Shown in pieces: positions 1 through 64,000 of a stretch of 64,000 nt of DNA. The position numbers were made by a program, and so were the translations under genes. Origin of the DNA: Microbacterium sp. (GTDB lineage: Bacteria > Actinomycetota > Actinomycetes > Actinomycetales > Microbacteriaceae); assembly GCA_013823625.1 (NCBI GenBank), contig PNMM01000002.1, positions 310,001 to 374,000 on the forward strand, written 5' to 3'. Numbering within the stretch: the stretch's first letter is position 1; each line of letters begins with the position of its first letter. The notes under the pieces are model-generated. The model was not told the DNA's origin, searched no databases, and saw nothing but the letters and a program-made list of their open reading frames with translations.

Positions 1-558
1 CACGGCCTGCGCACGACGGTTGCTCTGCGTGGCGGGCTCGCCGTGCCGGCGGTGCTCGGCTCGCGCTCGCGCGACACTCTCGCCGCGCTCGGGCCCGAGC
101 CACTGCGTGCGGGCGACGTGCTGCCGATCGGCCCCGAACCTGCCACGCCCGTGCCACCCGCCGACCTCGTGCCGATCGATCCGCCCCGCGACGGCATCGT
201 CGAGCTCGCGGTACGCCCCGGGCCCCGCCACGACTGGTTCACGGCCGAAGCCTGGCGACTGCTCACGACGAGCGACTACCTCACCTCGGCCCGCAGCGAC
301 CGCACGGGAGTGCGCCTCGAGGGGCCCGCGCTCGAGCGCATGCCCGACCGCCTGGGCGTCGAACTCGCGAGCGAGGGGATGCTGCGCGGGAGCATCCAAA
401 TCTCTCCCGACGGCGCGCCCACCGTGCTGGGGCCCGACCATCCCGTGACGGGCGGGTATCCCGTCATCGCGGTCGTGGTGGATGCCTCGCTCGACCTGCT
501 CGCCCAGCTGCGGCCGGGCCAGCCCGTGCACCTGCGACTGGCCGCCGGCCGCTACTAG
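1..558 (+). CDS. pxpC: 5-oxoprolinase subunit C / biotin-dependent carboxyltransferase family protein (KipA/PxpC-like), 5' end missing
   Basis: Only the C-terminal 185 residues are inside the window. The reading frame is open from base 1, so the gene begins upstream. Family hallmarks are visible: a GSRS..DTLAALG segment near the left edge, then RAGDVLPIG, and near the end VTGGYPVIAVV followed by a LAQLRPGQPVHLRLA segment, typical of the AHS2/PxpC fold. PxpC works with PxpA and PxpB in ATP-dependent opening of 5-oxoproline to glutamate; a PxpB partner would be expected just upstream, outside the window. The gene converges on folD with a 39 bp gap. Family assignment is firm; the exact substrate is inferred from the family. 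Confidence 0.85.
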   Translation, partial: HGLRTTVALRGGLAVPAVLGSRSRDTLAALGPEPLRAGDVLPIGPEPATPVPPADLVPIDPPRDGIVELAVRPGPRHDWFTAEAWRLLTTSDYLTSARSDRTGVRLEGPALERMPDRLGVELASEGMLRGSIQISPDGAPTVLGPDHPVTGGYPVIAVVVDASLDLLAQLRPGQPVHLRLAAGRY

Positions 559-597
559 AGCACGAGACGGCCCACGAGCGCCGCGCGCCCGAGTGCC

Positions 598-1500
598 CTA
601 GACCGTCGCGCGCTCCGCCGTCTCGACCACGTTCGCGAGCAGCAGCGCGCGCGTCATGGGGCCGACCCCGCCGGGGTTCGGCGAGATCCACGACGCGACC
701 GTCGCCACGTCGTCGGCCACATCGCCCGCAATGCGCGAGACACCCGTGTCGGGGTCGACGAGCCGCGAGACGCCCACGTCGAGCACGATCGCGCCCGGCT
801 TGACGTCGGCCGCCGACACGATGCCCGGCACGCCCGCCGCCGCGACGATGACGTCGGCACGACGCAGGTGCGCCCCGAGGTCGCGAGTGCCCGTGTGGGT
901 GAGCGTGACGGTCGCGTTGTACTCGCGGCGCGTGAGCAGCGAACCAATCGCGCGGCCGACCGTGACACCACGACCGACGACGACAACGTCTTTGCCCGCC
1001 CACGACAGCCCGTGGCGCTCGACGAGCTCGATCACACCGCGCGGCGTGCACGGCAACGGGGTGTCGATCGGGCGATCAACGCGCAGCACAAGGCGCCCCA
1101 GGTTGGTGGGGTGCAGGCCGTCAGCATCTTTGTCGGGATGCACGCGCTCAAGAATCGCGTCGGTGTCGAGGTGCTTCGGCAGCGGCAACTGCACGATGAA
1201 CCCCGTAACGGCGGGGTCGGCGTTCAACTCGTCGATGACGGATTCGAGCTCGGCCTGCGTCGTGGTGTCAGGCAGATCGCGCCGAATCGACGCGATGCCC
1301 ACCTCAGCGCAGTCGCGATGCTTGCCCGCGACGTACCACTGCGAGCCGGGGTCGTCACCAACAAGAACGGTCGCCAGACCGGGAACAATGCCTTTCTCGC
1401 GCAACGCATCGACGCGCGCCCGCAGCTCGGCCTTGATGGCCGCAGCGGTTGCGGTGCCGTCGAGCTTCTGCGCGATCTGGCCAGAACCAGAAGCGCTCAC
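598..1500 (-). CDS. folD: Bifunctional methylenetetrahydrofolate dehydrogenase / methenyltetrahydrofolate cyclohydrolase FolD
   Basis: A 300-residue cytosolic enzyme that interconverts 5,10-methylene-THF and 10-formyl-THF using NADP. The N-terminal catalytic domain shows [14 protein letters not shown] (catalytic lysine of the YxxxK motif), QLPLPKHLD and [12 protein letters not shown]. The Rossmann domain shows [17 protein letters not shown], and the C-terminus has [20 protein letters not shown]. Length is normal for the family. The GTG start lies 2 nt after the glyA stop, so the two are translationally linked and should be co-transcribed from the riboswitch-controlled glyA promoter. GlyA makes methylene-THF, which FolD then oxidises. 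Confidence 0.96.
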
Positions 1501-1502
1501 GA

Positions 1503-2780
1503 TTACAGCCCCGGGTAGAGCGGGAACGCGTCGGTCAGCGCCGCAACGCGCGAGCGCAAGCCCGCAACGTCGGGGTTGGGCATGAGGGCGTGGGCGATGA
1601 TGTCGGCCACCTCGGTGAACTCGGCGTCGGCAAAGCCGCGCGTCGCGAGCGCCGGGGTTCCGATGCGCACACCACTCGTGACCATCGGCGGGCGCGGGTC
1701 AAACGGCACACCGTTGCGGTTGACCGTGATGCCCACCGAGTGCAGCACGTCTTCGGCCTCAAGACCGTTGAGGGGCGACTCGCGCAGGTCGACGAGCGCG
1801 AGGTGAACATCCGTGCCCCCCGTCAGCACGTTAACGCCACCGGCGATCGCGTCGGCTTGCGTGAGGCGCTCGGCCAGAATCTGGGCGCCGCGGATGGTGC
1901 GCTCTTGTCGCTCGACAAACTCCGGCAACGCGGCCAACTTGAACGCCACGGCCTTGGCGGCGATGACGTGCATGAGCGGCCCACCCTGCTGACCCGGGAA
2001 CACCGCCGAGTTGAGCTTCTTGAACAGCGACTCGTCGTTGCTCAAGATGATGCCCGAACGCGGGCCCGCGAGCGTCTTGTGCACGGTCGAGCTGACGACG
2101 TGCGCATGCGGCAGCGGCGAGGGGTGCAGGCCCGCGGCGACGAGACCAGCGAAGTGGGCCATGTCAACCCAGAGCTTGGCGCCCACCTCGTCGGCGATGG
2201 CGCGGAAGGCCGCGAAGTCGAGCTGACGCGAGTAGGCCGACCAGCCGGCGATGATGACGGTCGGCTTGACCTCGTGCGCCTTGGCGCGCACGACATCCAT
2301 GTCGACAAGCATCGTCTCAGGGTCGACGCCGTAGCTCGTGGCGTTGTAGACCTTGCCCGAGAAGTTGAGCTTCATGCCGTGCGTGAGGTGGCCACCGTGG
2401 GCGAGCTCGAGGCCGAGGATCGTGTCGCCGGGCATCGCGAGCGCGTGCAGCACGGCCGCGCTGGCCTGCGCGCCCGAGTGGGGTTGCACGTTGGCGAACT
2501 CTGCACCGAAGAGCGCCTTGGCCCGCTCGATCGCGAGGTTCTCGGCGATGTCGACGAACTCGCAGCCGCCGTAGTAGCGCTTGCCGGGGTAGCCCTCGGC
2601 GTACTTGTTCGTGAGCACCGAACCCTGGGCTTCGAGAATGGCGCGCGAGACGAAGTTCTCGCTCGCGATCATCTCGAGCGTTCCGCGCTGGCGGCCGAGC
2701 TCTTGCTCGAGCACCGCAGCGATCTCGGGGTCGACGTCGATGAGGGCGTCGTTGAACGACGAGGGCAGTTTGTCAGACAC
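1503..2780 (-). CDS. glyA: Serine hydroxymethyltransferase
   Basis: A PLP enzyme of 425 residues that converts serine and THF to glycine and methylene-THF. The frame stays open upstream, but I place the start at the GTG encoding [11 protein letters not shown] because an AAGGAG ribosome-binding site sits 7 nt before it and the length then matches the family. Visible motifs include [35 protein letters not shown] and the PLP-lysine segment [14 protein letters not shown]. It is the first gene of a glyA-folD operon and is preceded by a ZTP riboswitch, so expression should rise when ZTP/ZMP accumulates, that is when 10-formyl-THF is short. Confidence 0.96.
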
Positions 2781-2827
2781 GGGAGGTCTCCTTCGAGGGT
2801 CTGCCGGCCGCAGCCGGCTGTGGTCTG

Positions 2828-2910
2828 CTGGGGGCCCAGGCGTACGGCCCCTCACCGTGTCGGTCGCTCCCTGATGGTGACCCATCCGAACGCCAGTCGC
2901 GACGGCGTCA
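2828..2910 (-). promoter_or_regulatory. ZTP/ZMP riboswitch (pfl motif) in the glyA leader
   Basis: Read on the minus strand, the leader contains the conserved pieces in order: GTCGCGACTGGCG, a small GATGG..CCATC hairpin, AGGGAGCGACCG (GCGAC pairing with the first GTCGC), and a 3' hairpin in which GGGGCC pairs with GGCCCC around GTACGCCT, giving the GCCGTACGCCTGGGC signature. It ends about 50 nt before the glyA GTG. A GCCGGC-TGCG-GCCGGC hairpin lies between it and the AAGGAG site and may be the expression platform; there is no U tract, so control is probably translational. A TAGACT hexamer at 2909-2914 is a possible -10, but would place the RNA start inside the motif, so the true promoter is probably further upstream. 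Confidence 0.9.
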
Positions 2911-2948
2911 GTCTATCGCGCGAGGTCGTGCGACGCGCGGCGCGACCC

Positions 2949-4181
2949 CTACGGCGACTCGGCCTCGATGACTGTGATCGGCCGGGTCGTGAGGGGCACG
3001 CCACGGGCGCGGCGCCGCGACTCCATGATGAGCAACGCGACGATGCCGAGCCCGAGGGCTCCGGCCTCGACCCAGGGCAACCAGGTCGTACCCGAGATGG
3101 AGTACAGCAGGGCTCCGATTGCTGCCCCACCGCCGATGCCAATGTTGAACGAGGTGGTCAACAGGGCCGCGCCCACGTCGCGCACGTTGGGCGAGGCGAC
3201 GCGCAGCAAGCGGGTCTGCAGCAGCGCGGGGATTCCGCCGAAGGCCGTGCCCCAGATCACGAACGCGATGACGACGACCACGGGAACTCCGGCGAAGAGC
3301 GCCAGGGTGCTGACGGCAAGCATGACGCCCGCGAACATCCCGTACAGGCCACCTCGGGGGTAGCGGCCGCCGACGACGCCCGCGAGCACGAGGCCGATGG
3401 CTCCCGCGCCGCCGTACAGGAACAACAGGATGCTGAGCGACTCGGGCGCGAAGCCTGCGGTGTCGAGAACGAAGGGAGCGATGTACGTGTAGAAGACGTT
3501 GTGGCCCGTGATGATGATGACGACCAGCACGCAAATGAACAGCACCGAGGGCATCGTGGGGTCGCGGCGCACGGGCAGGCGAATCTCTCCCGTGGCGAGC
3601 GAGACGTGGTGATTGACCGTCGGCAGAAACACGATGACGGCCACGACGAGCACGACCACGGTTGCCGCGATGACGCCAAACGCCGCGCGCCACCCGAACG
3701 CGAGGCCGAGAGCCGTGCCGAGGGGAACGCCGAGAACAAAAGCGATCGTTCCGCCCGCGCTCGTGACGGCGACGGCACGCGCGAGCTGGTGACGTGGCAC
3801 GAGGTGGGCCGAGTAGGCGCCGGCGACGGCCCAGAAGAGCCCATGCGCGAGGCCGCCGAGCACGCGCGCACCCACCAGCACTTCGTAGCTCGGCGCGATC
3901 GCCGCGAGCACGTTGGCGAGCGCGAAGACCCCGAGCACCACGAGCAGCAGGCTCTTGCGCGAGTAGTGCCGCGTGAGGGCCGCGAGGGGCGCGGCCGTGA
4001 GCACGACGGTGCCCGCGAAGATCGTAATGAGCAGCCCGATCTGCGGCTTGGTGACGCCGAGGTCGCTCGCCATGATGGGCAAGAGGCCCGTCGGCAAGAA
4101 CTCACTCGTGACGAGCACGAAGATGGCGGCGGCAAGGGTGATGAGGCCCACCCACGGAAACGGGCGGTCAGAGCTAGTCAT
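2949..4181 (-). CDS. MFS transporter, DHA1-type drug/sugar exporter family
   Basis: A 410-residue membrane protein with about 12 hydrophobic segments. The N-terminal helix carries SEFLPTGLLP, followed by the cytoplasmic loop TRHYSRKSLLL and a GARVLGGLAHGLFWAV segment typical of the YdhP/AraJ-like DHA1 group of proton-coupled exporters. It is a clear paralogue of the transporter at 5356-6609; the two flank an LtrA-family gene. No good Shine-Dalgarno lies before the ATG. Its 3' end is about 40 bp from the glyA riboswitch, so the glyA promoter probably lies in or beside its last codons. Substrate unknown. Confidence 0.85.
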   Translation of the reverse strand: MTSSDRPFPWVGLITLAAAIFVLVTSEFLPTGLLPIMASDLGVTKPQIGLLITIFAGTVVLTAAPLAALTRHYSRKSLLLVVLGVFALANVLAAIAPSYEVLVGARVLGGLAHGLFWAVAGAYSAHLVPRHQLARAVAVTSAGGTIAFVLGVPLGTALGLAFGWRAAFGVIAATVVVLVVAVIVFLPTVNHHVSLATGEIRLPVRRDPTMPSVLFICVLVVIIITGHNVFYTYIAPFVLDTAGFAPESLSILLFLYGGAGAIGLVLAGVVGGRYPRGGLYGMFAGVMLAVSTLALFAGVPVVVVIAFVIWGTAFGGIPALLQTRLLRVASPNVRDVGAALLTTSFNIGIGGGAAIGALLYSISGTTWLPWVEAGALGLGIVALLIMESRRRARGVPLTTRPITVIEAESP

Positions 4182-4255
4182 GAGAAGAAGAACGCTTTCG
4201 CGGTCAGCGCAACGCCGCTGACGAGCACGGGGACCCCGAGACGGGCATCCGCATC

Positions 4256-4261
4256 TAGGCT
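4256..4261 (+). promoter_or_regulatory. Probable -10 hexamer (TAGGCT) of the LtrA-family gene
   Basis: TAGGCT fits the actinobacterial TANNNT -10. Transcription would start about 7 nt downstream, giving a short leader that contains the AGGAG site at 4281-4285 before the GTG at 4291. No convincing -35 was seen. Confidence 0.45.
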
Positions 4262-4290
4262 AACGCCACCACCACCCGACAGGAGCGCCC

Positions 4291-5523
4291 GTGACCGCAT
4301 ACCTGCCCGTCGCCCGCCTTTTTCGCAATCGGGCACCCGGCGCCGACCGCGTCGCCTTCATCGAGCTCTTCTTCGACCTCGTCTTCGTCTTCGCCGTCAC
4401 GCAACTGTCGCACCACGTCATTGAGCACTTGACCCCGCGCGGCGTGCTCGAGGGCGTGCTCATGCTCGTCGCCGTGTGGTGGGTGTGGATCTATACGACG
4501 TGGGTCACCAACTGGATGAACCCCGAAAAAACGCCCGTGCGCTGGATGCTCATCGCGATGATGCTCGCGGGCCTCGTACTCAGCACGGCCATCCCTTACG
4601 CGTTCGCCGACCGGGCGTGGCCTTTCGCCATCGCGTACATCGTCATGCAGTTGGGCCGCACGATCTTCGTGGTCGTGAGCTACCGCCGCGTCGGCGAGCA
4701 CGGCAACGCCGTGAACCTCACCCGTATCGGTATCTGGTTCGTCTTCGCGGCACCGTTCTGGATCGCCGGCGCCGCCGTCGGCGGTGACCTGCAGTTCGTG
4801 CTCTGGGCACTCGCACTCGGCATCGAACTGTTCGCCCCGACCGTGCGCTATTGGGTTCCCGGACTCGGCAACGCGAACATCGACTCGTGGGCCGTCGCCG
4901 GTGGCCACATGGCCGAGCGCGCAGGGCTCTTCATGATCGTGGCCCTGGGCGAGTCGATCATCGTCACAGGCACGGTCTTCAGTCGCAGCGACTTCACGCC
5001 GTCGACGATCTTCGCGTTTCTCGCGGCCTTCGTCGGCACGATTCTGTTCTGGTTGCTCTACTTCAGCCACGGGGCTGAGCACGGGCACCGGTTCATCTCG
5101 GCGTCTGAGCAATCCGGGGCCATCGCGCGGCTCACGTACACCTACCTGCACATGATCTTGGTGGGCGGAGTCGTGCTCGTGGCGGTGGGCGATGAGCTCG
5201 TGCTCGCGCATCCGGATGACCCGCTCGATGCCGCGACGCTCGCCGTCGTGGTGGCGGCGCCCGCCCTCTACTTGCTCGGCAACCTGCTCTTCAAGCGCTC
5301 GATCGGGCGGCCGTGGCTGCGCTCGCACTTGCTCGGTATGGCGGCCCTCACGTCGCTATGGCTCGCGGCGCCGCTCATCCCGGGCATCACGCCGCTCGCC
5401 CTCACCTGGATGGTCAACGGCATCGTCGCCCTCGTCGTCATCATCGACGAGTACGTGTGGCCGACCGACGAAGACGACGAGGCCGAGAGCGAGAACGAGG
5501 CAGCCGAGCGTCACGAGGGGTAG
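4291..5523 (+). CDS. Low temperature requirement protein A (LtrA) family membrane protein
   Basis: A polytopic inner-membrane protein of 410 residues with about 11 predicted helices. The N-terminus has the family signature VAFIELFFDLVFVFAVTQLS, followed by WWVWIYTTWVTNW; a later segment reads ERAGLFMIVALGESI. The GTG start is supported by AGGAG 5 nt upstream. The family is named after a Listeria locus needed for growth in the cold; the biochemical role is not established. The C-terminal tail is acidic (TDEDDEAESENEAAE). The last 168 bp overlap the end of the convergent MFS gene on the other strand. Confidence 0.88.
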   Translation: MTAYLPVARLFRNRAPGADRVAFIELFFDLVFVFAVTQLSHHVIEHLTPRGVLEGVLMLVAVWWVWIYTTWVTNWMNPEKTPVRWMLIAMMLAGLVLSTAIPYAFADRAWPFAIAYIVMQLGRTIFVVVSYRRVGEHGNAVNLTRIGIWFVFAAPFWIAGAAVGGDLQFVLWALALGIELFAPTVRYWVPGLGNANIDSWAVAGGHMAERAGLFMIVALGESIIVTGTVFSRSDFTPSTIFAFLAAFVGTILFWLLYFSHGAEHGHRFISASEQSGAIARLTYTYLHMILVGGVVLVAVGDELVLAHPDDPLDAATLAVVVAAPALYLLGNLLFKRSIGRPWLRSHLLGMAALTSLWLAAPLIPGITPLALTWMVNGIVALVVIIDEYVWPTDEDDEAESENEAAERHEG

Positions 5524-6609
5524 CGCGGCCACCGACCACGTGCCGATGACGATGCCCCCGAGCAGCGCGCCGCCGCCAATGCCGATGTTGAACGCCACCG
5601 TGAGCCAGGCCGCCGCGATGTCACGCAGGGCGAGGGATGCCGTCTGCAGCAGGCGTGCCTGAGCGATCACCGGCACGCCGCCCAAGAACGCGCTCCACAG
5701 CGTGAGCAGCACCACGACCGCGAGTGGTGAGTCGGATGCCGTGGCAAGCCCCGCGACCGAGGCCGTGACGCCGATCAGCAGAACGGGCAGCAGGGTGCGA
5801 GGCACTCGATCACCGAGCACGCCCGCAACGACCACGCCCACCGCACCCGCAGCGCCGAACAGCAGCAAGATGCCCGCGACGTCACCCACGGCGAATCCCG
5901 CAACCTCGATCACCCACGCGGCGATGTAGGTGTAGAACGTCGCGTGGCCGAGGGTGACGAGCACGATCGTGGCGCACAGCACCATGACGGGCGCAAAGGT
6001 GGCGTCGCGCACGGCTGCGAAGCGTGCACGGGATGGCGCATCCGTCGACCGGTGCTCGACCGGCGGCAGCACGATGACGATGAGCACGGCGATGACGACC
6101 ACCAGAGCCGCGATGACCGCGAACGAGACGCGCCAGCCGACTGCCGCACCCAGCAGAGTGCCGAGCGGCAGACCCGCCACGCTCGCGACCGTCGCACCCG
6201 CAGTCGCAATCGCGACCGCACTCGCGAGCCGCTGCGGGGCAACGAGCCGAGCCGCGTACGGAGTGACGACGGCCCAGAAAACGCCGTGTGCGGCGCCGCC
6301 GATGATGCGAGCAACCAGAAGCGCGGCATAGTTCGGCGCAAGTGCCGCGACGAGATTGGCCACGGCAAACACGACGAGTAGGGCAATGAGCAACGACTTG
6401 CGTGGCACCGAGCGCGTGAGGTGCGTGAGCGGCGCCGTCGCGATGACGACAGAAGCGGCGAAGACCGTGACGAGCAACCCCACCTGCGCCTCGGTGATGC
6501 CGAGTTCGGCGGTGAGCTGCGGCAGCAGCCCGATCGGCAGAAACTCGCTCGTCACGGCCACGAAGATGCCCGCCGACAGCAGCAGCAGTGATGACCAGGG
6601 CAGGCGCAC
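5356..6609 (-). CDS. MFS transporter, DHA1-type, paralogue of the exporter at 2949-4181
   Basis: A 417-residue transporter with about 12 helices and the same signature segments as its paralogue (SEFLPIGLLPQL, TRSVPRKSLLI, VARIIGGAAHGVFWAVV). The frame is open to 6630. I choose the GTG at 6609 because a TACGCT -10 lies exactly 6 nt upstream, the spacing seen at other leaderless genes here; GTG 6615 is the alternative. After the last helix it has a hydrophilic acidic/basic tail. The last 55 codons, which encode helix 12 and the tail, are antisense to the end of the LtrA gene. Substrate unknown. Confidence 0.83.
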   Translation of the reverse strand: MRLPWSSLLLLSAGIFVAVTSEFLPIGLLPQLTAELGITEAQVGLLVTVFAASVVIATAPLTHLTRSVPRKSLLIALLVVFAVANLVAALAPNYAALLVARIIGGAAHGVFWAVVTPYAARLVAPQRLASAVAIATAGATVASVAGLPLGTLLGAAVGWRVSFAVIAALVVVIAVLIVIVLPPVEHRSTDAPSRARFAAVRDATFAPVMVLCATIVLVTLGHATFYTYIAAWVIEVAGFAVGDVAGILLLFGAAGAVGVVVAGVLGDRVPRTLLPVLLIGVTASVAGLATASDSPLAVVVLLTLWSAFLGGVPVIAQARLLQTASLALRDIAAAWLTVAFNIGIGGGALLGGIVIGTWSVAALPLVTLGCLVLALGLVVFVGRPHVLVDDDDEGDDAVDHPGEGERRDARDERRREP

Positions 6610-6615
6610 GGGCAC

Positions 6616-6621
6616 AGCGTA
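6616..6621 (-). promoter_or_regulatory. Candidate leaderless -10 (TACGCT) for the MFS gene
   Basis: TACGCT on the minus strand lies 6 nt before the GTG at 6609. There is no Shine-Dalgarno in front of this start, which is consistent with a leaderless mRNA. Confidence 0.4.
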
Positions 6622-6649
6622 GCCGCGCAATCACGCCTCGCGGCCCGAA

Positions 6650-6655
6650 TAGGCT
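6650..6655 (+). promoter_or_regulatory. Candidate leaderless -10 (TAGGCT) for purU
   Basis: TAGGCT lies 6 nt before the purU GTG, so transcription would start at or next to the start codon. The GAGAGG in between touches the GTG and is too close to act as a normal ribosome-binding site. Confidence 0.5.
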
Positions 6656-6661
6656 GAGAGG

Positions 6662-7516
6662 GTGAGCACTCCCCACCACTGGATCGTGACACTCGTGTGC
6701 GACGACCGCCCCGGCATTGTGCATGCCGTCACGGGCGGCATTGTCGAGGCCGAGGGCAACATCACCGAACTGCAGCAGTTCTCAAGCCTCGGCTCGGGTC
6801 GCTTCTTCTTGCGCCTGCAGACCGAGACCCACGCCGACCACGACGAGTTGCGTGCCGCCCTGCAGCCCGTGATCGACCGTTATGGCATGGAGTGCCGCAT
6901 CGACGCCGTTGGCCGGCCATTGCGCACGCTCGTGCTCGTGTCGAAAGCGGCCCACTGCCTCAACGACCTCTTGTTCCGTCAGCGCAGCGGACACCTCCCC
7001 ATCGAGATTCCTCTCGTGCTCGGCAATCACCCCGACCTCGACGAGCTCGCGTCGTTCTACGACGTGCCGTTCGAATCGCACGCGGTGACGTCGCCCGAGG
7101 AGAAGGCCGCGATGGAAGCGCGCATTCTCGAGGCCGTCGAGCAACACGACATCGAGCTCGTCGTGCTCGCGCGCTACATGCAGATCTTCTCGCCCGAGCT
7201 GTGCGCGGCGCTCGCGGGGCGAGCCATCAATATTCACCACTCGTTCTTGCCCGGATTCAAGGGCGCCAACCCCTACGCGCGTGCGCACGCCCGCGGCGTC
7301 AAGCTCATCGGCGCGACGGCGCACTTCGTCACGAGCGACCTCGACGAGGGCCCGATCATCGAACAGAACGTCACCCGCGTTGACCACTCGCGCTCGGCCG
7401 ACGAACTCGTCGTGATCGGGCGCGACATCGAGAGCCGCACCCTGAGCCAGGCCGTGCGCTGGTTCGCCGAAGACCGCGTTCTGCTCGACGGCCAACGCAC
7501 GATCATCTTCACGTGA
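6662..7516 (+). CDS. purU: Formyltetrahydrofolate deformylase
   Basis: A 284-residue cytosolic enzyme that hydrolyses 10-formyl-THF to THF and formate, balancing the one-carbon pool. Residues 1-85 form an ACT-type regulatory domain (VTLVCDDRPGIVHAVTGGI). The formyltransferase-fold catalytic domain follows, with LFRQRSGHLPIEIPLVLGNH, INIHHSFLPGFKGANPY (catalytic Asn/His region) and GATAHFVTSDLDEGPII (catalytic Asp). It starts with GTG behind a leaderless-type promoter. The stop overlaps the next gene by 4 nt (GTGA). Function fits the nearby glyA-folD one-carbon operon. Confidence 0.95.
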   Translation: MSTPHHWIVTLVCDDRPGIVHAVTGGIVEAEGNITELQQFSSLGSGRFFLRLQTETHADHDELRAALQPVIDRYGMECRIDAVGRPLRTLVLVSKAAHCLNDLLFRQRSGHLPIEIPLVLGNHPDLDELASFYDVPFESHAVTSPEEKAAMEARILEAVEQHDIELVVLARYMQIFSPELCAALAGRAINIHHSFLPGFKGANPYARAHARGVKLIGATAHFVTSDLDEGPIIEQNVTRVDHSRSADELVVIGRDIESRTLSQAVRWFAEDRVLLDGQRTIIFT

Positions 7517-8145
7517 GCGAGCAGCCGGCCAGCATCGGCCCGATCGCCTTCGACGAGGGCACGTGGAGCCGCGAACCGGTCAGCACCACGCTCGACGCCG
7601 ACGGCGTACTCACCGTGGTCGCCGCCGAAGGCAGCGACTGGTGGCGCGATACCGCGTATGGCTTTCGTCACGAGAACGGCCACGCCCTGCTGCGCCGGTG
7701 GGATGCGGGCACCGCGATCGAGGTCGACTTCGAGCTGAGCGGCTTCACCGGTGACTTCGATCAAGCCGGGCTCGCCGTCATGGTGGACGCCGAGAATTGG
7801 ATCAAGGCTGGTGTCGAGTTCAGCGACGGGCACATGCAGCTCGGCGCTGTCGTCACCACGGGTGCGAGCGACTGGTCGACCGGGCGCGCCGATGAGTGGG
7901 TGGGCAGCGTGGTGACCGTGCGGGCATCCCGCATCGCCGACGCCGTCGTGATTCGCGCGCGCAGTTCGATCGACCCCGAGTGGCGGCTTGTGCGTGTCGC
8001 CCGCTTTGCCCACGAGTCGGCGCTCATCGGGCCGATGGTGTGTGCGCCAACGCGATCAGGCCTGAGCGTGCGCTTTCTCGGCTGGCGTGCGACCGAGGCC
8101 GACGCTGAGTTGCACGCCGAATCGTCAGAGCAAACACCCGACTGA
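7513..8145 (+). CDS. DUF1349 domain protein (concanavalin-A-like fold)
   Basis: A 210-residue soluble protein without signal peptide or membrane segment. It shows the DUF1349 pattern: a tryptophan-rich strand region (SDWWRDTAYGF), FDQAGLAVMVDAENWIKAGVEF in the middle, and GPMVCAPTRSGLSVRF near the end. The family has a jelly-roll/ConA-like fold and no settled biochemical role. Its start overlaps the purU stop by 4 nt, so it is translationally coupled to purU, although no functional link is obvious. Confidence 0.8.
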   Translation: MSEQPASIGPIAFDEGTWSREPVSTTLDADGVLTVVAAEGSDWWRDTAYGFRHENGHALLRRWDAGTAIEVDFELSGFTGDFDQAGLAVMVDAENWIKAGVEFSDGHMQLGAVVTTGASDWSTGRADEWVGSVVTVRASRIADAVVIRARSSIDPEWRLVRVARFAHESALIGPMVCAPTRSGLSVRFLGWRATEADAELHAESSEQTPD

Positions 8146-8147
8146 GT

Positions 8148-8207
8148 CTCAGCGAATACCGACGATCTCTCGTCAGGCTGAAAGCTCGGTGATGGCGGGC
8201 TGAGCAC
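8148..8207 (+). promoter_or_regulatory. Upstream element, copy 1, before the first FMN-binding lipoprotein
   Basis: Three short blocks in order: CTCAGCGAAT at 8148, CAGGCTGA at 8174 and GCTGAGCAC at 8199. The same blocks in the same order occur before the second lipoprotein (8775-8826). The first interval is 26 nt in both copies; the second is 25 nt here and 17 nt there. The CAGGCTGA-like repeats could be operator half-sites. The cognate regulator is unknown. Confidence 0.5.
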
Positions 8208-8245
8208 GGTGAGGCGGCCCGATCGAGTGAGCGTCAGGAGCCTCT

Positions 8246-8734
8246 GTGTCTCGATTGTTGACTGCATCCTCGCGCGCGCGAGCCGCACGGCATGCCGCGC
8301 CCATTGCGGCGAGCGCCGCCCTCATCGCAACCCTCAGCGGATGCGCGGCCGCGGTCGACGCCACGGTCGACGCTACGGTCGAAGCCGAGCCCAAGACGCA
8401 ACCCACGACGGAGCCCGAGATCGTCGTCGACCCCAGCTACCGCGACGGCAGCTTTCGGGCCGATGGTGCCTACCAGTCCCCTGCCGGAGACGAGAGCATC
8501 ATCGTGGTCATGCAGCTCGAGAACGACATCGTGACCGACGTCGAGATTGGGCTCTACCCCACGAGTGCCACGAGTTCGACCTATCAAGATCTGTTTGCCG
8601 GTGGCATCGCAGAGAAGGTCATCGGCACCGACATTGACGATCTCGATGTCACCGTGGTGGCGGGGTCGTCGTTGACCTCGATCGGCTTTCGCGCGGCCGT
8701 CGACACGATCAAGGCAGAAGCGCTCGACGACTAA
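8246..8734 (+). CDS. FMN-binding-domain lipoprotein (first of a tandem pair)
   Basis: A 162-residue secreted lipoprotein. A basic N-terminus and hydrophobic stretch end in a lipobox (LSGC, Cys about residue 30). A threonine/glutamate-rich linker follows, then a single small FMN_bind domain (YRDGSFRADGAYQSP to the end). FMN_bind domains carry FMN attached by ApbE at the fourth residue of an SGATxTS-like motif; the matching segment here is AGSSLTS, so the acceptor would be Ser instead of Thr. The GTG start has CAGGAG 5 nt upstream. It lies 5' of a near-duplicate gene, apbE and a membrane reductase, and probably shuttles electrons outside the membrane. Confidence 0.85.
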   Translation: MSRLLTASSRARAARHAAPIAASAALIATLSGCAAAVDATVDATVEAEPKTQPTTEPEIVVDPSYRDGSFRADGAYQSPAGDESIIVVMQLENDIVTDVEIGLYPTSATSSTYQDLFAGGIAEKVIGTDIDDLDVTVVAGSSLTSIGFRAAVDTIKAEALDD

Positions 8735-8774
8735 CTCGTACCCGCGCGCAAACCCGGCAAATGCTTGACACAGG

Positions 8775-8826
8775 CTCAGCGAATCCCCACCGAAGCCCGA
8801 CAGGCTGATGACCGTAGGCTGAGCAC
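8775..8826 (+). promoter_or_regulatory. Upstream element, copy 2, before the second FMN-binding lipoprotein
   Basis: The blocks CTCAGCGAAT (8775), CAGGCTGA (8801) and GCTGAGCAC (8818) repeat the element at 8148-8207. A perfect TTGACA lies just upstream at 8765-8770, and a TAGGCT hexamer at 8815-8820 could be a -10, but these two are too far apart to be one promoter. Presence of the element before both genes indicates that gene and control region duplicated together. Confidence 0.5.
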
Positions 8827-8859
8827 AGCCAACACTCTCACGCGAGCCCTGGAGACACG

Positions 8860-9303
8860 ATGACCCGCATGATGACCACCAACGCCCGCACGACCGCGGG
8901 ACGCGTTGCGGCCCCGGTTGGCGTCGCTGCCGCCCTGATTGGCACCCTGACGGGGTGCTCGACCGCCGCCACCGCTGAGCCTCCTGCCGAACCCGTCAAC
9001 GCGAGCTACCGCGATGGCATGTATCAAGCTGATGGCGGCTACGAGTCGCCGAACGGCAGCGAGACCATCACGGTCGAGATCGAGCTCACGGACGACATCG
9101 TCACGGGCGTTGTCGTCACCTCGAACCCGACCAACCCGACGACCGCCAACTTCCAGGGCAAGTTTGCCGACGGGATCGGCGACATCGTGATCGGCCAAGA
9201 CATCGACAGCCTCGACGTCACAGTGGTTGCTGGCTCGTCGCTCACGGGCAACGGATTCCGCGAAGCCATCACGACCATCAAGGCAGAAGCTCTCGTCGGC
9301 TAA
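8860..9303 (+). CDS. FMN-binding-domain lipoprotein (second of a tandem pair)
   Basis: A 147-residue lipoprotein closely resembling the preceding gene: lipobox LTGC near residue 33, short linker, then FMN_bind with YRDGMYQADGGYESP and the C-terminal block VTVVAGSSLTGNGF..TIKAEA. The flavin-acceptor position again reads AGSSLT, with Ser where Thr is usual. GGAG lies 5 nt before the ATG. Only 13 nt separate its stop from the proposed apbE start, so it is probably in an operon with apbE and the membrane reductase. Confidence 0.85.
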   Translation: MTRMMTTNARTTAGRVAAPVGVAAALIGTLTGCSTAATAEPPAEPVNASYRDGMYQADGGYESPNGSETITVEIELTDDIVTGVVVTSNPTNPTTANFQGKFADGIGDIVIGQDIDSLDVTVVAGSSLTGNGFREAITTIKAEALVG

Positions 9304-9316
9304 GGCCGCGCCTTCT

Positions 9317-10222
9317 GTGGTGGGTCCCTCGAGCTTTGAGGCGATCGGCACGCCGTGGCGCATCGGCCACGGCGGCGCCGAGACCCCGGTGGGCTCTCTC
9401 GGATCGGCCCTGACCCCCGCTGACCTCTCGGCGGTGCTCGATCGCATCGAGCAGTTTGACCGCGACTGGTCGCGCTTTCGCGACGATTCGCTCGTGTCGC
9501 GCATCGCCCGCGAGGCCGGGTCGTGGCGTTTGCCCGCCGATGCCGCGCCGATGCTCGCGCTCTACGAGCAGCTTCACGCGCTGACGGATGCCCGCCTCAC
9601 GCCCCTCGTCGGAGCCTCACTCGAGCGCCTCGGCTATGACGCCGCCTACCGACTGACGCCCTCCGGAGCGCCGCTGCCCGCCCCGAGCTGGGCCGACACC
9701 ATTGCCCTGCGGCACACCGTCGAGGGGATCACTCTCGACACCGTTGCTCCCGTCGTGCTCGATGTGGGTGCCGCCGGAAAGGGCTACCTCGTCGACCTCG
9801 TCGGCGACCTGCTCGCGGCCCGCGGGGTGGGCGACACCGTGGTCGATGCGAGTGGCGACGTGCGCGTGCGGGGTGAGCGCAGCATCCGCGTGGCGCTCGA
9901 GAACCCGGCCGACCCCACGAAGGCGGTCGGCGTCGTCGAGCTGCACAACGCCGCGCTGTGTGCCTCGGCGATCAACCGCCGCGCGTGGGGCGCGGGGCTG
10001 CATCACATCATCGATGCCGTCACGGGACTGCCGGTCGACCAGGGAGTGATTGCCACGTGGGTGGTCGCTGACACCGCACTAGTGGCCGACGGACTCGCCA
10101 CGGCACTATTCTTCGCTGAACCGGTGCGATTAGCCGAAGCCTTCTCGTTCGAGTGGGTTCGATTGACCAGTGACGGGCGGCTCGACGCGAGCCCCGGTCT
10201 TCAAGGGGAGCTGTTTGCATGA
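9317..10222 (+). CDS. apbE: ApbE family FAD:protein FMN transferase
   Basis: About 302 residues. The enzyme transfers FMN from FAD to a Ser/Thr hydroxyl of target proteins. Family motifs are present: DVGAAGKGYLVDLVGD (FAD-binding), VDASGDVRVRGE, HHIIDAVTGLP and TALVADGLATALFF with the Mg-binding Asp. The frame is open to 9227, but the preceding gene ends at 9303, so I take the first GTG after it (9317; a second GTG follows at once). No signal peptide or lipobox is visible, so this copy may act in the cytoplasm or be exported unconventionally. It overlaps the next gene by ATGA. The obvious targets are the two lipoproteins upstream. Confidence 0.88.
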   Translation: MVGPSSFEAIGTPWRIGHGGAETPVGSLGSALTPADLSAVLDRIEQFDRDWSRFRDDSLVSRIAREAGSWRLPADAAPMLALYEQLHALTDARLTPLVGASLERLGYDAAYRLTPSGAPLPAPSWADTIALRHTVEGITLDTVAPVVLDVGAAGKGYLVDLVGDLLAARGVGDTVVDASGDVRVRGERSIRVALENPADPTKAVGVVELHNAALCASAINRRAWGAGLHHIIDAVTGLPVDQGVIATWVVADTALVADGLATALFFAEPVRLAEAFSFEWVRLTSDGRLDASPGLQGELFA

Positions 10223-11706
10223 GAGCACGCATCGACGCCATCACGGGCCGGGTCAGCATGTACCGCCTGGCCACCATCACTCTCGCCATCGTGCTCGCGC
10301 AAGCGGTGCTCTTTGCGTTTCTCGATGTCATCGGGCCCGACCCCTTTGCGATTCTCGGCACCCTCGGAGTCGTCATGGTGGCCACCCTCGGCGCCAATGA
10401 GATCGCCGCTCGCCTCGCGCGCGTCGTGCCGCATCGCGAGTCGAGCGTCATCACGGCGCTCATCATCGCGTGCATCGCACAGCCGAGCCTGTCAACGCCG
10501 GCGCTCATCGCCGCGGCCGGTGCGGGCGTGATTGCCGCGCTCTCGAAGTACCTCATCGTGTGGCACGGGCGGCACCTGCTCAACCCGGCAGCGACGGGCG
10601 TGCTCATCGCGGGCATCATCGGCTACTACGCGGGTCAAGGTGTGGGTTTCTGGTGGGTTGCCACTCCGGCCCTCTTGCCGGCCGTGGCCATCGGCGCCCT
10701 GCTCTTGCTCGACCGCACGCGCCGACTCGATGTCGGGCTCATCTTCATCGTGCTCGCCGTCGTGCTGAGCGGCAGCCGACTCGTGGCGACGGGCAGCGAT
10801 CCGCTCACCGCGCTCACGACCGTGCTGCAACTCTTTCCGATCGTCTTTCTCGCCGGCTTCATGCTCAGCGAACCGCTCACGCTGCCGCCGCGACGCTGGC
10901 AGCAGTGGGTCACGGCAGCAGCGGTTGCGGTGGCATTCTCGGTGCCCTTCAGTTTCGGGCCGATCTACCGCTCGCCCGAACTCGCTCTCGTGCTCGGCAA
11001 CATCGTCGCCTTCGCCATCTCGCGCCGCAGCGGCTTCTCGCTGCGCCTCGTCGAGCGCGTGACGCTCTCGCCCTTTGCGACGGAGTATCGCTTCGAACCC
11101 TCACGCCGAGTGCCGTTCACCGCGGGGCAGTACCTCGAACTGCACCTGCCGCACGCCGCCGACGTTCGCGGGCTCCGTCGCACGTTCACGATCGCGTCAC
11201 CCCCCGAGCTCGCCGTGGCCACGGAGGCGCCGCGCATCGCCATCGGAATGCGCACGCCTGAGGGCGGCAGCTCATTCAAGAAAGCTCTCGGTCAGCTCGA
11301 GCCGGGCAGCCGCGTGACGGTGACCCAGACGGCGGGTGACTTTGTGTTGCCGCGTGATGCGAGCATCCCCTTGCTCATGGTCGCCGGCGGAATCGGCATG
11401 ACCCCGTTCGCCAGCCAGCTCGCGAGCCTTGCCGAGCGCGGCGAACAGCGCGACATCGTCGTGGTCGTCGTGTCGTCGAACCCCGGCGAAGTGCTCTACC
11501 GCGACGTGCTCGAGCGCGCCTCGGCCCGCATTATCCAGATCGCTCCCGATCAATTGACGACGGATGCCCTGCGCGAGCTCGTGCCCGACCTCGCCTCGCG
11601 GCACGGGTATGTCTCCGGCGCACCCGCGATCGTGGCGGCAGCCCGCACGGCTCTGCGCCGGGGTGGAGTGCGGCGCGTGCACACCGACTACTTCGCGGGC
11701 TACTAA
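10219..11706 (+). CDS. NqrB/RnfD-like membrane domain fused to ferredoxin-NADP reductase-type flavoprotein domain
   Basis: A 495-residue fusion. Residues 1 to about 270 form a polytopic RnfD/NqrB-like domain, with HGRHLLNPAATGVLIAGI as its signature. Residues from about 275 form an FAD/NAD(P) reductase: PFTAGQYLELHLP, RRTFTIAS (flavin site), MVAGGIGMTPFASQL (nucleotide site) and VSGAP near the end; it finishes at FAGY. There is no [2Fe-2S] domain. I do not see a clear SGAT flavinylation motif in the membrane part; GSDPLTA is the closest. Likely role: move electrons from cytosolic NAD(P)H through the membrane to the flavinylated lipoproteins. The start overlaps apbE by 4 nt; the stop overlaps that of the convergent ATPase. 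Confidence 0.85.
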   Translation: MRARIDAITGRVSMYRLATITLAIVLAQAVLFAFLDVIGPDPFAILGTLGVVMVATLGANEIAARLARVVPHRESSVITALIIACIAQPSLSTPALIAAAGAGVIAALSKYLIVWHGRHLLNPAATGVLIAGIIGYYAGQGVGFWWVATPALLPAVAIGALLLLDRTRRLDVGLIFIVLAVVLSGSRLVATGSDPLTALTTVLQLFPIVFLAGFMLSEPLTLPPRRWQQWVTAAAVAVAFSVPFSFGPIYRSPELALVLGNIVAFAISRRSGFSLRLVERVTLSPFATEYRFEPSRRVPFTAGQYLELHLPHAADVRGLRRTFTIASPPELAVATEAPRIAIGMRTPEGGSSFKKALGQLEPGSRVTVTQTAGDFVLPRDASIPLLMVAGGIGMTPFASQLASLAERGEQRDIVVVVVSSNPGEVLYRDVLERASARIIQIAPDQLTTDALRELVPDLASRHGYVSGAPAIVAAARTALRRGGVRRVHTDYFAGY

Positions 11707-13598
11707 CTCAGCACGAGCTGCTGTTCACGCGCGGGCTGCCGTAGCGGGGCATCCAGGCCGGGTACGGGCGCGGCCCCGGCACGCACCGCGCGCAGTGCCC
11801 CGACGATCGCGATGAGGTCAACGACCTCTTGCAGGGCTGCTCCGGCGATCGCGGGCAGCAAGCCCACCGAGGCGACGAGCATGAGCGCGATCGAGATGGC
11901 GATGCCGAGCCAGATGCTCTGCAGCGCGATGCGCACCGTGCGCTGCCCGATCGCGACGGCGCGGGCCACGCGCGCGAGGTCGTCGATGAGAATCACGACG
12001 TCAGCCGATTCGCTCGCGGCGGTGGAGCCTTTGGCCCCCATCGCAATGCCCACGTCGGCGACGGCGAGCACGGGCGCATCGTTGACCCCGTCTCCCACCA
12101 TCACGACGGGGCGCGGTTGCGCCTCACGAATGATGCGCACCTTGTCGTCGGGCAAGCACTCGGCGTGAACGTCGGTGATGCCGAGGCCCGAGGCGATGGT
12201 GTCGGCCGTCGCGGCGACGTCGCCCGTGACCATGAGGGTGCTGGTGACGCCGAGGGCCCGCAGGGCCGCGAGGGTGTCGGCGGCATCGGTGCGCACAGCA
12301 TCCCGCAGCACGACGACTCCGGCGAAGCGACCGTCGATGGCCGCGTAGATCACAGCTTCGCCGCTCGCGCCGGGTCGCGGCACGAGGTCAGGGGCATGGT
12401 CGCCCACGAAGGCTGGCTTGCCGACGACGACCTCGCGGCCGCCAATCGTGGCGATCACCCCGTGCGCGGGAACCTCGCGCGCGTCGCTCGAATCGAGAAG
12501 AGGGAGCCCTCGATCGACGGCGGCGCGCTGCAACGATTCGGCGAGCACGTGTGATGAGTAGCGTTCGGCCGAGCCGACGAGCTGCACCAGCTCGTTCTCA
12601 GTGAACCCGGCCTCGGCGTGCGCGCCCACCACAGCGGGCCGGCCGACCGTGAGGGTGCCCGTCTTGTCGAACGCAACCGTGCGAGCGCGCGCAAGCTTCT
12701 CGAGCGAGCCCGCGTTCTTCATGACGATGCCGCGCTTAGCGGCGCTGCTCATGCCGCCCATGAACGCCACAGGGGCGGCGATGAGCAAGGGGCACGGCGT
12801 CGCAACCACGAGCACTTCGGCAAACCGCACGGGGTCGCCGCTGAGCGCCCAGGCCAGACCCGCGATGCCGAGCGACACGGCCGTGAAGGGCAAGGCATAG
12901 CGGTCGGCGAGACGCACCAGCGGAGCCTTGCTGCTCGCGGCTTCGCGCACGAGTTCGACGATGCGCTGATACTGCGAGTCGGCCGCGAGCGCCGTCGCCA
13001 CCACCTCGACGGCGACGGGTCCGTTGACCGAGCCGCTCAACACGGCATCGCCGACGACCTTGTCGACGGGCAGGCTCTCGCCCGTGAGCGACGACTCGTC
13101 GAAGCCGCCAAGGGCACTCGCGAGCTCAGCATCCACGGGAACAATTTCGGCCGGTCGCACGAGCAATCGGTCACCGACGCGCACCTCGTCTGCCGGCACC
13201 TCGACCACGTCGCCGTTCGCCTCGATACGGTGCGCCAATTGCGGCACGCGATCAAGCAACGACCGAAGTTCGCGCTGCGCGCGGCCCGCCGCCGCCACTT
13301 CGAGCGCTTCACCGCCCGTGAGCATGAGCACGATGAGCAAGCTCGCCCAGTACTCGCCCACGACAATCGTGCTGACGATTGCCGTGACGGCGAGAATGTC
13401 GAGGCCGAACTGCTTCGAGATCAACCCGCGGATCATGCGCACGGCTTCGACCGCGGCGATCGTGAGCGCATAGAGCGAAATGACCCAGCGGGCGGCTGGC
13501 TCGAGCCCCGCCGCAACCAGCGCGCCCGCCACAAGCCCGATGCCGATCGTCACGGCCACGAGCGGAAAGCGGCGAACGAGCGCGACGAGTCGGGTCAT
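11703..13598 (-). CDS. Heavy-metal-translocating P1B-type ATPase
   Basis: A 631-residue membrane pump. It has the actuator motif SSLTGESLPVDK, the transmembrane metal motif TPC in VVATPCPLLIAAPVAFMGG, the phosphorylation site FDKTGTLTVG and the hinge MVGDGVNDAPVLAVADVG. The N-terminus starts directly in the helices, with no HMA metal-binding domain. The P1B HP locus reads SSHVLA, so His is followed by Val rather than Pro, which I believe is usual in this TPCP subfamily. The metal cannot be assigned from TPC alone. Its TAG overlaps the TAA of the NqrB-like gene (convergent). Confidence 0.9.
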   Translation of the reverse strand: MTRLVALVRRFPLVAVTIGIGLVAGALVAAGLEPAARWVISLYALTIAAVEAVRMIRGLISKQFGLDILAVTAIVSTIVVGEYWASLLIVLMLTGGEALEVAAAGRAQRELRSLLDRVPQLAHRIEANGDVVEVPADEVRVGDRLLVRPAEIVPVDAELASALGGFDESSLTGESLPVDKVVGDAVLSGSVNGPVAVEVVATALAADSQYQRIVELVREAASSKAPLVRLADRYALPFTAVSLGIAGLAWALSGDPVRFAEVLVVATPCPLLIAAPVAFMGGMSSAAKRGIVMKNAGSLEKLARARTVAFDKTGTLTVGRPAVVGAHAEAGFTENELVQLVGSAERYSSHVLAESLQRAAVDRGLPLLDSSDAREVPAHGVIATIGGREVVVGKPAFVGDHAPDLVPRPGASGEAVIYAAIDGRFAGVVVLRDAVRTDAADTLAALRALGVTSTLMVTGDVAATADTIASGLGITDVHAECLPDDKVRIIREAQPRPVVMVGDGVNDAPVLAVADVGIAMGAKGSTAASESADVVILIDDLARVARAVAIGQRTVRIALQSIWLGIAISIALMLVASVGLLPAIAGAALQEVVDLIAIVGALRAVRAGAAPVPGLDAPLRQPAREQQLVLS

Positions 13599-13720
13599 GC
13601 CCTAGGTCTACTCCCCCACCCTGGCTATCGCCAGTGCCGATGGGCCTAGCCGCCTCTGCGGGCCTCGACGACGGATGCCCGAGGCACGTGGCCCCGGGCA
13701 TCCGGTGAATCCGCTCGCCG

Positions 13721-14935
13721 TTAGGCCAAGCGTGACTTCAGGTTGTCGTCAATCGCCGCCAAGAAGTCTTCGGTCGTGAGGTACGGCTGCTCGGCGCTGA
13801 TGAGAATCGCGAGGTCTTTCGTCATCTTGCCGCTCTCGACCGTCGTGATGACGACGTCTTCGAGGGTCTCGGCGAAGGTGATGAGCGCCGGGTTGCCATC
13901 GAGCTTGCCGCGGTGCATGAGCCCACGGGTCCACGCGAAGATCGACGCGATCGGGTTGGTCGACGTGGGCTTGCCCTGCTGGTGCAAGCGGTAGTGGCGC
14001 GTCACGGTGCCGTGCGCGGCCTCGGCCTCAACAACCTTGCCGTCGGGGCTCGTGAGCACGCTCGTCATCAGGCCGAGCGAGCCGTAGCCCTGCGCCACGG
14101 TGTCGCTCTGCACGTCGCCGTCGTAGTTCTTGCAGGCCCAGACGTAGCCGCCCTCCCACTTCATAGCCGAAGCGACCATGTCGTCGATGAGGCGGTGCTC
14201 GTAGGTGATGCCGGCGGCTTCGAACTGGCTCTTGAACTCGGCCTCAAAGATCTCTTCAAAGAGGTCTTTGAAGCGACCGTCGTACGCCTTGAGAATCGTG
14301 TTCTTCGTCGAGAGGTAGACGGGGTACTTGCGGGCCAGGCCGTAGTTGAGCGAAGCGCGCGCGAAGTCGCGAATCGACTCGTCGAGGTTGTACTGCACCT
14401 GGGCCACACCGCTGCCGGGCGACTGGTACACCTCAAACTTCATGGGCTCTGAGCCGTCTTCGGGCGTGAACTCGACCGTGAGCGTGCCCTTCCCCTCGAA
14501 GCGGAAATCGGTGGCGCGGTACTGGTCGCCGAAAGCGTGACGGCCGATAATGATGGGCTTGTTCCAGCCGGGCACGAGGCGCGGAATATTCGAGATCACG
14601 ATGGGCTCACGGAAGATGACGCCGCCGATGATGTTGCGAATCGTGCCGTTCGGGCTCTTCCACATCTGCTTGAGACCGAACTCCTTCACGCGAGCCTCGT
14701 CGGGCGTGATGGTGGCGCACTTGACGCCCACGCCGTGCGTGATGATCGCGTGCGCGGCGTCGATCGTGACCTGGTCGTTCGTGGCGTCACGGTGCTCGAT
14801 GCCGAGGTCGTAGTACTCGAGCGTCACGTCGAGATAGGGGTGGATGAGGCGGTCTTTGATGAACTGCCAGATGATGCGAGTCATCTCGTCGCCATCGAGC
14901 TCGACGACCGTTCCTTCGACCTTGATCTTCTCCAC
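13721..14935 (-). CDS. icd: NADP-dependent isocitrate dehydrogenase
   Basis: A 404-residue dimeric-type enzyme converting isocitrate to 2-oxoglutarate. It opens with [20 protein letters not shown], then [37 protein letters not shown] and [28 protein letters not shown] (metal and substrate residues), then [14 protein letters not shown]. The frame extends to 14968, but a GTG at 14935 preceded by GAAAGG fits the family length. The promoter carries TAGGCT at about 14972-14977 and, just upstream, an 18-bp perfect palindrome nearly identical to one before sucC. Confidence 0.96.
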
Positions 14936-14981
14936 GGTGGGTGCCTTTCCGTCAGTGATGTACCGCACGTGAGCCTACTCT

Positions 14982-14999
14982 TATCTCGATGTCGAGATA
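14982..14999. promoter_or_regulatory. Palindromic operator candidate upstream of icd (TATCTCGATGTCGAGATA)
   Basis: Perfect inverted repeat with 8-bp arms around TG. It sits immediately upstream of the presumed icd -10 (TAGGCT on the minus strand), overlapping the -35 zone, a typical position for a repressor site. The core TCTCGATRTCGAGA recurs at 35179-35192 before sucC. The divergent GNAT gene starts about 45 bp away and could share it. Confidence 0.6.
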
Positions 15000-15043
15000 C
15001 ATCTGCGCCCCCGAGATCGGAGGCACCGTCTACCCTGATGAGT

Positions 15044-15496
15044 ATGGGGACGTTAAGACTCGAAGAGCTCTCGGCCAAGACCATCGTGGCGGCGAACCGC
15101 CTGACCTTGAGACCGGGCCAAGAACAGTTCGTCACGCCCGTGTCGTATTCGGCCGCCGACGCCTACGTCAACCCCACGACCACGTGGGCACGCGTCGTGC
15201 TCGACGATGACGACGTCGTGGGCTTTATTCGCGGCAACTTCGATGCCGACAGCCCCAAACCCGAGTTTCGCAGCTGCATTTGGCGCATCAATGTGGATGC
15301 CACGGCTCAAGGCCGCGGCATCGGCAAGTTCGCCGTGCACGCCCTCGCCGACGAAGCGCGTCAGCGCGGATTCCACACCGTCACCGTCATCTGGGAGACC
15401 GGAGACGATGGCCCGGGAGACTTCTTCCGCCACATCGGCTTCGTCGAGACGGGTGACACCGAGTACGGCGAGAAGATCGGCGCGCTGACCATCTGA
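15044..15496 (+). CDS. GNAT family N-acetyltransferase, polyamine-acetyltransferase-like
   Basis: A 150-residue GNAT enzyme. The acetyl-CoA loop reads TAQGRGIGKFAVHALADEARQRG, and the C-terminus FFRHIGFVETGDTEYGEKI resembles SpeG/Spt-type diamine acetyltransferases, so a small amine substrate is possible but unproven. I prefer the ATG at 15044 because TACCCT lies 7 nt upstream (leaderless pattern); an ATG two codons earlier is also possible. The stop overlaps the next start (TGATG), coupling it to the alkyltransferase-like gene. Confidence 0.82.
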   Translation: MGTLRLEELSAKTIVAANRLTLRPGQEQFVTPVSYSAADAYVNPTTTWARVVLDDDDVVGFIRGNFDADSPKPEFRSCIWRINVDATAQGRGIGKFAVHALADEARQRGFHTVTVIWETGDDGPGDFFRHIGFVETGDTEYGEKIGALTI

Positions 15497-15819
15497 TGTC
15501 GGCGTCGCTCGACTTCGGCGGGGCCGTCTTGCTCGTCGTCGCCGACATTCCGCCCGGTCGCGTCATGACCTACGGCGACGTGGCTGCCGAGCTCGGTTCT
15601 CGCGGGGCACGCGCGGTCGGGCGCGTGATGGCAACGGAAGGCTCGAGCGTTCCGTGGTGGCGAGTGGTGCGGGCCGACGGTCGGCCTCCCGAGGGGCACG
15701 AGATCGAGGCGCTCGCCCACTATCGGGCAGAAGGCACGCCCTTGCGCGCGGGCGCAGCCGAGCACGACCCGCACTCGTATCGCCTCAACCTGCAGGCGGC
15801 ACGCTGGGCGCCTTCCTAG
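15496..15819 (+). CDS. Alkyltransferase-like protein (ATL), MGMT-family DNA-binding protein
   Basis: A 107-residue protein matching the C-terminal DNA-binding domain of O6-alkylguanine-DNA alkyltransferase: IPPGRVMTYGDVAAELGSRGARAVGRVM followed by VPWWRVVRADG. The active-site PCHRV of true transferases reads PWWRV here, so the acceptor Cys is a Trp. Such ATL proteins bind O6-alkylguanine, flip it out and recruit nucleotide excision repair rather than removing the alkyl group. Translationally coupled to the GNAT upstream. Confidence 0.9.
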   Translation: MSASLDFGGAVLLVVADIPPGRVMTYGDVAAELGSRGARAVGRVMATEGSSVPWWRVVRADGRPPEGHEIEALAHYRAEGTPLRAGAAEHDPHSYRLNLQAARWAPS

Positions 15820-15891
15820 CCCTCGACCCATCGCGGCGCTACTGTGCGGGAGAGCGGCGAGCGCCGCGCATCCCGAACCCCGGAGGTTCTC

Positions 15892-16404
15892 GTGACTGAC
15901 TCGACCACTCCCGCCCCTCGCACGACGAAGACCGCGAAGGCTGCGCCCGCCAAGCCCGCGGCAACGAAGCCCGCGGCCGCCAAGCCCGCGAGCGCTCAGC
16001 CCGCAGCCGCGCAGGCTGCGCCCACCGCCACGGCGCCCGAGGCCACGCCGCTCGCCGAGCAACTCATGGCCCTCGATTTGAGCGCCGCGCCCGGCTTCTT
16101 TCGCGCGCTCGTCGACTTTCGCTTCACGACCTTCATCACGCGCCGCATCGCCGGCTTCATCTATGCGATCTTGCTCGTCAGCATCGTGCTCTCGGGCCTC
16201 GTCGCGTTCTTCAGCATCGTCGTGACGGGTGTCGGCCTCATGACGGGCGGGCAACCGATTCCGGGCCTGCTGACGGTGCTCGCCGCAATCGTGCTTGCCC
16301 CCATTGCCACCCTCGTCGCCGTCGTGCTCGCGCGCATGATCGTTGAGGTCAACGTCGCGCTCGTCGCGATCGCCGAGAACACCGCGGGGCTGCGCCGCCG
16401 CTAG
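15892..16404 (+). CDS. DUF4282 family membrane protein with Ala/Pro/Lys-rich N-terminus
   Basis: 170 residues from a GTG that has GGAGG 5 nt upstream. Residues 8 to about 55 are a low-complexity Ala-Pro-Lys-rich region, probably disordered and cytoplasmic. A DUF4282 domain follows, with FFRALVDFRFTTFITRR and two membrane helices (about residues 85-112 and 128-152). Its function is unknown. It is not obviously part of an operon. Confidence 0.8.
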   Translation: MTDSTTPAPRTTKTAKAAPAKPAATKPAAAKPASAQPAAAQAAPTATAPEATPLAEQLMALDLSAAPGFFRALVDFRFTTFITRRIAGFIYAILLVSIVLSGLVAFFSIVVTGVGLMTGGQPIPGLLTVLAAIVLAPIATLVAVVLARMIVEVNVALVAIAENTAGLRRR

Positions 16405-16432
16405 CGGTTGCGGGGCGGATGCTCGCGCGCGG

Positions 16433-17677
16433 TCAGAACGCCGCCACGAGCATCCCGCCCCCTGCGCCGATAAGCACCACGGCCCACGCCGGCACGCGCA
16501 CGACCATGAGCAGCACCGTGCACAGCACCGCGAGCGCCACGGTCGGAGCGTCGACGAGAGCGCTCGTCGCCACGGGGTCGTAGAGCGCGGCAGCGAGCAC
16601 ACCCACGACCGCGGCACTCGCTCCGCGCACGAGCGCCTGCACGCCCGGCCGTGACTCCAGCGCCGACCAGAACGGCAGCACGCCCACGATGAGCAGCAGC
16701 CCGGGCACGAAGATCGCCACGAGCGCGATGCCCGCGAGCGCCAGGCCCTCGACGCCGGGTGCCATCGCGGCTCCCAGGTAGGCGGCGAACGTGAAGAGCG
16801 GTCCCGGCACCGCCTGCGCGGCCCCATAGCCCGCGAGAAACTGCGACTCGGTCACCCAGCCCGGCGTCACCACGGCGGTCTCGAGCAGCGGCAGCACGAC
16901 GTGACCGCCGCCAAACACGAGTGCTCCCGCGCGCGCGAACGCGTCGGCAACCGCGAGCGGCTGACTCGGAACAATCGCCGCGAGCACGGGCAACGCCACG
17001 AGCAGAGTCGCGAGCACCGCAAGGCACGCGGTCCCCGCGCGACGCGAGATCGGGATGCTCAGCGCTCGCACCTCGCCCGCCCCACCCCCTCGGCAGAGCA
17101 CGAGACCCGCGGCGGCCCCGAGCGCGATCGCCGCCAGGGTCGCCCAGCCGGCGCCGACGAGCAGCACGACCAACGCCGCGGCCACGGCAATCGCCGCGCG
17201 GCGCACGTCAGGAGTCAGCGTGCGCGCCATGCCCCACACCGCGTGCGCCACGACGGCCACGGCAACGACCTTCAACCCGGCGATGAGCCCTTCGGCGAGC
17301 GGGCCCTCGAGCAACGGTGCTCCGAGGGCGACGAGCACGAGCAGCACCGCGCTCGGCAGGGTGAACGCGAGGAACGCCGCCAGGCCGCCGAGCAGCCCCG
17401 CCCGTTGCAGCCCCAGCACAAACCCCACTTGGCTCGACGCCGGGCCCGGCACGAACTGCGCCAGAGCGACGAGCTCGCCGTACGCCTGCTCGGTGATCCA
17501 CCGACGGCGCACCACGAGCTGCTCGCGAAAGTAGCCGAGGTGCGCCACGGGTCCACCGAACGACGTGAGGCCGAGCACCGTGAACGCGCGCAGCACCTCG
17601 AGCGGGGTGCCCTGCGGCCGCGCTGGCTCGACGGCGTCGTCGGGCTCGGGCGCAGCATCCGTCGGCTGATCGCTCAC
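16433..17677 (-). CDS. chrA: ChrA-type chromate transporter (CHR family)
   Basis: A 414-residue protein with two homologous membrane halves. The N-half carries TSFGGPVAHLGYFREQLV and ALAQFVPGPASSQVGF; the C-half has ALVFGGGHVVLPLLE and AAQAVPGPLFTFAAYLG. Long-chain CHR proteins export chromate, sometimes sulfate. The start is taken at GTG 17677 (VSDQPTDAA), with TAGGGT 7 nt upstream on the minus strand (leaderless pattern). A proline/acidic tail precedes the first helix. Family assignment is firm; substrate in this strain is inferred. Confidence 0.88.
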   Translation of the reverse strand: MSDQPTDAAPEPDDAVEPARPQGTPLEVLRAFTVLGLTSFGGPVAHLGYFREQLVVRRRWITEQAYGELVALAQFVPGPASSQVGFVLGLQRAGLLGGLAAFLAFTLPSAVLLVLVALGAPLLEGPLAEGLIAGLKVVAVAVVAHAVWGMARTLTPDVRRAAIAVAAALVVLLVGAGWATLAAIALGAAAGLVLCRGGGAGEVRALSIPISRRAGTACLAVLATLLVALPVLAAIVPSQPLAVADAFARAGALVFGGGHVVLPLLETAVVTPGWVTESQFLAGYGAAQAVPGPLFTFAAYLGAAMAPGVEGLALAGIALVAIFVPGLLLIVGVLPFWSALESRPGVQALVRGASAAVVGVLAAALYDPVATSALVDAPTVALAVLCTVLLMVVRVPAWAVVLIGAGGGMLVAAF

Positions 17678-17684
17678 ACCGCGA

Positions 17685-17690
17685 ACCCTA
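17685..17690 (-). promoter_or_regulatory. Candidate leaderless -10 (TAGGGT) for chrA
   Basis: TAGGGT lies 7 nt before the chrA GTG, in the short gap after the ABC exporter genes. No ribosome-binding site is visible. Confidence 0.4.
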
Positions 17691-17710
17691 CCGAGCCGTC
17701 GTGAACGCAC

Positions 17711-19519
17711 CTACACGAGCGACTCGCGCCAGGCCGCGTGCAGCTGCGCGAACTTGCCCGTGCCCGCGATGAGCTCGGCGGGCGTGCCGTCTTCGATCAC
17801 GCGACCGTGCTCCATGACGAGCACGCGGTCGGCGATAGCCACGGTCGAGAGCCGGTGGGCGATGATGACCGCCGTGCGATCGGCGAGCAACGTCTGCAGG
17901 CCGAGCTGCACGAGGCGCTCGCTCGGGATATCGAGCGAGGCCGTGGCCTCATCGAGAATCAGCACGACGGGGTCGGCCAAGAACGCGCGAGCGAACGAGA
18001 TCAACTGTCGCTGCCCCGCCGAGACGCGACCGCCGCGCTTGTTCACGTCGGTCTCATAGCCCTGAGGCAGCGACTCGATGAAGTCGTGCGCGCCGACGGC
18101 CTTCGCTGCCGCGACGATCTGCTCGCGGCTCGCCTCAGGGTTGCCGAGCGCGATGTTGTCGGCCACCGTGCCTGAAAACAGGTATGCCTCTTGCGTCACC
18201 ATGACGATCGCGCGGCGCAGGTCTTTCGGGTGCAGCTTGCGTAGGTCGACATCGTCGAGCGTCACGGCGCCCTCGGTGGGGTCGTAGAAGCGCGCGATGA
18301 GCTTGGCGAGCGTCGACTTGCCCGCACCCGTCGTGCCCACGAGCGCGATCGTCTGCCCCGCCGGAATTGTGAGCTCGAGATCGGGCAACACCACGGCATC
18401 GTCGTTGTACGAGAAGCGCACCTTGTCGAAGTGCACGGCGCCGCGCGCCTTCCACAGGTCGATCGGCGTCGTGGGGTCGGGCACGCTCGGCTTCTCTTCC
18501 AGCACGCCCGAGATCTTCTCGAGCGCTGCCGCGGCCGACTGGTACGAGTTGTAGAACATCGCCATCTCTTCGGCGGGGTCGAAGAAGCGCCGCGTGTAGA
18601 GCACGATCGCGAGCAGCGAGCCGACGAGCAAGTCGCCCTCGACCACGCGGAAAGCGCCGACTACGAGCACGGCCGCGACCGTCACGTTGCCGATGAGCAC
18701 GAGCCCCGGGTCGAAGATTCCGAAGAGCTGAATGACGCGCGCGTTGGCGTGCCGGTAGTCCTCGACGTGGCCGGCGAACTGGCGGGCGTTGCGCGGCTCT
18801 TTTCTGAAGGCCTTGACGGCACGGATGCCCGTCATGGTCTCGACGAAGTGCACGATCAGGCGGGCCGACGCCACGCGGGTCTGTCGAAACAGGGTTTGCG
18901 AGCGCACTTGAAACCACCGCGTGAGCAACAGCAGGGGAATCAGCGACACCGCGAGCACGAGCCCCGAGGTCGGGTCGAGCAGCACGAGCGCAGCCGCCGT
19001 GAAGCCCATGTAGATGAGCCCCGAGACGAGCTGGTTGAGCCCCGAATCAAGCAGCTCGCGAATCGAGTCGAGGTCGCTCGTTTGCCGCGCGATGATGCGG
19101 CCCGAGGTGTACGACTCGTGAAACTCGAGCGAGAGCCGCTGCGTGTGCAAGAAGACGCGCTTGCGCAGATCGAGCAAGATCATCTGGCTGAGGCGCGCGC
19201 TCATCACTTGATACAGCGCGATGAGGGCCGCGCCCACAATGCCCGAGAAAAGATAGGCGGCGACCACGAGCCCAATCGGCATCCAGTCGTTCTGATCGAG
19301 CAGAGCGGGCAGGCCCTGATTGATGCCGACCGCCAAGAGCCACGGCCCCGCGACCTGCAGCGCGATCGAGATGACGATGACGACCATCGTGAGCGCGATG
19401 CGCCCGCGCACCGGTCGCACGAGCGAGCCCAGCAGGCGCAGCGAGCGCGCCCGCATGCTCTTCGACTCGGCGCGCGAGAAGTCGTCGCGCTCTTCGCCGT
19501 CAACACCAGTGACGCTCAT
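17711..19519 (-). CDS. ABC transporter half (permease plus ATPase), catalytically complete subunit
   Basis: A 602-residue type-I exporter half: six helices (about residues 35-320), then a nucleotide-binding domain. Walker A is GTTGAGKST, the signature is [15 protein letters not shown], and Walker [12 protein letters not shown] contains the catalytic Glu. Together with the upstream subunit it should form a heterodimeric multidrug/lipid exporter like BmrCD or TM287/288. The ATG overlaps the stop of the partner gene (ATGA), so production of the two is coupled. Substrate unknown. Confidence 0.92.
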
Positions 19520-21438
19520 CGGGTCACCTCGCCTTCCTGGTCGATAACGCGGCTCTCTCGGTCGATCGCATCACGGCGACGCCCCTCTTGCTCGGCGAGC
19601 TTGAGATCGCGGTCGGCGCGCTCGGCCGCCGCGAGCTCTTCGTCTTCGAGCGACGAGATGACGTAGCGGTAGTGCTCGTTGCGCTTGAGCAACTCGCTGT
19701 GGGTTCCGACATCCGTGATGCGGCCCTCTTGCAGCAGGGCAACGCGGTCGGCCATCTGCACGGTGGATGGCCGGTGCGCGACGATGAGGCCCGTGGTCGT
19801 CGCGAGCACACGGCGTAGCGCCGCCTCAACGAGGGCTTCGGTGTCCACGTCGAGCGCGCTCAGCGGGTCGTCGAGCACGAGCACCGCGGGGTTCGCCGCG
19901 ACGGCACGTGCGAGCGCGAGCCGCTGGCGCTGGCCACCCGAGAGGCTCAAGCCCTCTTCACCCACGGTCGTCTCGATACCGTCGGGCAGGCTGTGCACAA
20001 ACTCGGCCTGCGCGATGTCGAGCGCTTCGGCGAGCACCCGCTCTGCCTCGGCCGCCGCCTCGGGGGTGTCAACCTCGGTGAGCTCGGGCCGGCCGAGCAG
20101 CACGTTGTCGCGCACGCTCGCCGAGAAGAGCGTGGCGTCTTCGAACGCCATCGCGATGTGGCGGCGCAACTCTTCGCGCGAGAGATCGCGAATGTCGACG
20201 CCGTCGATGAGAATGCGCCCCGAGGTCACGTCATACAGTCGCGTCGTGAGCGCCGTCATCGTCGTCTTGCCGCTGCCCGTGATGCCGACGAGAGCCATGG
20301 TCTCGCCGGGTTCGAGCTCGAGCGTGATGCCGTTGAGGGTTCCGGGTTGGTCGGCGGGGGCATCCTGATACCTGAAGACCACGTTCTCGAAGGTGAGGCG
20401 GCCGCGCGGTTCGGTGATGGTTGCCGGCGATTCGGGGTCGGTGATGGCGTTGATTTCGTCCAAGACCTCGAAGTAGCGGTCGACGGCCGTGCGCGTGTCG
20501 TAGGTCATCGAGAGCAAGAAGCCGATCGACTCGATCGGAAAGCGCAGCACGGTCGCGGTGGCGAAGAAGGCGAAGAGTTCGCCCACCGTGAGCTCGCCCG
20601 CGGCCGCGAGCGCGACACCGCCGAGCAGACACAGCGCGAAGGCCACATCGGGAATCAGGATGAGCCAGAACCAAATGCCCGCGATGGCCTTGGCCTTCTC
20701 GATCTCGGTGGCGCGCAGCAGTTCGGCCTGGTCAGCGAACTTCAGCAGCGAGTGCTTGCCGCGCCCGAATGCCTTGAGCACGCGAATGCCGTGCACGCTC
20801 TCTTCGACCGCCGTGGCGAGGTCGCCCTGCTGGTCTTGCGCGCGCCGCGCGATGACCGAGTACTTGTTTTCAAAGAGGTAGCCATAGATCCAGAGCGGGA
20901 TGCTCGCCACGAGAAACAGCAGCCCCAGCCAGAGGCTCCAGTTGATGAGCACGACGAAGCCGATGATGATCGTGATGCCGTTGACGATCAGCAGCACGAA
21001 ACCGAACGACAGCCAGCGGCGGATGAGGTTGAGGTCGCTCACCGCGCGGCTCAGCAGCTGCCCCGACTGCCACCGGTCGTGGAAGGCCACGGGTAGGTCT
21101 TGCAAGTGCGCGTAGAGCGCGTTGCGCATGCGCGCCTCAATGTGAGTACCGGGCGTGAGCACGAAGAAGCGGCGCAGCATGATGAAGACGGCCTCGAGCA
21201 CGCCGAGCACGAGCACCGCGATCGCGGCGGGCCAGATCTGGCTGGGGTCACGCGTCGAGAGCGGGCCGTCAACGAGTCCTTGCAGCACGAGCGGAATGAC
21301 GAGAGCGATCACCCCGGCGGCGAGCGCCGCAGCCATGCCGGCATAGATCCACGGCATGGCGGGCTTGGCGTAGGGGTAGATGCGCGCGATCGCCCGAAAG
21401 GTATTCAGGCGGGGCTGATCTGGTTTCGTCGTCGACAC
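19516..21438 (-). CDS. ABC transporter half (permease plus ATPase), subunit with degenerate Walker B
   Basis: 640 residues, six helices then an ATPase domain. Walker A is GITGSGKTT and the signature [16 protein letters not shown]. Walker B reads [12 protein letters not shown]: the catalytic Glu is replaced by Asp, as in the degenerate site of heterodimeric exporters. A charged C-terminal extension (about 60 residues rich in Arg, Glu and Asp) follows. GAGGA lies 6 nt before the GTG start. A TAGGCT at 21554-21559 on the minus strand could be the -10, giving a leader of about 110 nt. First gene of a two-gene operon. Confidence 0.92.
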
Positions 21439-21618
21439 GGTGCGTCCTCGATTGGCCGCGGCCGCTTGTGGCGGTCGCGGTGTGGCGGTGGCTGGCGTGC
21501 GCGGGCAGGGCTCGCGCAGCCTCGCCCGGGGTGGCCGAGCGAAGCCTTCCAGCCTAGGCCTTTGGTATGACGAAAGTCGAACCCGGCCAGAATTGTGATG
21601 CGGGCGTTATCGACCCGT

Positions 21619-21633
21619 CGCGCCGACGGCGCG
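21619..21633 (-). terminator. Weak hairpin after the DDAH-like gene
   Basis: CGCGCC-GAC-GGCGCG, 6-bp arms, just after the minus-strand stop at 21642. It has no U tract. The rest of the 200-bp gap (21439-21641) holds the ABC operon leader and nothing else I recognise. Confidence 0.3.
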
Positions 21634-21641
21634 CAGACGAC

Positions 21642-22838
21642 TCAGCGAACCAACACGCTGAGGCACGTGACGCATCCCTCGAGCTTCTCGAATTCTGAAA
21701 TGTCGACCGTCACAACGCGGTAGCCGAGCGAGCGAATGAGCTCGGCGCTCTGCGGTGCCGACGCCGCCATCAGCACGGCGTCGTCGCTGAGCACGACCAC
21801 ATGGCCCCCCCCGGCCTCGGGCATGGGCAAGAAGTTGCGCCACATCGACACGTCATCAATAAGCGACGGATGTCCGATGACGGTTCCGTCGGGCAGCGCG
21901 GTCACGGCGCTCTTGAGGTGCAGTGCTTTCGTCACGGGTACGGCGACGACGTCACGCCCGTGGGCGCGCGCGATGGCCCGCAGCTGCCGAATACCGTCGG
22001 CGTTGGTGCGACCACCACGGCCCACGTAGAGCACGTCGCCGATCGCGAGCACGTCACCACCGTCGAGCGTGCCGGGCTCGACGATGCGCTCGATGCGCAG
22101 CCCGAGTTCGCGCGCGGTCTGCTCGGCCGCGTCAATCTCGGGACGGCGTGACTCAGCGCCGGGGCGCGTGACGACCGCGGTGCCGCCGATCATCACGAGC
22201 GCGTCTTCGATGAACACTGAGTCGGGCAGCTCGTCGGCCGGGGGCACATCGACGGGCGTAAATCCTTCGGCGCGCAGCGTCTCAACATAGGCCTCCCACT
22301 GCGCATCGGCCAGGTCAATATCGACCGGCACGCGCTCTTGGTGGGTCAACTCGCCGTCGGCGAGGCGCGAGCTCGGCATCCGCACGATCGCCACGCGGCG
22401 GGATGCCGCGGCGCTCGCCTGGCGCGCCATCCACACGCGACGGCCCACCGTCATCACCGCGAGCACCGCGACGACCTGGAACAGCAGGTTGAAGCCGAAC
22501 ACGCTGATCCACAGGTAGTCGATGAGTTCGCCACTGATCGGGTTGCCCGCCGCGACGATCGCGAGCAGAGCACCGAGCCACGACGAGACAAAGGCTGCGA
22601 GCACGGCCACGGCGAGCGCGATCCACCGGTTGTCGAGCACCCCCGCCGTCGCGGTCACGGCGATGAAGATGAAGAGCAACAGCGACGAGAACCCAAACAC
22701 GCCATTGACCTGCGCCAGCACCTCGATCGTCGCGCCGTTGATGGCGGCGAACAACACGACCGTCACGACGTGCGTGACGAGAGCAACCGCGAGCGCGGCG
22801 AGGGCAGAGTCGAGCAGGCGGCGTGCGAGAGGGGTCAT
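21642..22838 (-). CDS. Membrane-anchored dimethylarginine dimethylaminohydrolase-like amidinotransferase-fold protein
   Basis: A 398-residue fusion. Residues 1 to about 145 contain four predicted membrane helices. From about residue 150 a full DDAH-like domain follows: SVFIEDALVMIGGTAVVTRPG, EPGTLDGGDVLAIGDVLYVG, LHLKSAVTALPDGT (catalytic His) and EKLEGCVTCLSVLV (catalytic Cys near the C-terminus). DDAH enzymes hydrolyse methylarginines to citrulline and amine; related enzymes act on arginine. Both termini are predicted cytoplasmic. The start ATG 22838 has TAGCGT 7 nt upstream and no Shine-Dalgarno. Substrate not certain. Confidence 0.82.
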   Translation of the reverse strand: MTPLARRLLDSALAALAVALVTHVVTVVLFAAINGATIEVLAQVNGVFGFSSLLLFIFIAVTATAGVLDNRWIALAVAVLAAFVSSWLGALLAIVAAGNPISGELIDYLWISVFGFNLLFQVVAVLAVMTVGRRVWMARQASAAASRRVAIVRMPSSRLADGELTHQERVPVDIDLADAQWEAYVETLRAEGFTPVDVPPADELPDSVFIEDALVMIGGTAVVTRPGAESRRPEIDAAEQTARELGLRIERIVEPGTLDGGDVLAIGDVLYVGRGGRTNADGIRQLRAIARAHGRDVVAVPVTKALHLKSAVTALPDGTVIGHPSLIDDVSMWRNFLPMPEAGGGHVVVLSDDAVLMAASAPQSAELIRSLGYRVVTVDISEFEKLEGCVTCLSVLVR

Positions 22839-22878
22839 GGGATTAACGCTAGTGCGCGGCCTCTGCTTCACCGCGCGA

Positions 22879-23532
22879 CTACTGCGCGGTCGCTTCGCCT
22901 CGTGGCGACTGCAGGACCCTCTCTACAGTTGCGCGGGTCTCTTCAATGCGCTCAGGATGCGAAACGGGGCGAAGGCCTTCTCGACTGTCGATCCAGAGAA
23001 AGTCGAGAAACTCGTCAACTTCAGACTCTGAACGGTTAGGAGGTGCAAGCAGGAGCCTGACGGCGGACTGCATGTGCCGTGGTGTGTTGACGAGGACGAC
23101 GCGCTCGACAACCGCGGAGTCGAGTGACGCGAGATGCTGGGTTGGGGTTCTGACAAGAACTGTGCGCGGCGAGACAACAATCACCCGGGGATAGCCTCTT
23201 GGCCACACGCGCCACACACCCACTCCCTCTCGATATGAGGCGAAGGGCGGGTGTTCTGAAGCGGCTTCCGGCAAAACGAGTAAAGCAAGAGAATCCGAGT
23301 CCAGAGTTCGCGCGACCCGAGCAAGAGCACTGGCGAGAAACCATTGGTAGCCGCGAATCATCGTCTCCGCCATGAACAGCCCAATGACAACACCGATCAC
23401 AAGAGCCTGCTGGCCGACGAGGTTCGCGACAGACGGCGAACCCTGGCGGCCGTAACCGTCGAGGAGCGGGAATACGAACACAAGGGGCAAAGTGACGAGG
23501 CCGACGATCAGGAACCACGGCACTCGACTCAT
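22879..23532 (-). CDS. Hypothetical membrane protein, two N-terminal helices
   Basis: 217 residues. I do not recognise the family. Two helices lie near the N-terminus (WFLIVGLVTLPLVFVFPLL and ALVIGVVIGLFMAETMI), followed by a soluble cytoplasmic region with strands (VGVWRVWPRGYPRVIVVSPRTVLVRT) and a C-terminal EVDEFLDFLWIDSREGLRP. The longer open frame to 24312 runs antisense through purH and is not real; I start at ATG 23532, with TAGGTT 7 nt upstream. A+T in third codon positions is visibly higher than in neighbours, which suggests later acquisition or a poorly expressed gene. Confidence 0.65.
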   Translation of the reverse strand: MSRVPWFLIVGLVTLPLVFVFPLLDGYGRQGSPSVANLVGQQALVIGVVIGLFMAETMIRGYQWFLASALARVARTLDSDSLALLVLPEAASEHPPFASYREGVGVWRVWPRGYPRVIVVSPRTVLVRTPTQHLASLDSAVVERVVLVNTPRHMQSAVRLLLAPPNRSESEVDEFLDFLWIDSREGLRPVSHPERIEETRATVERVLQSPRGEATAQ

Positions 23533-23539
23533 GATTCGA

Positions 23540-23545
23540 AACCTA
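23540..23545 (-). promoter_or_regulatory. Candidate leaderless -10 (TAGGTT) for the orphan membrane protein
   Basis: TAGGTT lies 7 nt before the ATG at 23532 on the minus strand. No ribosome-binding site is visible. Confidence 0.4.
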
Positions 23546-23609
23546 TCGCTCCGCTTGCTACATCGACAGGACTCATCCCAGTCCTTGCATCGAATTGGGG
23601 TCGGACGGG

Positions 23610-25205
23610 CTAGTGGAAGAAGTGCCGCTCGCCCGTGAGGTACATCGTCACGCCGGCCGCCTGGGCCGCCGCGATGACCTCCTCGTCGCGCACCGAGCCG
23701 CCGGGCTGCACGATCGCCGCAACGCCCGCGTCGAGCAGCACCTGCAGTCCGTCGGCGAACGGGAAGAACGCGTCCGACGCCGCGACCGAGCCGCGCGCCC
23801 GGTCGCCAGCACGCGAGACGGCCAAGTGGCACGAGTCGACGCGGTTGACCTGCCCCATGCCCACGCCGACGGATGCTCCGCCCGACGCCAGCAAAATCGC
23901 GTTCGACTTCACGGCTCGGCAGGCGCGCCACGCGAATTCGAGGTCGGCTAGTTGCTCCGCCGAGGCGGCAGGGCCGGAGACCAGTTGCCACGAGTCGGCT
24001 GACGCAAACGCGCGGTCGGCGCTCTGCCGCAGCCAGCCTCCGCTCACCTGGCGCAGCTCGACGTCGCCGAGCGCGAAGCCCGCGGGCAGCTCGATCAGCC
24101 GAATGTTCTTCTTGTCGCGCAGCACCTCGAGCGCCGCGGGCTCGAAGCCGGGCGCCACCACGACCTCGGTGAAGATGGGTGCGATCGACTCGGCGGCCTC
24201 GCGCGTGATAACGCGGTTGGCGGCGATCACTCCCCCGAAGGCCGAGACCGGGTCGCACGCGTGCGCGGCTGCGTGAGCATCCGCAATCGATGCCCCCACG
24301 GCGATGCCGCACGGGTTGGCGTGCTTGATGATCGCCACGGCGGGAGCCTCGTGGTCGTAGGCGGCGCGCACAGCCGCGTCGGCATCCACGAAGTTGTTGT
24401 ACGACATCTCTTTGCCGTGCAGTTGGGTCGCCTGGGCGATGCCGTGGGCTCCGTCGGCGCGGTAGAGCGCGGCGTGCTGGTGGCTGTTCTCGCCGTAGCG
24501 CAGCACCTGCTGCAGCGTCGCGTGCACGTCAATGGTCGAGGGGCTGCCGTCACCCGCAGGATGAGAAGCCCGCACGCCAAGGGTGTCGGCGAACCAGCCC
24601 GCCACCGCGGTGTCGTAGGCGGCCGTGTGCGCAAAGGCCTTGGCGGCAAAGCGCTGGCGCTGGGCGAGCGTCGTGCCCCCGAGCGTGAGCGCCTTCGTGA
24701 TCATCCCGTAGTCGGCCGGGTCGACGATGATCGCGACGTTGGCGTGGTTCTTGGCCGCAGCGCGCACCATCGCGGGCCCACCGATGTCGATCTGCTCGAT
24801 CACGACGTCACCCTGAGCACCCGAGGCCACGGTCTCGACGAAGGGGTAGAGATTGACGATCACGAGGTCGAACGGCGTCACGCCGAGGTCGATGAGTTGC
24901 GCCTCGTGCGAGGCCAGCCGCAGGTCGGCCAAGATGCCCGCGTGCACCTTGGGGTGCAGGGTCTTGACGCGGCCGTCGAGGGTCTCGGCGAATCCGGTGA
25001 CCTCGGCGACCTCGGTCACGTGGTGACCCGCGGCCGCGATCGTCGCCGCTGTCGAGCCCGTCGACACCATCTCGACGCCACCCTCGGCGAGCGCCGCCGC
25101 CAACTCGAGCAGCCCCGACTTGTCGCTCACGGAAATGAGCGCGCGACGCACGGGCACCGCGTCGCGGTGACGGTAGAGGGCGGGGTCGTGGGCGGGGCCG
25201 GCCAT
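23610..25205 (-). CDS. purH: Bifunctional AICAR formyltransferase / IMP cyclohydrolase
   Basis: 531 residues, catalysing the last two steps of IMP synthesis with 10-formyl-THF. The N-terminal IMP cyclohydrolase (MGS-like) domain has [29 protein letters not shown] and [15 protein letters not shown]. The AICAR transformylase domain has [25 protein letters not shown] and IIKHANPCG; it ends at [11 protein letters not shown]. It lies 17 nt downstream of purN in a DUF6350-purN-purH order common in actinobacteria. Its substrate ZMP (AICAR) is the ligand class sensed by the riboswitch before glyA. Confidence 0.97.
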
Positions 25206-25222
25206 GGGGTCTCCAGTGGTGA

Positions 25223-25816
25223 TCAGGGGGTGGATGCTGTGCCGAGCTCGATCGAGCCGTCAGCGATGCCGCGCACGACGTCGATGAGCAGGCGCCGCTC
25301 TACGGGCTTGATGCGTTCGTGCAGGCTGTGCTCGGTGTCGTCGGGCAACACGGCTACGCGCTCTTGCGCGAGGATCGGGCCCGTGTCGACTCCGGTGTCG
25401 ACCACGATGACGCTCGCGCCGGTCTGCGCGGCCCCTGCGGCGAGCGCGTCGCGCACGCCGTGGGCTCCGGGAAACTCGGGAAGGTACGCGGGGTGCGTGT
25501 TGATCAACCGCGGCGCGAGAGCGTCGACAACGCGCGGCGGCAGCAAGCGCATGAGGCCGCTCAACACCACGAGGTCGGGCTGCCACTGTTGCACGGCCGC
25601 GAGCAGTTCGTCGCCCCACGCCTCACGCGAGTCGAACGACGAGAACGGCACGGTGAAGCTCGGAATGCCGAACTCTTCGGCGTGAGCCAGGCCGTCGGCG
25701 GCGCGGTCGGCGCCGACGGCGACCACGTGCGCGGGGTACTCGGCATCGCGACACGCCTCAAGCAGAGCGCGCAGGTTTGACCCGCCGCCCGAGATCAGCA
25801 CGACGACCCGCAGCAC
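25223..25816 (-). CDS. purN: Phosphoribosylglycinamide formyltransferase
   Basis: 197 residues, transferring a formyl group from 10-formyl-THF to GAR. Motifs: [55 protein letters not shown] (Asn and His of the active site) and [19 protein letters not shown] (Asp). The GTG start is 9 nt after the DUF6350 stop. The linking sequence is TAGCCTGGAGAGGTG, in which GGAGAG is very close to the start. Operon with purH. Confidence 0.96.
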
Positions 25817-25825
25817 CTCTCCAGG

Positions 25826-27049
25826 CTATCGGGTGCGCGCGAGGGCCTGCGGCCGGGCAACCCGCACACCGCCGGCGAGCAGGCCCAGGGATGCTCCGAT
25901 GAGTGTCTCGACGAGCATCCACAGCCCCACCGTCACCGGGTCGGGGCCCACCTCGGCGAGGCGTCCGGGCCCGGCAGCACCCGCCGCCACAAACGCGAGA
26001 AAGCCCATCGCGAGCCCGGCGATCAGTGCCGCGAGCGCGGCCGTACCGAGCCCCCACCAGCGCGGCGGCTCGCCGTCGAGCGCGGCGACGAGGCGCGGAC
26101 GCACCGCAAGCCCCGCGATAAACGCGGCGAGCACCGGCACGATGAGCGTCATGAAGCCCAGCGGCGAGGGCTCGAGCGGCAGCGCGCCGAGCACCGGCAC
26201 CGCGGGCAGCGGCCCCAGCGTTGTCGCGATGGGGCTCACGGTCGACCCCGCACCCACGGCAAAGCCCGGGCCCACGAGCCATGACGCGGCCCAGATCACG
26301 AGAGTCGGCAAGAGGGCAAGTTGCCCGGCGGTGAGCGCGATGCCGCCAAGAACGCCCGCTTGCACGCTCTCGTAGAGCGCGATGACCTGGCCATAGCCGA
26401 TCACGAGCGCCATTGTCGTGATGAGCGAGGCCGCGACGATGACCGTCGCCACGGTGCCGAGTCCGGCGCGCAGAGCGGCGCCGCCCGCGGCGACCCACGG
26501 CTGCGGCCCCTCGGCGATCATGCGACGCAACCGCACGCGGGCCGGATTCGTCGCGCCGATCGACCCAATCGCGAGGCCGAGGCCGAACACGAGCCCCGGA
26601 AACAACAGAGCCTGCCAGCGCGAGGGCAACACACCCTCGGTCGAGGCCGTCAGCACGACGAGGCCCGAGAGCACGACAACCGTCGAGAGGGCAACGAGCT
26701 CGCCGAGCACGCGATGCGGCTCGCGTCGCAGCCGCCGCGCCATCACGACACCAGCGAGGGCCGTGCAGAGGGCAAAGCCACTGAGCGCGAGCGACACCAC
26801 AAACGGCTCGCCGACACCCGTGACACCGAGTGCGAGGGCGGTCTGCGCATCCAGCTGAAAGGTCACGTCGACGCCGTGACCCACCAGCCAGATCACGACG
26901 GCTGCGCGCCAGAAAACCACCCAGTCGATCTGAAAGCCAAACTGCGCGGCCCACATGATCGTGAGAATGCTCAGCGGCACGGCGATGCCGATGGCCACGA
27001 TGAGCAGCGCCTCGAAGGCGCTCATGAGGGCGGTGATGCGACGGGTCAT
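25826..27049 (-). CDS. DUF6350 (PerM-like) integral membrane protein
   Basis: 407 residues with about 10 membrane helices and a long, nearly unbroken hydrophobic character. DUF6350 proteins usually sit directly before purN-purH in actinobacteria, as here; mycobacterial PerM, which affects division under stress, is a possible relative. Features include [24 protein letters not shown] in the middle and PPRWWGLGTAALAALIAG near the end. I start at ATG 27049, with TAGGCT 10 nt upstream. The substrate or partner is unknown; the family call rests largely on gene order. Confidence 0.7.
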   Translation of the reverse strand: MTRRITALMSAFEALLIVAIGIAVPLSILTIMWAAQFGFQIDWVVFWRAAVVIWLVGHGVDVTFQLDAQTALALGVTGVGEPFVVSLALSGFALCTALAGVVMARRLRREPHRVLGELVALSTVVVLSGLVVLTASTEGVLPSRWQALLFPGLVFGLGLAIGSIGATNPARVRLRRMIAEGPQPWVAAGGAALRAGLGTVATVIVAASLITTMALVIGYGQVIALYESVQAGVLGGIALTAGQLALLPTLVIWAASWLVGPGFAVGAGSTVSPIATTLGPLPAVPVLGALPLEPSPLGFMTLIVPVLAAFIAGLAVRPRLVAALDGEPPRWWGLGTAALAALIAGLAMGFLAFVAAGAAGPGRLAEVGPDPVTVGLWMLVETLIGASLGLLAGGVRVARPQALARTR

Positions 27050-27104
27050 GTCGCGGGCGAGCCTATCGCCGCGCGACCCCCGTGCCGGGTGTGCCTCGCG
27101 GGGG

Positions 27105-28646
27105 TCAGCGTCCGCCGTCGATCGACCGGATGACAGGCAGATCGTTCTCGGGCACCAACACCTCCGAGCTCTCGTTGAGCGTCTCGCCTCGGAAGAACGG
27201 GCGCGAGGCCGGCATGAGCGCCCACACGCCCATGAGCACGGCGCCGATGGCGAGCGAGCCCACACCCACGACGAACACGCCGCCGATGCCGAAGAGCACG
27301 GTGTAGCCGTAGTCGGGGTTGATCATGTCGACCACGGAGAACCCGAAAGCCGCCGTGAGCATGGCTGCACCGAGGAAGGGCAGAATGCCGCGCATCCACA
27401 GGTTGCTCGCGCTCTTCAGCAGCGTGCGACGGAAGTACCAGACGCACGCAAAGCCCGTGATGGCGTAGTAGAAGGCGATGGCCAAACCCAGCGACAAGAT
27501 CGTGTCTTGCAGCAGGTTGTCGCTAATGAGTGACATGCCCACGAAGAAGCTCGCGGCCACAACACCCATGAGCACCGTCGAGAAGCCGGGAGTGTGGAAG
27601 CGCGGGTGCACCGAGCCGAAGCGCTTCGGCAGAGCGCCGTAGACGCCCATCGCGAGCGTGCCGCGAGCGGTCGGCAGAATCGTGGTTTGCGTCGACGAGA
27701 TCGCCGAGATCATGACGGCGAGCACGAGCAACCAGGCCCACGGGCCGAGCACCGCGTCTTTGAGCGCGAAGAACACGTCGTCGGCGTTGCCCTCGTTGCC
27801 GAGGCCCAGGCCCTCAGTGCCGAGTCCCGCGTAGGCCATGGCCGCCACCGCGACGCCCACGTAGGTGACGAGCAAGATGAGGGTCGTCAGCACGGCGGCG
27901 CGGCCCGGGATGCGCTTCGGGTCGCGCGTCTCTTCGTTGAGCGCGAGGCAGGTGTCCCAGCCCCAGTAGATGAAGAGCGCGAGCAGAATCGACTCGACGA
28001 AGCCGCCGAAGCTGGCGAAGCCGAAGGGGTTGAACCACTCGAGCGTGGGCGGCGTGGCCGTGGCCGGCGCCGTGCCCGTGGCAAACGAGACGATGACGGC
28101 GACGACAAAGCCGATGAGCGCGAGGTACTGAATGCCGAGCAGCACGTTCTGCAGGCGCTCGCCGATCTCGAGGCCGCGCCAGCTGATGAGCGTCATGATG
28201 GCGATGAACACCACGCCCGTGGCCGTGACAGCGACGGGGTTGTTCGCTACGTCAGGGGCGATGAGAAGCCAGAGGTAGACCGCGCCGATCTGGGCGAGGT
28301 TTGAGAGCACGATCATGCCCGCGACGGCAACACCCCAGCCGGCCATCCAGCCCACCCACGGCCCGAAGGCTTTGGTGGCCCACGTGAACGCGGTGCCACA
28401 GTCGGGAATCTCGCGGTTGAGCTCCCGGTAGGCGAACGCGATGAGCAACATCGGCACGAAGGCGATGATGAAGGCGATGGGAGCCTGCGCGCCCACGGCG
28501 AGCACGACAAAGCCCAGCGTGGCCGCCAGCGAATAGACCGGGGCCGTCGACGCGAGGCCGATGACGGTCGAGCCCGCGAGGCCGAGAGTGCCCGTGGCGA
28601 GGCCCTTGCCTTCCGACGCGTGCGGCGCAGAAACGGTCTCAGTCAT
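27105..28646 (-). CDS. APC superfamily amino acid permease
   Basis: 513 residues with about 12 helices. The N-terminal TGTLGLAGSTVIGLASTAPVYSLA segment carries the unwound substrate-binding helix 1 typical of APC transporters. REIPDCGTAFTWATKAFGPWVGWMAGWG and ALNEETRDPKRIPGRAAVL are also characteristic. A C-terminal hydrophilic tail follows. GGGAG lies 6 nt before the ATG. No operon partner. Likely an amino-acid or polyamine uptake system; substrate cannot be read from the sequence. Confidence 0.87.
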   Translation of the reverse strand: MTETVSAPHASEGKGLATGTLGLAGSTVIGLASTAPVYSLAATLGFVVLAVGAQAPIAFIIAFVPMLLIAFAYRELNREIPDCGTAFTWATKAFGPWVGWMAGWGVAVAGMIVLSNLAQIGAVYLWLLIAPDVANNPVAVTATGVVFIAIMTLISWRGLEIGERLQNVLLGIQYLALIGFVVAVIVSFATGTAPATATPPTLEWFNPFGFASFGGFVESILLALFIYWGWDTCLALNEETRDPKRIPGRAAVLTTLILLVTYVGVAVAAMAYAGLGTEGLGLGNEGNADDVFFALKDAVLGPWAWLLVLAVMISAISSTQTTILPTARGTLAMGVYGALPKRFGSVHPRFHTPGFSTVLMGVVAASFFVGMSLISDNLLQDTILSLGLAIAFYYAITGFACVWYFRRTLLKSASNLWMRGILPFLGAAMLTAAFGFSVVDMINPDYGYTVLFGIGGVFVVGVGSLAIGAVLMGVWALMPASRPFFRGETLNESSEVLVPENDLPVIRSIDGGR

Positions 28647-28746
28647 GGATGCTCCCTTGCAGCCGCGCGATCAGCCCGCCCCTCGGCGGCACGACGAAAG
28701 TATCACTGGGGCGCCGCACCCGGCGAGGGTTTACGTGAAGTGACGT

Positions 28747-31700
28747 TCAGGCGAGCACGGCGCGAGCAGCCGCTCGGGCGGCCGTCGGCTCGGGGGCTGC
28801 GCATGCGGCCGCCGCGGCCGCGCGGCACTGTTCAAGCGTCACGCCGGCGAGGCGAGCCCCGACCGTCGGAATAGCTCGCGCGGTCATCGAGAGGCTTGAC
28901 GCACCCAGCCCGACTAGAACCGCTGCGAAGTCAGGGTTGGCCGCCGCCTCGCCGCACAAGCCCATCGGAGTGCCGGTGGCCGCAGCGGCGTCGCCCACGA
29001 GTCGAATCATGCGCAAGAGCGCGGGCTGCCACGGGTCGGCGAGCGCCGCGAGTGACGCCGACATGCGGTCGGCCGCCATGGTGTATTGCGAGAGGTCGTT
29101 GGTGCCCACGCTGATGAAGTCGACCGCCTCGCACAACTCGGCTGCCGTCACCGCCGCGGCAGGGGTTTCGAGCATGATGCCGACGCTCGCGATGCCTGCA
29201 GCGCGCGCCCGCGCGGCAAACTCGCGCGTCTCGCCGAGCGTCGCGATCATGGGCGCCATGACGGCGACGTCGGCGCGCTCGGCGGCCGCGGCTTCGGCAA
29301 TCGCTTGCAGCTGGCGCTCGAGCACCTGCGGATCACGGATGGCCGTGCGCACGCCGCGCAGCCCCAACACCGGGTTCGGCTCGTCGATTGCCGTCAAGAA
29401 GGGCAGCGGCTTATCGCTGCCCGCGTCGAGCGTGCGCACGATGATGCGTTGCTTTGGAAAGGCCGCGAAGACCTCGCGATAGGCCGCCACCTGCTCGGCC
29501 ACACTGGGCTCATCGGCCCGATCGAGAAAACAGAACTCGGTGCGAAAGAGCCCCACGCCCTCGGCGCCGCGCTCGACCGCACGCGCAATCTCGCGTGGAG
29601 CGCCCACGTTGGCGCTCAACACCACGAGGTGACCATCGGCCGTCTGGCCCGGCCCCACGAACGGCGGCAACGTGATGACGCCTGTCGCGGTCGCCTGCTC
29701 AGCAAGATCGGGCTGCACGATGACCTCGCTCGTGTCGCCATCAACGAGCACGAGCGTGCCGTCGGCAATGCCCGTGGCACCCAAGACCCCCACGACCGCC
29801 GGCAAGCCCAACTCGCGCGCGATGATCGCGGTGTGCGAGGTCGGGCCGCCCTGCTCGGTCACGAGAGCAAGGCACCGCGCCGGGTCGAGGGTGACAGTGT
29901 CGGCGGGTGCCAAATCATCGGCGATGAGGATGTATGGCTCACGTCGCTCGGGAAGCCCCGGCGGCTCGACCCCCGTGATCGCGGCGATCGCACGATCGCG
30001 CACATCGTGCAGATCAGTGATGCGGTCGAGCATGCTTCCCCCCGCGGCGCGATAGTCGGCGACGAGCCGCGCGATGGCATCCCACACGGCACGCTCGGGG
30101 CTGACCCCGCGCTCGTGTACGGCGCGCGACGCGGCGTCGTGCAACACGGCGTCGTCGGCGATCGCCGCCGTCGCCGCGAGCACCTCCGCGCGGTGACCCT
30201 CGGTGGCGGCGGCACGCTCGCGGTATTGGGCGGCGGTCGCGCGCAGGGCATCCGTCACGATCTGCGCCGCGGCAGCGCGAGCGGGCGGCGCCATGATCAC
30301 CGTGGCACTCGGCTCGGCAATCGCGTGCACGAGCACGGCGACGGGCCCAACAACCCGGCCCGAGCTCACGCCCAGAGGTCCGGACCCGCGATCGGGTTCT
30401 GCCGCCTCGGCGAGCAGTGCGGGAGCGATCGTGGGCGACGGCGCGGTGACGAGGGGTTCGCCGAATCCGCCCTCGATGAGCTCGACGATCGCGCGCACCG
30501 CAGCATCGGCGTCGTCGCCCGATGCGCTCACGTGCACCTCGGTGCCGGGCTTTGCGATCAAGATCGAAATGCTCAAGGGGCTCGCTGCCGGTGCGGGCGG
30601 CTTGCCCGGCACGGCGAGCGAGATCGTCGACGAAAAGGTTGCGGCGAGCGCGGCGATTTCGGCAGCGGGGCGCGCGTGCAAGCCGCCCTCGTTGCGCACG
30701 AGAGCGATCGCGGATGCGCTGGGCTGGTCGGGTGCCGCGGCGGCCGATGGCGTCGCGGCTGGTTTGGTCGCCGCGGGGCCCGGCGCCTCGGTCGACGGCG
30801 CAGAACCCGCGAGCAACGCAACCTTCGGCGCGAGCGCGGCCGAGGCTTCGGCCGCCACCACGTCGATGCTGTCACCCGTTGCGGCCCGCACGACGGCCGC
30901 GAGCAAGCCCTCGATAAACGGCGCGGGCACGACGCGCACGTCGATGCGGTTGGCGATGAACTCGAGCGCCATGTCGGCGCTCAACACGGCCGAGCCGAGG
31001 TCGGTAAGTACGACGACTCCCACACCCTCGGAGGCTTCGCTAATGGCGGCCGCGACACGCGTGGCGTTCGTGCCCGTGCCGCCGTCGGCGCGGCCCGCCG
31101 CGATCGCAATACGCGGAGGGTCGGCGGGAGTGAACTCGCGAGCGAGAGTCGCCGCGGCCTCGGCAAGTGCCCGACTGTGCGAGACGAGCACGAGGCCCAC
31201 GCGCGGCGCCCGGCGGTCGGCCGGGCGAGTGGGTTCACCGACCGGGCTCTCGGGCGCGGCCACTGCCGGAACGAGGGGCGCTGTCGGCACCGAGGCCTCA
31301 GCGGCGAGCGCCGCGGCAAGCGCGCCGAGCATGAGCGCCGCCGACGCCGCCCCCGGATCGATCGAGCCCCGACTGCGGTCGCCCAAGTAGCTCGCCCGGC
31401 CGCGGCGCGCGACGAGCTCTGCCGTGGCGTCGCGGGCGACATCGGCCGCGATGGCGGCGGTGGATGCTGCCTCGGTGAGCGGAGCGCCCGTCGCGACCGC
31501 GGCATCCAGGGCCTCAATCGCGGGCACGAGCGCATCGAGCAGCGTCTTGTCGCCGAGTTCGGCGTGGCCGCGTTGCTGCACGCCCGCGGCTCCGGCGCGC
31601 AAGGCCGCGACGAGTGCGGGCCCGTCGAGCGCGGGGGCGTCGCCGCTCTGGGTCGCCGCCCGCAACAGCAGGGTGCCGAAGAGTGGGCCGCTCGCTCCGC

Positions 31701-31926
31701 CCACGGTGCTCACGAGTGTGAGCCCCGCGCGCGTGAGCGCTTCGCGCACCGTCGAGGGCGGCTGGGCGTCGAGTTGAGCGACCACGGCGCTCATGCCGCG
31801 CTGCAGATTGGCGCCGTGGTCGGCATCGCCGATAGCCGCGTCGAGCCACGTGAGGTGGTGCTCGTTCTCGGCGATTTCGGTCGCCCAGCGGCGCAGCCAA
31901 TCGGTCGTTGCGGCAAGAGTCAGCAC
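28747..31926 (-). CDS. Single-chain DhaL - DhaM(EIIA) - HPr - PTS enzyme I fusion for dihydroxyacetone phosphorylation
   Basis: 1059 residues with four modules. DhaL (about 1-210): DAAIGDADHGANLQRGM binds Mg-ADP. DhaM EIIA (about 243-375): LVLVSHSRALAE with its His. HPr (about 407-490): GGLHARPAAEIA with its His. Enzyme I (about 515-1059): EQGGPTSHTAIIARELGLP with the phospho-His, GVGLFRTEFCFLDR, and SVGTNDLSQYTMAADR plus GLCGEAA in the PEP domain. The linkers are Ala/Pro-rich. PEP phosphate would pass EI, HPr, EIIA, DhaL-ADP, then dihydroxyacetone on DhaK. GTG start 2 nt after the dhaK stop, with a GGGGG-type site. E. coli DhaM has EIIA-HPr-partial EI; this one has a whole EI plus DhaL. Confidence 0.92.
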   Translation of the reverse strand: MLTLAATTDWLRRWATEIAENEHHLTWLDAAIGDADHGANLQRGMSAVVAQLDAQPPSTVREALTRAGLTLVSTVGGASGPLFGTLLLRAATQSGDAPALDGPALVAALRAGAAGVQQRGHAELGDKTLLDALVPAIEALDAAVATGAPLTEAASTAAIAADVARDATAELVARRGRASYLGDRSRGSIDPGAASAALMLGALAAALAAEASVPTAPLVPAVAAPESPVGEPTRPADRRAPRVGLVLVSHSRALAEAAATLAREFTPADPPRIAIAAGRADGGTGTNATRVAAAISEASEGVGVVVLTDLGSAVLSADMALEFIANRIDVRVVPAPFIEGLLAAVVRAATGDSIDVVAAEASAALAPKVALLAGSAPSTEAPGPAATKPAATPSAAAAPDQPSASAIALVRNEGGLHARPAAEIAALAATFSSTISLAVPGKPPAPAASPLSISILIAKPGTEVHVSASGDDADAAVRAIVELIEGGFGEPLVTAPSPTIAPALLAEAAEPDRGSGPLGVSSGRVVGPVAVLVHAIAEPSATVIMAPPARAAAAQIVTDALRATAAQYRERAAATEGHRAEVLAATAAIADDAVLHDAASRAVHERGVSPERAVWDAIARLVADYRAAGGSMLDRITDLHDVRDRAIAAITGVEPPGLPERREPYILIADDLAPADTVTLDPARCLALVTEQGGPTSHTAIIARELGLPAVVGVLGATGIADGTLVLVDGDTSEVIVQPDLAEQATATGVITLPPFVGPGQTADGHLVVLSANVGAPREIARAVERGAEGVGLFRTEFCFLDRADEPSVAEQVAAYREVFAAFPKQRIIVRTLDAGSDKPLPFLTAIDEPNPVLGLRGVRTAIRDPQVLERQLQAIAEAAAAERADVAVMAPMIATLGETREFAARARAAGIASVGIMLETPAAAVTAAELCEAVDFISVGTNDLSQYTMAADRMSASLAALADPWQPALLRMIRLVGDAAAATGTPMGLCGEAAANPDFAAVLVGLGASSLSMTARAIPTVGARLAGVTLEQCRAAAAAACAAPEPTAARAAARAVLA

Positions 31927-31928
31927 GG

Positions 31929-32921
31929 TTATCGCCCCCACCGCAGGGCCGGGGTCTCGACGGGGGCATCCCAGTACGAGAGCAATTCGGCGTCGACCGG
32001 AAGCACCGTGATGAGGCACCCCGCCATGTCGAGCGCGGTGATGGTGTTGCCCACGAGCGTGCGAACCGCGCGCACCCCCACCGCCTCGAGCAGCGGAACC
32101 ATCTCGGCAAGCATCGCGTAGAGCTCAATGAGCGGCGTTGCGCCGAGGCCCGAGAGCATGACGATCGCGTCGCCCGCGGGCAGCCCGTCGGCCACAAGGG
32201 GGCCCACAAGCCGCTCGGCGAGTTCGGGGGCGGGAGCCATCGTCTGGCGCGCCCGCCCGGGCTCACCGTGAATGCCCACGCCCCACTCGATCTCGTTGTC
32301 AGCGAGCTCGAAGGTGGGTACGCCCGCCGCGGGAACCGTCGCGGCGCTCAGCGCGACCCCCATCGAGCGGCCCGACGCGGCGATGCGGGTCGCCAGCTCG
32401 TGCAGCGTGTCGAGGTCGTGGCCCTGCTCGGCCGCGGCACCCACGATCTTTTCGAGCAACACGGTCGTGCCCGTGCCGCGACGGCCCGCCGTGAAGGTCG
32501 AATCGGCCACGGCCACGTCATCCGCCACGAGCACCGTGCGCACCTCGATGCGCGCGGCCTGCGCAAGCTCGGCCGCGAGCTCAAAGTTCAGCACGTCGCC
32601 CGTGTAGTTCTTGACGATGTGCAGCACGCCCACTCCGCGCTCGACGGCAATCGTGGCGGCGTGAATCTGGTCGGGGGTCGGCGAAGTAAATACGTCACCG
32701 GCGACGGCAGCGTCGAGCATCCCGAAGCCCACATAGCCCGTGTGCAGGGGCTCGTGCCCCGAGCCTCCGCCGCTCACGAGCGCGACGGTGCCGAAGTCTT
32801 TCGGCTCGGCGCGGTAGACGACCCGGCGTTCATGATCAACCCGCACGCCGGGGTGCGCGAGCGCGAGGCCACGCAGGGCGTCAGCGACGACCGTCTCGGG
32901 GCTAGAGATGAGCTTCTTCAT
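31929..32921 (-). CDS. dhaK: Dihydroxyacetone kinase substrate-binding subunit
   Basis: 330 residues. DhaK binds dihydroxyacetone covalently as a hemiaminal on a His, found here in EWGVGIHGEPG. N-terminal motifs are VALVSGGGSGHEPLHTGYVG and GDVFTSPTPDQI, then HIVKNYTGDVLNFELA. The C-terminus VLPVDAELLSYWDAPVETPALRW is typical of PTS-type DhaK rather than ATP-dependent kinases, which would carry a fused DhaL-like domain. It is the first gene of a two-gene operon with the DhaL-EIIA-HPr-EI fusion 2 nt downstream. No dedicated regulator is visible in the window. Confidence 0.95.
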   Translation of the reverse strand: MKKLISSPETVVADALRGLALAHPGVRVDHERRVVYRAEPKDFGTVALVSGGGSGHEPLHTGYVGFGMLDAAVAGDVFTSPTPDQIHAATIAVERGVGVLHIVKNYTGDVLNFELAAELAQAARIEVRTVLVADDVAVADSTFTAGRRGTGTTVLLEKIVGAAAEQGHDLDTLHELATRIAASGRSMGVALSAATVPAAGVPTFELADNEIEWGVGIHGEPGRARQTMAPAPELAERLVGPLVADGLPAGDAIVMLSGLGATPLIELYAMLAEMVPLLEAVGVRAVRTLVGNTITALDMAGCLITVLPVDAELLSYWDAPVETPALRWGR

Positions 32922-32952
32922 CGCGGGGTCAGTCTAGGCCGGGGCACGCGAC

Positions 32953-32988
32953 GACGGCCCCGCACCTCGTGAGAGGAGCGGGGCCGTC
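32953..32988 (-). terminator. Hairpin terminator after sucD
   Basis: GACGGCCCCGC and GCGGGGCCGTC form an 11-bp perfect stem with a 14-nt loop, about 24 nt beyond the sucD stop and before dhaK. It is GC-rich with no strong U tract, as is common in actinobacteria. Confidence 0.7.
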
Positions 32989-33011
32989 GATAACGGTGCG
33001 GTGGATGCTGC

Positions 33012-33914
33012 CTAGAGCGCCGCGATGATCTCGCGCATGAGGGCGGCCGTCTCGCTCGGCGTCTTGCCGACCTTGACTCCGGCGGCCTCAAGGGCCTCCT
33101 TCTTTGCCTGCGCGGTGCCTGCCGAGCCGCTGACGATGGCGCCAGCGTGGCCCATCGTCTTGCCCTCGGGGGCGGTGAAGCCCGCCACGTAGCCCACGAC
33201 GGGCTTCGTGACGTTGGCCTTGATGAAGTCGGCCGCGCGCTCTTCAGCGTCGCCACCGATCTCACCGATCATGACGATCGCCTTCGTCTCGGGGTCGGCC
33301 TCGAAGGCCGCGAGAGCGTCGATGTGCGTCGTGCCGATGATGGGGTCGCCGCCGATGCCGATCGCGGTCGAGAAGCCCAAATCGCGCAGCTCGAACATCA
33401 TTTGGTAGGTCAGGGTGCCCGACTTCGAGACGAGGCCGATGGGGCCCTTGCCCGTGATGTTGGCCGGGGTGATGCCTACGAGCGACTCGCCCGGCGTGAT
33501 GATGCCGGGGCAGTTGGGGCCGATGATGCGCGTCGCGTTGCCCGTCGCCTGAGCGTGCGCCCAGATCTCGGCCGAGTCGAGCACGGGGATGCCCTCGGTG
33601 ATGATGACGAGCAGGCCGATGCGGGCATCGATGGCCTCGAACGCGGCGTCTTTTGAGAACGCCGGCGGAACGAAAGCGATCGAGACGTCGGCACCCGTCG
33701 CGGCCATGGCCTCGGCCACGGTCGCGAACACCGGCAGTTCGATGGGCGAGCCGTCGGCTGCAACGTGCGAGACGCTCGTGCCGGCCTTGCGGGCGTTGAC
33801 GCCACCGACAACCTGCGTGCCGGCCTTGAGCATGAGAGCGGTGTGCTTGGTGCCCTCACCGCCCGTGATGCCCTGCACGATGACCTTGGAGTCTTTGTTC
33901 AGAAAGATCGACAT
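33012..33914 (-). CDS. sucD: Succinyl-CoA synthetase alpha subunit
   Basis: 300 residues of the TCA enzyme that couples succinyl-CoA cleavage to ATP/GTP formation. The CoA-binding N-terminus is [19 protein letters not shown]; the middle has [13 protein letters not shown] and [21 protein letters not shown]; the phosphorylated His is in [15 protein letters not shown] (about residue 255). It follows sucC by 14 nt in one operon and is followed by a strong hairpin. Confidence 0.97.
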
Positions 33915-33928
33915 TGTTCGCGTTTCCC

Positions 33929-35092
33929 TTACTTCGCGGCGAGCGCGGCAGCCTTGTCAGCGCCGTCGTCCATGGTCGTAGCGAGCGTGACGAGCGGGTG
34001 GGCGGCCGCGGCGAGAATCGCGCGCCCCTCGTCGACCTGGTTGCCGTCAAGGCGCACAACGAGCGGCTTGGTGGCCGCATCGCCGAGCATCTCGAGGGCC
34101 GAGACGATGCCGTTGGCCACCGCGACGCACGAGGTGATGCCACCGAACACGTTGACGAACACGCTCTTGACCTGCGGGTCGCCCAGAATCACGTCGAGGC
34201 CTGCAGCCATAACCTCAGCCGACGCTCCACCTCCGATGTCGAGGAAGTTGGCGGGCTTGACGCCGCCGTAGTTCTCGCCCGCGTAGGCAACAACGTCGAG
34301 CGTCGACATCACGAGGCCAGCACCGTTACCGATGACACCCACTGCGCCGTCGAGCTTGACGTAGTTGAGGTCGTGCAGCTTCGCCTTCGCCTCAAGGGGG
34401 TCAGCGGCATCCGCGTCTTCCAAAGCCTCGTGGCCCGGCTGACGGAAGGCAGCGTTCGCGTCGAGGGTCACCTTGCCGTCGAGGGCGACGATGTCGCCCG
34501 CGCCCGTGAGCACGAGCGGGTTGACCTCGACGAGCGTGGCGTCTTCACCCACGTAGACGCCGTAGAGCAGCACGAACACCGGCGCGACCTTCTCGACGAG
34601 CTCGGCCGGGAACTTCGCGGCCACGGCGATCTCACGAGCCTTGTCGAGCGTGATGCCCACGGCCGGGTCGACCGCGACGCGCGCGAGCGCCTCGGGGCGC
34701 TCTTCGGCGAGCTGCTCGATATCCATGCCGCCTTCGTAGCTGCACAGGGCGAGGTAGTTGCGGTTGGCGCGGTCGAGCAGCACCGAGAAGTAGTACTCCT
34801 CTTTGATGTCGGCGCCCTGCGCCACCATCACCCGCTTGACGACGTGACCCTTGATGTCGAGGCCCAGGATGTCGCGGGCCGCAGCTTCAGCGTCATCCGC
34901 AGTCTTGGCGACCTTGACGCCGCCCGCCTTGCCACGGCCACCGGTCTTGACCTGCGCCTTGATGACCGTCACGCCACCGATCGACTCGGCCGCAGCGCGA
35001 GCCTCCTCGGGGGTGTCGGCGATGATGCCCTGCAGCACGGGAACACCGTGCTTCTCGAAGAGGTCTCGGGCCTGATACTCGAAAAGATCCAC
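33929..35092 (-). CDS. sucC: Succinyl-CoA synthetase beta subunit
   Basis: 387 residues with an ATP-grasp domain. It begins [22 protein letters not shown], then [22 protein letters not shown], with [21 protein letters not shown] and [17 protein letters not shown] in the C-terminal half. GTG start. The promoter region contains TCTCGATATCGAGA at 35179-35192, the same palindrome core as upstream of icd, so both TCA genes probably answer to one regulator. Confidence 0.97.
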
Positions 35093-35178
35093 GCTGCTTG
35101 TCCCATCCGCGTGCGAAAAAGTAAGTGAAGGGGTGCGCGGTCGGTCTCGGTTCCGTGGCTTCTCTCGACAGAGATATT

Positions 35179-35192
35179 TCTCGATATCGAGA
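35179..35192. promoter_or_regulatory. Palindromic operator candidate upstream of sucC (TCTCGATATCGAGA)
   Basis: Perfect 14-bp palindrome about 90 bp before the sucC GTG. It matches the icd palindrome core at 14984-14997 in 13 of 14 positions; the difference is at the central dinucleotide step. No confident -10/-35 pair could be placed around it. Confidence 0.6.
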
Positions 35193-35250
35193 CAAATCGC
35201 AGTGTCTACTGTAGCGGGGTGCGGTAACGCCCACTGACCCGCTCGCCGCG

Positions 35251-36864
35251 TCAGCGCGCGTCGTCGCGACGGGCGATGAGCATCGTCACGTCATCGCTAC
35301 TCGTGCCGCGCGCGCGGGCGCGAATGGCCTCGATGATCTCCCACGGATCTTTCGCGAGCAGAGCCAAAGCCACGAGGTTGTCGAGCGAGCGCAGCGAGCC
35401 GTCGTAGAGGTCGAGCACGCCGTCGCTCACGACGATGAGCGTGTCACCCGGCTCGAGAATGGCGGTCTGCAGGGGCCACTCGGTCTCGGGGTCAACCCCG
35501 AGCGGTGGAGCGTGCGACCGCAGCCGCTCAGAGCTGCCATCGGCGCGCGCGATGATCGAGAGGCCGTGGCCCGCATCCACGTAGCTCAATTCGCCCGAGT
35601 CCATGTCGAGCCGCGCGTGAAATGCGGTGACGAACACCCCCGCGTTGTTGAGGTCGATCGTGAGTGCCGCAGAGGCCGCATCGATCGCGCCCGCGACGTC
35701 GGCAAAGCGGGCCGCCGATCGCAGCACCGCGCGAACGGTCGCCGCGATGATCGAGGCCCCGATGCCCTTGCCCATGGCGTCGGCGAGCGTGAGCGCCGCG
35801 CCCTCGCCCACGGGGTACCAGTCGTAGAAGTCGCCCCCGACCGCGCGCGCCGGAATACACACGCCGCCGATCTGCCAGCCCGGCATGCTGAGCAGCTGCT
35901 GCGGCAACAGACCCTGTTGCACTTCGGATGCCCGACTGAGCTCTTGGCTCACCGTCAACTCTTGCTGCACCCAGCCGGCGAGGTCGCGCAACATCTCGGT
36001 CTCGCGCACCGAGAAGTGGCGCGGCGTCGAGTCGTAGACGCAAAACGCCCCGATGCGTTCTCCGCCGGGGGCATACAACGGAAAGCCTGCGTAGAACGCG
36101 AGCAGCCCGGGCACGACCTTGCCGGAGTAGCGCGGGTCAGCAGTCATGTCTGCCACCACGAGCGGCTCGTTGCTCTGAATCGTCACGGTACACATCGAGG
36201 CTTCGCGCGTCATCTCGACGGGGCCCGCACCCGACACCGATTTCGCCCACTGCCGATCGCCGTCGATGAAGTTGACCGCGGCGGTCTCAACGCCAAAGAG
36301 CTGACGGGCGAGCCGCGTGACGCGGTCGAAGCGTTCTTCGGGCGCGGTGTCGAGAATGCCCATGTCTTCGAGTGCGCGCTGCCGCGCCATCTCGTCGATG
36401 ACGCCCGAAATCGAGATCGAGGGCATGACCTTGCGACCTCGCTTCGACGAGGGAGACCGCCGTGCGCGCACGACCGTCCAGTAGTTGACCCCGTCAACCC
36501 GTCGATGCTCGACGCTGTCGTTGAGCGCCTGCATGATCGGCAGTCCTCGACCGCGCTCAGACCACTGATCGGGCATGCTGCGATCACTGAGGTCGACGTG
36601 CTCGACCGAGCCCTCGTCGGTTGCGGTCGCCTCAATGCGGTCATCAGAGACCACAACGGTCAGGGTGAAACGAATGGCCTGGCCGCGGTTGGCGTGCTCG
36701 ATGACGTTGGCGGTGAGTTCGACAATCGAGAGTTCGGCGGCCATGCGGTCGGCAGGGTCGAGCCGAGGTGTCTGCGCCCAAATGGTCGCGAGCAGGTCTT
36801 GAACGGTGTCAACAGTGTCGGGCGGGCTGCTCAAGCGCAGCGTGCGCGACACGATCTCAGGCAT
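35251..36864 (-). CDS. RsbW-like kinase / GAF / PP2C-type (RsbU/SpoIIE) phosphatase fusion protein
   Basis: 537 residues. An N-terminal HATPase_c domain (about 15-135) has the N-box [13 protein letters not shown] and glycine box [12 protein letters not shown], as in RsbW/SpoIIAB anti-sigma kinases. A GAF domain (about 160-305) follows, then a SpoIIE phosphatase (about 320-530) with [35 protein letters not shown] and [12 protein letters not shown] metal-binding segments. The ATG overlaps the STAS gene by 8 nt. Kinase and phosphatase for one antagonist in one chain suggest a self-contained partner switch, with the GAF domain as the likely sensor. No sigma factor gene is adjacent. Confidence 0.88.
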
Positions 36865-37192
36865 GAGGGAACGCGTCGCCGACCGTGTCGTAGCTCTTGA
36901 GCACCGAGCCCATGTTGGTGAGTTCGAGCACAAGCTGCGCTTGTTCGGCGGGGCGCACAAGGCGCAGATCGCCGCCGGATGCTCGCACGGCCTTCAGCCC
37001 TGACACGAGTGCACCCAGCCCCGACGAGTCGAGAAACACGACCTGCGAGAGGTCGACGGCCACGTTGGGGTGGTTCGAGTCGATGGCCGACTCGATCGCC
37101 TCCCGCATGCGGGCGGCCGTCACCATATTGAGTCGGCCCCCGACGGTCACCTCGGCCACACCGAATGGGTGATGCACCACTGTGATCTCCAT
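36857..37192 (-). CDS. STAS-domain anti-sigma factor antagonist (RsbV/SpoIIAA-like)
   Basis: 111 residues, a single STAS domain. The phosphorylatable serine lies in VFLDSSGLGALVSGLKAV; VAVDLSQ precedes it. In partner switching the unphosphorylated form binds the RsbW-like kinase and frees a sigma factor. A GGAGGG site lies 6 nt before the ATG. It is the first gene of a two-gene operon with the RsbW-GAF-RsbU fusion, the obvious kinase and phosphatase for this protein. Confidence 0.9.
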   Translation of the reverse strand: MEITVVHHPFGVAEVTVGGRLNMVTAARMREAIESAIDSNHPNVAVDLSQVVFLDSSGLGALVSGLKAVRASGGDLRLVRPAEQAQLVLELTNMGSVLKSYDTVGDAFPHA

Positions 37193-37258
37193 CGAGTTCC
37201 CTCCGAAATGCGGTCACATCATTATGGGGGTGCAGGCCCGCTACCGCTTCTCGATCGG

Positions 37259-37282
37259 GTTCGACACGGATGAGTGTCGAAC
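37259..37282. terminator. Hairpin GTTCGACAC / GTGTCGAAC downstream of pcrA
   Basis: Perfect 9-bp arms around a 6-nt loop, 20 nt after the pcrA stop on the minus strand. It can end pcrA transcripts but lacks a U run. Its arms contain TTCGA, but it is not a LexA box (TCGAAC-N4-GTTCGA order absent). Confidence 0.5.
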
Positions 37283-37293
37283 AGAAGGATGGC

Positions 37294-37315
37294 TCGAGAA
37301 GCTACAGCTTCTCGA
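37294..37315. terminator. Perfect inverted repeat overlapping the pcrA stop codon
   Basis: TCGAGAAGCT-AC-AGCTTCTCGA, 10-bp arms and only 2 nt between. The pcrA TAG lies in it. Together with the hairpin at 37259-37282 it makes a double stem at the end of the gene. Confidence 0.5.
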
Positions 37316-39632
37316 TCGGGCTGATTTTGATGAGGAGGCGCTTGCGTCCCGCGGTCTCAAACTGCACTTCGGCAATGCTCTTGGGCCCCACACCCGTGAC
37401 GGCACTCACGGTTCCGTCGCCGAAATCGACGTGACGGATGCGGTCGCCCGGTGCGAGGGTCAGGTCACCGTTGTCGCGCACGGTCGCCGTCACGCGGTTG
37501 GCCCACTCGGTCTTGGGCTTGCCCGCGGGCAGCGAGGCCGAGTAGCGGAAGCCGTCGCGCGCCGAGCCCAGGCTGCGCGCGCTCGAGCGCATCCCCATTC
37601 CCGGAGAATCGCGCCAGTCGATGAGCTCGGTCGGAATCTCTTGCAGATAGCGGCTCGGGCTCGCCACAACGGTGTCGCCAAAGGTCGAGCGCGTCATCGC
37701 GAGGCTGAGGTGCAGCACCTTGCGAGCACGCGTGATGCCCACGTAGAAGAGTCGCCGCTCTTCGGCGGGGCCGCCCGGCTCGCTCGCACTCATTTGGTGC
37801 GGCAGCAGATTCTCTTCGACCCCGGTGATGAAGACGGCGTCGTACTCGAGCCCCTTGGCCGTGTGCAGGGTCATGAGCGAGACGGTTCCGCTCGAGTCGT
37901 CGAGGTCGTCGGCGGCAGCGACGAGCGCCACTTCGGTGAGAAAGTCGATCAGGCGACCCTCGGGGTTGTTCTTCTGAAAGTCGCGCGTCACGGCGACGAG
38001 CTCTTCGACGTTTTCGGCGCGGGCTTCATCTTGAGGGTCGCGACTCGCGCGCAGCGCGCTGAGGTACCCGGTGGCTTCGATGATTCCCGTGAGCAGATCG
38101 GGCACCAGGGCCGTGTCGATCGAGTCGGATGCTCGGTCAAGAATCGCCGCGAGGTCAAGAATCGCCGTGGTCACTTTGGGGCCGAGGCCGAGCGCCGCGG
38201 CATCCCGAAGCGCATCGTGCATCGTGCCGCCGAGCTCGTCGGCGTGGTTGGCAAGCGCCGTTTCGGTCGCCGGCCCGATGCCCCGCTTGGGGGTGTTGAG
38301 GATGCGCCGCATCGCGAGGCCGTCGGCCGGATTCGCGACCGCAATGAGGTAGGCCATGAGGTCTTTGATCTCGGCGCGCTCGTAGAACTTGGTGCCACCG
38401 AGCACGCGGTAGGGAAGGCCCGCCCGAATGAAGATCTCTTCGAGCGCTCGCGTCTGGGCATTGGTGCGATAGAACACCGCGACTTGGCTGTAGGGCGTGC
38501 CGCCCTCGTGTAGCTTCGCGATCTCGTCGGCGACGAATTGCGCCTCGTCGTGCTGCGTGTAGCCCGTGAAGCCCACGATCTTGTCGCCCGCGCCCACGGC
38601 CGTGAAGAGGTTCTTGGCAATGCGGTCGAAGTTGTTGGCGATGACGGCGTTGGCCGCGTCGAGAATCGTCTGCGTCGAGCGATAGTTCTGCTCGAGCAAC
38701 ACGACCTCGGCGCCCGTGAAGTCGCGCTCGAACTCGACGATGTTGCGAATGTCGGCGCCCCGGAAGGCGTAGATCGACTGGTCGGAGTCGCCGACGACGG
38801 TGAGGCTCGCGGCGGGAATGCCGCCGTTGGCGTCGAGCTCAACGCGCGTGTCGTCGGGCACGTGCACGGGCTCGACGGGGCGCGTCAACTCGCGAATGAG
38901 CGCGTACTGCGCGTGATTGGTGTCTTGGTATTCGTCGATGAGAATGTGCCGGAACCGCCGCTGGTAGAGCGCCGCAACCTTCGGAAACGCGCGGAACAGG
39001 TAGACCGTCTGCGCAATCAGGTCGTCGAAGTCAAAAGCGTTCGCACGTCGCAGCTCGGCCGTGTAGCGGCGAAACAGCTCGAGAAACATGACCTCGGTCG
39101 GGTCATTGGGGTTGAGCTGGCGGCTGTAGCCCTCCGCGTCGACCAGCTCGTTCTTGAGCCGCGAAATCTTGCCCGCCACGGCGCTCACCGTGAAGCCCAT
39201 GGTGTCGGCCTGCATGTCTTTCACGAGCCGCTTGATGAGCGCGCGCGAATCGGCCGAGTCATAGATCGTGAAGGCCGCGCCAAAGCCAAACTGCTCGGCC
39301 TCGCGGCGAAGAATGCGCACGCACGCCGAGTGGAACGTCGAGATCCACATGCCCTGCGCGGCCTCGCGGCCCACGAGCAGCTCAACGCGCTCGCGCATTT
39401 CGGCCGCGGCCTTATTGGTGAACGTGATGGCGAGAATCTGGCTCGGCCAGAGCTCGCGATCCCTGATGAGGCGCGCGACGCGCCGCGTCAACACCGCGGT
39501 CTTGCCCGAGCCCGCGCCCGCGACGATGAGCAGGGCAGCCGAACGACTCAGCACGGCCGTGCGCTGCTGCGGGTTGAGCCCGTCGAGCAGCGGATCAGAG
39601 TCGGCGAGGGATGCGGAGGCAGGGGTGCTCAT
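37302..39632 (-). CDS. pcrA: ATP-dependent DNA helicase PcrA/UvrD (superfamily 1A)
   Basis: 776 residues. Motif I is VAGAGSGKTAVLTRRV; then AITFTNKAAAEM, the DEXX motif LIDEYQDTNHAQY, VGDSDQSIYAFRGADI, EQNYRSTQTIL, LMTLHTAKGLEYDAVFITG and YVGITRAR. The C-terminus (DRIRHVDFGDGTV...) is the Tudor-like domain that binds RNA polymerase in PcrA. It unwinds DNA in repair and clears stalled complexes. A TAGACT lies 9 nt upstream of the ATG. Single gene between the STAS operon and GDPD. Confidence 0.95.
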   Translation of the reverse strand: MSTPASASLADSDPLLDGLNPQQRTAVLSRSAALLIVAGAGSGKTAVLTRRVARLIRDRELWPSQILAITFTNKAAAEMRERVELLVGREAAQGMWISTFHSACVRILRREAEQFGFGAAFTIYDSADSRALIKRLVKDMQADTMGFTVSAVAGKISRLKNELVDAEGYSRQLNPNDPTEVMFLELFRRYTAELRRANAFDFDDLIAQTVYLFRAFPKVAALYQRRFRHILIDEYQDTNHAQYALIRELTRPVEPVHVPDDTRVELDANGGIPAASLTVVGDSDQSIYAFRGADIRNIVEFERDFTGAEVVLLEQNYRSTQTILDAANAVIANNFDRIAKNLFTAVGAGDKIVGFTGYTQHDEAQFVADEIAKLHEGGTPYSQVAVFYRTNAQTRALEEIFIRAGLPYRVLGGTKFYERAEIKDLMAYLIAVANPADGLAMRRILNTPKRGIGPATETALANHADELGGTMHDALRDAAALGLGPKVTTAILDLAAILDRASDSIDTALVPDLLTGIIEATGYLSALRASRDPQDEARAENVEELVAVTRDFQKNNPEGRLIDFLTEVALVAAADDLDDSSGTVSLMTLHTAKGLEYDAVFITGVEENLLPHQMSASEPGGPAEERRLFYVGITRARKVLHLSLAMTRSTFGDTVVASPSRYLQEIPTELIDWRDSPGMGMRSSARSLGSARDGFRYSASLPAGKPKTEWANRVTATVRDNGDLTLAPGDRIRHVDFGDGTVSAVTGVGPKSIAEVQFETAGRKRLLIKISPIEKL

Positions 39633-39690
39633 GACCGCCCCAGTCTAGGTCGCGCCGCCGACGCGACTCTGGGCGAGCATCCGTTGCCCG

Positions 39691-40779
39691 CTAGAGCGCG
39701 GAGCGCACCTCGAGCGCCAGGTCGGGCTGGTCGGCGAAGACGCCGTCGAGGCCCGTGCGCATGATCGCGGTGAAGTATCGCCACCAATCGCCGTGCGCGC
39801 TCGCGGCTGTTCCGATGCGGCACGGCGCGGGCAAGAAACGGTTCTCGGGGCGGAGCGTCCACGTGAAGACCGAGAGGCCCGCGGCGTGGGCGCGCGTCAC
39901 AAGGTCCGATGCGGCAAGCCCTTCGTCGATCGGCGCCCAGGCCGAGCCGGGCTGCCCCGCCTCACGCGGGGTCGGCTTGACGAGCAGCGCGGTGTCGACA
40001 CTGATGCCGTGGATGCCGGCGGCGCGCAGGCGGGCGAGCCCCGCATCCGTCAGATGGCCCGCATACGAGAGCGCGGCGGCGCCATACCGCGCGACGAGGT
40101 CGGCCGGGCTGCCCTTCTTCTCAAGCAAATACACGTAGTCGGCGGCCAGCCCGCGGTCGCGCAACTGCCCGAGCACGGTTTGCTCGAAGGCCTCAACGAT
40201 CAGGCGTCCCGGCTGCGCGGCCGACCACGCCGTCAGCTCGGCGGCGATGAGCTCATCGAGGGGCAACCCGATCGAGGCGAAGTAGTCGGCGTGCTTGATC
40301 TCGGCGACGAGCCGCACGGGCTGACCCGTTCCGGGCGCAGCAGGAGCCTCGTCGAGCAGCTGCAGCAAGTCGCGCAAGCGCAGCACCGGGTAGCGATCGT
40401 CGAATCGCACCGAGGCGGGGCGAATCTGCGGCAGGCGCTCGCGCGCGCGCAGGGTGCTGAGTTCGGCCCACGTGAAGTCTTCGGTAAACCAGCCCGTGAG
40501 GCGCTGCCCGTCGATCTCGCGCGTCGTGCGCCGCGACGCGAACTCGGGGCGGTTGGCCACATCGGTCGTGCCGCTGATCTCGTTCTCGTGCCGCAGCACG
40601 AGCTCGCCGTCGCGCGTCGCCACAATGTCGGGCTCGATCGCTTCGGCCCCGAGCGTGATCGCGAGTCGGTAGGCCGCGAGCGTGTGCTCGGGGCGATACC
40701 CGCTGGCACCGCGGTGCGCCACCACGAGGGGTCGCGGCGACGGATGCTCGTCGGTGCGTTCGGGCGTGTACTCGGTCAC
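39691..40779 (-). CDS. Glycerophosphodiester phosphodiesterase
   Basis: 362 residues, TIM-barrel GDPD. The catalytic pair is in VVAHRGASGYRPEHTLAAY (His, Glu), with EAIEPDIVATRDGELVLRHE (Glu, Asp, His) and a later VAEIKHADYF (Glu-x-Lys). There is no signal peptide, so this form is cytosolic or released by another route. The open frame runs further upstream, but the GTG at 40779 has TACCGT 6 nt before it and gives the usual length. Divergent from the proline-rich gene at 40810. Confidence 0.93.
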   Translation of the reverse strand: MTEYTPERTDEHPSPRPLVVAHRGASGYRPEHTLAAYRLAITLGAEAIEPDIVATRDGELVLRHENEISGTTDVANRPEFASRRTTREIDGQRLTGWFTEDFTWAELSTLRARERLPQIRPASVRFDDRYPVLRLRDLLQLLDEAPAAPGTGQPVRLVAEIKHADYFASIGLPLDELIAAELTAWSAAQPGRLIVEAFEQTVLGQLRDRGLAADYVYLLEKKGSPADLVARYGAAALSYAGHLTDAGLARLRAAGIHGISVDTALLVKPTPREAGQPGSAWAPIDEGLAASDLVTRAHAAGLSVFTWTLRPENRFLPAPCRIGTAASAHGDWWRYFTAIMRTGLDGVFADQPDLALEVRSAL

Positions 40780-40785
40780 TCCACC

Positions 40786-40802
40786 ACGGTACGGGATACC
40801 GT
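40786..40802. promoter_or_regulatory. Two back-to-back leaderless-type -10 elements (TACCGT)
   Basis: TACCGT on the minus strand (40786-40791) lies 6 nt before the GDPD GTG; TACCGT on the plus strand (40797-40802) lies 7 nt before the ATG at 40810. The two divergent genes are only 30 bp apart. Confidence 0.45.
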
Positions 40803-40809
40803 CGAGGGC

Positions 40810-41280
40810 ATGAGCGACACGACCCCCGGGCCCGCACCGACTCAGCCTGAGCCCGTACCGCCGACGTGGCCAGCCCCAACGGTGCCCGCCCCGCCGGCGT
40901 GGACTGCCCAGCCCGAGCCCGCGCCGACCGCGTGGCCCGCCCAGCCTGAGCCCGCGCCGCCCGCGTGGGCCACGGCGGCGGCGCCTGCCCCCGACTTTCC
41001 GCCCGCGACGGTGGCGGCGGCCACGGATACGCCGGCCCCCGCGCTCGTGCCGACCGAGCGGCCGCGGCTCAACGCGCTCGCCGTTGCCGCACTCATCCTC
41101 GCGGTGCTGCTCAGCCCGCTCGCCGCCCTCTTTGGCCACATCGCGGCCGCGCAGATTGCGCGATCGAACGGTCGAGAGCGCGGCGCCGTCATCGCCTGGA
41201 TCTCCGTGGGCCTGGGGTATCTCTGGCTCGTCTCGGGCGCCGTGCTCGGCTACGTCGTCTGGCAGCTTCTCGGGCTATGA
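40810..41280 (+). CDS. Proline-rich DUF4190-type membrane protein
   Basis: 156 residues. The first 90 are a Pro/Ala-rich region with WPAP and QPEPAP repeats, probably cytosolic and disordered. A C-terminal DUF4190-like module follows: LNALAVAALILAVLLSPLAALFGHIAAAQI, a short RSNGRERG loop, and a second helix. The function is unknown; such proteins are common small membrane proteins in actinobacteria. The stop overlaps the next start by ATGA. Confidence 0.78.
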   Translation: MSDTTPGPAPTQPEPVPPTWPAPTVPAPPAWTAQPEPAPTAWPAQPEPAPPAWATAAAPAPDFPPATVAAATDTPAPALVPTERPRLNALAVAALILAVLLSPLAALFGHIAAAQIARSNGRERGAVIAWISVGLGYLWLVSGAVLGYVVWQLLGL

Positions 41281-41798
41281 CACCAGCGGGGGCCGAGCGC
41301 GTCGCCTGGGTCGAACCCGCGGCACGGCTGCCCCTGCGGTGGGGCCACTATCGCGACCGAGTCGCGATGGGCCTCGTGCTCATCATCGGCGGCATGGTGC
41401 ACCTGCAGGCGGCCAGCACCACTCAGTTGTGGCCCCTCGCCGTCGGCACGACAGCCCACATCGTGGGGTGGCTCATTCTTCCGGCGGCGGCGTGGCGGCG
41501 ACTCGTTCCCGTGCTGCCGAGCAGCCTCGTCGTGTGGTTGCTGCTGACCGGGCCGCAATCGGTGTGGCTCGTGAGCGTCACCCTGTTGTGCTGGCTGATC
41601 GCGCGGCATCGTCCGTGGCGCAGCTTTCTCGCACTCGGGCCTGTGCTGCTCTATGGCGTGGCCGCGGTCACTCTGTTTCGCGAGTACGCCGGGGCGCTCG
41701 TGGCCTTCACGGGAGTGCTCGCGGTGGCCGTCGGCTCGGCGTGGTGGGCGTGGGCGCTCGCGCGGCCCGCGGGGAGCATCCGTCGCCCGTCACCGTGA
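41277..41798 (+). CDS. Hypothetical membrane protein, 4-5 helices
   Basis: 173 residues; I do not recognise a family. Helices start at about residues 32, 52, 80, 98 and 138. Short loops are rich in Arg and Pro. Translationally coupled to the DUF4190-like gene by an ATGA overlap, which suggests that the two act together. Confidence 0.65.
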   Translation: MTPAGAERVAWVEPAARLPLRWGHYRDRVAMGLVLIIGGMVHLQAASTTQLWPLAVGTTAHIVGWLILPAAAWRRLVPVLPSSLVVWLLLTGPQSVWLVSVTLLCWLIARHRPWRSFLALGPVLLYGVAAVTLFREYAGALVAFTGVLAVAVGSAWWAWALARPAGSIRRPSP

Positions 41799-41854
41799 GC
41801 GGATCACACAGCGAGGCCTTAGGTTCTCGGGGGCACATTCGAGGCGACATTCTC

Positions 41855-41860
41855 TAGACT
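41855..41860 (+). promoter_or_regulatory. Candidate leaderless -10 (TAGACT) for the Bax-inhibitor-1 homologue
   Basis: TAGACT lies exactly 6 nt before the ATG at 41867. No ribosome-binding site is present. Confidence 0.5.
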
Positions 41861-41866
41861 TTCGGC

Positions 41867-42673
41867 ATGGCCACATCCAACCCCGCATTCTCGAACTCCC
41901 CCGCGTTCACGCAGAGCGCCACCAAGGCGATTCAGTGGACGCAAGAGCCGTCAGCACAGCAGCTCGACGAGCTCTACGCCCGCTCGGCGGCGACGCCCGA
42001 CCAGATGGACCGCATGACGTATGAAAACGTCATTCAGAAGACGCTTGGCGCGTTCGTTGTGTTGCTCGCCTTCGCGGCCGTCGGCTGGTTTGTTCCCGGC
42101 GTGTGGATCGTCGGCGGCATCGTGGGCTTCGTGCTCGCGCTCGTCAACATCTTCAAGAAAGAGCCCTCGCCGGCCCTGATCTTGGCCTACGCGGCCGCTC
42201 AGGGTCTCTTCGTGGGTGGCATCTCGGCGTTCTACCAGTCGTTCATGGACGGCATCGTCGTACAAGCCGTCATGGGCACGCTCATCGTCGTTGGTGTGAC
42301 CCTGGCGCTGTTCGCGAGCGGCAAGATTCGCGCCTCGAAGCGGGCGACGAAGATCTTCCTCATCGCGATGGTCGGCTACGCCGTGTTCTCGCTCGTCAAC
42401 ATGGGTCTCATGATCTTCGGCGTGACCGACAGCATGTTCGGCCTGCGCGGCGAGCCTTTCCTGGGCATGCCGCTTGGCTTCTGGCTGGGGATTCTGGTGA
42501 TCCTCATGGCCGCCTACTCGCTCGTGCTCGACTTCGACGCCGTCAAGACCGGTGTGCAGCGCGGTGCCCCCGCGAAGTATGGCTGGACCGCCGCCTTCGG
42601 CATCATGGTCACGGTCATCTGGCTCTACCTCGAGATCCTGCGCCTTCTCGCGATTCTGCGCGGAGGCGAGTAA
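41867..42673 (+). CDS. Bax inhibitor-1 / YccA family membrane protein
   Basis: 268 residues, about seven helices after a 60-residue soluble N-terminus. Typical segments are MTYENVIQKTLGAFVVLLAFAAVGW and YAAAQGLFVGGISAFYQ; near the end VLDFDAVKTGVQRGAPAKYGW carries the aspartates linked to pH-dependent calcium leak in the family (BsYetJ). The substrate in bacteria is debated. Leaderless-type promoter. A UUCG-loop terminator follows. Confidence 0.92.
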   Translation: MATSNPAFSNSPAFTQSATKAIQWTQEPSAQQLDELYARSAATPDQMDRMTYENVIQKTLGAFVVLLAFAAVGWFVPGVWIVGGIVGFVLALVNIFKKEPSPALILAYAAAQGLFVGGISAFYQSFMDGIVVQAVMGTLIVVGVTLALFASGKIRASKRATKIFLIAMVGYAVFSLVNMGLMIFGVTDSMFGLRGEPFLGMPLGFWLGILVILMAAYSLVLDFDAVKTGVQRGAPAKYGWTAAFGIMVTVIWLYLEILRLLAILRGGE

Positions 42674-42715
42674 CGCTCGCCGCGCGGGCGCTTCAGCGTC
42701 ACGCGCGAACGGATG

Positions 42716-42737
42716 GGGCCGCCCTTCGGGGCGGCCC
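42716..42737 (+). terminator. UUCG-tetraloop terminator after the BI-1 gene
   Basis: GGGCCGCCC-TTCG-GGGCGGCCC, a 9-bp perfect stem with a stable UUCG loop, followed by TCTCTCTG. It lies about 43 nt after the stop. Confidence 0.85.
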
Positions 42738-42930
42738 TCTCTGCGTACCCGGGCGCTTTTCCCTACGGCCGCCGGCCAAGCGGCACACGGGGTTTTCTTG
42801 AGTGAAGCCGCATTGACGTCAAACGGATTTCACACGAGAAAAACAGCCTCAGGCTATGGGCCGCTGCCGGCATGTGCTGTGCGAGGCACATTGGGTCAGC
42901 GGCAGATCGCACTCTGCGAGCTCACGTGAC

Positions 42931-43075
42931 CCGGGCGGCGAGACGCCGCCCGGAATGACCGCGCGCGAAAGCCAGAAATGGCTTTCGCTTAACGCGCGCC
43001 CGAGCGCCGAGACGGCGCTCGGAGTGACCGCGCGCGAAGGCCAGAAATGGCCTTCGCTCAAAGCGCGGTCACTCC
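42931..43075. repeat. Tandem 69-nt repeat of paired hairpins, with covarying stems, abutting guaA
   Basis: Two units begin at 42931 and 43000. Each has hairpin 1 (9-bp stem, loop GAGAC: 42931-42953 and 43000-43022) and hairpin 2 (10-bp stem, GAAA tetraloop: 42965-42988 and 43034-43057). The units differ at three stem positions per strand and every change is compensated. Unit 2 also has a 13-bp outer stem (GGAGTGACCGCGC at 43021-43033 with GCGCGGTCACTCC at 43063-43075) whose right arm includes the guaA stop codon. The gap 42738-42930 holds no gene. It may act as a two-way terminator or be a mobile palindromic repeat. Confidence 0.8.
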
Positions 43076-44643
43076 CATTCGATTGTGCCCGGGGGCTTCG
43101 ACGTGACGTCGAGAACGACCCGGTTGACTCCCGCGACCTCATTCGTGATGCGGTTCGAGATGCGGGCGAGAACGTCGTAGGGCAAGCGGGTCCAGTCGGC
43201 CGTCATCGCGTCTTCTGACGACACGGGGCGCAACACGATCGGGTGGCCGTAGGTGCGTCCATCGCCCTGCACGCCCACTGAGCGCACGTCGGCGAGCAAG
43301 ACCACGGGGCACTGCCAAATTTCGGCGTCGAGGCCCGCGGCGGTCAACTCGGCGCGCACAATCGCGTCGGCCTCGCGCAGCAGCTCAAGCCGCTCAAACG
43401 TCACCTCGCCGATGATGCGGATGCCCAACCCGGGCCCCGGGAACGGCTGGCGCGCCACGATCGGCTCGGGCAGACCGAGCTCGCGGCCAATCGCGCGCAC
43501 CTCGTCTTTGAACAACGTGCGCAGCGGCTCGACGAGCGCGAACTGCAGGTCGTCAGGAAGCCCGCCCACGTTGTGGTGGCTCTTGATCGTGGCCGTGCCC
43601 GAGCCACCGCCCGACTCGACAATGTCGGGGTAGAGGGTGCCCTGCACGAGAAACTCGATGGCCCCGCCCGCATCCTGAGCCTCGGCAACAAGGTCGGCTG
43701 CGGCCTGCTCGAAGGTGCGGATGAACTCGCGGCCGATGATCTTGCGCTTCGACTCGGGGTCGGTGACACCCGCAAGGGCCGTCATGAACTGCTCGCGAGC
43801 ATCCACCGTCACCAAACGAATGCCCGTGGCCGCGACGTAGTCTTCTTCGACCTGGCGACGCTCGTCGGCCCGCAACAGGCCGTGATCGACGAAGACGCAC
43901 ACGAGCTGGTCACCGACCGCCTCGTGCACGAGCGCGGCCGCGACAGCGGAGTCGACGCCGCCTGAGAGTCCGCAAATGACGCGGGCCGAGCCCACCTGCG
44001 CGCGAATGCGCTCAACCTGCTCGGCGATGACGTTGCCGCTGTTCCAGTCGGCGGGGATGCCCGCGGCGGTGTGCAAGAAGTTCTCGAGCACGCGCTGGCC
44101 AAACTCAGAGTGCTTGACCTCGGGGTGCCACTGCACGCCATACATCTTCTGCTCGTCGCTCGCGAAGGCCGCGACAGGAGTGTCAGCGGTCGAGGCGAGC
44201 ACCGTGAAGCCTTCGGGCGCGCGAGCGACCGAGTCGCCGTGGCTCATCCACGTCGTCTGGCTCTCGGGCTGGCCGGCGAGCAGCGCGCCGCCGTCACCGT
44301 GCACCGTCATGGTCGTAGCGCCGTACTCGCGACGACCCGTGTGCGCGACCTCGCCGCCGAGCTGCTGCGCCATGACCTGAAAGCCGTAGCAAATGCCCAT
44401 GACGGGAACGCCCAGCTGAAGGATGCCCGGGTCGAGTGCGGGAGACCCCGGCTCGTACACGCTCGAGGGCCCGCCGCTCAGCACAATGCCCGCGGGGCTC
44501 TTCTCGGCAACCTCGGCGGCCGTGATGGTGTGCGGAACGATCTCGCTGTAGACGCCGGCCTCGCGCACGCGGCGCGCAATGAGCTGTGCGTACTGCGCGC
44601 CGAAGTCGACGACGAGCACGGGGCGGTGAGCGGTGTCGCTCAT
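43069..44643 (-). CDS. guaA: GMP synthase (glutamine-hydrolysing)
   Basis: 524 residues, XMP to GMP. Glutamine amidotransferase domain: [11 protein letters not shown] with catalytic Cys, and [13 protein letters not shown] with His/Glu. ATP-pyrophosphatase domain: [15 protein letters not shown], then the C-terminal dimer domain [16 protein letters not shown] and ending PPGTIEWE. The ATG overlaps the DUF3817 stop by 4 nt, so it is the third gene of a SURF1-DUF3817-guaA operon. The stop codon lies in the right arm of a long inverted repeat. Confidence 0.97.
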
Positions 44644-45056
44644 GCGGCGGCCTCCAGGTCAGCGATGATCGCGTTCACGTCGCGCGGCACGCGGCGCTCG
44701 AAGTAGAACGAAAGGAAGGGGATGATGCCGCCCATCGCGATCCACAAGAACTGAAAGAACGACCACCGAACGGTGCGCCAGAGCACGAAGTCGCACGCAA
44801 GGTAGAGCACGTAGAGCCAACCGTGCACGGCGAGAAGCAGAATCGAGACGTTGATGCCCGTGATGGCGTCTTTGTCGGTGAGGCCGAGCCCGCCCGAGGT
44901 GCCGCCGAGCTCGATGTCGACACCGAAGCCGTAGCGGCACACCATCATGACGACGAGGCCGAGCAAGAAGATTCCGGTGATGACCGACGAGACTTTGAAC
45001 ACCGCGAGGGTTCGGCGAATCAGGGGAATGTCTGCACGCTTCGGGCCGATCGCCAT
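44640..45056 (-). CDS. DUF3817 integral membrane protein
   Basis: 138 residues with three predicted helices: one at about 18-42, one around [21 protein letters not shown] and one near [22 protein letters not shown]. This family is regularly found next to guaA in actinobacteria, as here (ATGA overlap). Function unknown. It follows the SURF1 gene by 4 nt. Confidence 0.85.
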
Positions 45057-45060
45057 GGTC

Positions 45061-45861
45061 TCAGTTTAGGGCCGCTGGCTGAGGCGACTCTGCGTCGTCG
45101 CCGAGCGCGGCAAGGGCGAGCTTCTCTTGCTCGTCGCGCACGAGTCGCCACCACAGGTAGACAGCGAAGCCGCCGAAAATGACCCACTCGATCGCGTAGA
45201 ACAGATTCAGCAGATTGAGTTCGGTGTCGGCCTCGGGCGGGGGGGCTGCGATTGTCGCGAGCCCTGCGGGAGCATCCTGCAGCACCAGATACCCCGAGTA
45301 GACGAGCCCGGGCTCGGGCCACAGGTTGATGAGTTCGGCGACCGCGATGGCCGTGCGCTCGCCGGCCTCGAAGTCGCTGACTTGCGGCGACTCGCTCGGC
45401 ACGTATCGGCCGGTGAGCGTCGCCTCGCCGGTGGGCAGGCTCGGGATGCCCGCACCCACGGGCCCGTACCCGACAGCCACGGCCAGGCTCGCGCCGTCGG
45501 CGGTCTGCAGGTGTCGAATGACCCAGTCGCCCGGCTCGCCCGCGGCACCGGACTCGTCAGACCGGCCACTCAGCCGGCCGGTGACGACGAGGTCATCGCC
45601 CTCAACCCACTCGCCACTCACGGTCACGAGCCGACCGCTCGCCTCGGTCGTCATGACCTGTTGCGGCTCGGCCACGGTGTCGAGCGGCACGGGGTTCTCG
45701 GTGTCGCGCTCGTCAACAGCCGTCGACTCGAGCGAGCGTTCAAGTTGCCACTGCCCGAGCGCGGCGAAGCCCGCCGCAACGGCGAGGGCGAGCGCGAGCG
45801 CCGCGATCCAACGCGGGCGACGAGCGATGCTCCAGAACCTCGGAAGCTCGGCGTGCGTCAT
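45061..45861 (-). CDS. SURF1 family cytochrome oxidase assembly protein
   Basis: 266 residues with one helix at each end, the SURF1 layout: RRPRWIAALALALAVAAGFA then LGQWQLERS at the N-terminus, and NLLNLFYAIEWVIFGGFAVYLWWRLVRDE at the C-terminus. The extracytoplasmic middle includes VTGRYVPSESPQ and YLVLQDAP. SURF1 aids heme a insertion into aa3-type cytochrome oxidase. I start at ATG 45861 because AGGAGG lies 9 nt upstream. Confidence 0.92.
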   Translation of the reverse strand: MTHAELPRFWSIARRPRWIAALALALAVAAGFAALGQWQLERSLESTAVDERDTENPVPLDTVAEPQQVMTTEASGRLVTVSGEWVEGDDLVVTGRLSGRSDESGAAGEPGDWVIRHLQTADGASLAVAVGYGPVGAGIPSLPTGEATLTGRYVPSESPQVSDFEAGERTAIAVAELINLWPEPGLVYSGYLVLQDAPAGLATIAAPPPEADTELNLLNLFYAIEWVIFGGFAVYLWWRLVRDEQEKLALAALGDDAESPQPAALN

Positions 45862-45910
45862 GCGCGAAGTCCTCCTGCTTGTCGTGGCGAGCATTCAGTC
45901 TACAAAGCGG

Positions 45911-45942
45911 CGGCGGAGCCTCTCCTGAGAGAGACTCCGCCG
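45911..45942 (-). terminator. Terminator after the CWB2-repeat protein
   Basis: Outer stem CGGCGGAG / CTCCGCCG (8 bp), one mismatch, then inner stem CTCTC / GAGAG with loop CTGA. It lies 20 nt after the minus-strand stop. Confidence 0.75.
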
Positions 45943-45962
45943 TCGGTGCACCTCGATGAGGG

Positions 45963-48875
45963 CTACGTGGTTCCTCCCCCGCACAGGTCGAGATTCTCGA
46001 CGGCGAGACTCAGGGCCCCGGTACCTCCGAGAAGCACGAGCGTGTTGACGCCGAGCCCTTCGATCGATCCGAGGGTCGACGCGGGCAGGCAGGCCTGGGG
46101 GCTCGTGTAGAGCGGGTTACCAAAGACGGCAGCGATAGCCGCGCCGGTCAAGGCATCGGCGAAGCCCGCGCCCGTCGCCAGGAATGCCCGCGTCTCGGTC
46201 GTGAACGCGTAGTCGTTGATCGCGATGGCCGTGGCGTAGCGATCAGCGCCCGCGTTGCGAACGACGGAGTAGAGCACATCAAGCTGCGTCGCAATGCCGG
46301 TGGTCACGACGCCTGAGCCTCCCGCGATCACGACATTGCTGACGCCGAGCTCGCTCAAGAGGTCGAGCGTGTTGGTGTCGACGGTGGTCGAGGTTCCGCG
46401 AACAAGAATGACGGGACCCCCTGCTGACGACGCGGCCGGACCGGCGGCGAGCGCATCAGGAAAGTCGAGGCCTGTCGCAATGTAGGCCGTCGTTGCCGTC
46501 GGGAAGGCATCACGCGCGATTGCCTGCGAGGTCGCAAAGCGATCGATCCCCGCCACGCGACGTACCGTCGGGTTGAATGCCAGGGCATCGAGCTGGGCGA
46601 AGACGGCCGCCGAGACGACGCCTTCACCCCCCACGATCACGATCTCGCTCGGCGCCAAACGTGCGAGTTCAGCCGCCACAATCGGCGGCAGGCTGTCGGG
46701 TGTCGTCAGCAACAGCGGTGCGTTATCGGCAGCCGCCGCGGGCACGGCGCTCAACGCGTCAGCGAAGCCCGTACCGGTAGCGATGTACACCGTGTTGGGT
46801 TCGCCATCGAGGTAGCCGTACTTCGAGATCTCCACGGCGGTGGCATAACGGTCGACGCCCGCGAGTCGGATCACACTCGGCGGTGCCAAGGTGGGCAGTT
46901 CGAAGGTGAAGGGCGTTGTGACGCAACCGACGGTGATCGAGCGAATCACGGCGTTACCCACAACCCCCGAGCCAAGGCTGTAGCCATAGTTCGTGATGCG
47001 CGCTTCAGGGTTAGCGAGCAAGTACTCCTCGAGCGTGCCCAGGCTGGGGTAGCCACCCCCTGCAGGAACACCGAAGCTCGTCGCGCCCGTGACCCAGAAC
47101 TTCGCGTCGGCCCAGTCGCCATCGACCGTCATCGACCAGTCACCGCCGCCGTAGGCCCACGGCTCACCCACGAGGTAGGCGTCGCGCGTGCCGTTGCCGT
47201 CGGCGTCAAACCCGAGCTGCAGGCTCGGGCGCACGCCCGTGTACCCCGGCGCGATGTCGATGGCCGCAATGCCCACTTCGCTCAAGGCGATGTCGATGGG
47301 GGTGTAGCCCGCCGCTTTGCGCTGGTCGGGCGAGCCCGGCCCATCACCATCATCGAACGTGGTGACCCGCAGGCCACCATCGATGAACTGGTTGGTGCCT
47401 TGCGTGCGCGTCTCCGTGAAAGTCCAGCTACCGGGCTCGACGTTCGTGACCGTTGTGCCCGTCGTCGGAACACAGGTTTCCATGACGGGCTGCGTGAAGG
47501 TATACCGCGTGTCATTCCAGACCACGCTCGAAACGACCGCGGCGCTGTCGGCCTGCACCCCGTATCCGGCAATCGTCACGGGGCCGCCGGCCGCAGCCGA
47601 GAACCGGAAGACATCATCGATGAGTTGCCCCAACGGAGCCGTCTGCTGGGCCGTGTACGAGCCAAAGGCACGGGTGGTCGCCCACGTCTGGCCCTGCGAG
47701 AAGCCGTGTGAGCCGACGCCCTGGCCGATCGAGCGCAGGGTGGTGAAGCGGGGCGATGCGGGGTTTCCGAAGAAGATCGGAATTTGGTAGGTCACTGAAC
47801 CGCTCACCACATCGACTCGCGCGCGCTCAATAAGCGCCCGCAATTCGTCCCGCGTAACAACCGAGAGAGCAGCGGCTGCCGGTGTCGAGAGATCCGTGCC
47901 CTTGATGACCGTTGATGGCCCGCCAATGCCGAGGTTCAAGCCGTCGGCCCGAACCTCTGAGCGATCGCTCGTCTGACCCTCGTGCCACGAGGTATAGGTT
48001 TCGGCGGTCTCGTTGGGCTTGACGTCGCGCTCGTAGACGGTGACCTCGGTCAATGGGTCGATCGCCGGCACGTTCTCGGAAACGATCTCGAGGGCGAGAC
48101 CGTTGTAGCTCGACCAGCCCGTGCTGATCGCGAGGCCCGCGGGGCGACCTGACGAGGTCGAGTTCCAGAACATCTCGTCCGTGGTTTCGTCGGTACCCAC
48201 CGTCGGCGGGGCCGAGACGAGGCTGACGTTGAGCGAGTTGAATGGCCCGTTCGCACCGATGGGTGCGCTGCCGTAGCTCTGCGTGTTGTAGCCAACCACG
48301 ACGATGACGTCGTTGCTCACGAGAACATCGAGCCCCGTGAACGCCACCGTCACGTTGAAGCCGTTGTGGCACGTTGCCGTGCCGGCGTTGAACCAGCGAT
48401 TGTCGCCGCACTCGGTCACGTTCGCCGACGGGCGGAAGGCGATGGTCTTGGTCTCGGTCACCGAGGTGATGAGAGAGCCAACCGCGGGCGTCGCGCCCGA
48501 GCGGTCGACCTCATACAGAGAGAGCGTGATGGGGTGGTCGAAGGTCGACCCCGGGGTCGTGACACAGGGGTTAGCGCCCGTTGCCCAGTTCTCACACGCC
48601 CAGTTGGTCAACCCCACCGTGACCTGCGAGATGGTGCGGTTTGCGCCGCCCAGCTGGATGTAGTCGCCAAACTCGCTGGTTCTCGTCGCCTGGAAGCCGA
48701 GGCTCACGTACGACGGCGGCAACACTGCGGGGATCGAGTCGTAAACAACGGCGGATGCAGCGGATGCGGGAACCGCGGTCGTCAAGCCAACACCGGTCGC
48801 CACGAGGGTGAGGGTCAGGGCACCGCTGAGGTAGCGACGGAAGGCACGCGCACTACGGGGTCGTGTTCGGGTCAC
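45963..48875 (-). CDS. Secreted protein with three C-terminal cell-wall-binding (CWB2) repeats
   Basis: 970 residues from a GTG preceded by GGAG. A signal peptide (basic start, hydrophobic core, cleavage after PASA) precedes a large extracellular region of beta-rich sequence containing Cys pairs (CENW..NPC, CGDNRW..TCHNG). The last 310 residues contain three CWB2 repeats beginning RLAGVDRYATA, RVAGIDRFATS and NAGADRYATA, each with IATGxxFxDAL and a VIVGGxGVVS-like end. Three CWB2 units form one wall-anchoring module in Clostridium and actinobacteria. The 640-residue N-part is not recognised. There is no LPxTG or transmembrane anchor. Probably a surface protein. Confidence 0.85.
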   Translation of the reverse strand: MTRTRPRSARAFRRYLSGALTLTLVATGVGLTTAVPASAASAVVYDSIPAVLPPSYVSLGFQATRTSEFGDYIQLGGANRTISQVTVGLTNWACENWATGANPCVTTPGSTFDHPITLSLYEVDRSGATPAVGSLITSVTETKTIAFRPSANVTECGDNRWFNAGTATCHNGFNVTVAFTGLDVLVSNDVIVVVGYNTQSYGSAPIGANGPFNSLNVSLVSAPPTVGTDETTDEMFWNSTSSGRPAGLAISTGWSSYNGLALEIVSENVPAIDPLTEVTVYERDVKPNETAETYTSWHEGQTSDRSEVRADGLNLGIGGPSTVIKGTDLSTPAAAALSVVTRDELRALIERARVDVVSGSVTYQIPIFFGNPASPRFTTLRSIGQGVGSHGFSQGQTWATTRAFGSYTAQQTAPLGQLIDDVFRFSAAAGGPVTIAGYGVQADSAAVVSSVVWNDTRYTFTQPVMETCVPTTGTTVTNVEPGSWTFTETRTQGTNQFIDGGLRVTTFDDGDGPGSPDQRKAAGYTPIDIALSEVGIAAIDIAPGYTGVRPSLQLGFDADGNGTRDAYLVGEPWAYGGGDWSMTVDGDWADAKFWVTGATSFGVPAGGGYPSLGTLEEYLLANPEARITNYGYSLGSGVVGNAVIRSITVGCVTTPFTFELPTLAPPSVIRLAGVDRYATAVEISKYGYLDGEPNTVYIATGTGFADALSAVPAAAADNAPLLLTTPDSLPPIVAAELARLAPSEIVIVGGEGVVSAAVFAQLDALAFNPTVRRVAGIDRFATSQAIARDAFPTATTAYIATGLDFPDALAAGPAASSAGGPVILVRGTSTTVDTNTLDLLSELGVSNVVIAGGSGVVTTGIATQLDVLYSVVRNAGADRYATAIAINDYAFTTETRAFLATGAGFADALTGAAIAAVFGNPLYTSPQACLPASTLGSIEGLGVNTLVLLGGTGALSLAVENLDLCGGGTT

Positions 48876-49097
48876 GAAATTCTCCTGCAACGGGGAACCA
48901 CGACTGCTCAATCGGCGTGCTCCGGCAGGGTTACCGGCGGCACGATCGAGGCGCGAGCGCCGTCGTGGGTATTCGGGTGGTCGTGCTCGGGTTCGTCACG
49001 ACGCGGCGGGGGCCGCTATCTGACGCATGGTCACGATATGCCTCGATCTCGGCAAAGGCAATGCCGACGCGGCCGTGCACGGCCGGCGTTGAGGCGA

Positions 49098-50219
49098 TCA
49101 GCTCGCCGGATACGGTGCCACAACGACGTCGACGCGCTGGAACTCTTTGACGTCGGAATAGCCCGTCGTGGCCATCGAGCGCCGCAGAGCGCCCATGAGG
49201 TTGACCTGACCGTCGGCGGTCGTGCTGGGTCCGAACAAGAGTTGCTCGAGCGGCGCCAACTGCCCGACATGCACGCGGCGACCGCGGGGAAGTTCGGGAT
49301 GGTGAGCCTCGGCTCCCCAGTGCCACCCGCCGCCCGGAGCATCCGTCGCCCGCGCGAGCGTGCTGCCGAGCATGACCGCATCGGCACCCATGGCCACGGC
49401 CTTGACGATGTCGCCGCTCGTGCCCAGGCCGCCGTCGGCGATGACGTGCACGTAGCGGCCGCCCGACTCGTCCATGTAGTCGCGACGCGCGGCAGCGACA
49501 TCGCTCACCGCGGTGGCCATGGGGGCGTGGATGCCCAAGCTCAGCCGCGTCGTCGACGCAGCCCCGCCGCCGAAGCCCACGAGCACCCCGGCCGCACCCG
49601 TGCGCATGAGGTGCAGCGCGGCGGTGTAGGTCGCGGCGCCGCCCACCATGACGGGCACGTCGAGCTCGTAGATGAACTTCTTGAGGTTGAGGGGCTCGCG
49701 GCCGTGCGAGACGTGCTCGGCGCTCACCGTGGTGCCGCGAATGACGAAGAGGTCGACACCGGCCTTGATCACGGCTTCGTGGTGCTCGTGCGTGCGCTGC
49801 GGGCTCAGCGCGCCCGCGACGGGAACCCCCGCCGCGCGAATCTCGGCAAGGCGCTGGCCGATGAGTTCGGGCTTGATGGGCTCGGCGTAGATCTTCTGCA
49901 TTTCGGCCGTGGCGCCGGCCTCGTCGAGCTCGCGGATGCGCGCGAGTTGCGCCTCCGCATCCTCGTACCGCGTCCAGAGGCCCTCGAGGTCGAGCACGCC
50001 CAGGCCGCCGAGCTTGCCCATCGCGATCGCCGTCGCCGGGCTCACGACAGAGTCCATGGGCGCAGCGATAACCGGCATGTCGAAGCTCAGGGCGTCGATG
50101 CTCCAGGCGAGCGAGACCACTTCGGGGTCGCGCGTGCGACGGCTCGGAATGATGGCGATGTCGTCGAACGAATACGCCCTGCGTGCCCGCTTTCCGCGGC
50201 CGATCTCGATCTCCATCAC
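49098..50219 (-). CDS. guaB3: GuaB3 family IMP dehydrogenase-related protein
   Basis: 373 residues with an IMPDH-type TIM barrel but no CBS domains. The N-terminus MEIEIGRGKRARRAYSFDDI and the segment PVIAAPMDSVVSPATAIAMGKLGGLGVL are typical of GuaB3. The loop that carries the catalytic Cys of IMPDH (GPGSICTTR in GuaB at 52661-54163) reads GGGAASTTR here, with Ser instead of Cys. I take GTG 50219 as start because TAGGCT lies 6 nt upstream; ATG 50216 is next. Close to guaB, not in its operon. Its activity is uncertain. Confidence 0.9.
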   Translation of the reverse strand: MMEIEIGRGKRARRAYSFDDIAIIPSRRTRDPEVVSLAWSIDALSFDMPVIAAPMDSVVSPATAIAMGKLGGLGVLDLEGLWTRYEDAEAQLARIRELDEAGATAEMQKIYAEPIKPELIGQRLAEIRAAGVPVAGALSPQRTHEHHEAVIKAGVDLFVIRGTTVSAEHVSHGREPLNLKKFIYELDVPVMVGGAATYTAALHLMRTGAAGVLVGFGGGAASTTRLSLGIHAPMATAVSDVAAARRDYMDESGGRYVHVIADGGLGTSGDIVKAVAMGADAVMLGSTLARATDAPGGGWHWGAEAHHPELPRGRRVHVGQLAPLEQLLFGPSTTADGQVNLMGALRRSMATTGYSDVKEFQRVDVVVAPYPAS

Positions 50220-50225
50220 GCGTTC

Positions 50226-50231
50226 AGCCTA
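50226..50231 (-). promoter_or_regulatory. Candidate leaderless -10 (TAGGCT) for guaB3
   Basis: TAGGCT lies exactly 6 nt before the GTG at 50219 on the minus strand. No ribosome-binding site is visible. Confidence 0.5.
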
Positions 50232-50312
50232 CCGGGCGGGCGTGCGCCGGTAACGTGGCGAGCATCGGTCGGCGTCGACCGCGGCCTCGACCTCGACCTT
50301 GAAGGAGCAACC

Positions 50313-51344
50313 ATGGCGGGCAGTGCACTCAGCATCGAACGACCGGGGCTGCCCGAGGTCGAACCCCTGCGCGTCGCGATCGTCGGCGCGGGCGGGTGGG
50401 GAGCCCAGCACGCTCGCGTCATCACCGAGCGCATCGACACCGAACTCGTGGGCATCGTCGGCCGGTCGCCCGAGCGCACCGCTGCCCGGGCAGCCGCGTA
50501 CGGCACGCGCGCCTACACCTCGATAGACGGGATGCTCGAGGCGGAGCATCCCGACCTCGTCATGGTCAGCCTGCCCAACGAAGAGCACTTCACGCCCACG
50601 ATGCAGTTGCTGCAGGCGCGCGTGCCGCTGCTCGTCGAGAAGCCGCTCGTGTTCGACCTCGCCGAGGCCGACGCCCTGCTTGACGCGGCGGGCGACACCT
50701 TCTTCGCCATCAACTTCAACCACCGCTACGCCGAACCCGTGCTGCGCGCGCGGACGGCGCTACTCGCGGGTGAGCTCGGCGACCTCGTGTTCGCCACCTG
50801 GCGCTTCGGCGGCGAAGCCAACCGTGGGCCGTCGCCGCACGCCAACCTCATCGAGACTCAGTGTCACGGCTTCGACATGCTCGAGCACCTGTGCGGGCCG
50901 ATCAGCTCGGTGGCCGCGCAGATGACCTCCATGACCTACGGGGCCTTCAGCACAGTGGCGATCGCGCTTGAGTTCGCGTCGGGAGCCGTGGGAACCATGC
51001 TCGGCTCGTACGACTCGTCGTACGCCTACCCCGACACCCAGCGCGTCGAGCTCAACGGCACGGCGGGGCGCGCGGTCATCCACGACACCGTGCGCTCTCT
51101 CACGTTGCAGTCGGTCGGCGACGAAACCGAGCGGGTGTGGCGCGCTGGCTACTTCGACGACGAGGCGCGGTCATTCGAGCGCACCTTCGACCGGCATCTG
51201 GATGCTGTGCTCGCCGCCTTGCGCGCCGGCTCGCCTCCGCCCGTTCCCGCGTCGGCGGGTCGCCGTGCGCTCGAGCTCGCGCACGCGGTGATCCGCTCGC
51301 ACGAGTCGGGAGCCCGGGTGCCGACGCAGCCCGCCGCGCGCTAG
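50313..51344 (+). CDS. Gfo/Idh/MocA family oxidoreductase
   Basis: 343 residues. An N-terminal Rossmann fold has VAIVGAGGWGAQHARVI and GIVGRSPERTAARA; the family EKP motif is in LLVEKPLVFDLAEAD. The C-terminal alpha/beta domain has HANLIETQCHGFDMLEHLCG, with a His in the catalytic region. GAAGGAG lies 5 nt before the ATG. Such enzymes oxidise sugars, inositols or related polyols with NAD(P). No pathway neighbour identifies the substrate. Confidence 0.88.
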   Translation: MAGSALSIERPGLPEVEPLRVAIVGAGGWGAQHARVITERIDTELVGIVGRSPERTAARAAAYGTRAYTSIDGMLEAEHPDLVMVSLPNEEHFTPTMQLLQARVPLLVEKPLVFDLAEADALLDAAGDTFFAINFNHRYAEPVLRARTALLAGELGDLVFATWRFGGEANRGPSPHANLIETQCHGFDMLEHLCGPISSVAAQMTSMTYGAFSTVAIALEFASGAVGTMLGSYDSSYAYPDTQRVELNGTAGRAVIHDTVRSLTLQSVGDETERVWRAGYFDDEARSFERTFDRHLDAVLAALRAGSPPPVPASAGRRALELAHAVIRSHESGARVPTQPAAR

Positions 51345-51411
51345 TCGCGCGCCCGGCCCCGCACGCCCCGGCCCCCGCAGCTGCCCCACCCGCCTCGCCC
51401 TCTCCCCGCGA

Positions 51412-51484
51412 GCAAGGCCGTGCGTTGCGGCCAACCCCGTGCGCCGCACCGCACTGTCTCTGCCGTAACGCACGGCCTTGCGAA
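51412..51484. repeat. Long palindromic element, left copy, flanking the endonuclease-domain gene
   Basis: Arms at 51412-51431 and 51462-51481 pair over 20 bp with one mismatch around a 30-nt loop. Block 51418-51443 matches 52526-52551 with four differences in 26, all transitions, in the same orientation. A second block (AACGCACGG region) also recurs at equal spacing. It lies 8 nt after the endonuclease stop and 67 nt after the Gfo gene, so it could also serve as a shared terminator. Confidence 0.7.
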
Positions 51485-51488
51485 ATCA

Positions 51489-52436
51489 TCAACGAAGAAG
51501 CCCGTGCTGCCGGAGCATCCGACGCAACCGCTCGGGCTCGCGCAGGTCATCCCACACAATCCGCAGCACGGTCCATCCGGCGGCCCGCAGTCGGTCTTCG
51601 CGCCTCTTCTCATCAATGACGACGTCTTCTGCCGAGCGCGATGGCCCCCGCATCGGCGCGCGATACTTCTTCTCACCATCGAACTCGAGCACGATGCGGC
51701 GGCCGGGCCAACAAAAGTCGACGCGCGCAAGCCAGAGTCCGTCGTCGGTGATGTCGACTTGCAGTTCAGGATGCTCCACCCCAAGGTCGGCCAGCACCAC
51801 GCGGGTCCACGACTCGCCCGCTGACTCGCTGTGGCCGTTCGCGAATGTCGCGACTCTCTCGACCCGGCGAGCGCCGCGCCGTAGGCGCAGCGCCTCGGCC
51901 ATGGTGAGAAGTTCGCGCGCTCCATCGCCAGCACCCCGATGCCCTGCCGCGCGAAGTGCGGAGTCGGCAGTCACGAGCCCCGCAAGGTAGCTCTCGCGTG
52001 CACACAGCTCAACAGCAGTTCGGTAAGCGTCAGTCGCTCGCACCCAGCCGAGATCGGCCACCCCTGTGCTTCGGTCGTCGTGACCCCACCATGACACTCC
52101 CCCGCGCACGCGCGTGCCGTCAGCAACAGAGTTCAGCGCGCACGCTCGGCTGGGCCACTGGCCGAGGTAGGTCAGGCCGAGAACAGCGGCGGCTGATGCG
52201 CCGGCAAGCACAACCTCACTTCCGAGCCGCGCGGCCAAGGCCCGGCATCGCAGCACGTGCTGCTCACGTGAGCTCGCTGATTGCCATACGGCGGCGTCCA
52301 CATAGATACCTCGCGCCAAACGCGTGAGGCTGCCCGCCGTTGCGGCCCGGCGGAGCACTCGAGTGTCGTAGCCGCGCGCGTCGAGACTGCTCGCGATGAG
52401 CATCCTGTCGCTCATGAGGTGTGAGGGAATGTGCAT
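51489..52436 (-). CDS. DUF559 / Vsr-like endonuclease-domain protein with AbiEi-like N-terminus
   Basis: About 315 residues. The N-terminus, with a helix-turn-helix-like DTRVLRRAATAGSLTRLARGIYV segment, resembles the AbiEi antitoxin family. The C-terminus has a PD-(D/E)XK-like core: LWLARVDFCWPGRRIVLEFDGEKKY, then DEKRREDRLRAAGWTVLRIVWDDL, as in DUF559/Vsr-type nucleases. Whether it cuts DNA is unknown. ATG 52436 is chosen by length; no good ribosome-binding site, and ATG at about 52415 is an alternative. It is flanked by two related palindromic repeats in direct orientation. No toxin gene is adjacent. Confidence 0.75.
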   Translation of the reverse strand: MHIPSHLMSDRMLIASSLDARGYDTRVLRRAATAGSLTRLARGIYVDAAVWQSASSREQHVLRCRALAARLGSEVVLAGASAAAVLGLTYLGQWPSRACALNSVADGTRVRGGVSWWGHDDRSTGVADLGWVRATDAYRTAVELCARESYLAGLVTADSALRAAGHRGAGDGARELLTMAEALRLRRGARRVERVATFANGHSESAGESWTRVVLADLGVEHPELQVDITDDGLWLARVDFCWPGRRIVLEFDGEKKYRAPMRGPSRSAEDVVIDEKRREDRLRAAGWTVLRIVWDDLREPERLRRMLRQHGLLR

Positions 52437-52525
52437 GCTGGCACCCTGCGCCATTCGCGAGCACCCTCAGCCGCGACGAACCTTAACCAGTGGATGCTCG
52501 TCTCGACCTGCTCGTGGTGAGGAGC

Positions 52526-52591
52526 CCGTGCGCTGCGGTCGGCCCCGTGCGTTTCGGCGCACGGTCACGACCGAAACGCACGGTGTCGCGA
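52526..52591. repeat. Palindromic element, right copy, flanking the endonuclease-domain gene
   Basis: Contains a perfect 13-bp inverted repeat, CCGTGCGTTTCGG (52545-52557) and CCGAAACGCACGG (52571-52583), with a 13-nt loop. A further CCGTGCGCTGCGG lies just before it at 52526. It is homologous to the element at 51412-51484. It lies 78 nt after the guaB stop, so it could also terminate guaB transcripts. Confidence 0.7.
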
Positions 52592-52610
52592 GAGAAGGAG
52601 CGCAGAGCAC

Positions 52611-52642
52611 CCGAGCAGCCGAGCAGCCGAGCACCCGAGTGC
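52611..52642. repeat. Short tandem repeat, four copies of an 8-mer (CCGAGCAG-like)
   Basis: CCGAGCAG, CCGAGCAG, CCGAGCAC, CCGAGTGC in a row, 18 nt beyond the guaB stop. No function seen; probably replication slippage. Confidence 0.6.
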
Positions 52643-52660
52643 CCGGTGGCCCGGCGCCCC

Positions 52661-55742
<3,082 letters not shown>

Positions 55743-55751
55743 GGGCTGACC

Positions 55752-56750
55752 ATGATCGACTGGATCCTTCTCTTCTCCAACGCCGCGCAGGAGATCATTT
55801 CTCCCACGACGGCCGCCTACGCCCTCGCGGCGCTGGGCCTCGCCATCCACTTCGGATTCACGGGTCTGCTCAACTTCGGTCAAGCAGGCTTCATGATGCT
55901 CGGTGCCTATGGCTTCGCGATTGCCACGCTCACCTTCGGGTGGCCGGTGTGGGCTGCGATTCTCATGGGCGTCGGGGCTGCCATCGTCTTCGCGCTCATT
56001 TTGGGCATCCCGACGCTGCGATTGCGAGCTGACTATCTCGCCATCGTGACGATCGCGGCGGCCGAGATCATTCGTCTGCTCTTCACGACCAACACGTTCG
56101 AGTCGGTCACCGGCTCGGCCGACGGTCTGCAGGGCTACAAGGGCGGCTTCGAAGCACTCAACCCGCTGTTGCTGTTCTTCGATGAGAAAGACCTCTTGGG
56201 CTTCGGACCCTGGGTCTACAACCCGTACGACTGGTGGGTGCGCATCTTTGGCTGGGGCCTCGTCGCCATCGCCGCCTTCATCACGTGGCGCTTGTTCAAG
56301 AGCCCGTGGGGTCGCGTCATCAAGGGCATTCGTGAAGACGAGGATGCCGTGCGCGCGCTCGGCAAGAACGTCTACTTCTACAAGATGCAGTCGCTGGTGA
56401 TCGGCGGTGTGTTCGGCGCCCTGGCAGGCATGGTGTTCATCTTGCCGCGTGCCGTCGTGCCCTCGAACTACCAGACCTCGCTGACGTTCTTCATCTACGC
56501 GATTCTGCTGTTGGGTGGCGCTGCGACGGTCTTTGGCCCGATCATCGGCTCGGTCATCTTCTGGGTGCTGCTGTCGTTCTTCTCGGGCTTCATCGCCCGC
56601 GCCGTCGAGGTGGGATGGCTGCCGTTCTTGACGAACGTGCAGGCAGGCCAGTTGCGCTTCATCTTGGTCGGCGTGGCGATCATGTTGATAGTCATATATC
56701 GACCACAAGGAATCTTCGGCAACAAGAAGGAGCTGGCCTTTGTCAAGTAG
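55752..56750 (+). CDS. livM: Branched-chain amino acid ABC transporter permease LivM
   Basis: 332 residues with about nine helices. AIHFGFTGLLNFGQAGFMMLGAYG and RADYLAIVTIAAAEIIR are LivM hallmarks; the coupling helix is in GIREDEDAVRALGKNVYFYK. It pairs with LivH to form the membrane channel. Starts 9 nt after the livH stop; its end overlaps livG by 11 nt. Confidence 0.94.
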   Translation: MIDWILLFSNAAQEIISPTTAAYALAALGLAIHFGFTGLLNFGQAGFMMLGAYGFAIATLTFGWPVWAAILMGVGAAIVFALILGIPTLRLRADYLAIVTIAAAEIIRLLFTTNTFESVTGSADGLQGYKGGFEALNPLLLFFDEKDLLGFGPWVYNPYDWWVRIFGWGLVAIAAFITWRLFKSPWGRVIKGIREDEDAVRALGKNVYFYKMQSLVIGGVFGALAGMVFILPRAVVPSNYQTSLTFFIYAILLLGGAATVFGPIIGSVIFWVLLSFFSGFIARAVEVGWLPFLTNVQAGQLRFILVGVAIMLIVIYRPQGIFGNKKELAFVK

Positions 56751-57669
56751 CGCCGGCGCCAAGGGCGCCCCCATCAAGTCAACCGGCCTGCACATCGGTG
56801 AGCCGGCTCCGGGCGTGAAGAAGGTCGACCCGATCATCGTGGCCGACAACATCACGCGCTCCTTCGGCGGCCTCACGGCCGTGCAGGTCGAACACCTCGA
56901 GATTCCGCGCGGTGCCATCACGGCCCTCATCGGGCCGAACGGTGCCGGCAAGACCACGCTCTTCAACCTGCTGACGGGCTTTGACAAGCCCGACACGGGT
57001 GAGTGGACGTTCGACGGTCAAGGAATTTCGGGCATCCCGGCCTTCAAGGTGGCCCGCAAGGGTCAGGTGCGCACGTTCCAGCTCACGAAGGCCCTCAGCC
57101 TGTTGACGGTTCTCGACAACATGAAGCTCGGTGCCAAGGGGCAGAGCGGCGAGAGCCTCGCGCGCGCGCTCTTCCCGTGGATCTGGCGCAAGCAAGAGGC
57201 CGAGATCGAAGCGCGCGCGATCGACCTGCTCACGCGGTTCAAGCTCGACGCCAAGAAGGACGACTACGCAGCCAGCCTTTCGGGTGGCCAGCGCAAGTTG
57301 CTCGAAATGGCACGCGCGCTCATGAGTCAGCCCTCGCTCGTCATGCTCGACGAGCCGATGGCCGGCGTGAACCCGGCGCTCACGCAGTCGCTGCTCGACC
57401 ACATCTTGAACCTCAAGACCGAAGGCATGACCGTGCTCTTCGTCGAGCACGACATGCACATGGTGCGCCACATCGCCGACTGGGTCGTCGTGATGGCCGA
57501 GGGCCGCGTGGTTGCCGAAGGTGACCCGCACGAGGTCATGGCCAATCCCGCCGTGATCGACGCCTACCTCGGCTCACACCACGACGAAGACCTCGGTGAT
57601 CTCGACACCGGAGTGATGACCGCGATCAAGGAGCTGGCCGATGACGACGCCGACCAAGAAAAAGACTGA
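56740..57669 (+). CDS. livG: Branched-chain amino acid ABC transporter ATP-binding protein LivG
   Basis: 309 residues from a TTG start with AAGGAG 8 nt upstream. It has an N-terminal extension of about 35 residues, then Walker A IGPNGAGKTTLFNLL, signature LSGGQRKLLEMARAL and Walker B LVMLDEPMAGVNP. The C-terminus is acidic (DEDLGDLDTG, ADDDADQEKD). ATPase of the liv transporter, overlapping livM and livF. Confidence 0.95.
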   Translation: MSSSAGAKGAPIKSTGLHIGEPAPGVKKVDPIIVADNITRSFGGLTAVQVEHLEIPRGAITALIGPNGAGKTTLFNLLTGFDKPDTGEWTFDGQGISGIPAFKVARKGQVRTFQLTKALSLLTVLDNMKLGAKGQSGESLARALFPWIWRKQEAEIEARAIDLLTRFKLDAKKDDYAASLSGGQRKLLEMARALMSQPSLVMLDEPMAGVNPALTQSLLDHILNLKTEGMTVLFVEHDMHMVRHIADWVVVMAEGRVVAEGDPHEVMANPAVIDAYLGSHHDEDLGDLDTGVMTAIKELADDDADQEKD

Positions 57670-58408
57670 GACCGTGACCGAGACCCGCAAGGTCGTCGTT
57701 CACGTTGACTCCGTCACGGCTGGGTACTTGCCCGGCATCAACATCCTCAACGACTGCTCGCTGACGGCGCACGAGGGTGAGCTCATCGGCATCATCGGCC
57801 CCAACGGTGCCGGAAAGTCGACCCTGCTCAAAGCCATCTTCGGCCTCGTGAAGGTGCGCGAAGGAAAGATCTCGCTCTATGGCGACGACATCACCAACCT
57901 CAAGGCCAACAAGCTCGTGGCCAAGGGCGTGGGTTTCGTGCCGCAGACGAACAACGTCTTTCCGACGCTGACCATTCGCGAGAACCTCGAGATGGGGCTC
58001 TTCCAGAAGCCGAAAGAGCTCGACCACCGGCTCGCCTTCGTGGTCTCGATCTTCCCTGAGCTCGCGAAGCGACTCGGGCAGCGCGCTGGCTCGCTCTCGG
58101 GCGGTGAGCGCCAGATGGTCGCCATGAGCCGCGCGCTCATGATGAGCCCCGAGGTGATCTTGCTCGATGAGCCGAGCGCTGGCCTCTCGCCCGTGCGACA
58201 AGACGAAGCGTTCTTGCGCGTGAAAGAGATCAACAAGGCGGGCGTGACGACCATCATGGTTGAGCAGAACGCTCGACGCTGCCTGCAGATCTGCGACCGC
58301 GGCTACGTTCTCGACCAGGGCACCGACGCCTACACGGGCACGGGCCGTGAGCTTCTGAACGACCCCAAGGTCATCGGTCTCTATCTGGGCACCCTCGGGC
58401 AAGATTAG
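57641..58408 (+). CDS. livF: Branched-chain amino acid ABC transporter ATP-binding protein LivF
   Basis: 255 residues. Walker A is IGPNGAGKSTLLKAIFG, signature LSGGERQMVAMSRALM and Walker B VILLDEPSAGLSP. The start is inside livG (29-nt overlap) behind AAGGAG, so the two ATPases are made together. Last gene of the operon, followed by a strong terminator. Confidence 0.95.
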   Translation: MTTPTKKKTETVTETRKVVVHVDSVTAGYLPGINILNDCSLTAHEGELIGIIGPNGAGKSTLLKAIFGLVKVREGKISLYGDDITNLKANKLVAKGVGFVPQTNNVFPTLTIRENLEMGLFQKPKELDHRLAFVVSIFPELAKRLGQRAGSLSGGERQMVAMSRALMMSPEVILLDEPSAGLSPVRQDEAFLRVKEINKAGVTTIMVEQNARRCLQICDRGYVLDQGTDAYTGTGRELLNDPKVIGLYLGTLGQD

Positions 58409-58426
58409 GCCCGCAGAACGGCGCAC

Positions 58427-58463
58427 AGGGCCCCGCAGAGCGTTTCTCGCTCGGCGGGGCCCT
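58427..58463 (+). terminator. Terminator of the liv operon
   Basis: AGGGCCCCGC / GCGGGGCCCT (10 bp) with an inner GAGCG / CGCTC stem and TTTCT loop, 19 nt after the livF stop. It ends in TTCGCTGTG. Confidence 0.85.
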
Positions 58464-58560
58464 TCGCTGTGTATCCGGGGGGTAGCGGAGCGAGCGAGCG
58501 CCCGCGCGACCAGCGATGTGGGGTGACACCGGGCGTCAGTAGGAACCACGCACGACAGTC

Positions 58561-58660
58561 GGCACGGCACCGGTCAGCACGGCACGGGCGCGGGTGCGGC
58601 ACGGCACGGCACGGCACGGCATGGCATGGGACGAGGCACGGCACGGGCACGGGCACGGGA
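58561..58660. repeat. GGCAC-rich simple repeat between livF and livJ
   Basis: A run of GGCAC pentamers, with variants GGCAT and GGGCAC, within 100 bp. The rest of the 347-bp gap 58409-58755 is two facing terminators; no gene is visible. Confidence 0.7.
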
Positions 58661-58692
58661 TGCTCGCGCTCGAGCATCCCCCGCGCACGAAG

Positions 58693-58720
58693 AAGGGCCC
58701 CGACCGAAGTCGGGGCCCTT
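58693..58720 (-). terminator. UUCG-tetraloop terminator of livJ
   Basis: On the minus strand AAGGGCCCCGAC-TTCG-GTCGGGGCCCTT, a 12-bp perfect stem followed by CTTCTTCG. It lies 36 nt after the livJ stop. Confidence 0.9.
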
Positions 58721-58755
58721 CACAGTCGCACTAATTCAGAACGGTGAGTTCTGGA

Positions 58756-60015
58756 TTAGTTGATGCGGCTGAACTTGTTGTCGGCACCGTACTGGTACAC
58801 GCCGATGGTCGCCTCAGTGGGGTCACCGTTCTCGTCGAACGTGATCGGGCCCGAGACACCGTCGTAGTCAACAACGCCACCGTCGAGGATGATCTGAGCG
58901 GCCGACGCGAAGTCGGTCGCCTTCTCGCCATCGCCCGAACCACCGGAGACCTCCTGCAGCTTGGCCGCGATGTCGGCACCCTCGGTCGAGCCGGCCGCGA
59001 GAGCGGCGAGCGCGAGGAGGACGACGGCGTCGTACGACTCGGCCGCGTAGCTGAACTCAGTCAGCTCGGGGTCAACCTCGAGCAGGCGCTCCTGGAAGTT
59101 GCCCAGGGTCGCGATGTCGAGGCCGGGCAGGGTGCCCTTGGCGCCCTCAACGAGGCCAGCGGCGAAGTCAGCGCTGTAGTCGGCGAGGTTACCGTCGACG
59201 AAGTAGAGCTGGTTGCCGGGGTAGCCCGCGCCCACGAGACCGGGGACGACGACCTTGGCCTGGTCGAAGGTGATGACGGCGATGGCGTCGGGAGCAGCAG
59301 CGGTCAGCGCGGAGATCTGAGCGTCGAAGCTCGTGTCACCCTCGTTGAACAGCTCCTCGGCGACAACCTCGCCACCAGCGGCTTCGAACGTCGCGCGCAG
59401 CGCGCCGGCGAGGCCGGTGCCGTAGGCGTCGTTCAGAACGATCATGCCGAGCGTGGCAGCGCCATCTTCAGCGATGAGGTTACCGAGCACCTCGCCCTGC
59501 AGCAGGTCGCTGGGGGCGGTGCGCCAGTAGAGGTTGTCGTCCGCGTAGGTCGTGAAGTCGGGCGACGTGTTGGCCGGCGAGAACTGCACAACGCCAGCGG
59601 CAACGATCTGGTCGATCACGGTCTTCGAGACACCCGACGACGCGGCGCCGACGATGGCCGAGACATCCTGCGAGAGGAGGTCGGTCACCGAAACGGTGGC
59701 GGTGTCGGTGGTGGTGTCACCCGAGTCACGGTAGATGGCCTCAACGGTGATGCCGAGGTCGGCGTCGTTGATGTCCTGCACCGCGAGGGCAACGCCAGCT
59801 TCCTCGGGCGGGCCGAGGAATGCCAGGGCGCCACTCTGGGGCAGGATGGTGCCGATCTTGAGGGACAGCTGCTCGGTGGGTCCGGCGGGCTCTTCGGTCT
59901 CAGTCGCCGCGCAGCCACTCAGAACGAGTGCGCTGGCGCCCACGACGGCAATGCCGCCGAGGATCGACTTGAGAGAACGAGAGCGACGGCCGGTAGCCGT
60001 GGTGAAAACGCCCAT
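58756..60015 (-). CDS. livJ: Branched-chain amino acid ABC transporter substrate-binding lipoprotein
   Basis: 419 residues. Signal sequence with lipobox LVLSGC (Cys about residue 34), acidic linker, then a type-I periplasmic binding fold: LSLKIGTILPQSGALAFLGPPEEAGVALAVQDIN, IVGAASSGVSKTVIDQI, and YFVDGNLADYSADF. ATG preceded by AAGGAG. It converges on livHMGF and is the probable receptor for that transporter. The upstream region holds a GlnR-like box. Confidence 0.92.
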   Translation of the reverse strand: MGVFTTATGRRSRSLKSILGGIAVVGASALVLSGCAATETEEPAGPTEQLSLKIGTILPQSGALAFLGPPEEAGVALAVQDINDADLGITVEAIYRDSGDTTTDTATVSVTDLLSQDVSAIVGAASSGVSKTVIDQIVAAGVVQFSPANTSPDFTTYADDNLYWRTAPSDLLQGEVLGNLIAEDGAATLGMIVLNDAYGTGLAGALRATFEAAGGEVVAEELFNEGDTSFDAQISALTAAAPDAIAVITFDQAKVVVPGLVGAGYPGNQLYFVDGNLADYSADFAAGLVEGAKGTLPGLDIATLGNFQERLLEVDPELTEFSYAAESYDAVVLLALAALAAGSTEGADIAAKLQEVSGGSGDGEKATDFASAAQIILDGGVVDYDGVSGPITFDENGDPTEATIGVYQYGADNKFSRIN

Positions 60016-60113
60016 GTTGCTCCTTGGGTTTCGAATGTGTTCAGGATGCAGAACCACAAGAGTGGCCGCCTAGCCACCGTACGGTGCTCAGACTTCATAC
60101 ACAACTCATTAGG

Positions 60114-60139
60114 GTTACATCCCTGTAACACCACGAAAC
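60114..60139. promoter_or_regulatory. GlnR-like box upstream of livJ
   Basis: GTTAC-N6-GTAAC (60114-60129, also the palindrome GTTACATCCCTGTAAC), followed after 5 nt by GAAAC. This resembles the actinobacterial GlnR consensus gTnAc-n6-GaAAc. It lies about 100 bp before the livJ start. Confidence 0.5.
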
Positions 60140-60208
60140 GTTCTCAGGGTCGGTTTCGGCCAACGATTTCTGCCGCAGACCCCGGTTGCAGACGACGGAA
60201 TTCGCAGG

Positions 60209-61453
60209 TCACGGCCCGATCGGCACGAGAGGCCCGACGAGCTCGGCGCGATTGTCTGCCAAGTACTGATAGAGGCTCAACGCTCCGTCAGCGACGCCAC
60301 TCTGATCGGTGAACGTCACCGGCCCCGAGAGGCCTTGGTATTGGATCTGCGGTTCGGTCGCGAGCACGTCCAGGCACTCTCCGAAGCTTGAGCACGCAAT
60401 GCCCTCGCTCGCCGCTTCGCGAACGAAGCGCGCGACCGAGAACCCGCTGTCGTCACCCGCGAGCTCGGCGGCGAGCGCGACGAGAATGACCGCGTCATAC
60501 GTTTCTGAAGCAAAGGGGGCGCTCACGAGCGCCGGGTCAGACTGCCGCAGTCGCGCGAGCAACTCGTCCGTCGTCGGCGCACCCTCGCGCACTCCGCGTG
60601 CGCCTTCGAGAAGACCCGGGGCGACGGTGCTCGAGTAGTCCGCGAGTACGGGAGCGGTCATCCACAACTGATCGCCACGCACGCCCCGATTGGCGAGGGC
60701 GGTGATGATGGCCGGATGCTGCGCCGAGAGCGAGGCGCTGCTGGCCAGGATGATCGCGTCGGGTTCGCCGCCCGCGACGCTGAAGGCGAGTCGTGCCGGA
60801 TTCGTCGCGGCGTCGAGTTGCTCAACACCAGCGAGTCGCACGCCTCGACTCTCGAGGGCTGCCCGCGCAGCGCGCTCGAACGAGAGGCCGAGGGCGTCAC
60901 CCGTCGTGATGATGGCGACAGACTCGCCGCCCTCGTCAGCGATCGCGCCGACAATCGCCGCGGCTTGCTGATCGGCGCTCGCCATGAGGCTGAAGACAGA
61001 GTCAGTCGACGCAGAGATCGGAGTCGCGGGCGCCATCACGACAACCCCGGCGTCGGCCGCAAGGGGCAGCAATCGTTCGGCGAGCGCCGAGTCAGACGGG
61101 CCCATGACCACATCGATGCCGCGGGAAACCAGGTCGGCAAAGGCCGACTCGAGGCTGGCGCCGTCGGCGCTGCCGGCATCGCGATAGAAAGCTTCGACGG
61201 GCTGGCCGAGCACGCCCCCAGCGGCGTTGACATCGCGCACGGCGACCTCGACAGCGGCCACCATGCCGGCGCCGGTCGAGGCAACGTCTCCGCTCATCGA
61301 AAAGAGGGTTCCTATGCGCAGCACTCCGTCGCCCGTCGCGCCCACCGATGAACTCGCCGAGGGGGTCGGAGTGGGCAGAGGCCGCGGCACACTGCACCCC
61401 GTGAGCACGAGCACCACCGACACGCCCAGAGCGATTGCGGCGGATCGAGCCAT
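60209..61453 (-). CDS. ABC transporter substrate-binding lipoprotein (type-I, LivJ-like), second receptor
   Basis: 414 residues. Lipobox VLTGC at about residue 20, then a Pro/Thr/Ser linker and a LivJ-like fold: LRIGTLFSMSGDVASTGAGMVAAVEVAVRDVNAAGG, MGPSDSALAERLLP and VFTD-like C-terminal strands. GAAGGAG lies before the ATG. It is clearly divergent from livJ downstream (193-bp gap) and may give the transporter a second specificity, or feed another system. Contains two Cys near the C-terminus (IACSSFGECLD). Confidence 0.88.
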   Translation of the reverse strand: MARSAAIALGVSVVLVLTGCSVPRPLPTPTPSASSSVGATGDGVLRIGTLFSMSGDVASTGAGMVAAVEVAVRDVNAAGGVLGQPVEAFYRDAGSADGASLESAFADLVSRGIDVVMGPSDSALAERLLPLAADAGVVVMAPATPISASTDSVFSLMASADQQAAAIVGAIADEGGESVAIITTGDALGLSFERAARAALESRGVRLAGVEQLDAATNPARLAFSVAGGEPDAIILASSASLSAQHPAIITALANRGVRGDQLWMTAPVLADYSSTVAPGLLEGARGVREGAPTTDELLARLRQSDPALVSAPFASETYDAVILVALAAELAGDDSGFSVARFVREAASEGIACSSFGECLDVLATEPQIQYQGLSGPVTFTDQSGVADGALSLYQYLADNRAELVGPLVPIGP

Positions 61454-61507
61454 GACAGTGCTCCTTCGTGAGGCCGACGGCGTACTGGCACCCTACCGCC
61501 GCCCGAA

Positions 61508-61513
61508 TAGGCT
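61508..61513 (+). promoter_or_regulatory. Candidate leaderless -10 (TAGGCT) for the kinase gene
   Basis: TAGGCT lies exactly 6 nt before the GTG at 61520. No ribosome-binding site is visible. Confidence 0.5.
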
Positions 61514-61519
61514 GGCCCC

Positions 61520-62563
61520 GTGCCCGCGCCGTCACCTCTGCCGCTCACGGCTGCGTTCATCGCGCTGAGCGCCGAGAACGCACGCCGGCTGCTCGCCCGC
61601 ACGCACGGCCTCACGGCGGAGACAATCACCCGGTTGCCCACCGAACGCGACGACACCTTTCTGGTTCGCACCGAGCGCGCGCCCCTCGTTGCCAAGTTTG
61701 CCCACCCGCTCGACGAGCCCCGGTACCTGCACGACCAGCTTGCGGTTCTCGATGGGCTTGCGCGCGAGCATCCCGAACTGCCGGTGCAGCGCATCACTCC
61801 CACTGTTGAGGGCGCCCTCGTTGCGCGCGTCACCGACGACGCCGGGCAAGAGCGGCAGGTGCGCGTGCTGAGCTATCTCGATGGCGAACCGTTGGGGGCC
61901 GCACCGCGCTCGCTCGCGGCGATGCACTCGCTCGGCGCCCTGCACGCTCGCCTTGCCGCAGCCATCGCCGACATCGGCGACACCGACCGCCCGCCGCTCA
62001 TGGGTTCACCGACACCATGGAACCTCCTCAATCTCGACCTCTACGCCCCGCAGCTCGACCAGATTCGTGACGATGAACTGCGCGCCAACGCGGGCCAGGT
62101 TGTCGATGAGGCGCGGGATGCCCTGCTGCCCGCCGCGCGCGCCCTCCCCGCACTGCTCGCCCACAACGACCTGCACGGCGACAACGTGCTCGTGCGCTCC
62201 GAGCCGTTCGCCATCACGGGCGTGCTCGACTTTGGAGACATGACACGCACGCCGCGCGTCGCCGACCTCGCGGTTGCCGCGTCGTATGCCCGCGGCCGCG
62301 TAGGCGACGCGCGTGAGCCGTGGGACGCCGCGCGCGCCTACGTCGCTGGCTTCGAGACCGAGCAGGCCCTCACGCCCGAGGAGCACGCGCTCGTGCCCGG
62401 GCTCGTGGTGCTGCGGGTGGCCCAGCGCGCCATCCTGAACTCGGCGATTGCCGCCGCCAACCCCGCCGCCGCGGAGTACGCGAGCCGCAACCTGAGCGCC
62501 ATTGCTCGCGATCTGCGCGAGCTGCGGGCGAGCATCCCGAGCACGATCGGAGCACGCGCATGA
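61520..62563 (+). CDS. Aminoglycoside-phosphotransferase-fold small-molecule kinase (hydroxylysine-kinase-like)
   Basis: 347 residues. Kinase catalytic loop is ALLAHNDLHGDNVLV and the Mg-binding segment GVLDFGDM; N-lobe lysine is in APLVAKFAHP. The start is GTG with a leaderless -10. It overlaps the next gene, a class-III aminotransferase, by 4 nt. Kinase plus aminotransferase-fold phospho-lyase pairs act on hydroxylysine or ethanolamine in animals (HYKK, PHYKPL/ETNPPL), so a similar amino-alcohol breakdown route is my inference. It is not likely to be a drug-resistance enzyme. Confidence 0.82.
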   Translation: MPAPSPLPLTAAFIALSAENARRLLARTHGLTAETITRLPTERDDTFLVRTERAPLVAKFAHPLDEPRYLHDQLAVLDGLAREHPELPVQRITPTVEGALVARVTDDAGQERQVRVLSYLDGEPLGAAPRSLAAMHSLGALHARLAAAIADIGDTDRPPLMGSPTPWNLLNLDLYAPQLDQIRDDELRANAGQVVDEARDALLPAARALPALLAHNDLHGDNVLVRSEPFAITGVLDFGDMTRTPRVADLAVAASYARGRVGDAREPWDAARAYVAGFETEQALTPEEHALVPGLVVLRVAQRAILNSAIAAANPAAAEYASRNLSAIARDLRELRASIPSTIGARA

Positions 62564-63882
62564 TCGGACCAGCCACCTACTTCAGACCTGAGCACCGAGC
62601 GGGCCTCGACGACCGCACGCGAACCTTGATCGATCGGCGCGAGGCCGTGCTCTCGCCCGGCTATCGGCTGTTCTATGCGCACCCGCTCGAGTTTGTGCGG
62701 GGCAGCGGCACCTCGCTCTATACCCGCGACGGTACTGAGTATCTCGATGCCTACAACAACGTTCCGTCGGTCGGGCACGCCCACCCCCGCGTCACCGCGG
62801 CCATCGCCGAGCAAGCGGCGCAACTCAACACGCACACGCGCTATCTGCACGAGGGTCTCATCGACTACGCCGAACTCTTGCTCGGCTCGTTCGACGACAC
62901 CCTCGACACGCTCACGCTCGTGTGCACGGGCTCAGAAGCCAACGATCTCGCTCTGCGCGTGGCCAAACACGCCACGGGCAACCGCGGCGTCATCGTGACC
63001 GAGAACGCCTACCACGGCGTCACGACCGAGATCGCGGCGATCTCACCGTCACTCGGCGGCATCGATTCGCTCGCCGAGTGGGTGCGCACGGTGCGCCCTC
63101 CCGTGGGCGACGGTACGGAGATGGTGGCGGATGCTCGCGCCGCCATCGCCGCCCTGCAGGCCGCGGGCCACGGAGTCGCGGCGTTCATCGTCGACACCGC
63201 CTTCGCGAGCGATGGCTTCATCGCGCCGTCGCCCGAGACAGCCACGGCTCTCGCCGAGGTGGCGCGACTCGTGCGTGCCGCGGGCGGAGTCATCATCGCC
63301 GATGAGGTTCAACCCGGCTTCGGGCGCCTCGGCCGACGCGCGGGCGCGCCCGGGCTCTGGGGTTACCGGCACCACGACATGACCCCCGACCTCGTGACGA
63401 TCGGCAAGCCCATGGCCAACGGGTTCCCCGTTGCCGGGCTCGTCGCGCGCCGCGAGCTCATGCAGCAGTTCGGCGAGCACGTGCGTTACTTCAACACCTT
63501 CGCCGGAACCCCCGTGTCGGTCGCGGCCGCGCGCGCGACGTGGGAGGTGTTGCACGACGAACAATTGCCCGAGCACGCCGCGACGGTGGGCGACGAGCTG
63601 AGAGGCATGCTCGTCGAGTTGGCCGCACGCCACGACCGCGTGCACGCGGTGCGCGGGGCCGGGCTGTACCTCGGGGTCGACATTGTCGACCCCGCCACGG
63701 GCGAACCCGACTCGGCGGCCGCGGTCAGCCTGGTGGGAGCGCTGCGCGAGCGGCGCATCCTGATCAGTGCATCGGGGCGCGACAATGCCGCCCTCAAGGT
63801 GCGGCCTCCCCTGCCGTTCTCGCGCGCCGATGCCGAGCGGCTGACCACCGAGCTCGACGGCGCGCTCAGCGACCTCGCCTGA
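62560..63882 (+). CDS. Class-III PLP-dependent aminotransferase / phospho-lyase
   Basis: 440 residues. VSFxDAYNNVPSVGHAHPRV-type N-terminus, CTGSEANDLALRVAK, the PLP Asp in IIADEVQPGFGRLG and the PLP Lys in TIGKPMANGFPVAGLV. DAYNNVPSVGH and ADEVQPGFGR are typical of the AGXT2L (ethanolamine-phosphate / phospho-hydroxylysine lyase) branch. It overlaps the kinase by ATGA, so the kinase may make the phosphorylated substrate for this enzyme. Assignment to transaminase or lyase cannot be settled from motifs. Confidence 0.88.
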   Translation: MIGPATYFRPEHRAGLDDRTRTLIDRREAVLSPGYRLFYAHPLEFVRGSGTSLYTRDGTEYLDAYNNVPSVGHAHPRVTAAIAEQAAQLNTHTRYLHEGLIDYAELLLGSFDDTLDTLTLVCTGSEANDLALRVAKHATGNRGVIVTENAYHGVTTEIAAISPSLGGIDSLAEWVRTVRPPVGDGTEMVADARAAIAALQAAGHGVAAFIVDTAFASDGFIAPSPETATALAEVARLVRAAGGVIIADEVQPGFGRLGRRAGAPGLWGYRHHDMTPDLVTIGKPMANGFPVAGLVARRELMQQFGEHVRYFNTFAGTPVSVAAARATWEVLHDEQLPEHAATVGDELRGMLVELAARHDRVHAVRGAGLYLGVDIVDPATGEPDSAAAVSLVGALRERRILISASGRDNAALKVRPPLPFSRADAERLTTELDGALSDLA

Positions 63883-63906
63883 CCGCGGCGCCCGCCGACC
63901 TCACGG

Positions 63907-64000
63907 TCAGACCGTTTCGATCGGGCCTGTCTCTGCGGCAACCGCACGGCGTTCGCGCATGGCTCGCCGACGGTGCACGACCGCTTCGGTCGAGAGCACG
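63907..64000 (-). CDS. C-terminal end of a minus-strand gene running off the window
   Basis: About 30 residues, ending HRRRAMRERRAVAAETGPIETV. The frame is open from the right edge to a TGA at 63907, and codon use fits the neighbours. Too short for a family call; its reality rests only on orientation and codon use. Confidence 0.4.
   Translation of the reverse strand, partial: VLSTEAVVHRRRAMRERRAVAAETGPIETV

Follow-up and report, generated by a model that had tools for sequence, protein, structure and literature searches.

What is the pair of hairpin-forming units that adjoins the 3′ end of guaA in a Microbacterium genome, and does it belong to guaA? In the window, the 64,000-nt stretch of DNA analysed here, the host gene guaA (GMP synthase, an ORF named from its translation and from the preliminary description) occupies 43069–44643 on the minus strand. 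Two tandem units with a spacing of 69 nt and an identity of 87% adjoin its 3′ end at 42930–42998 and 42999–43067. Unit 1 is distal from guaA. Read on the plus strand, it contains hairpin A (42931–42953; CCGGGCGGC-GAGAC-GCCGCCCGG; 9-bp stem), then the inter-hairpin arm AATGACCGCGC (42954–42964), a near-copy of the arm at the guaA end, and then hairpin B (42965–42988; GCGAAAGCCA-GAAA-TGGCTTTCGC; 10-bp stem). Within the following 75 bases, this arm finds no perfect complement of at least 6 bases. Unit 2 repeats the layout with hairpin A (43000–43022; CCGAGCGCC-GAGAC-GGCGCTCGG; 9 bp) and hairpin B (43034–43057; GCGAAGGCCA-GAAA-TGGCCTTCGC; 10 bp). Its outer stem pairs 43021–43033 with 43063–43075 over 13 bp without a mismatch. 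The left arm, GGAGTGACCGCGC, has its first two bases in common with hairpin A. The right arm, read on the minus strand, is the end of guaA (the last base of the Trp codon, the Glu codon and the stop TGA, at 43069–43071) together with the six bases beyond.

From unit 1 to unit 2, hairpin A changes at pair 4 (G-C to A-T) and pair 8 (G-C to C-G), and hairpin B changes at pair 6 (A-T to G-C). Pairing is preserved in all three changes. The two 69-nt units with their GAGAC and GAAA hairpins, the three compensated changes and the perfect 13-bp stem holding the guaA stop had all been described before, and all are present in the sequence. The folding z-scores of the site are −12.5 (DNA, plus strand) and −10.9 (RNA, minus strand), and none of 200 shuffles was equally stable either way, which places the fold far outside chance. 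An imperfect 29-nt palindrome is found between the BI-1 gene and guaA, within 42793–42842, and a palindrome resembling it by eye adjoins the guaA element of one other genome (L035 of G007). Elsewhere in the window, a ZMP/ZTP riboswitch (Rfam RF01750, 60.4 bits) is located at 2827–2910 on the minus strand.

No Rfam family matches the units, in line with the preliminary description, whose author knew of no named family of this layout; the best score is 28.7 bits against a gathering threshold of 112. A covariance model trained on 25 units, both guaA units among them, scores these two at 84.5 and 76 bits, and the best non-overlapping match in the window at 17.4 bits. In a first search of 60 genomes, including that of the window, similar DNA was seen in 24. 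Every one of the 26 genomes in the window's genus has matches to the model (102 in total, 1–8 per genome). In Microbacteriaceae as a whole, matches are seen in at least 78 of 398 genomes, representing 28 of 85 genera, and in a class-wide sample in at least 2 of 394 genomes; both counts are lower bounds because no more than 13 candidates from each genome were scored and the filters were stricter. The two class-wide genomes are both Microbacteriaceae, one being the window's own, and at least 19 other Microbacteriaceae in that sample are without a match. The covariance-model search suggested in the preliminary description thus returned further copies throughout the genus and in at least 78 of the 398 family genomes, so that the refuting condition named there, an absence of copies in related genomes, does not hold.

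Deeper scoring of ten copy-rich genomes gives 9–58 copies in each. Among 80 of the at least 120 matches from a pattern scan, the hosts are Microcella, Agrococcus, Pseudolysinimonas, Herbiconiux, Salinibacterium, Homoserinibacter, Protaetiibacter, Ruicaihuangia and further actinobacterial assemblies. The record of one pattern match (L212) bears the label Parvibaculum and may be a contig placed in the wrong bin. Tandem copies are recurrent, with spacings of 68, 69, 81, 86, 119 and 121. At L050 (G013:C3:441069-441338), hairpin A recurs in an array with a period of about 69 and a degenerate second half, next to one complete copy. A lone RNA structure specific to guaA is ruled out by the dispersal of the family across genomes. 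The earlier tie between the structure and guaA gives way to a repeat that is scattered over many gene ends and also present within protein genes. The family consists of small two-hairpin DNA repeats of Microbacteriaceae, which are present at gene ends and in frame within conserved enzymes.

The element is about 69–81 nt long. In the orientation antisense to its usual host gene, it is composed of hairpin A, an arm, hairpin B, a few free bases and the outer right arm. Hairpin A has 9 bp and the loop GRGAC (GAGAC or GGGAC). Hairpin B has 10 bp and the loop GAAA. The arm between them is 9–14 nt, most commonly CGCTGGCGTCGCG. Six or more perfect outer pairs within 32 nt are formed by 189 of the 239 distinct units, and the common arm CGCTGG finds the partner CCAGCG downstream in 136 of 174 units. 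The loop after the GRGAC hairpin is GAAA in 222 of 235 cases and the loop before the GAAA hairpin is GRGAC in 222 of 228, in a set where most loci were found with loop-aware tools; the pattern scan made no use of the GAAA loop.

In 25 units, 98.5% of the stem cells are paired and 17 of the 19 pairs show double changes, a level reached by none of 500 shuffles, and the covariation is lost when the partner is slid; like every pair count given here, these come from related sequences and not from independent events. No mismatch over the 19 pairs is seen in 150 of the 239 units, a set biased to intact stems because units had to satisfy stem criteria (a minimum of 13 Watson-Crick pairs out of 19 in the set used for wobbles and location). 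The stretch covered by the element is open in at least four of the six frames in 203 of the 239 units. In genome G325, copies at L115 and L116 reside within another dispersed palindrome (TTTCGATAACG...CTACTCAACC), and the motif CTACTC/CTATTC-RACC is seen 3′ of 6 of the 239 units.

Based on genes within 150 nt that read toward the element, 69 units are read from the opposite strand only, 31 from the same strand only, 29 from both strands and 46 from none, while 64 are inside predicted ORFs. About half of the units (69 + 31 + 29, or 129 of 239) are thus at gene 3′ ends. The gene caller follows a simple rule of G+C by codon position, so both the in-ORF and the orientation counts contain errors. 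The genome of the window has six matches: two at guaA, two at der, one at eno and one in the rpsG-fusA interval (names given by eye from translations). Copies are also seen directly upstream of tRNA genes, namely tRNA-Gly (L046, L076), tRNA-Ala (L095) and tRNA-Ile and tRNA-Ala at L103, where two neighbouring tRNA genes have one copy apiece.

In 16 of 25 species, the end of guaA (last Trp base, Glu and stop) forms no fewer than 12 of the 13 outer pairs with the bases beyond, the partner being placed at its best pairing. In two of the 25 the site is remodelled by a copy of the common type, and seven are without the outer stem. In 13 distinct versions of this stem, 97.6% of the cells are Watson-Crick pairs, including swaps between the stops TAG and TGA. 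The number of double-change cells is 38, against a shuffle mean of 9.5 and a maximum of 16 (none of 1000 shuffles reaches it). Double changes fall at nine positions, which 9 of 1000 shuffles equal. In der, a perfect arm of 10–11 bases is within the coding end at 8 of the 10 loci whose gene end was called, and in eno the perfect outer arm is within the coding end at 2 of 5 loci. The outer stem at rpsG, of up to 11 bp, stops short of the gene end. In guaA, der and eno, the coding end of the gene is part of the outer stem.

Other copies are inserted in frame in conserved genes. A net insertion of 66 nt (22 codons) is present in 4 of the 22 purH orthologues read; 13 are plainly empty and 5 have a divergent linker. 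Three of the four filled proteins have 553 aa and the empty ones 531 aa; the fourth (G020) was excluded from the length comparison and the alignment. Based on a PDB sequence match, the insert is placed between the stretches that match solved PurH (18–210 and 256–553), which corresponds to a linker. The predicted structure has a mean pLDDT of 58.6 (21 sequences) with residues 208–273 below 50, and this low-confidence model serves for those residues only.

In aspS, 5 of 20 loci read have the insert, one of them decayed, and five further loci are outside this count. In genome G005, one aspS is filled and another is empty, which may reflect a mixed assembly. Among seven proteins tested against NCBIfam, the profiles span the insert in those of purH, menB, fpg, the error-prone polymerase gene and HrpA. 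The best match of AspS begins after the insert, and the insert of TsaD is an N-terminal extension preceding the match. Copies occupy one and the same site of the error-prone DNA polymerase gene in two genera (L100 and L150). No clean target duplication is seen at purH or aspS, where the linkers have also diverged.

The perfect stems may be kept by selection on RNA or by copying of DNA. If one RNA strand is selected, G·U pairs are expected to outnumber A·C pairs on that strand. Among the 164 units with a single direction of reading, the wobbles are 23 RNA-compatible (16 + 7) and 23 incompatible (13 + 10). In the other 75 units, 12 G·T and 8 A·C are counted in the orientation of the element. The non-Watson-Crick cells in the outer stem of guaA are three T·G and one G·G on the gene strand, and no A·C; the three, U·G on the mRNA, lean weakly toward RNA, being few. 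Compared by eye, hairpin A of aspS differs almost wholly between species and is still paired, and in the decayed aspS copy of G003 it remains paired despite the lost loop.

According to the accessible text of PMC8794818, perfect stems can arise and be repaired through template switching during replication. Since it can make compensated changes in one step (same text), these changes alone do not amount to strong evidence for selection. The folded form proposed in the preliminary description is upheld as a conserved feature, and the reading of its compensated changes as strong evidence of selection is not. DNA-level upkeep is favoured over RNA selection as the better fit, because the wobbles have no preference for an RNA strand and template switching makes and repairs such stems. 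The likeness to the template-switch-maintained hairpins of PMC8794818 is in the perfect stems and compensated changes. In the text accessible to us, those hairpins concern RNA genes, whereas the hairpins of Microbacteriaceae are parts of a dispersed repeat. Template switching by itself does not account for the nearly fixed loops.

It could still be argued that the element is a cis-acting RNA at mRNA 3′ ends, which stabilises or marks housekeeping mRNAs such as those of guaA, der and eno and whose pairs are selected as RNA. The excess of opposite-strand over same-strand units among those with a single reading neighbour (69 against 31), the outer pairs kept in 16 of 25 guaA species despite TAG/TGA changes, and the three U·G wobbles of the guaA mRNA would all fit. 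We nevertheless regard it as improbable: the 164 one-direction units have no G·U preference on the transcribed strand (23 against 23), 64 of the 239 units are inside predicted ORFs, several of them in conserved enzymes, and the strand with the GAAA and GRGAC loops is the one less often transcribed. Moreover, the 7 of 25 species without the element at guaA include some with a plain terminator-like hairpin in its place. A terminator, or a bidirectional terminator cassette, might be suspected from stable GC hairpins that adjoin stop codons, often between convergent genes, but is very hard to reconcile with the flanks. Five or more T in the 8 bases after hairpin B are present in only 9 of 239 units, and five or more A in the 8 bases before hairpin A in only one. 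A further GC hairpin is also seen past the element in G022 and G025, and in the window at about 42716–42746.

REP, BIME and REPIN sequences, which are associated with RAYT transposases, are dispersed palindromes near gene 3′ ends, with tandem copies. The repeats of Microbacteriaceae resemble them in dispersal, in tandem copies and in their frequency at gene ends. It is nevertheless highly improbable that they are a REP/REPIN family moved by RAYT. The Y1/RAYT transposase domain (PF01797) is absent from all 30 copy-bearing genomes tested, and the one genome of 40 that has it is without copies. This tells against Y1-type enzymes, while an enzyme of another class may still be involved. Many copies (64 of 239 in predicted ORFs) are within genes and not extragenic, and two different hairpins have conserved loops.

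Movement itself is suggested by filled and empty sites across species and by almost identical copies in several locations within a single genome, G325. Their flanks are alike as well, so the copied unit may be larger there. No transposase was recognised near clustered copies at 11 loci with two or more copies, judged by eye and from first residues only. At L426, one of these loci, a XerD-like recombinase gene, probably the host's own, adjoins a copy. A composite transposon was rejected, as genes between copies 1.0–5.9 kb apart at 11 loci are ordinary by eye (secA, nhaA, pyrG). No parent transposon with the same ends was recognised by eye in the 11 multi-copy loci, and no plasmid or phage vehicle matched the one 101-base copy searched. 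Single-stranded transposition on the lagging strand predicts a replication bias and was rejected with counts of 62 and 58 (120 copies, 14 genomes). For this count, the terminus was assumed opposite dnaA, rounded lengths were used for G345, G400 and G166, the matches listed were counted with one copy per tandem place, and three copies of G034 were left out as likely overlapping contig ends.

Taken together, the guaA units are probably a tandem pair of a small non-autonomous mobile palindromic repeat, the functional counterpart of the Rickettsia palindromic elements (RPE), with stems kept mainly by template switching. Counting against this reading are the negative results for a mover, for a clean target duplication and for a replication bias, together with the weak RNA lean at guaA and the nearly fixed loops. 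The repeat is probably a passenger, mobilised in trans by a putative enzyme that recognises the loops of its hairpins in single-stranded DNA. Copies would survive where they do little harm, just past a stop codon or in an in-frame protein linker. The stems, including the outer stem on the host gene end at guaA, der and eno, are probably kept perfect mainly by template-switch copying from arm to arm, and not by RNA selection. More tentatively, a still active and so far unknown hairpin-reading mobility system may be at work, in which the outer stem is re-templated on the end of the host gene and enzymes gain peptides of 20-odd residues. If this doubtful extension were true, the last codons and the stop of the host gene would be copied into an inverted repeat at the landing site, and the element would be a free-living, culturable counterpart of RPE.

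As far as the accessible text of PMC2229807 and PMC10969869 describes them, RPE are stem-loop repeats of 105–146 bp that occur between genes, within RNA genes and, in frame, within conserved genes. The repeats of Microbacteriaceae are like them in being dispersed between genes and in frame in unrelated conserved genes. Compared by these descriptions and not by sequence, they are shorter (about 69–81 against 105–146 bp) and belong to another phylum. They also differ from RPE in having two hairpins, nearly fixed loops and an outer stem on the host gene end. MITEs such as ERIC, Correia, RUP and YPAL, as covered in the accessible part of PMC2229807, are likewise small, without genes of their own, stably folded and in some cases fused to coding sequences, but neither a target duplication (purH, aspS) nor a parent transposon (11 loci) was seen for the repeats of Microbacteriaceae. 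Among the titles and abstract openings found in the open-access literature, none describes such elements in Microbacteriaceae or Actinobacteria, which does not by itself prove their absence there.

The stems of this family are a naturally occurring example of fully compensated changes that do not have to reflect RNA selection. Protein-coding palindromes are mainly known from Rickettsia, which is hard to grow and manipulate, and similar ones have been reported from Wolbachia and Methanocaldococcus jannaschii. To our knowledge, the mode of movement of RPE has not been established. With culturable environmental actinobacteria of the same habit, both the movement and the effect of an inserted peptide on conserved enzymes become testable, because these hosts show filled and empty sites in sister species.
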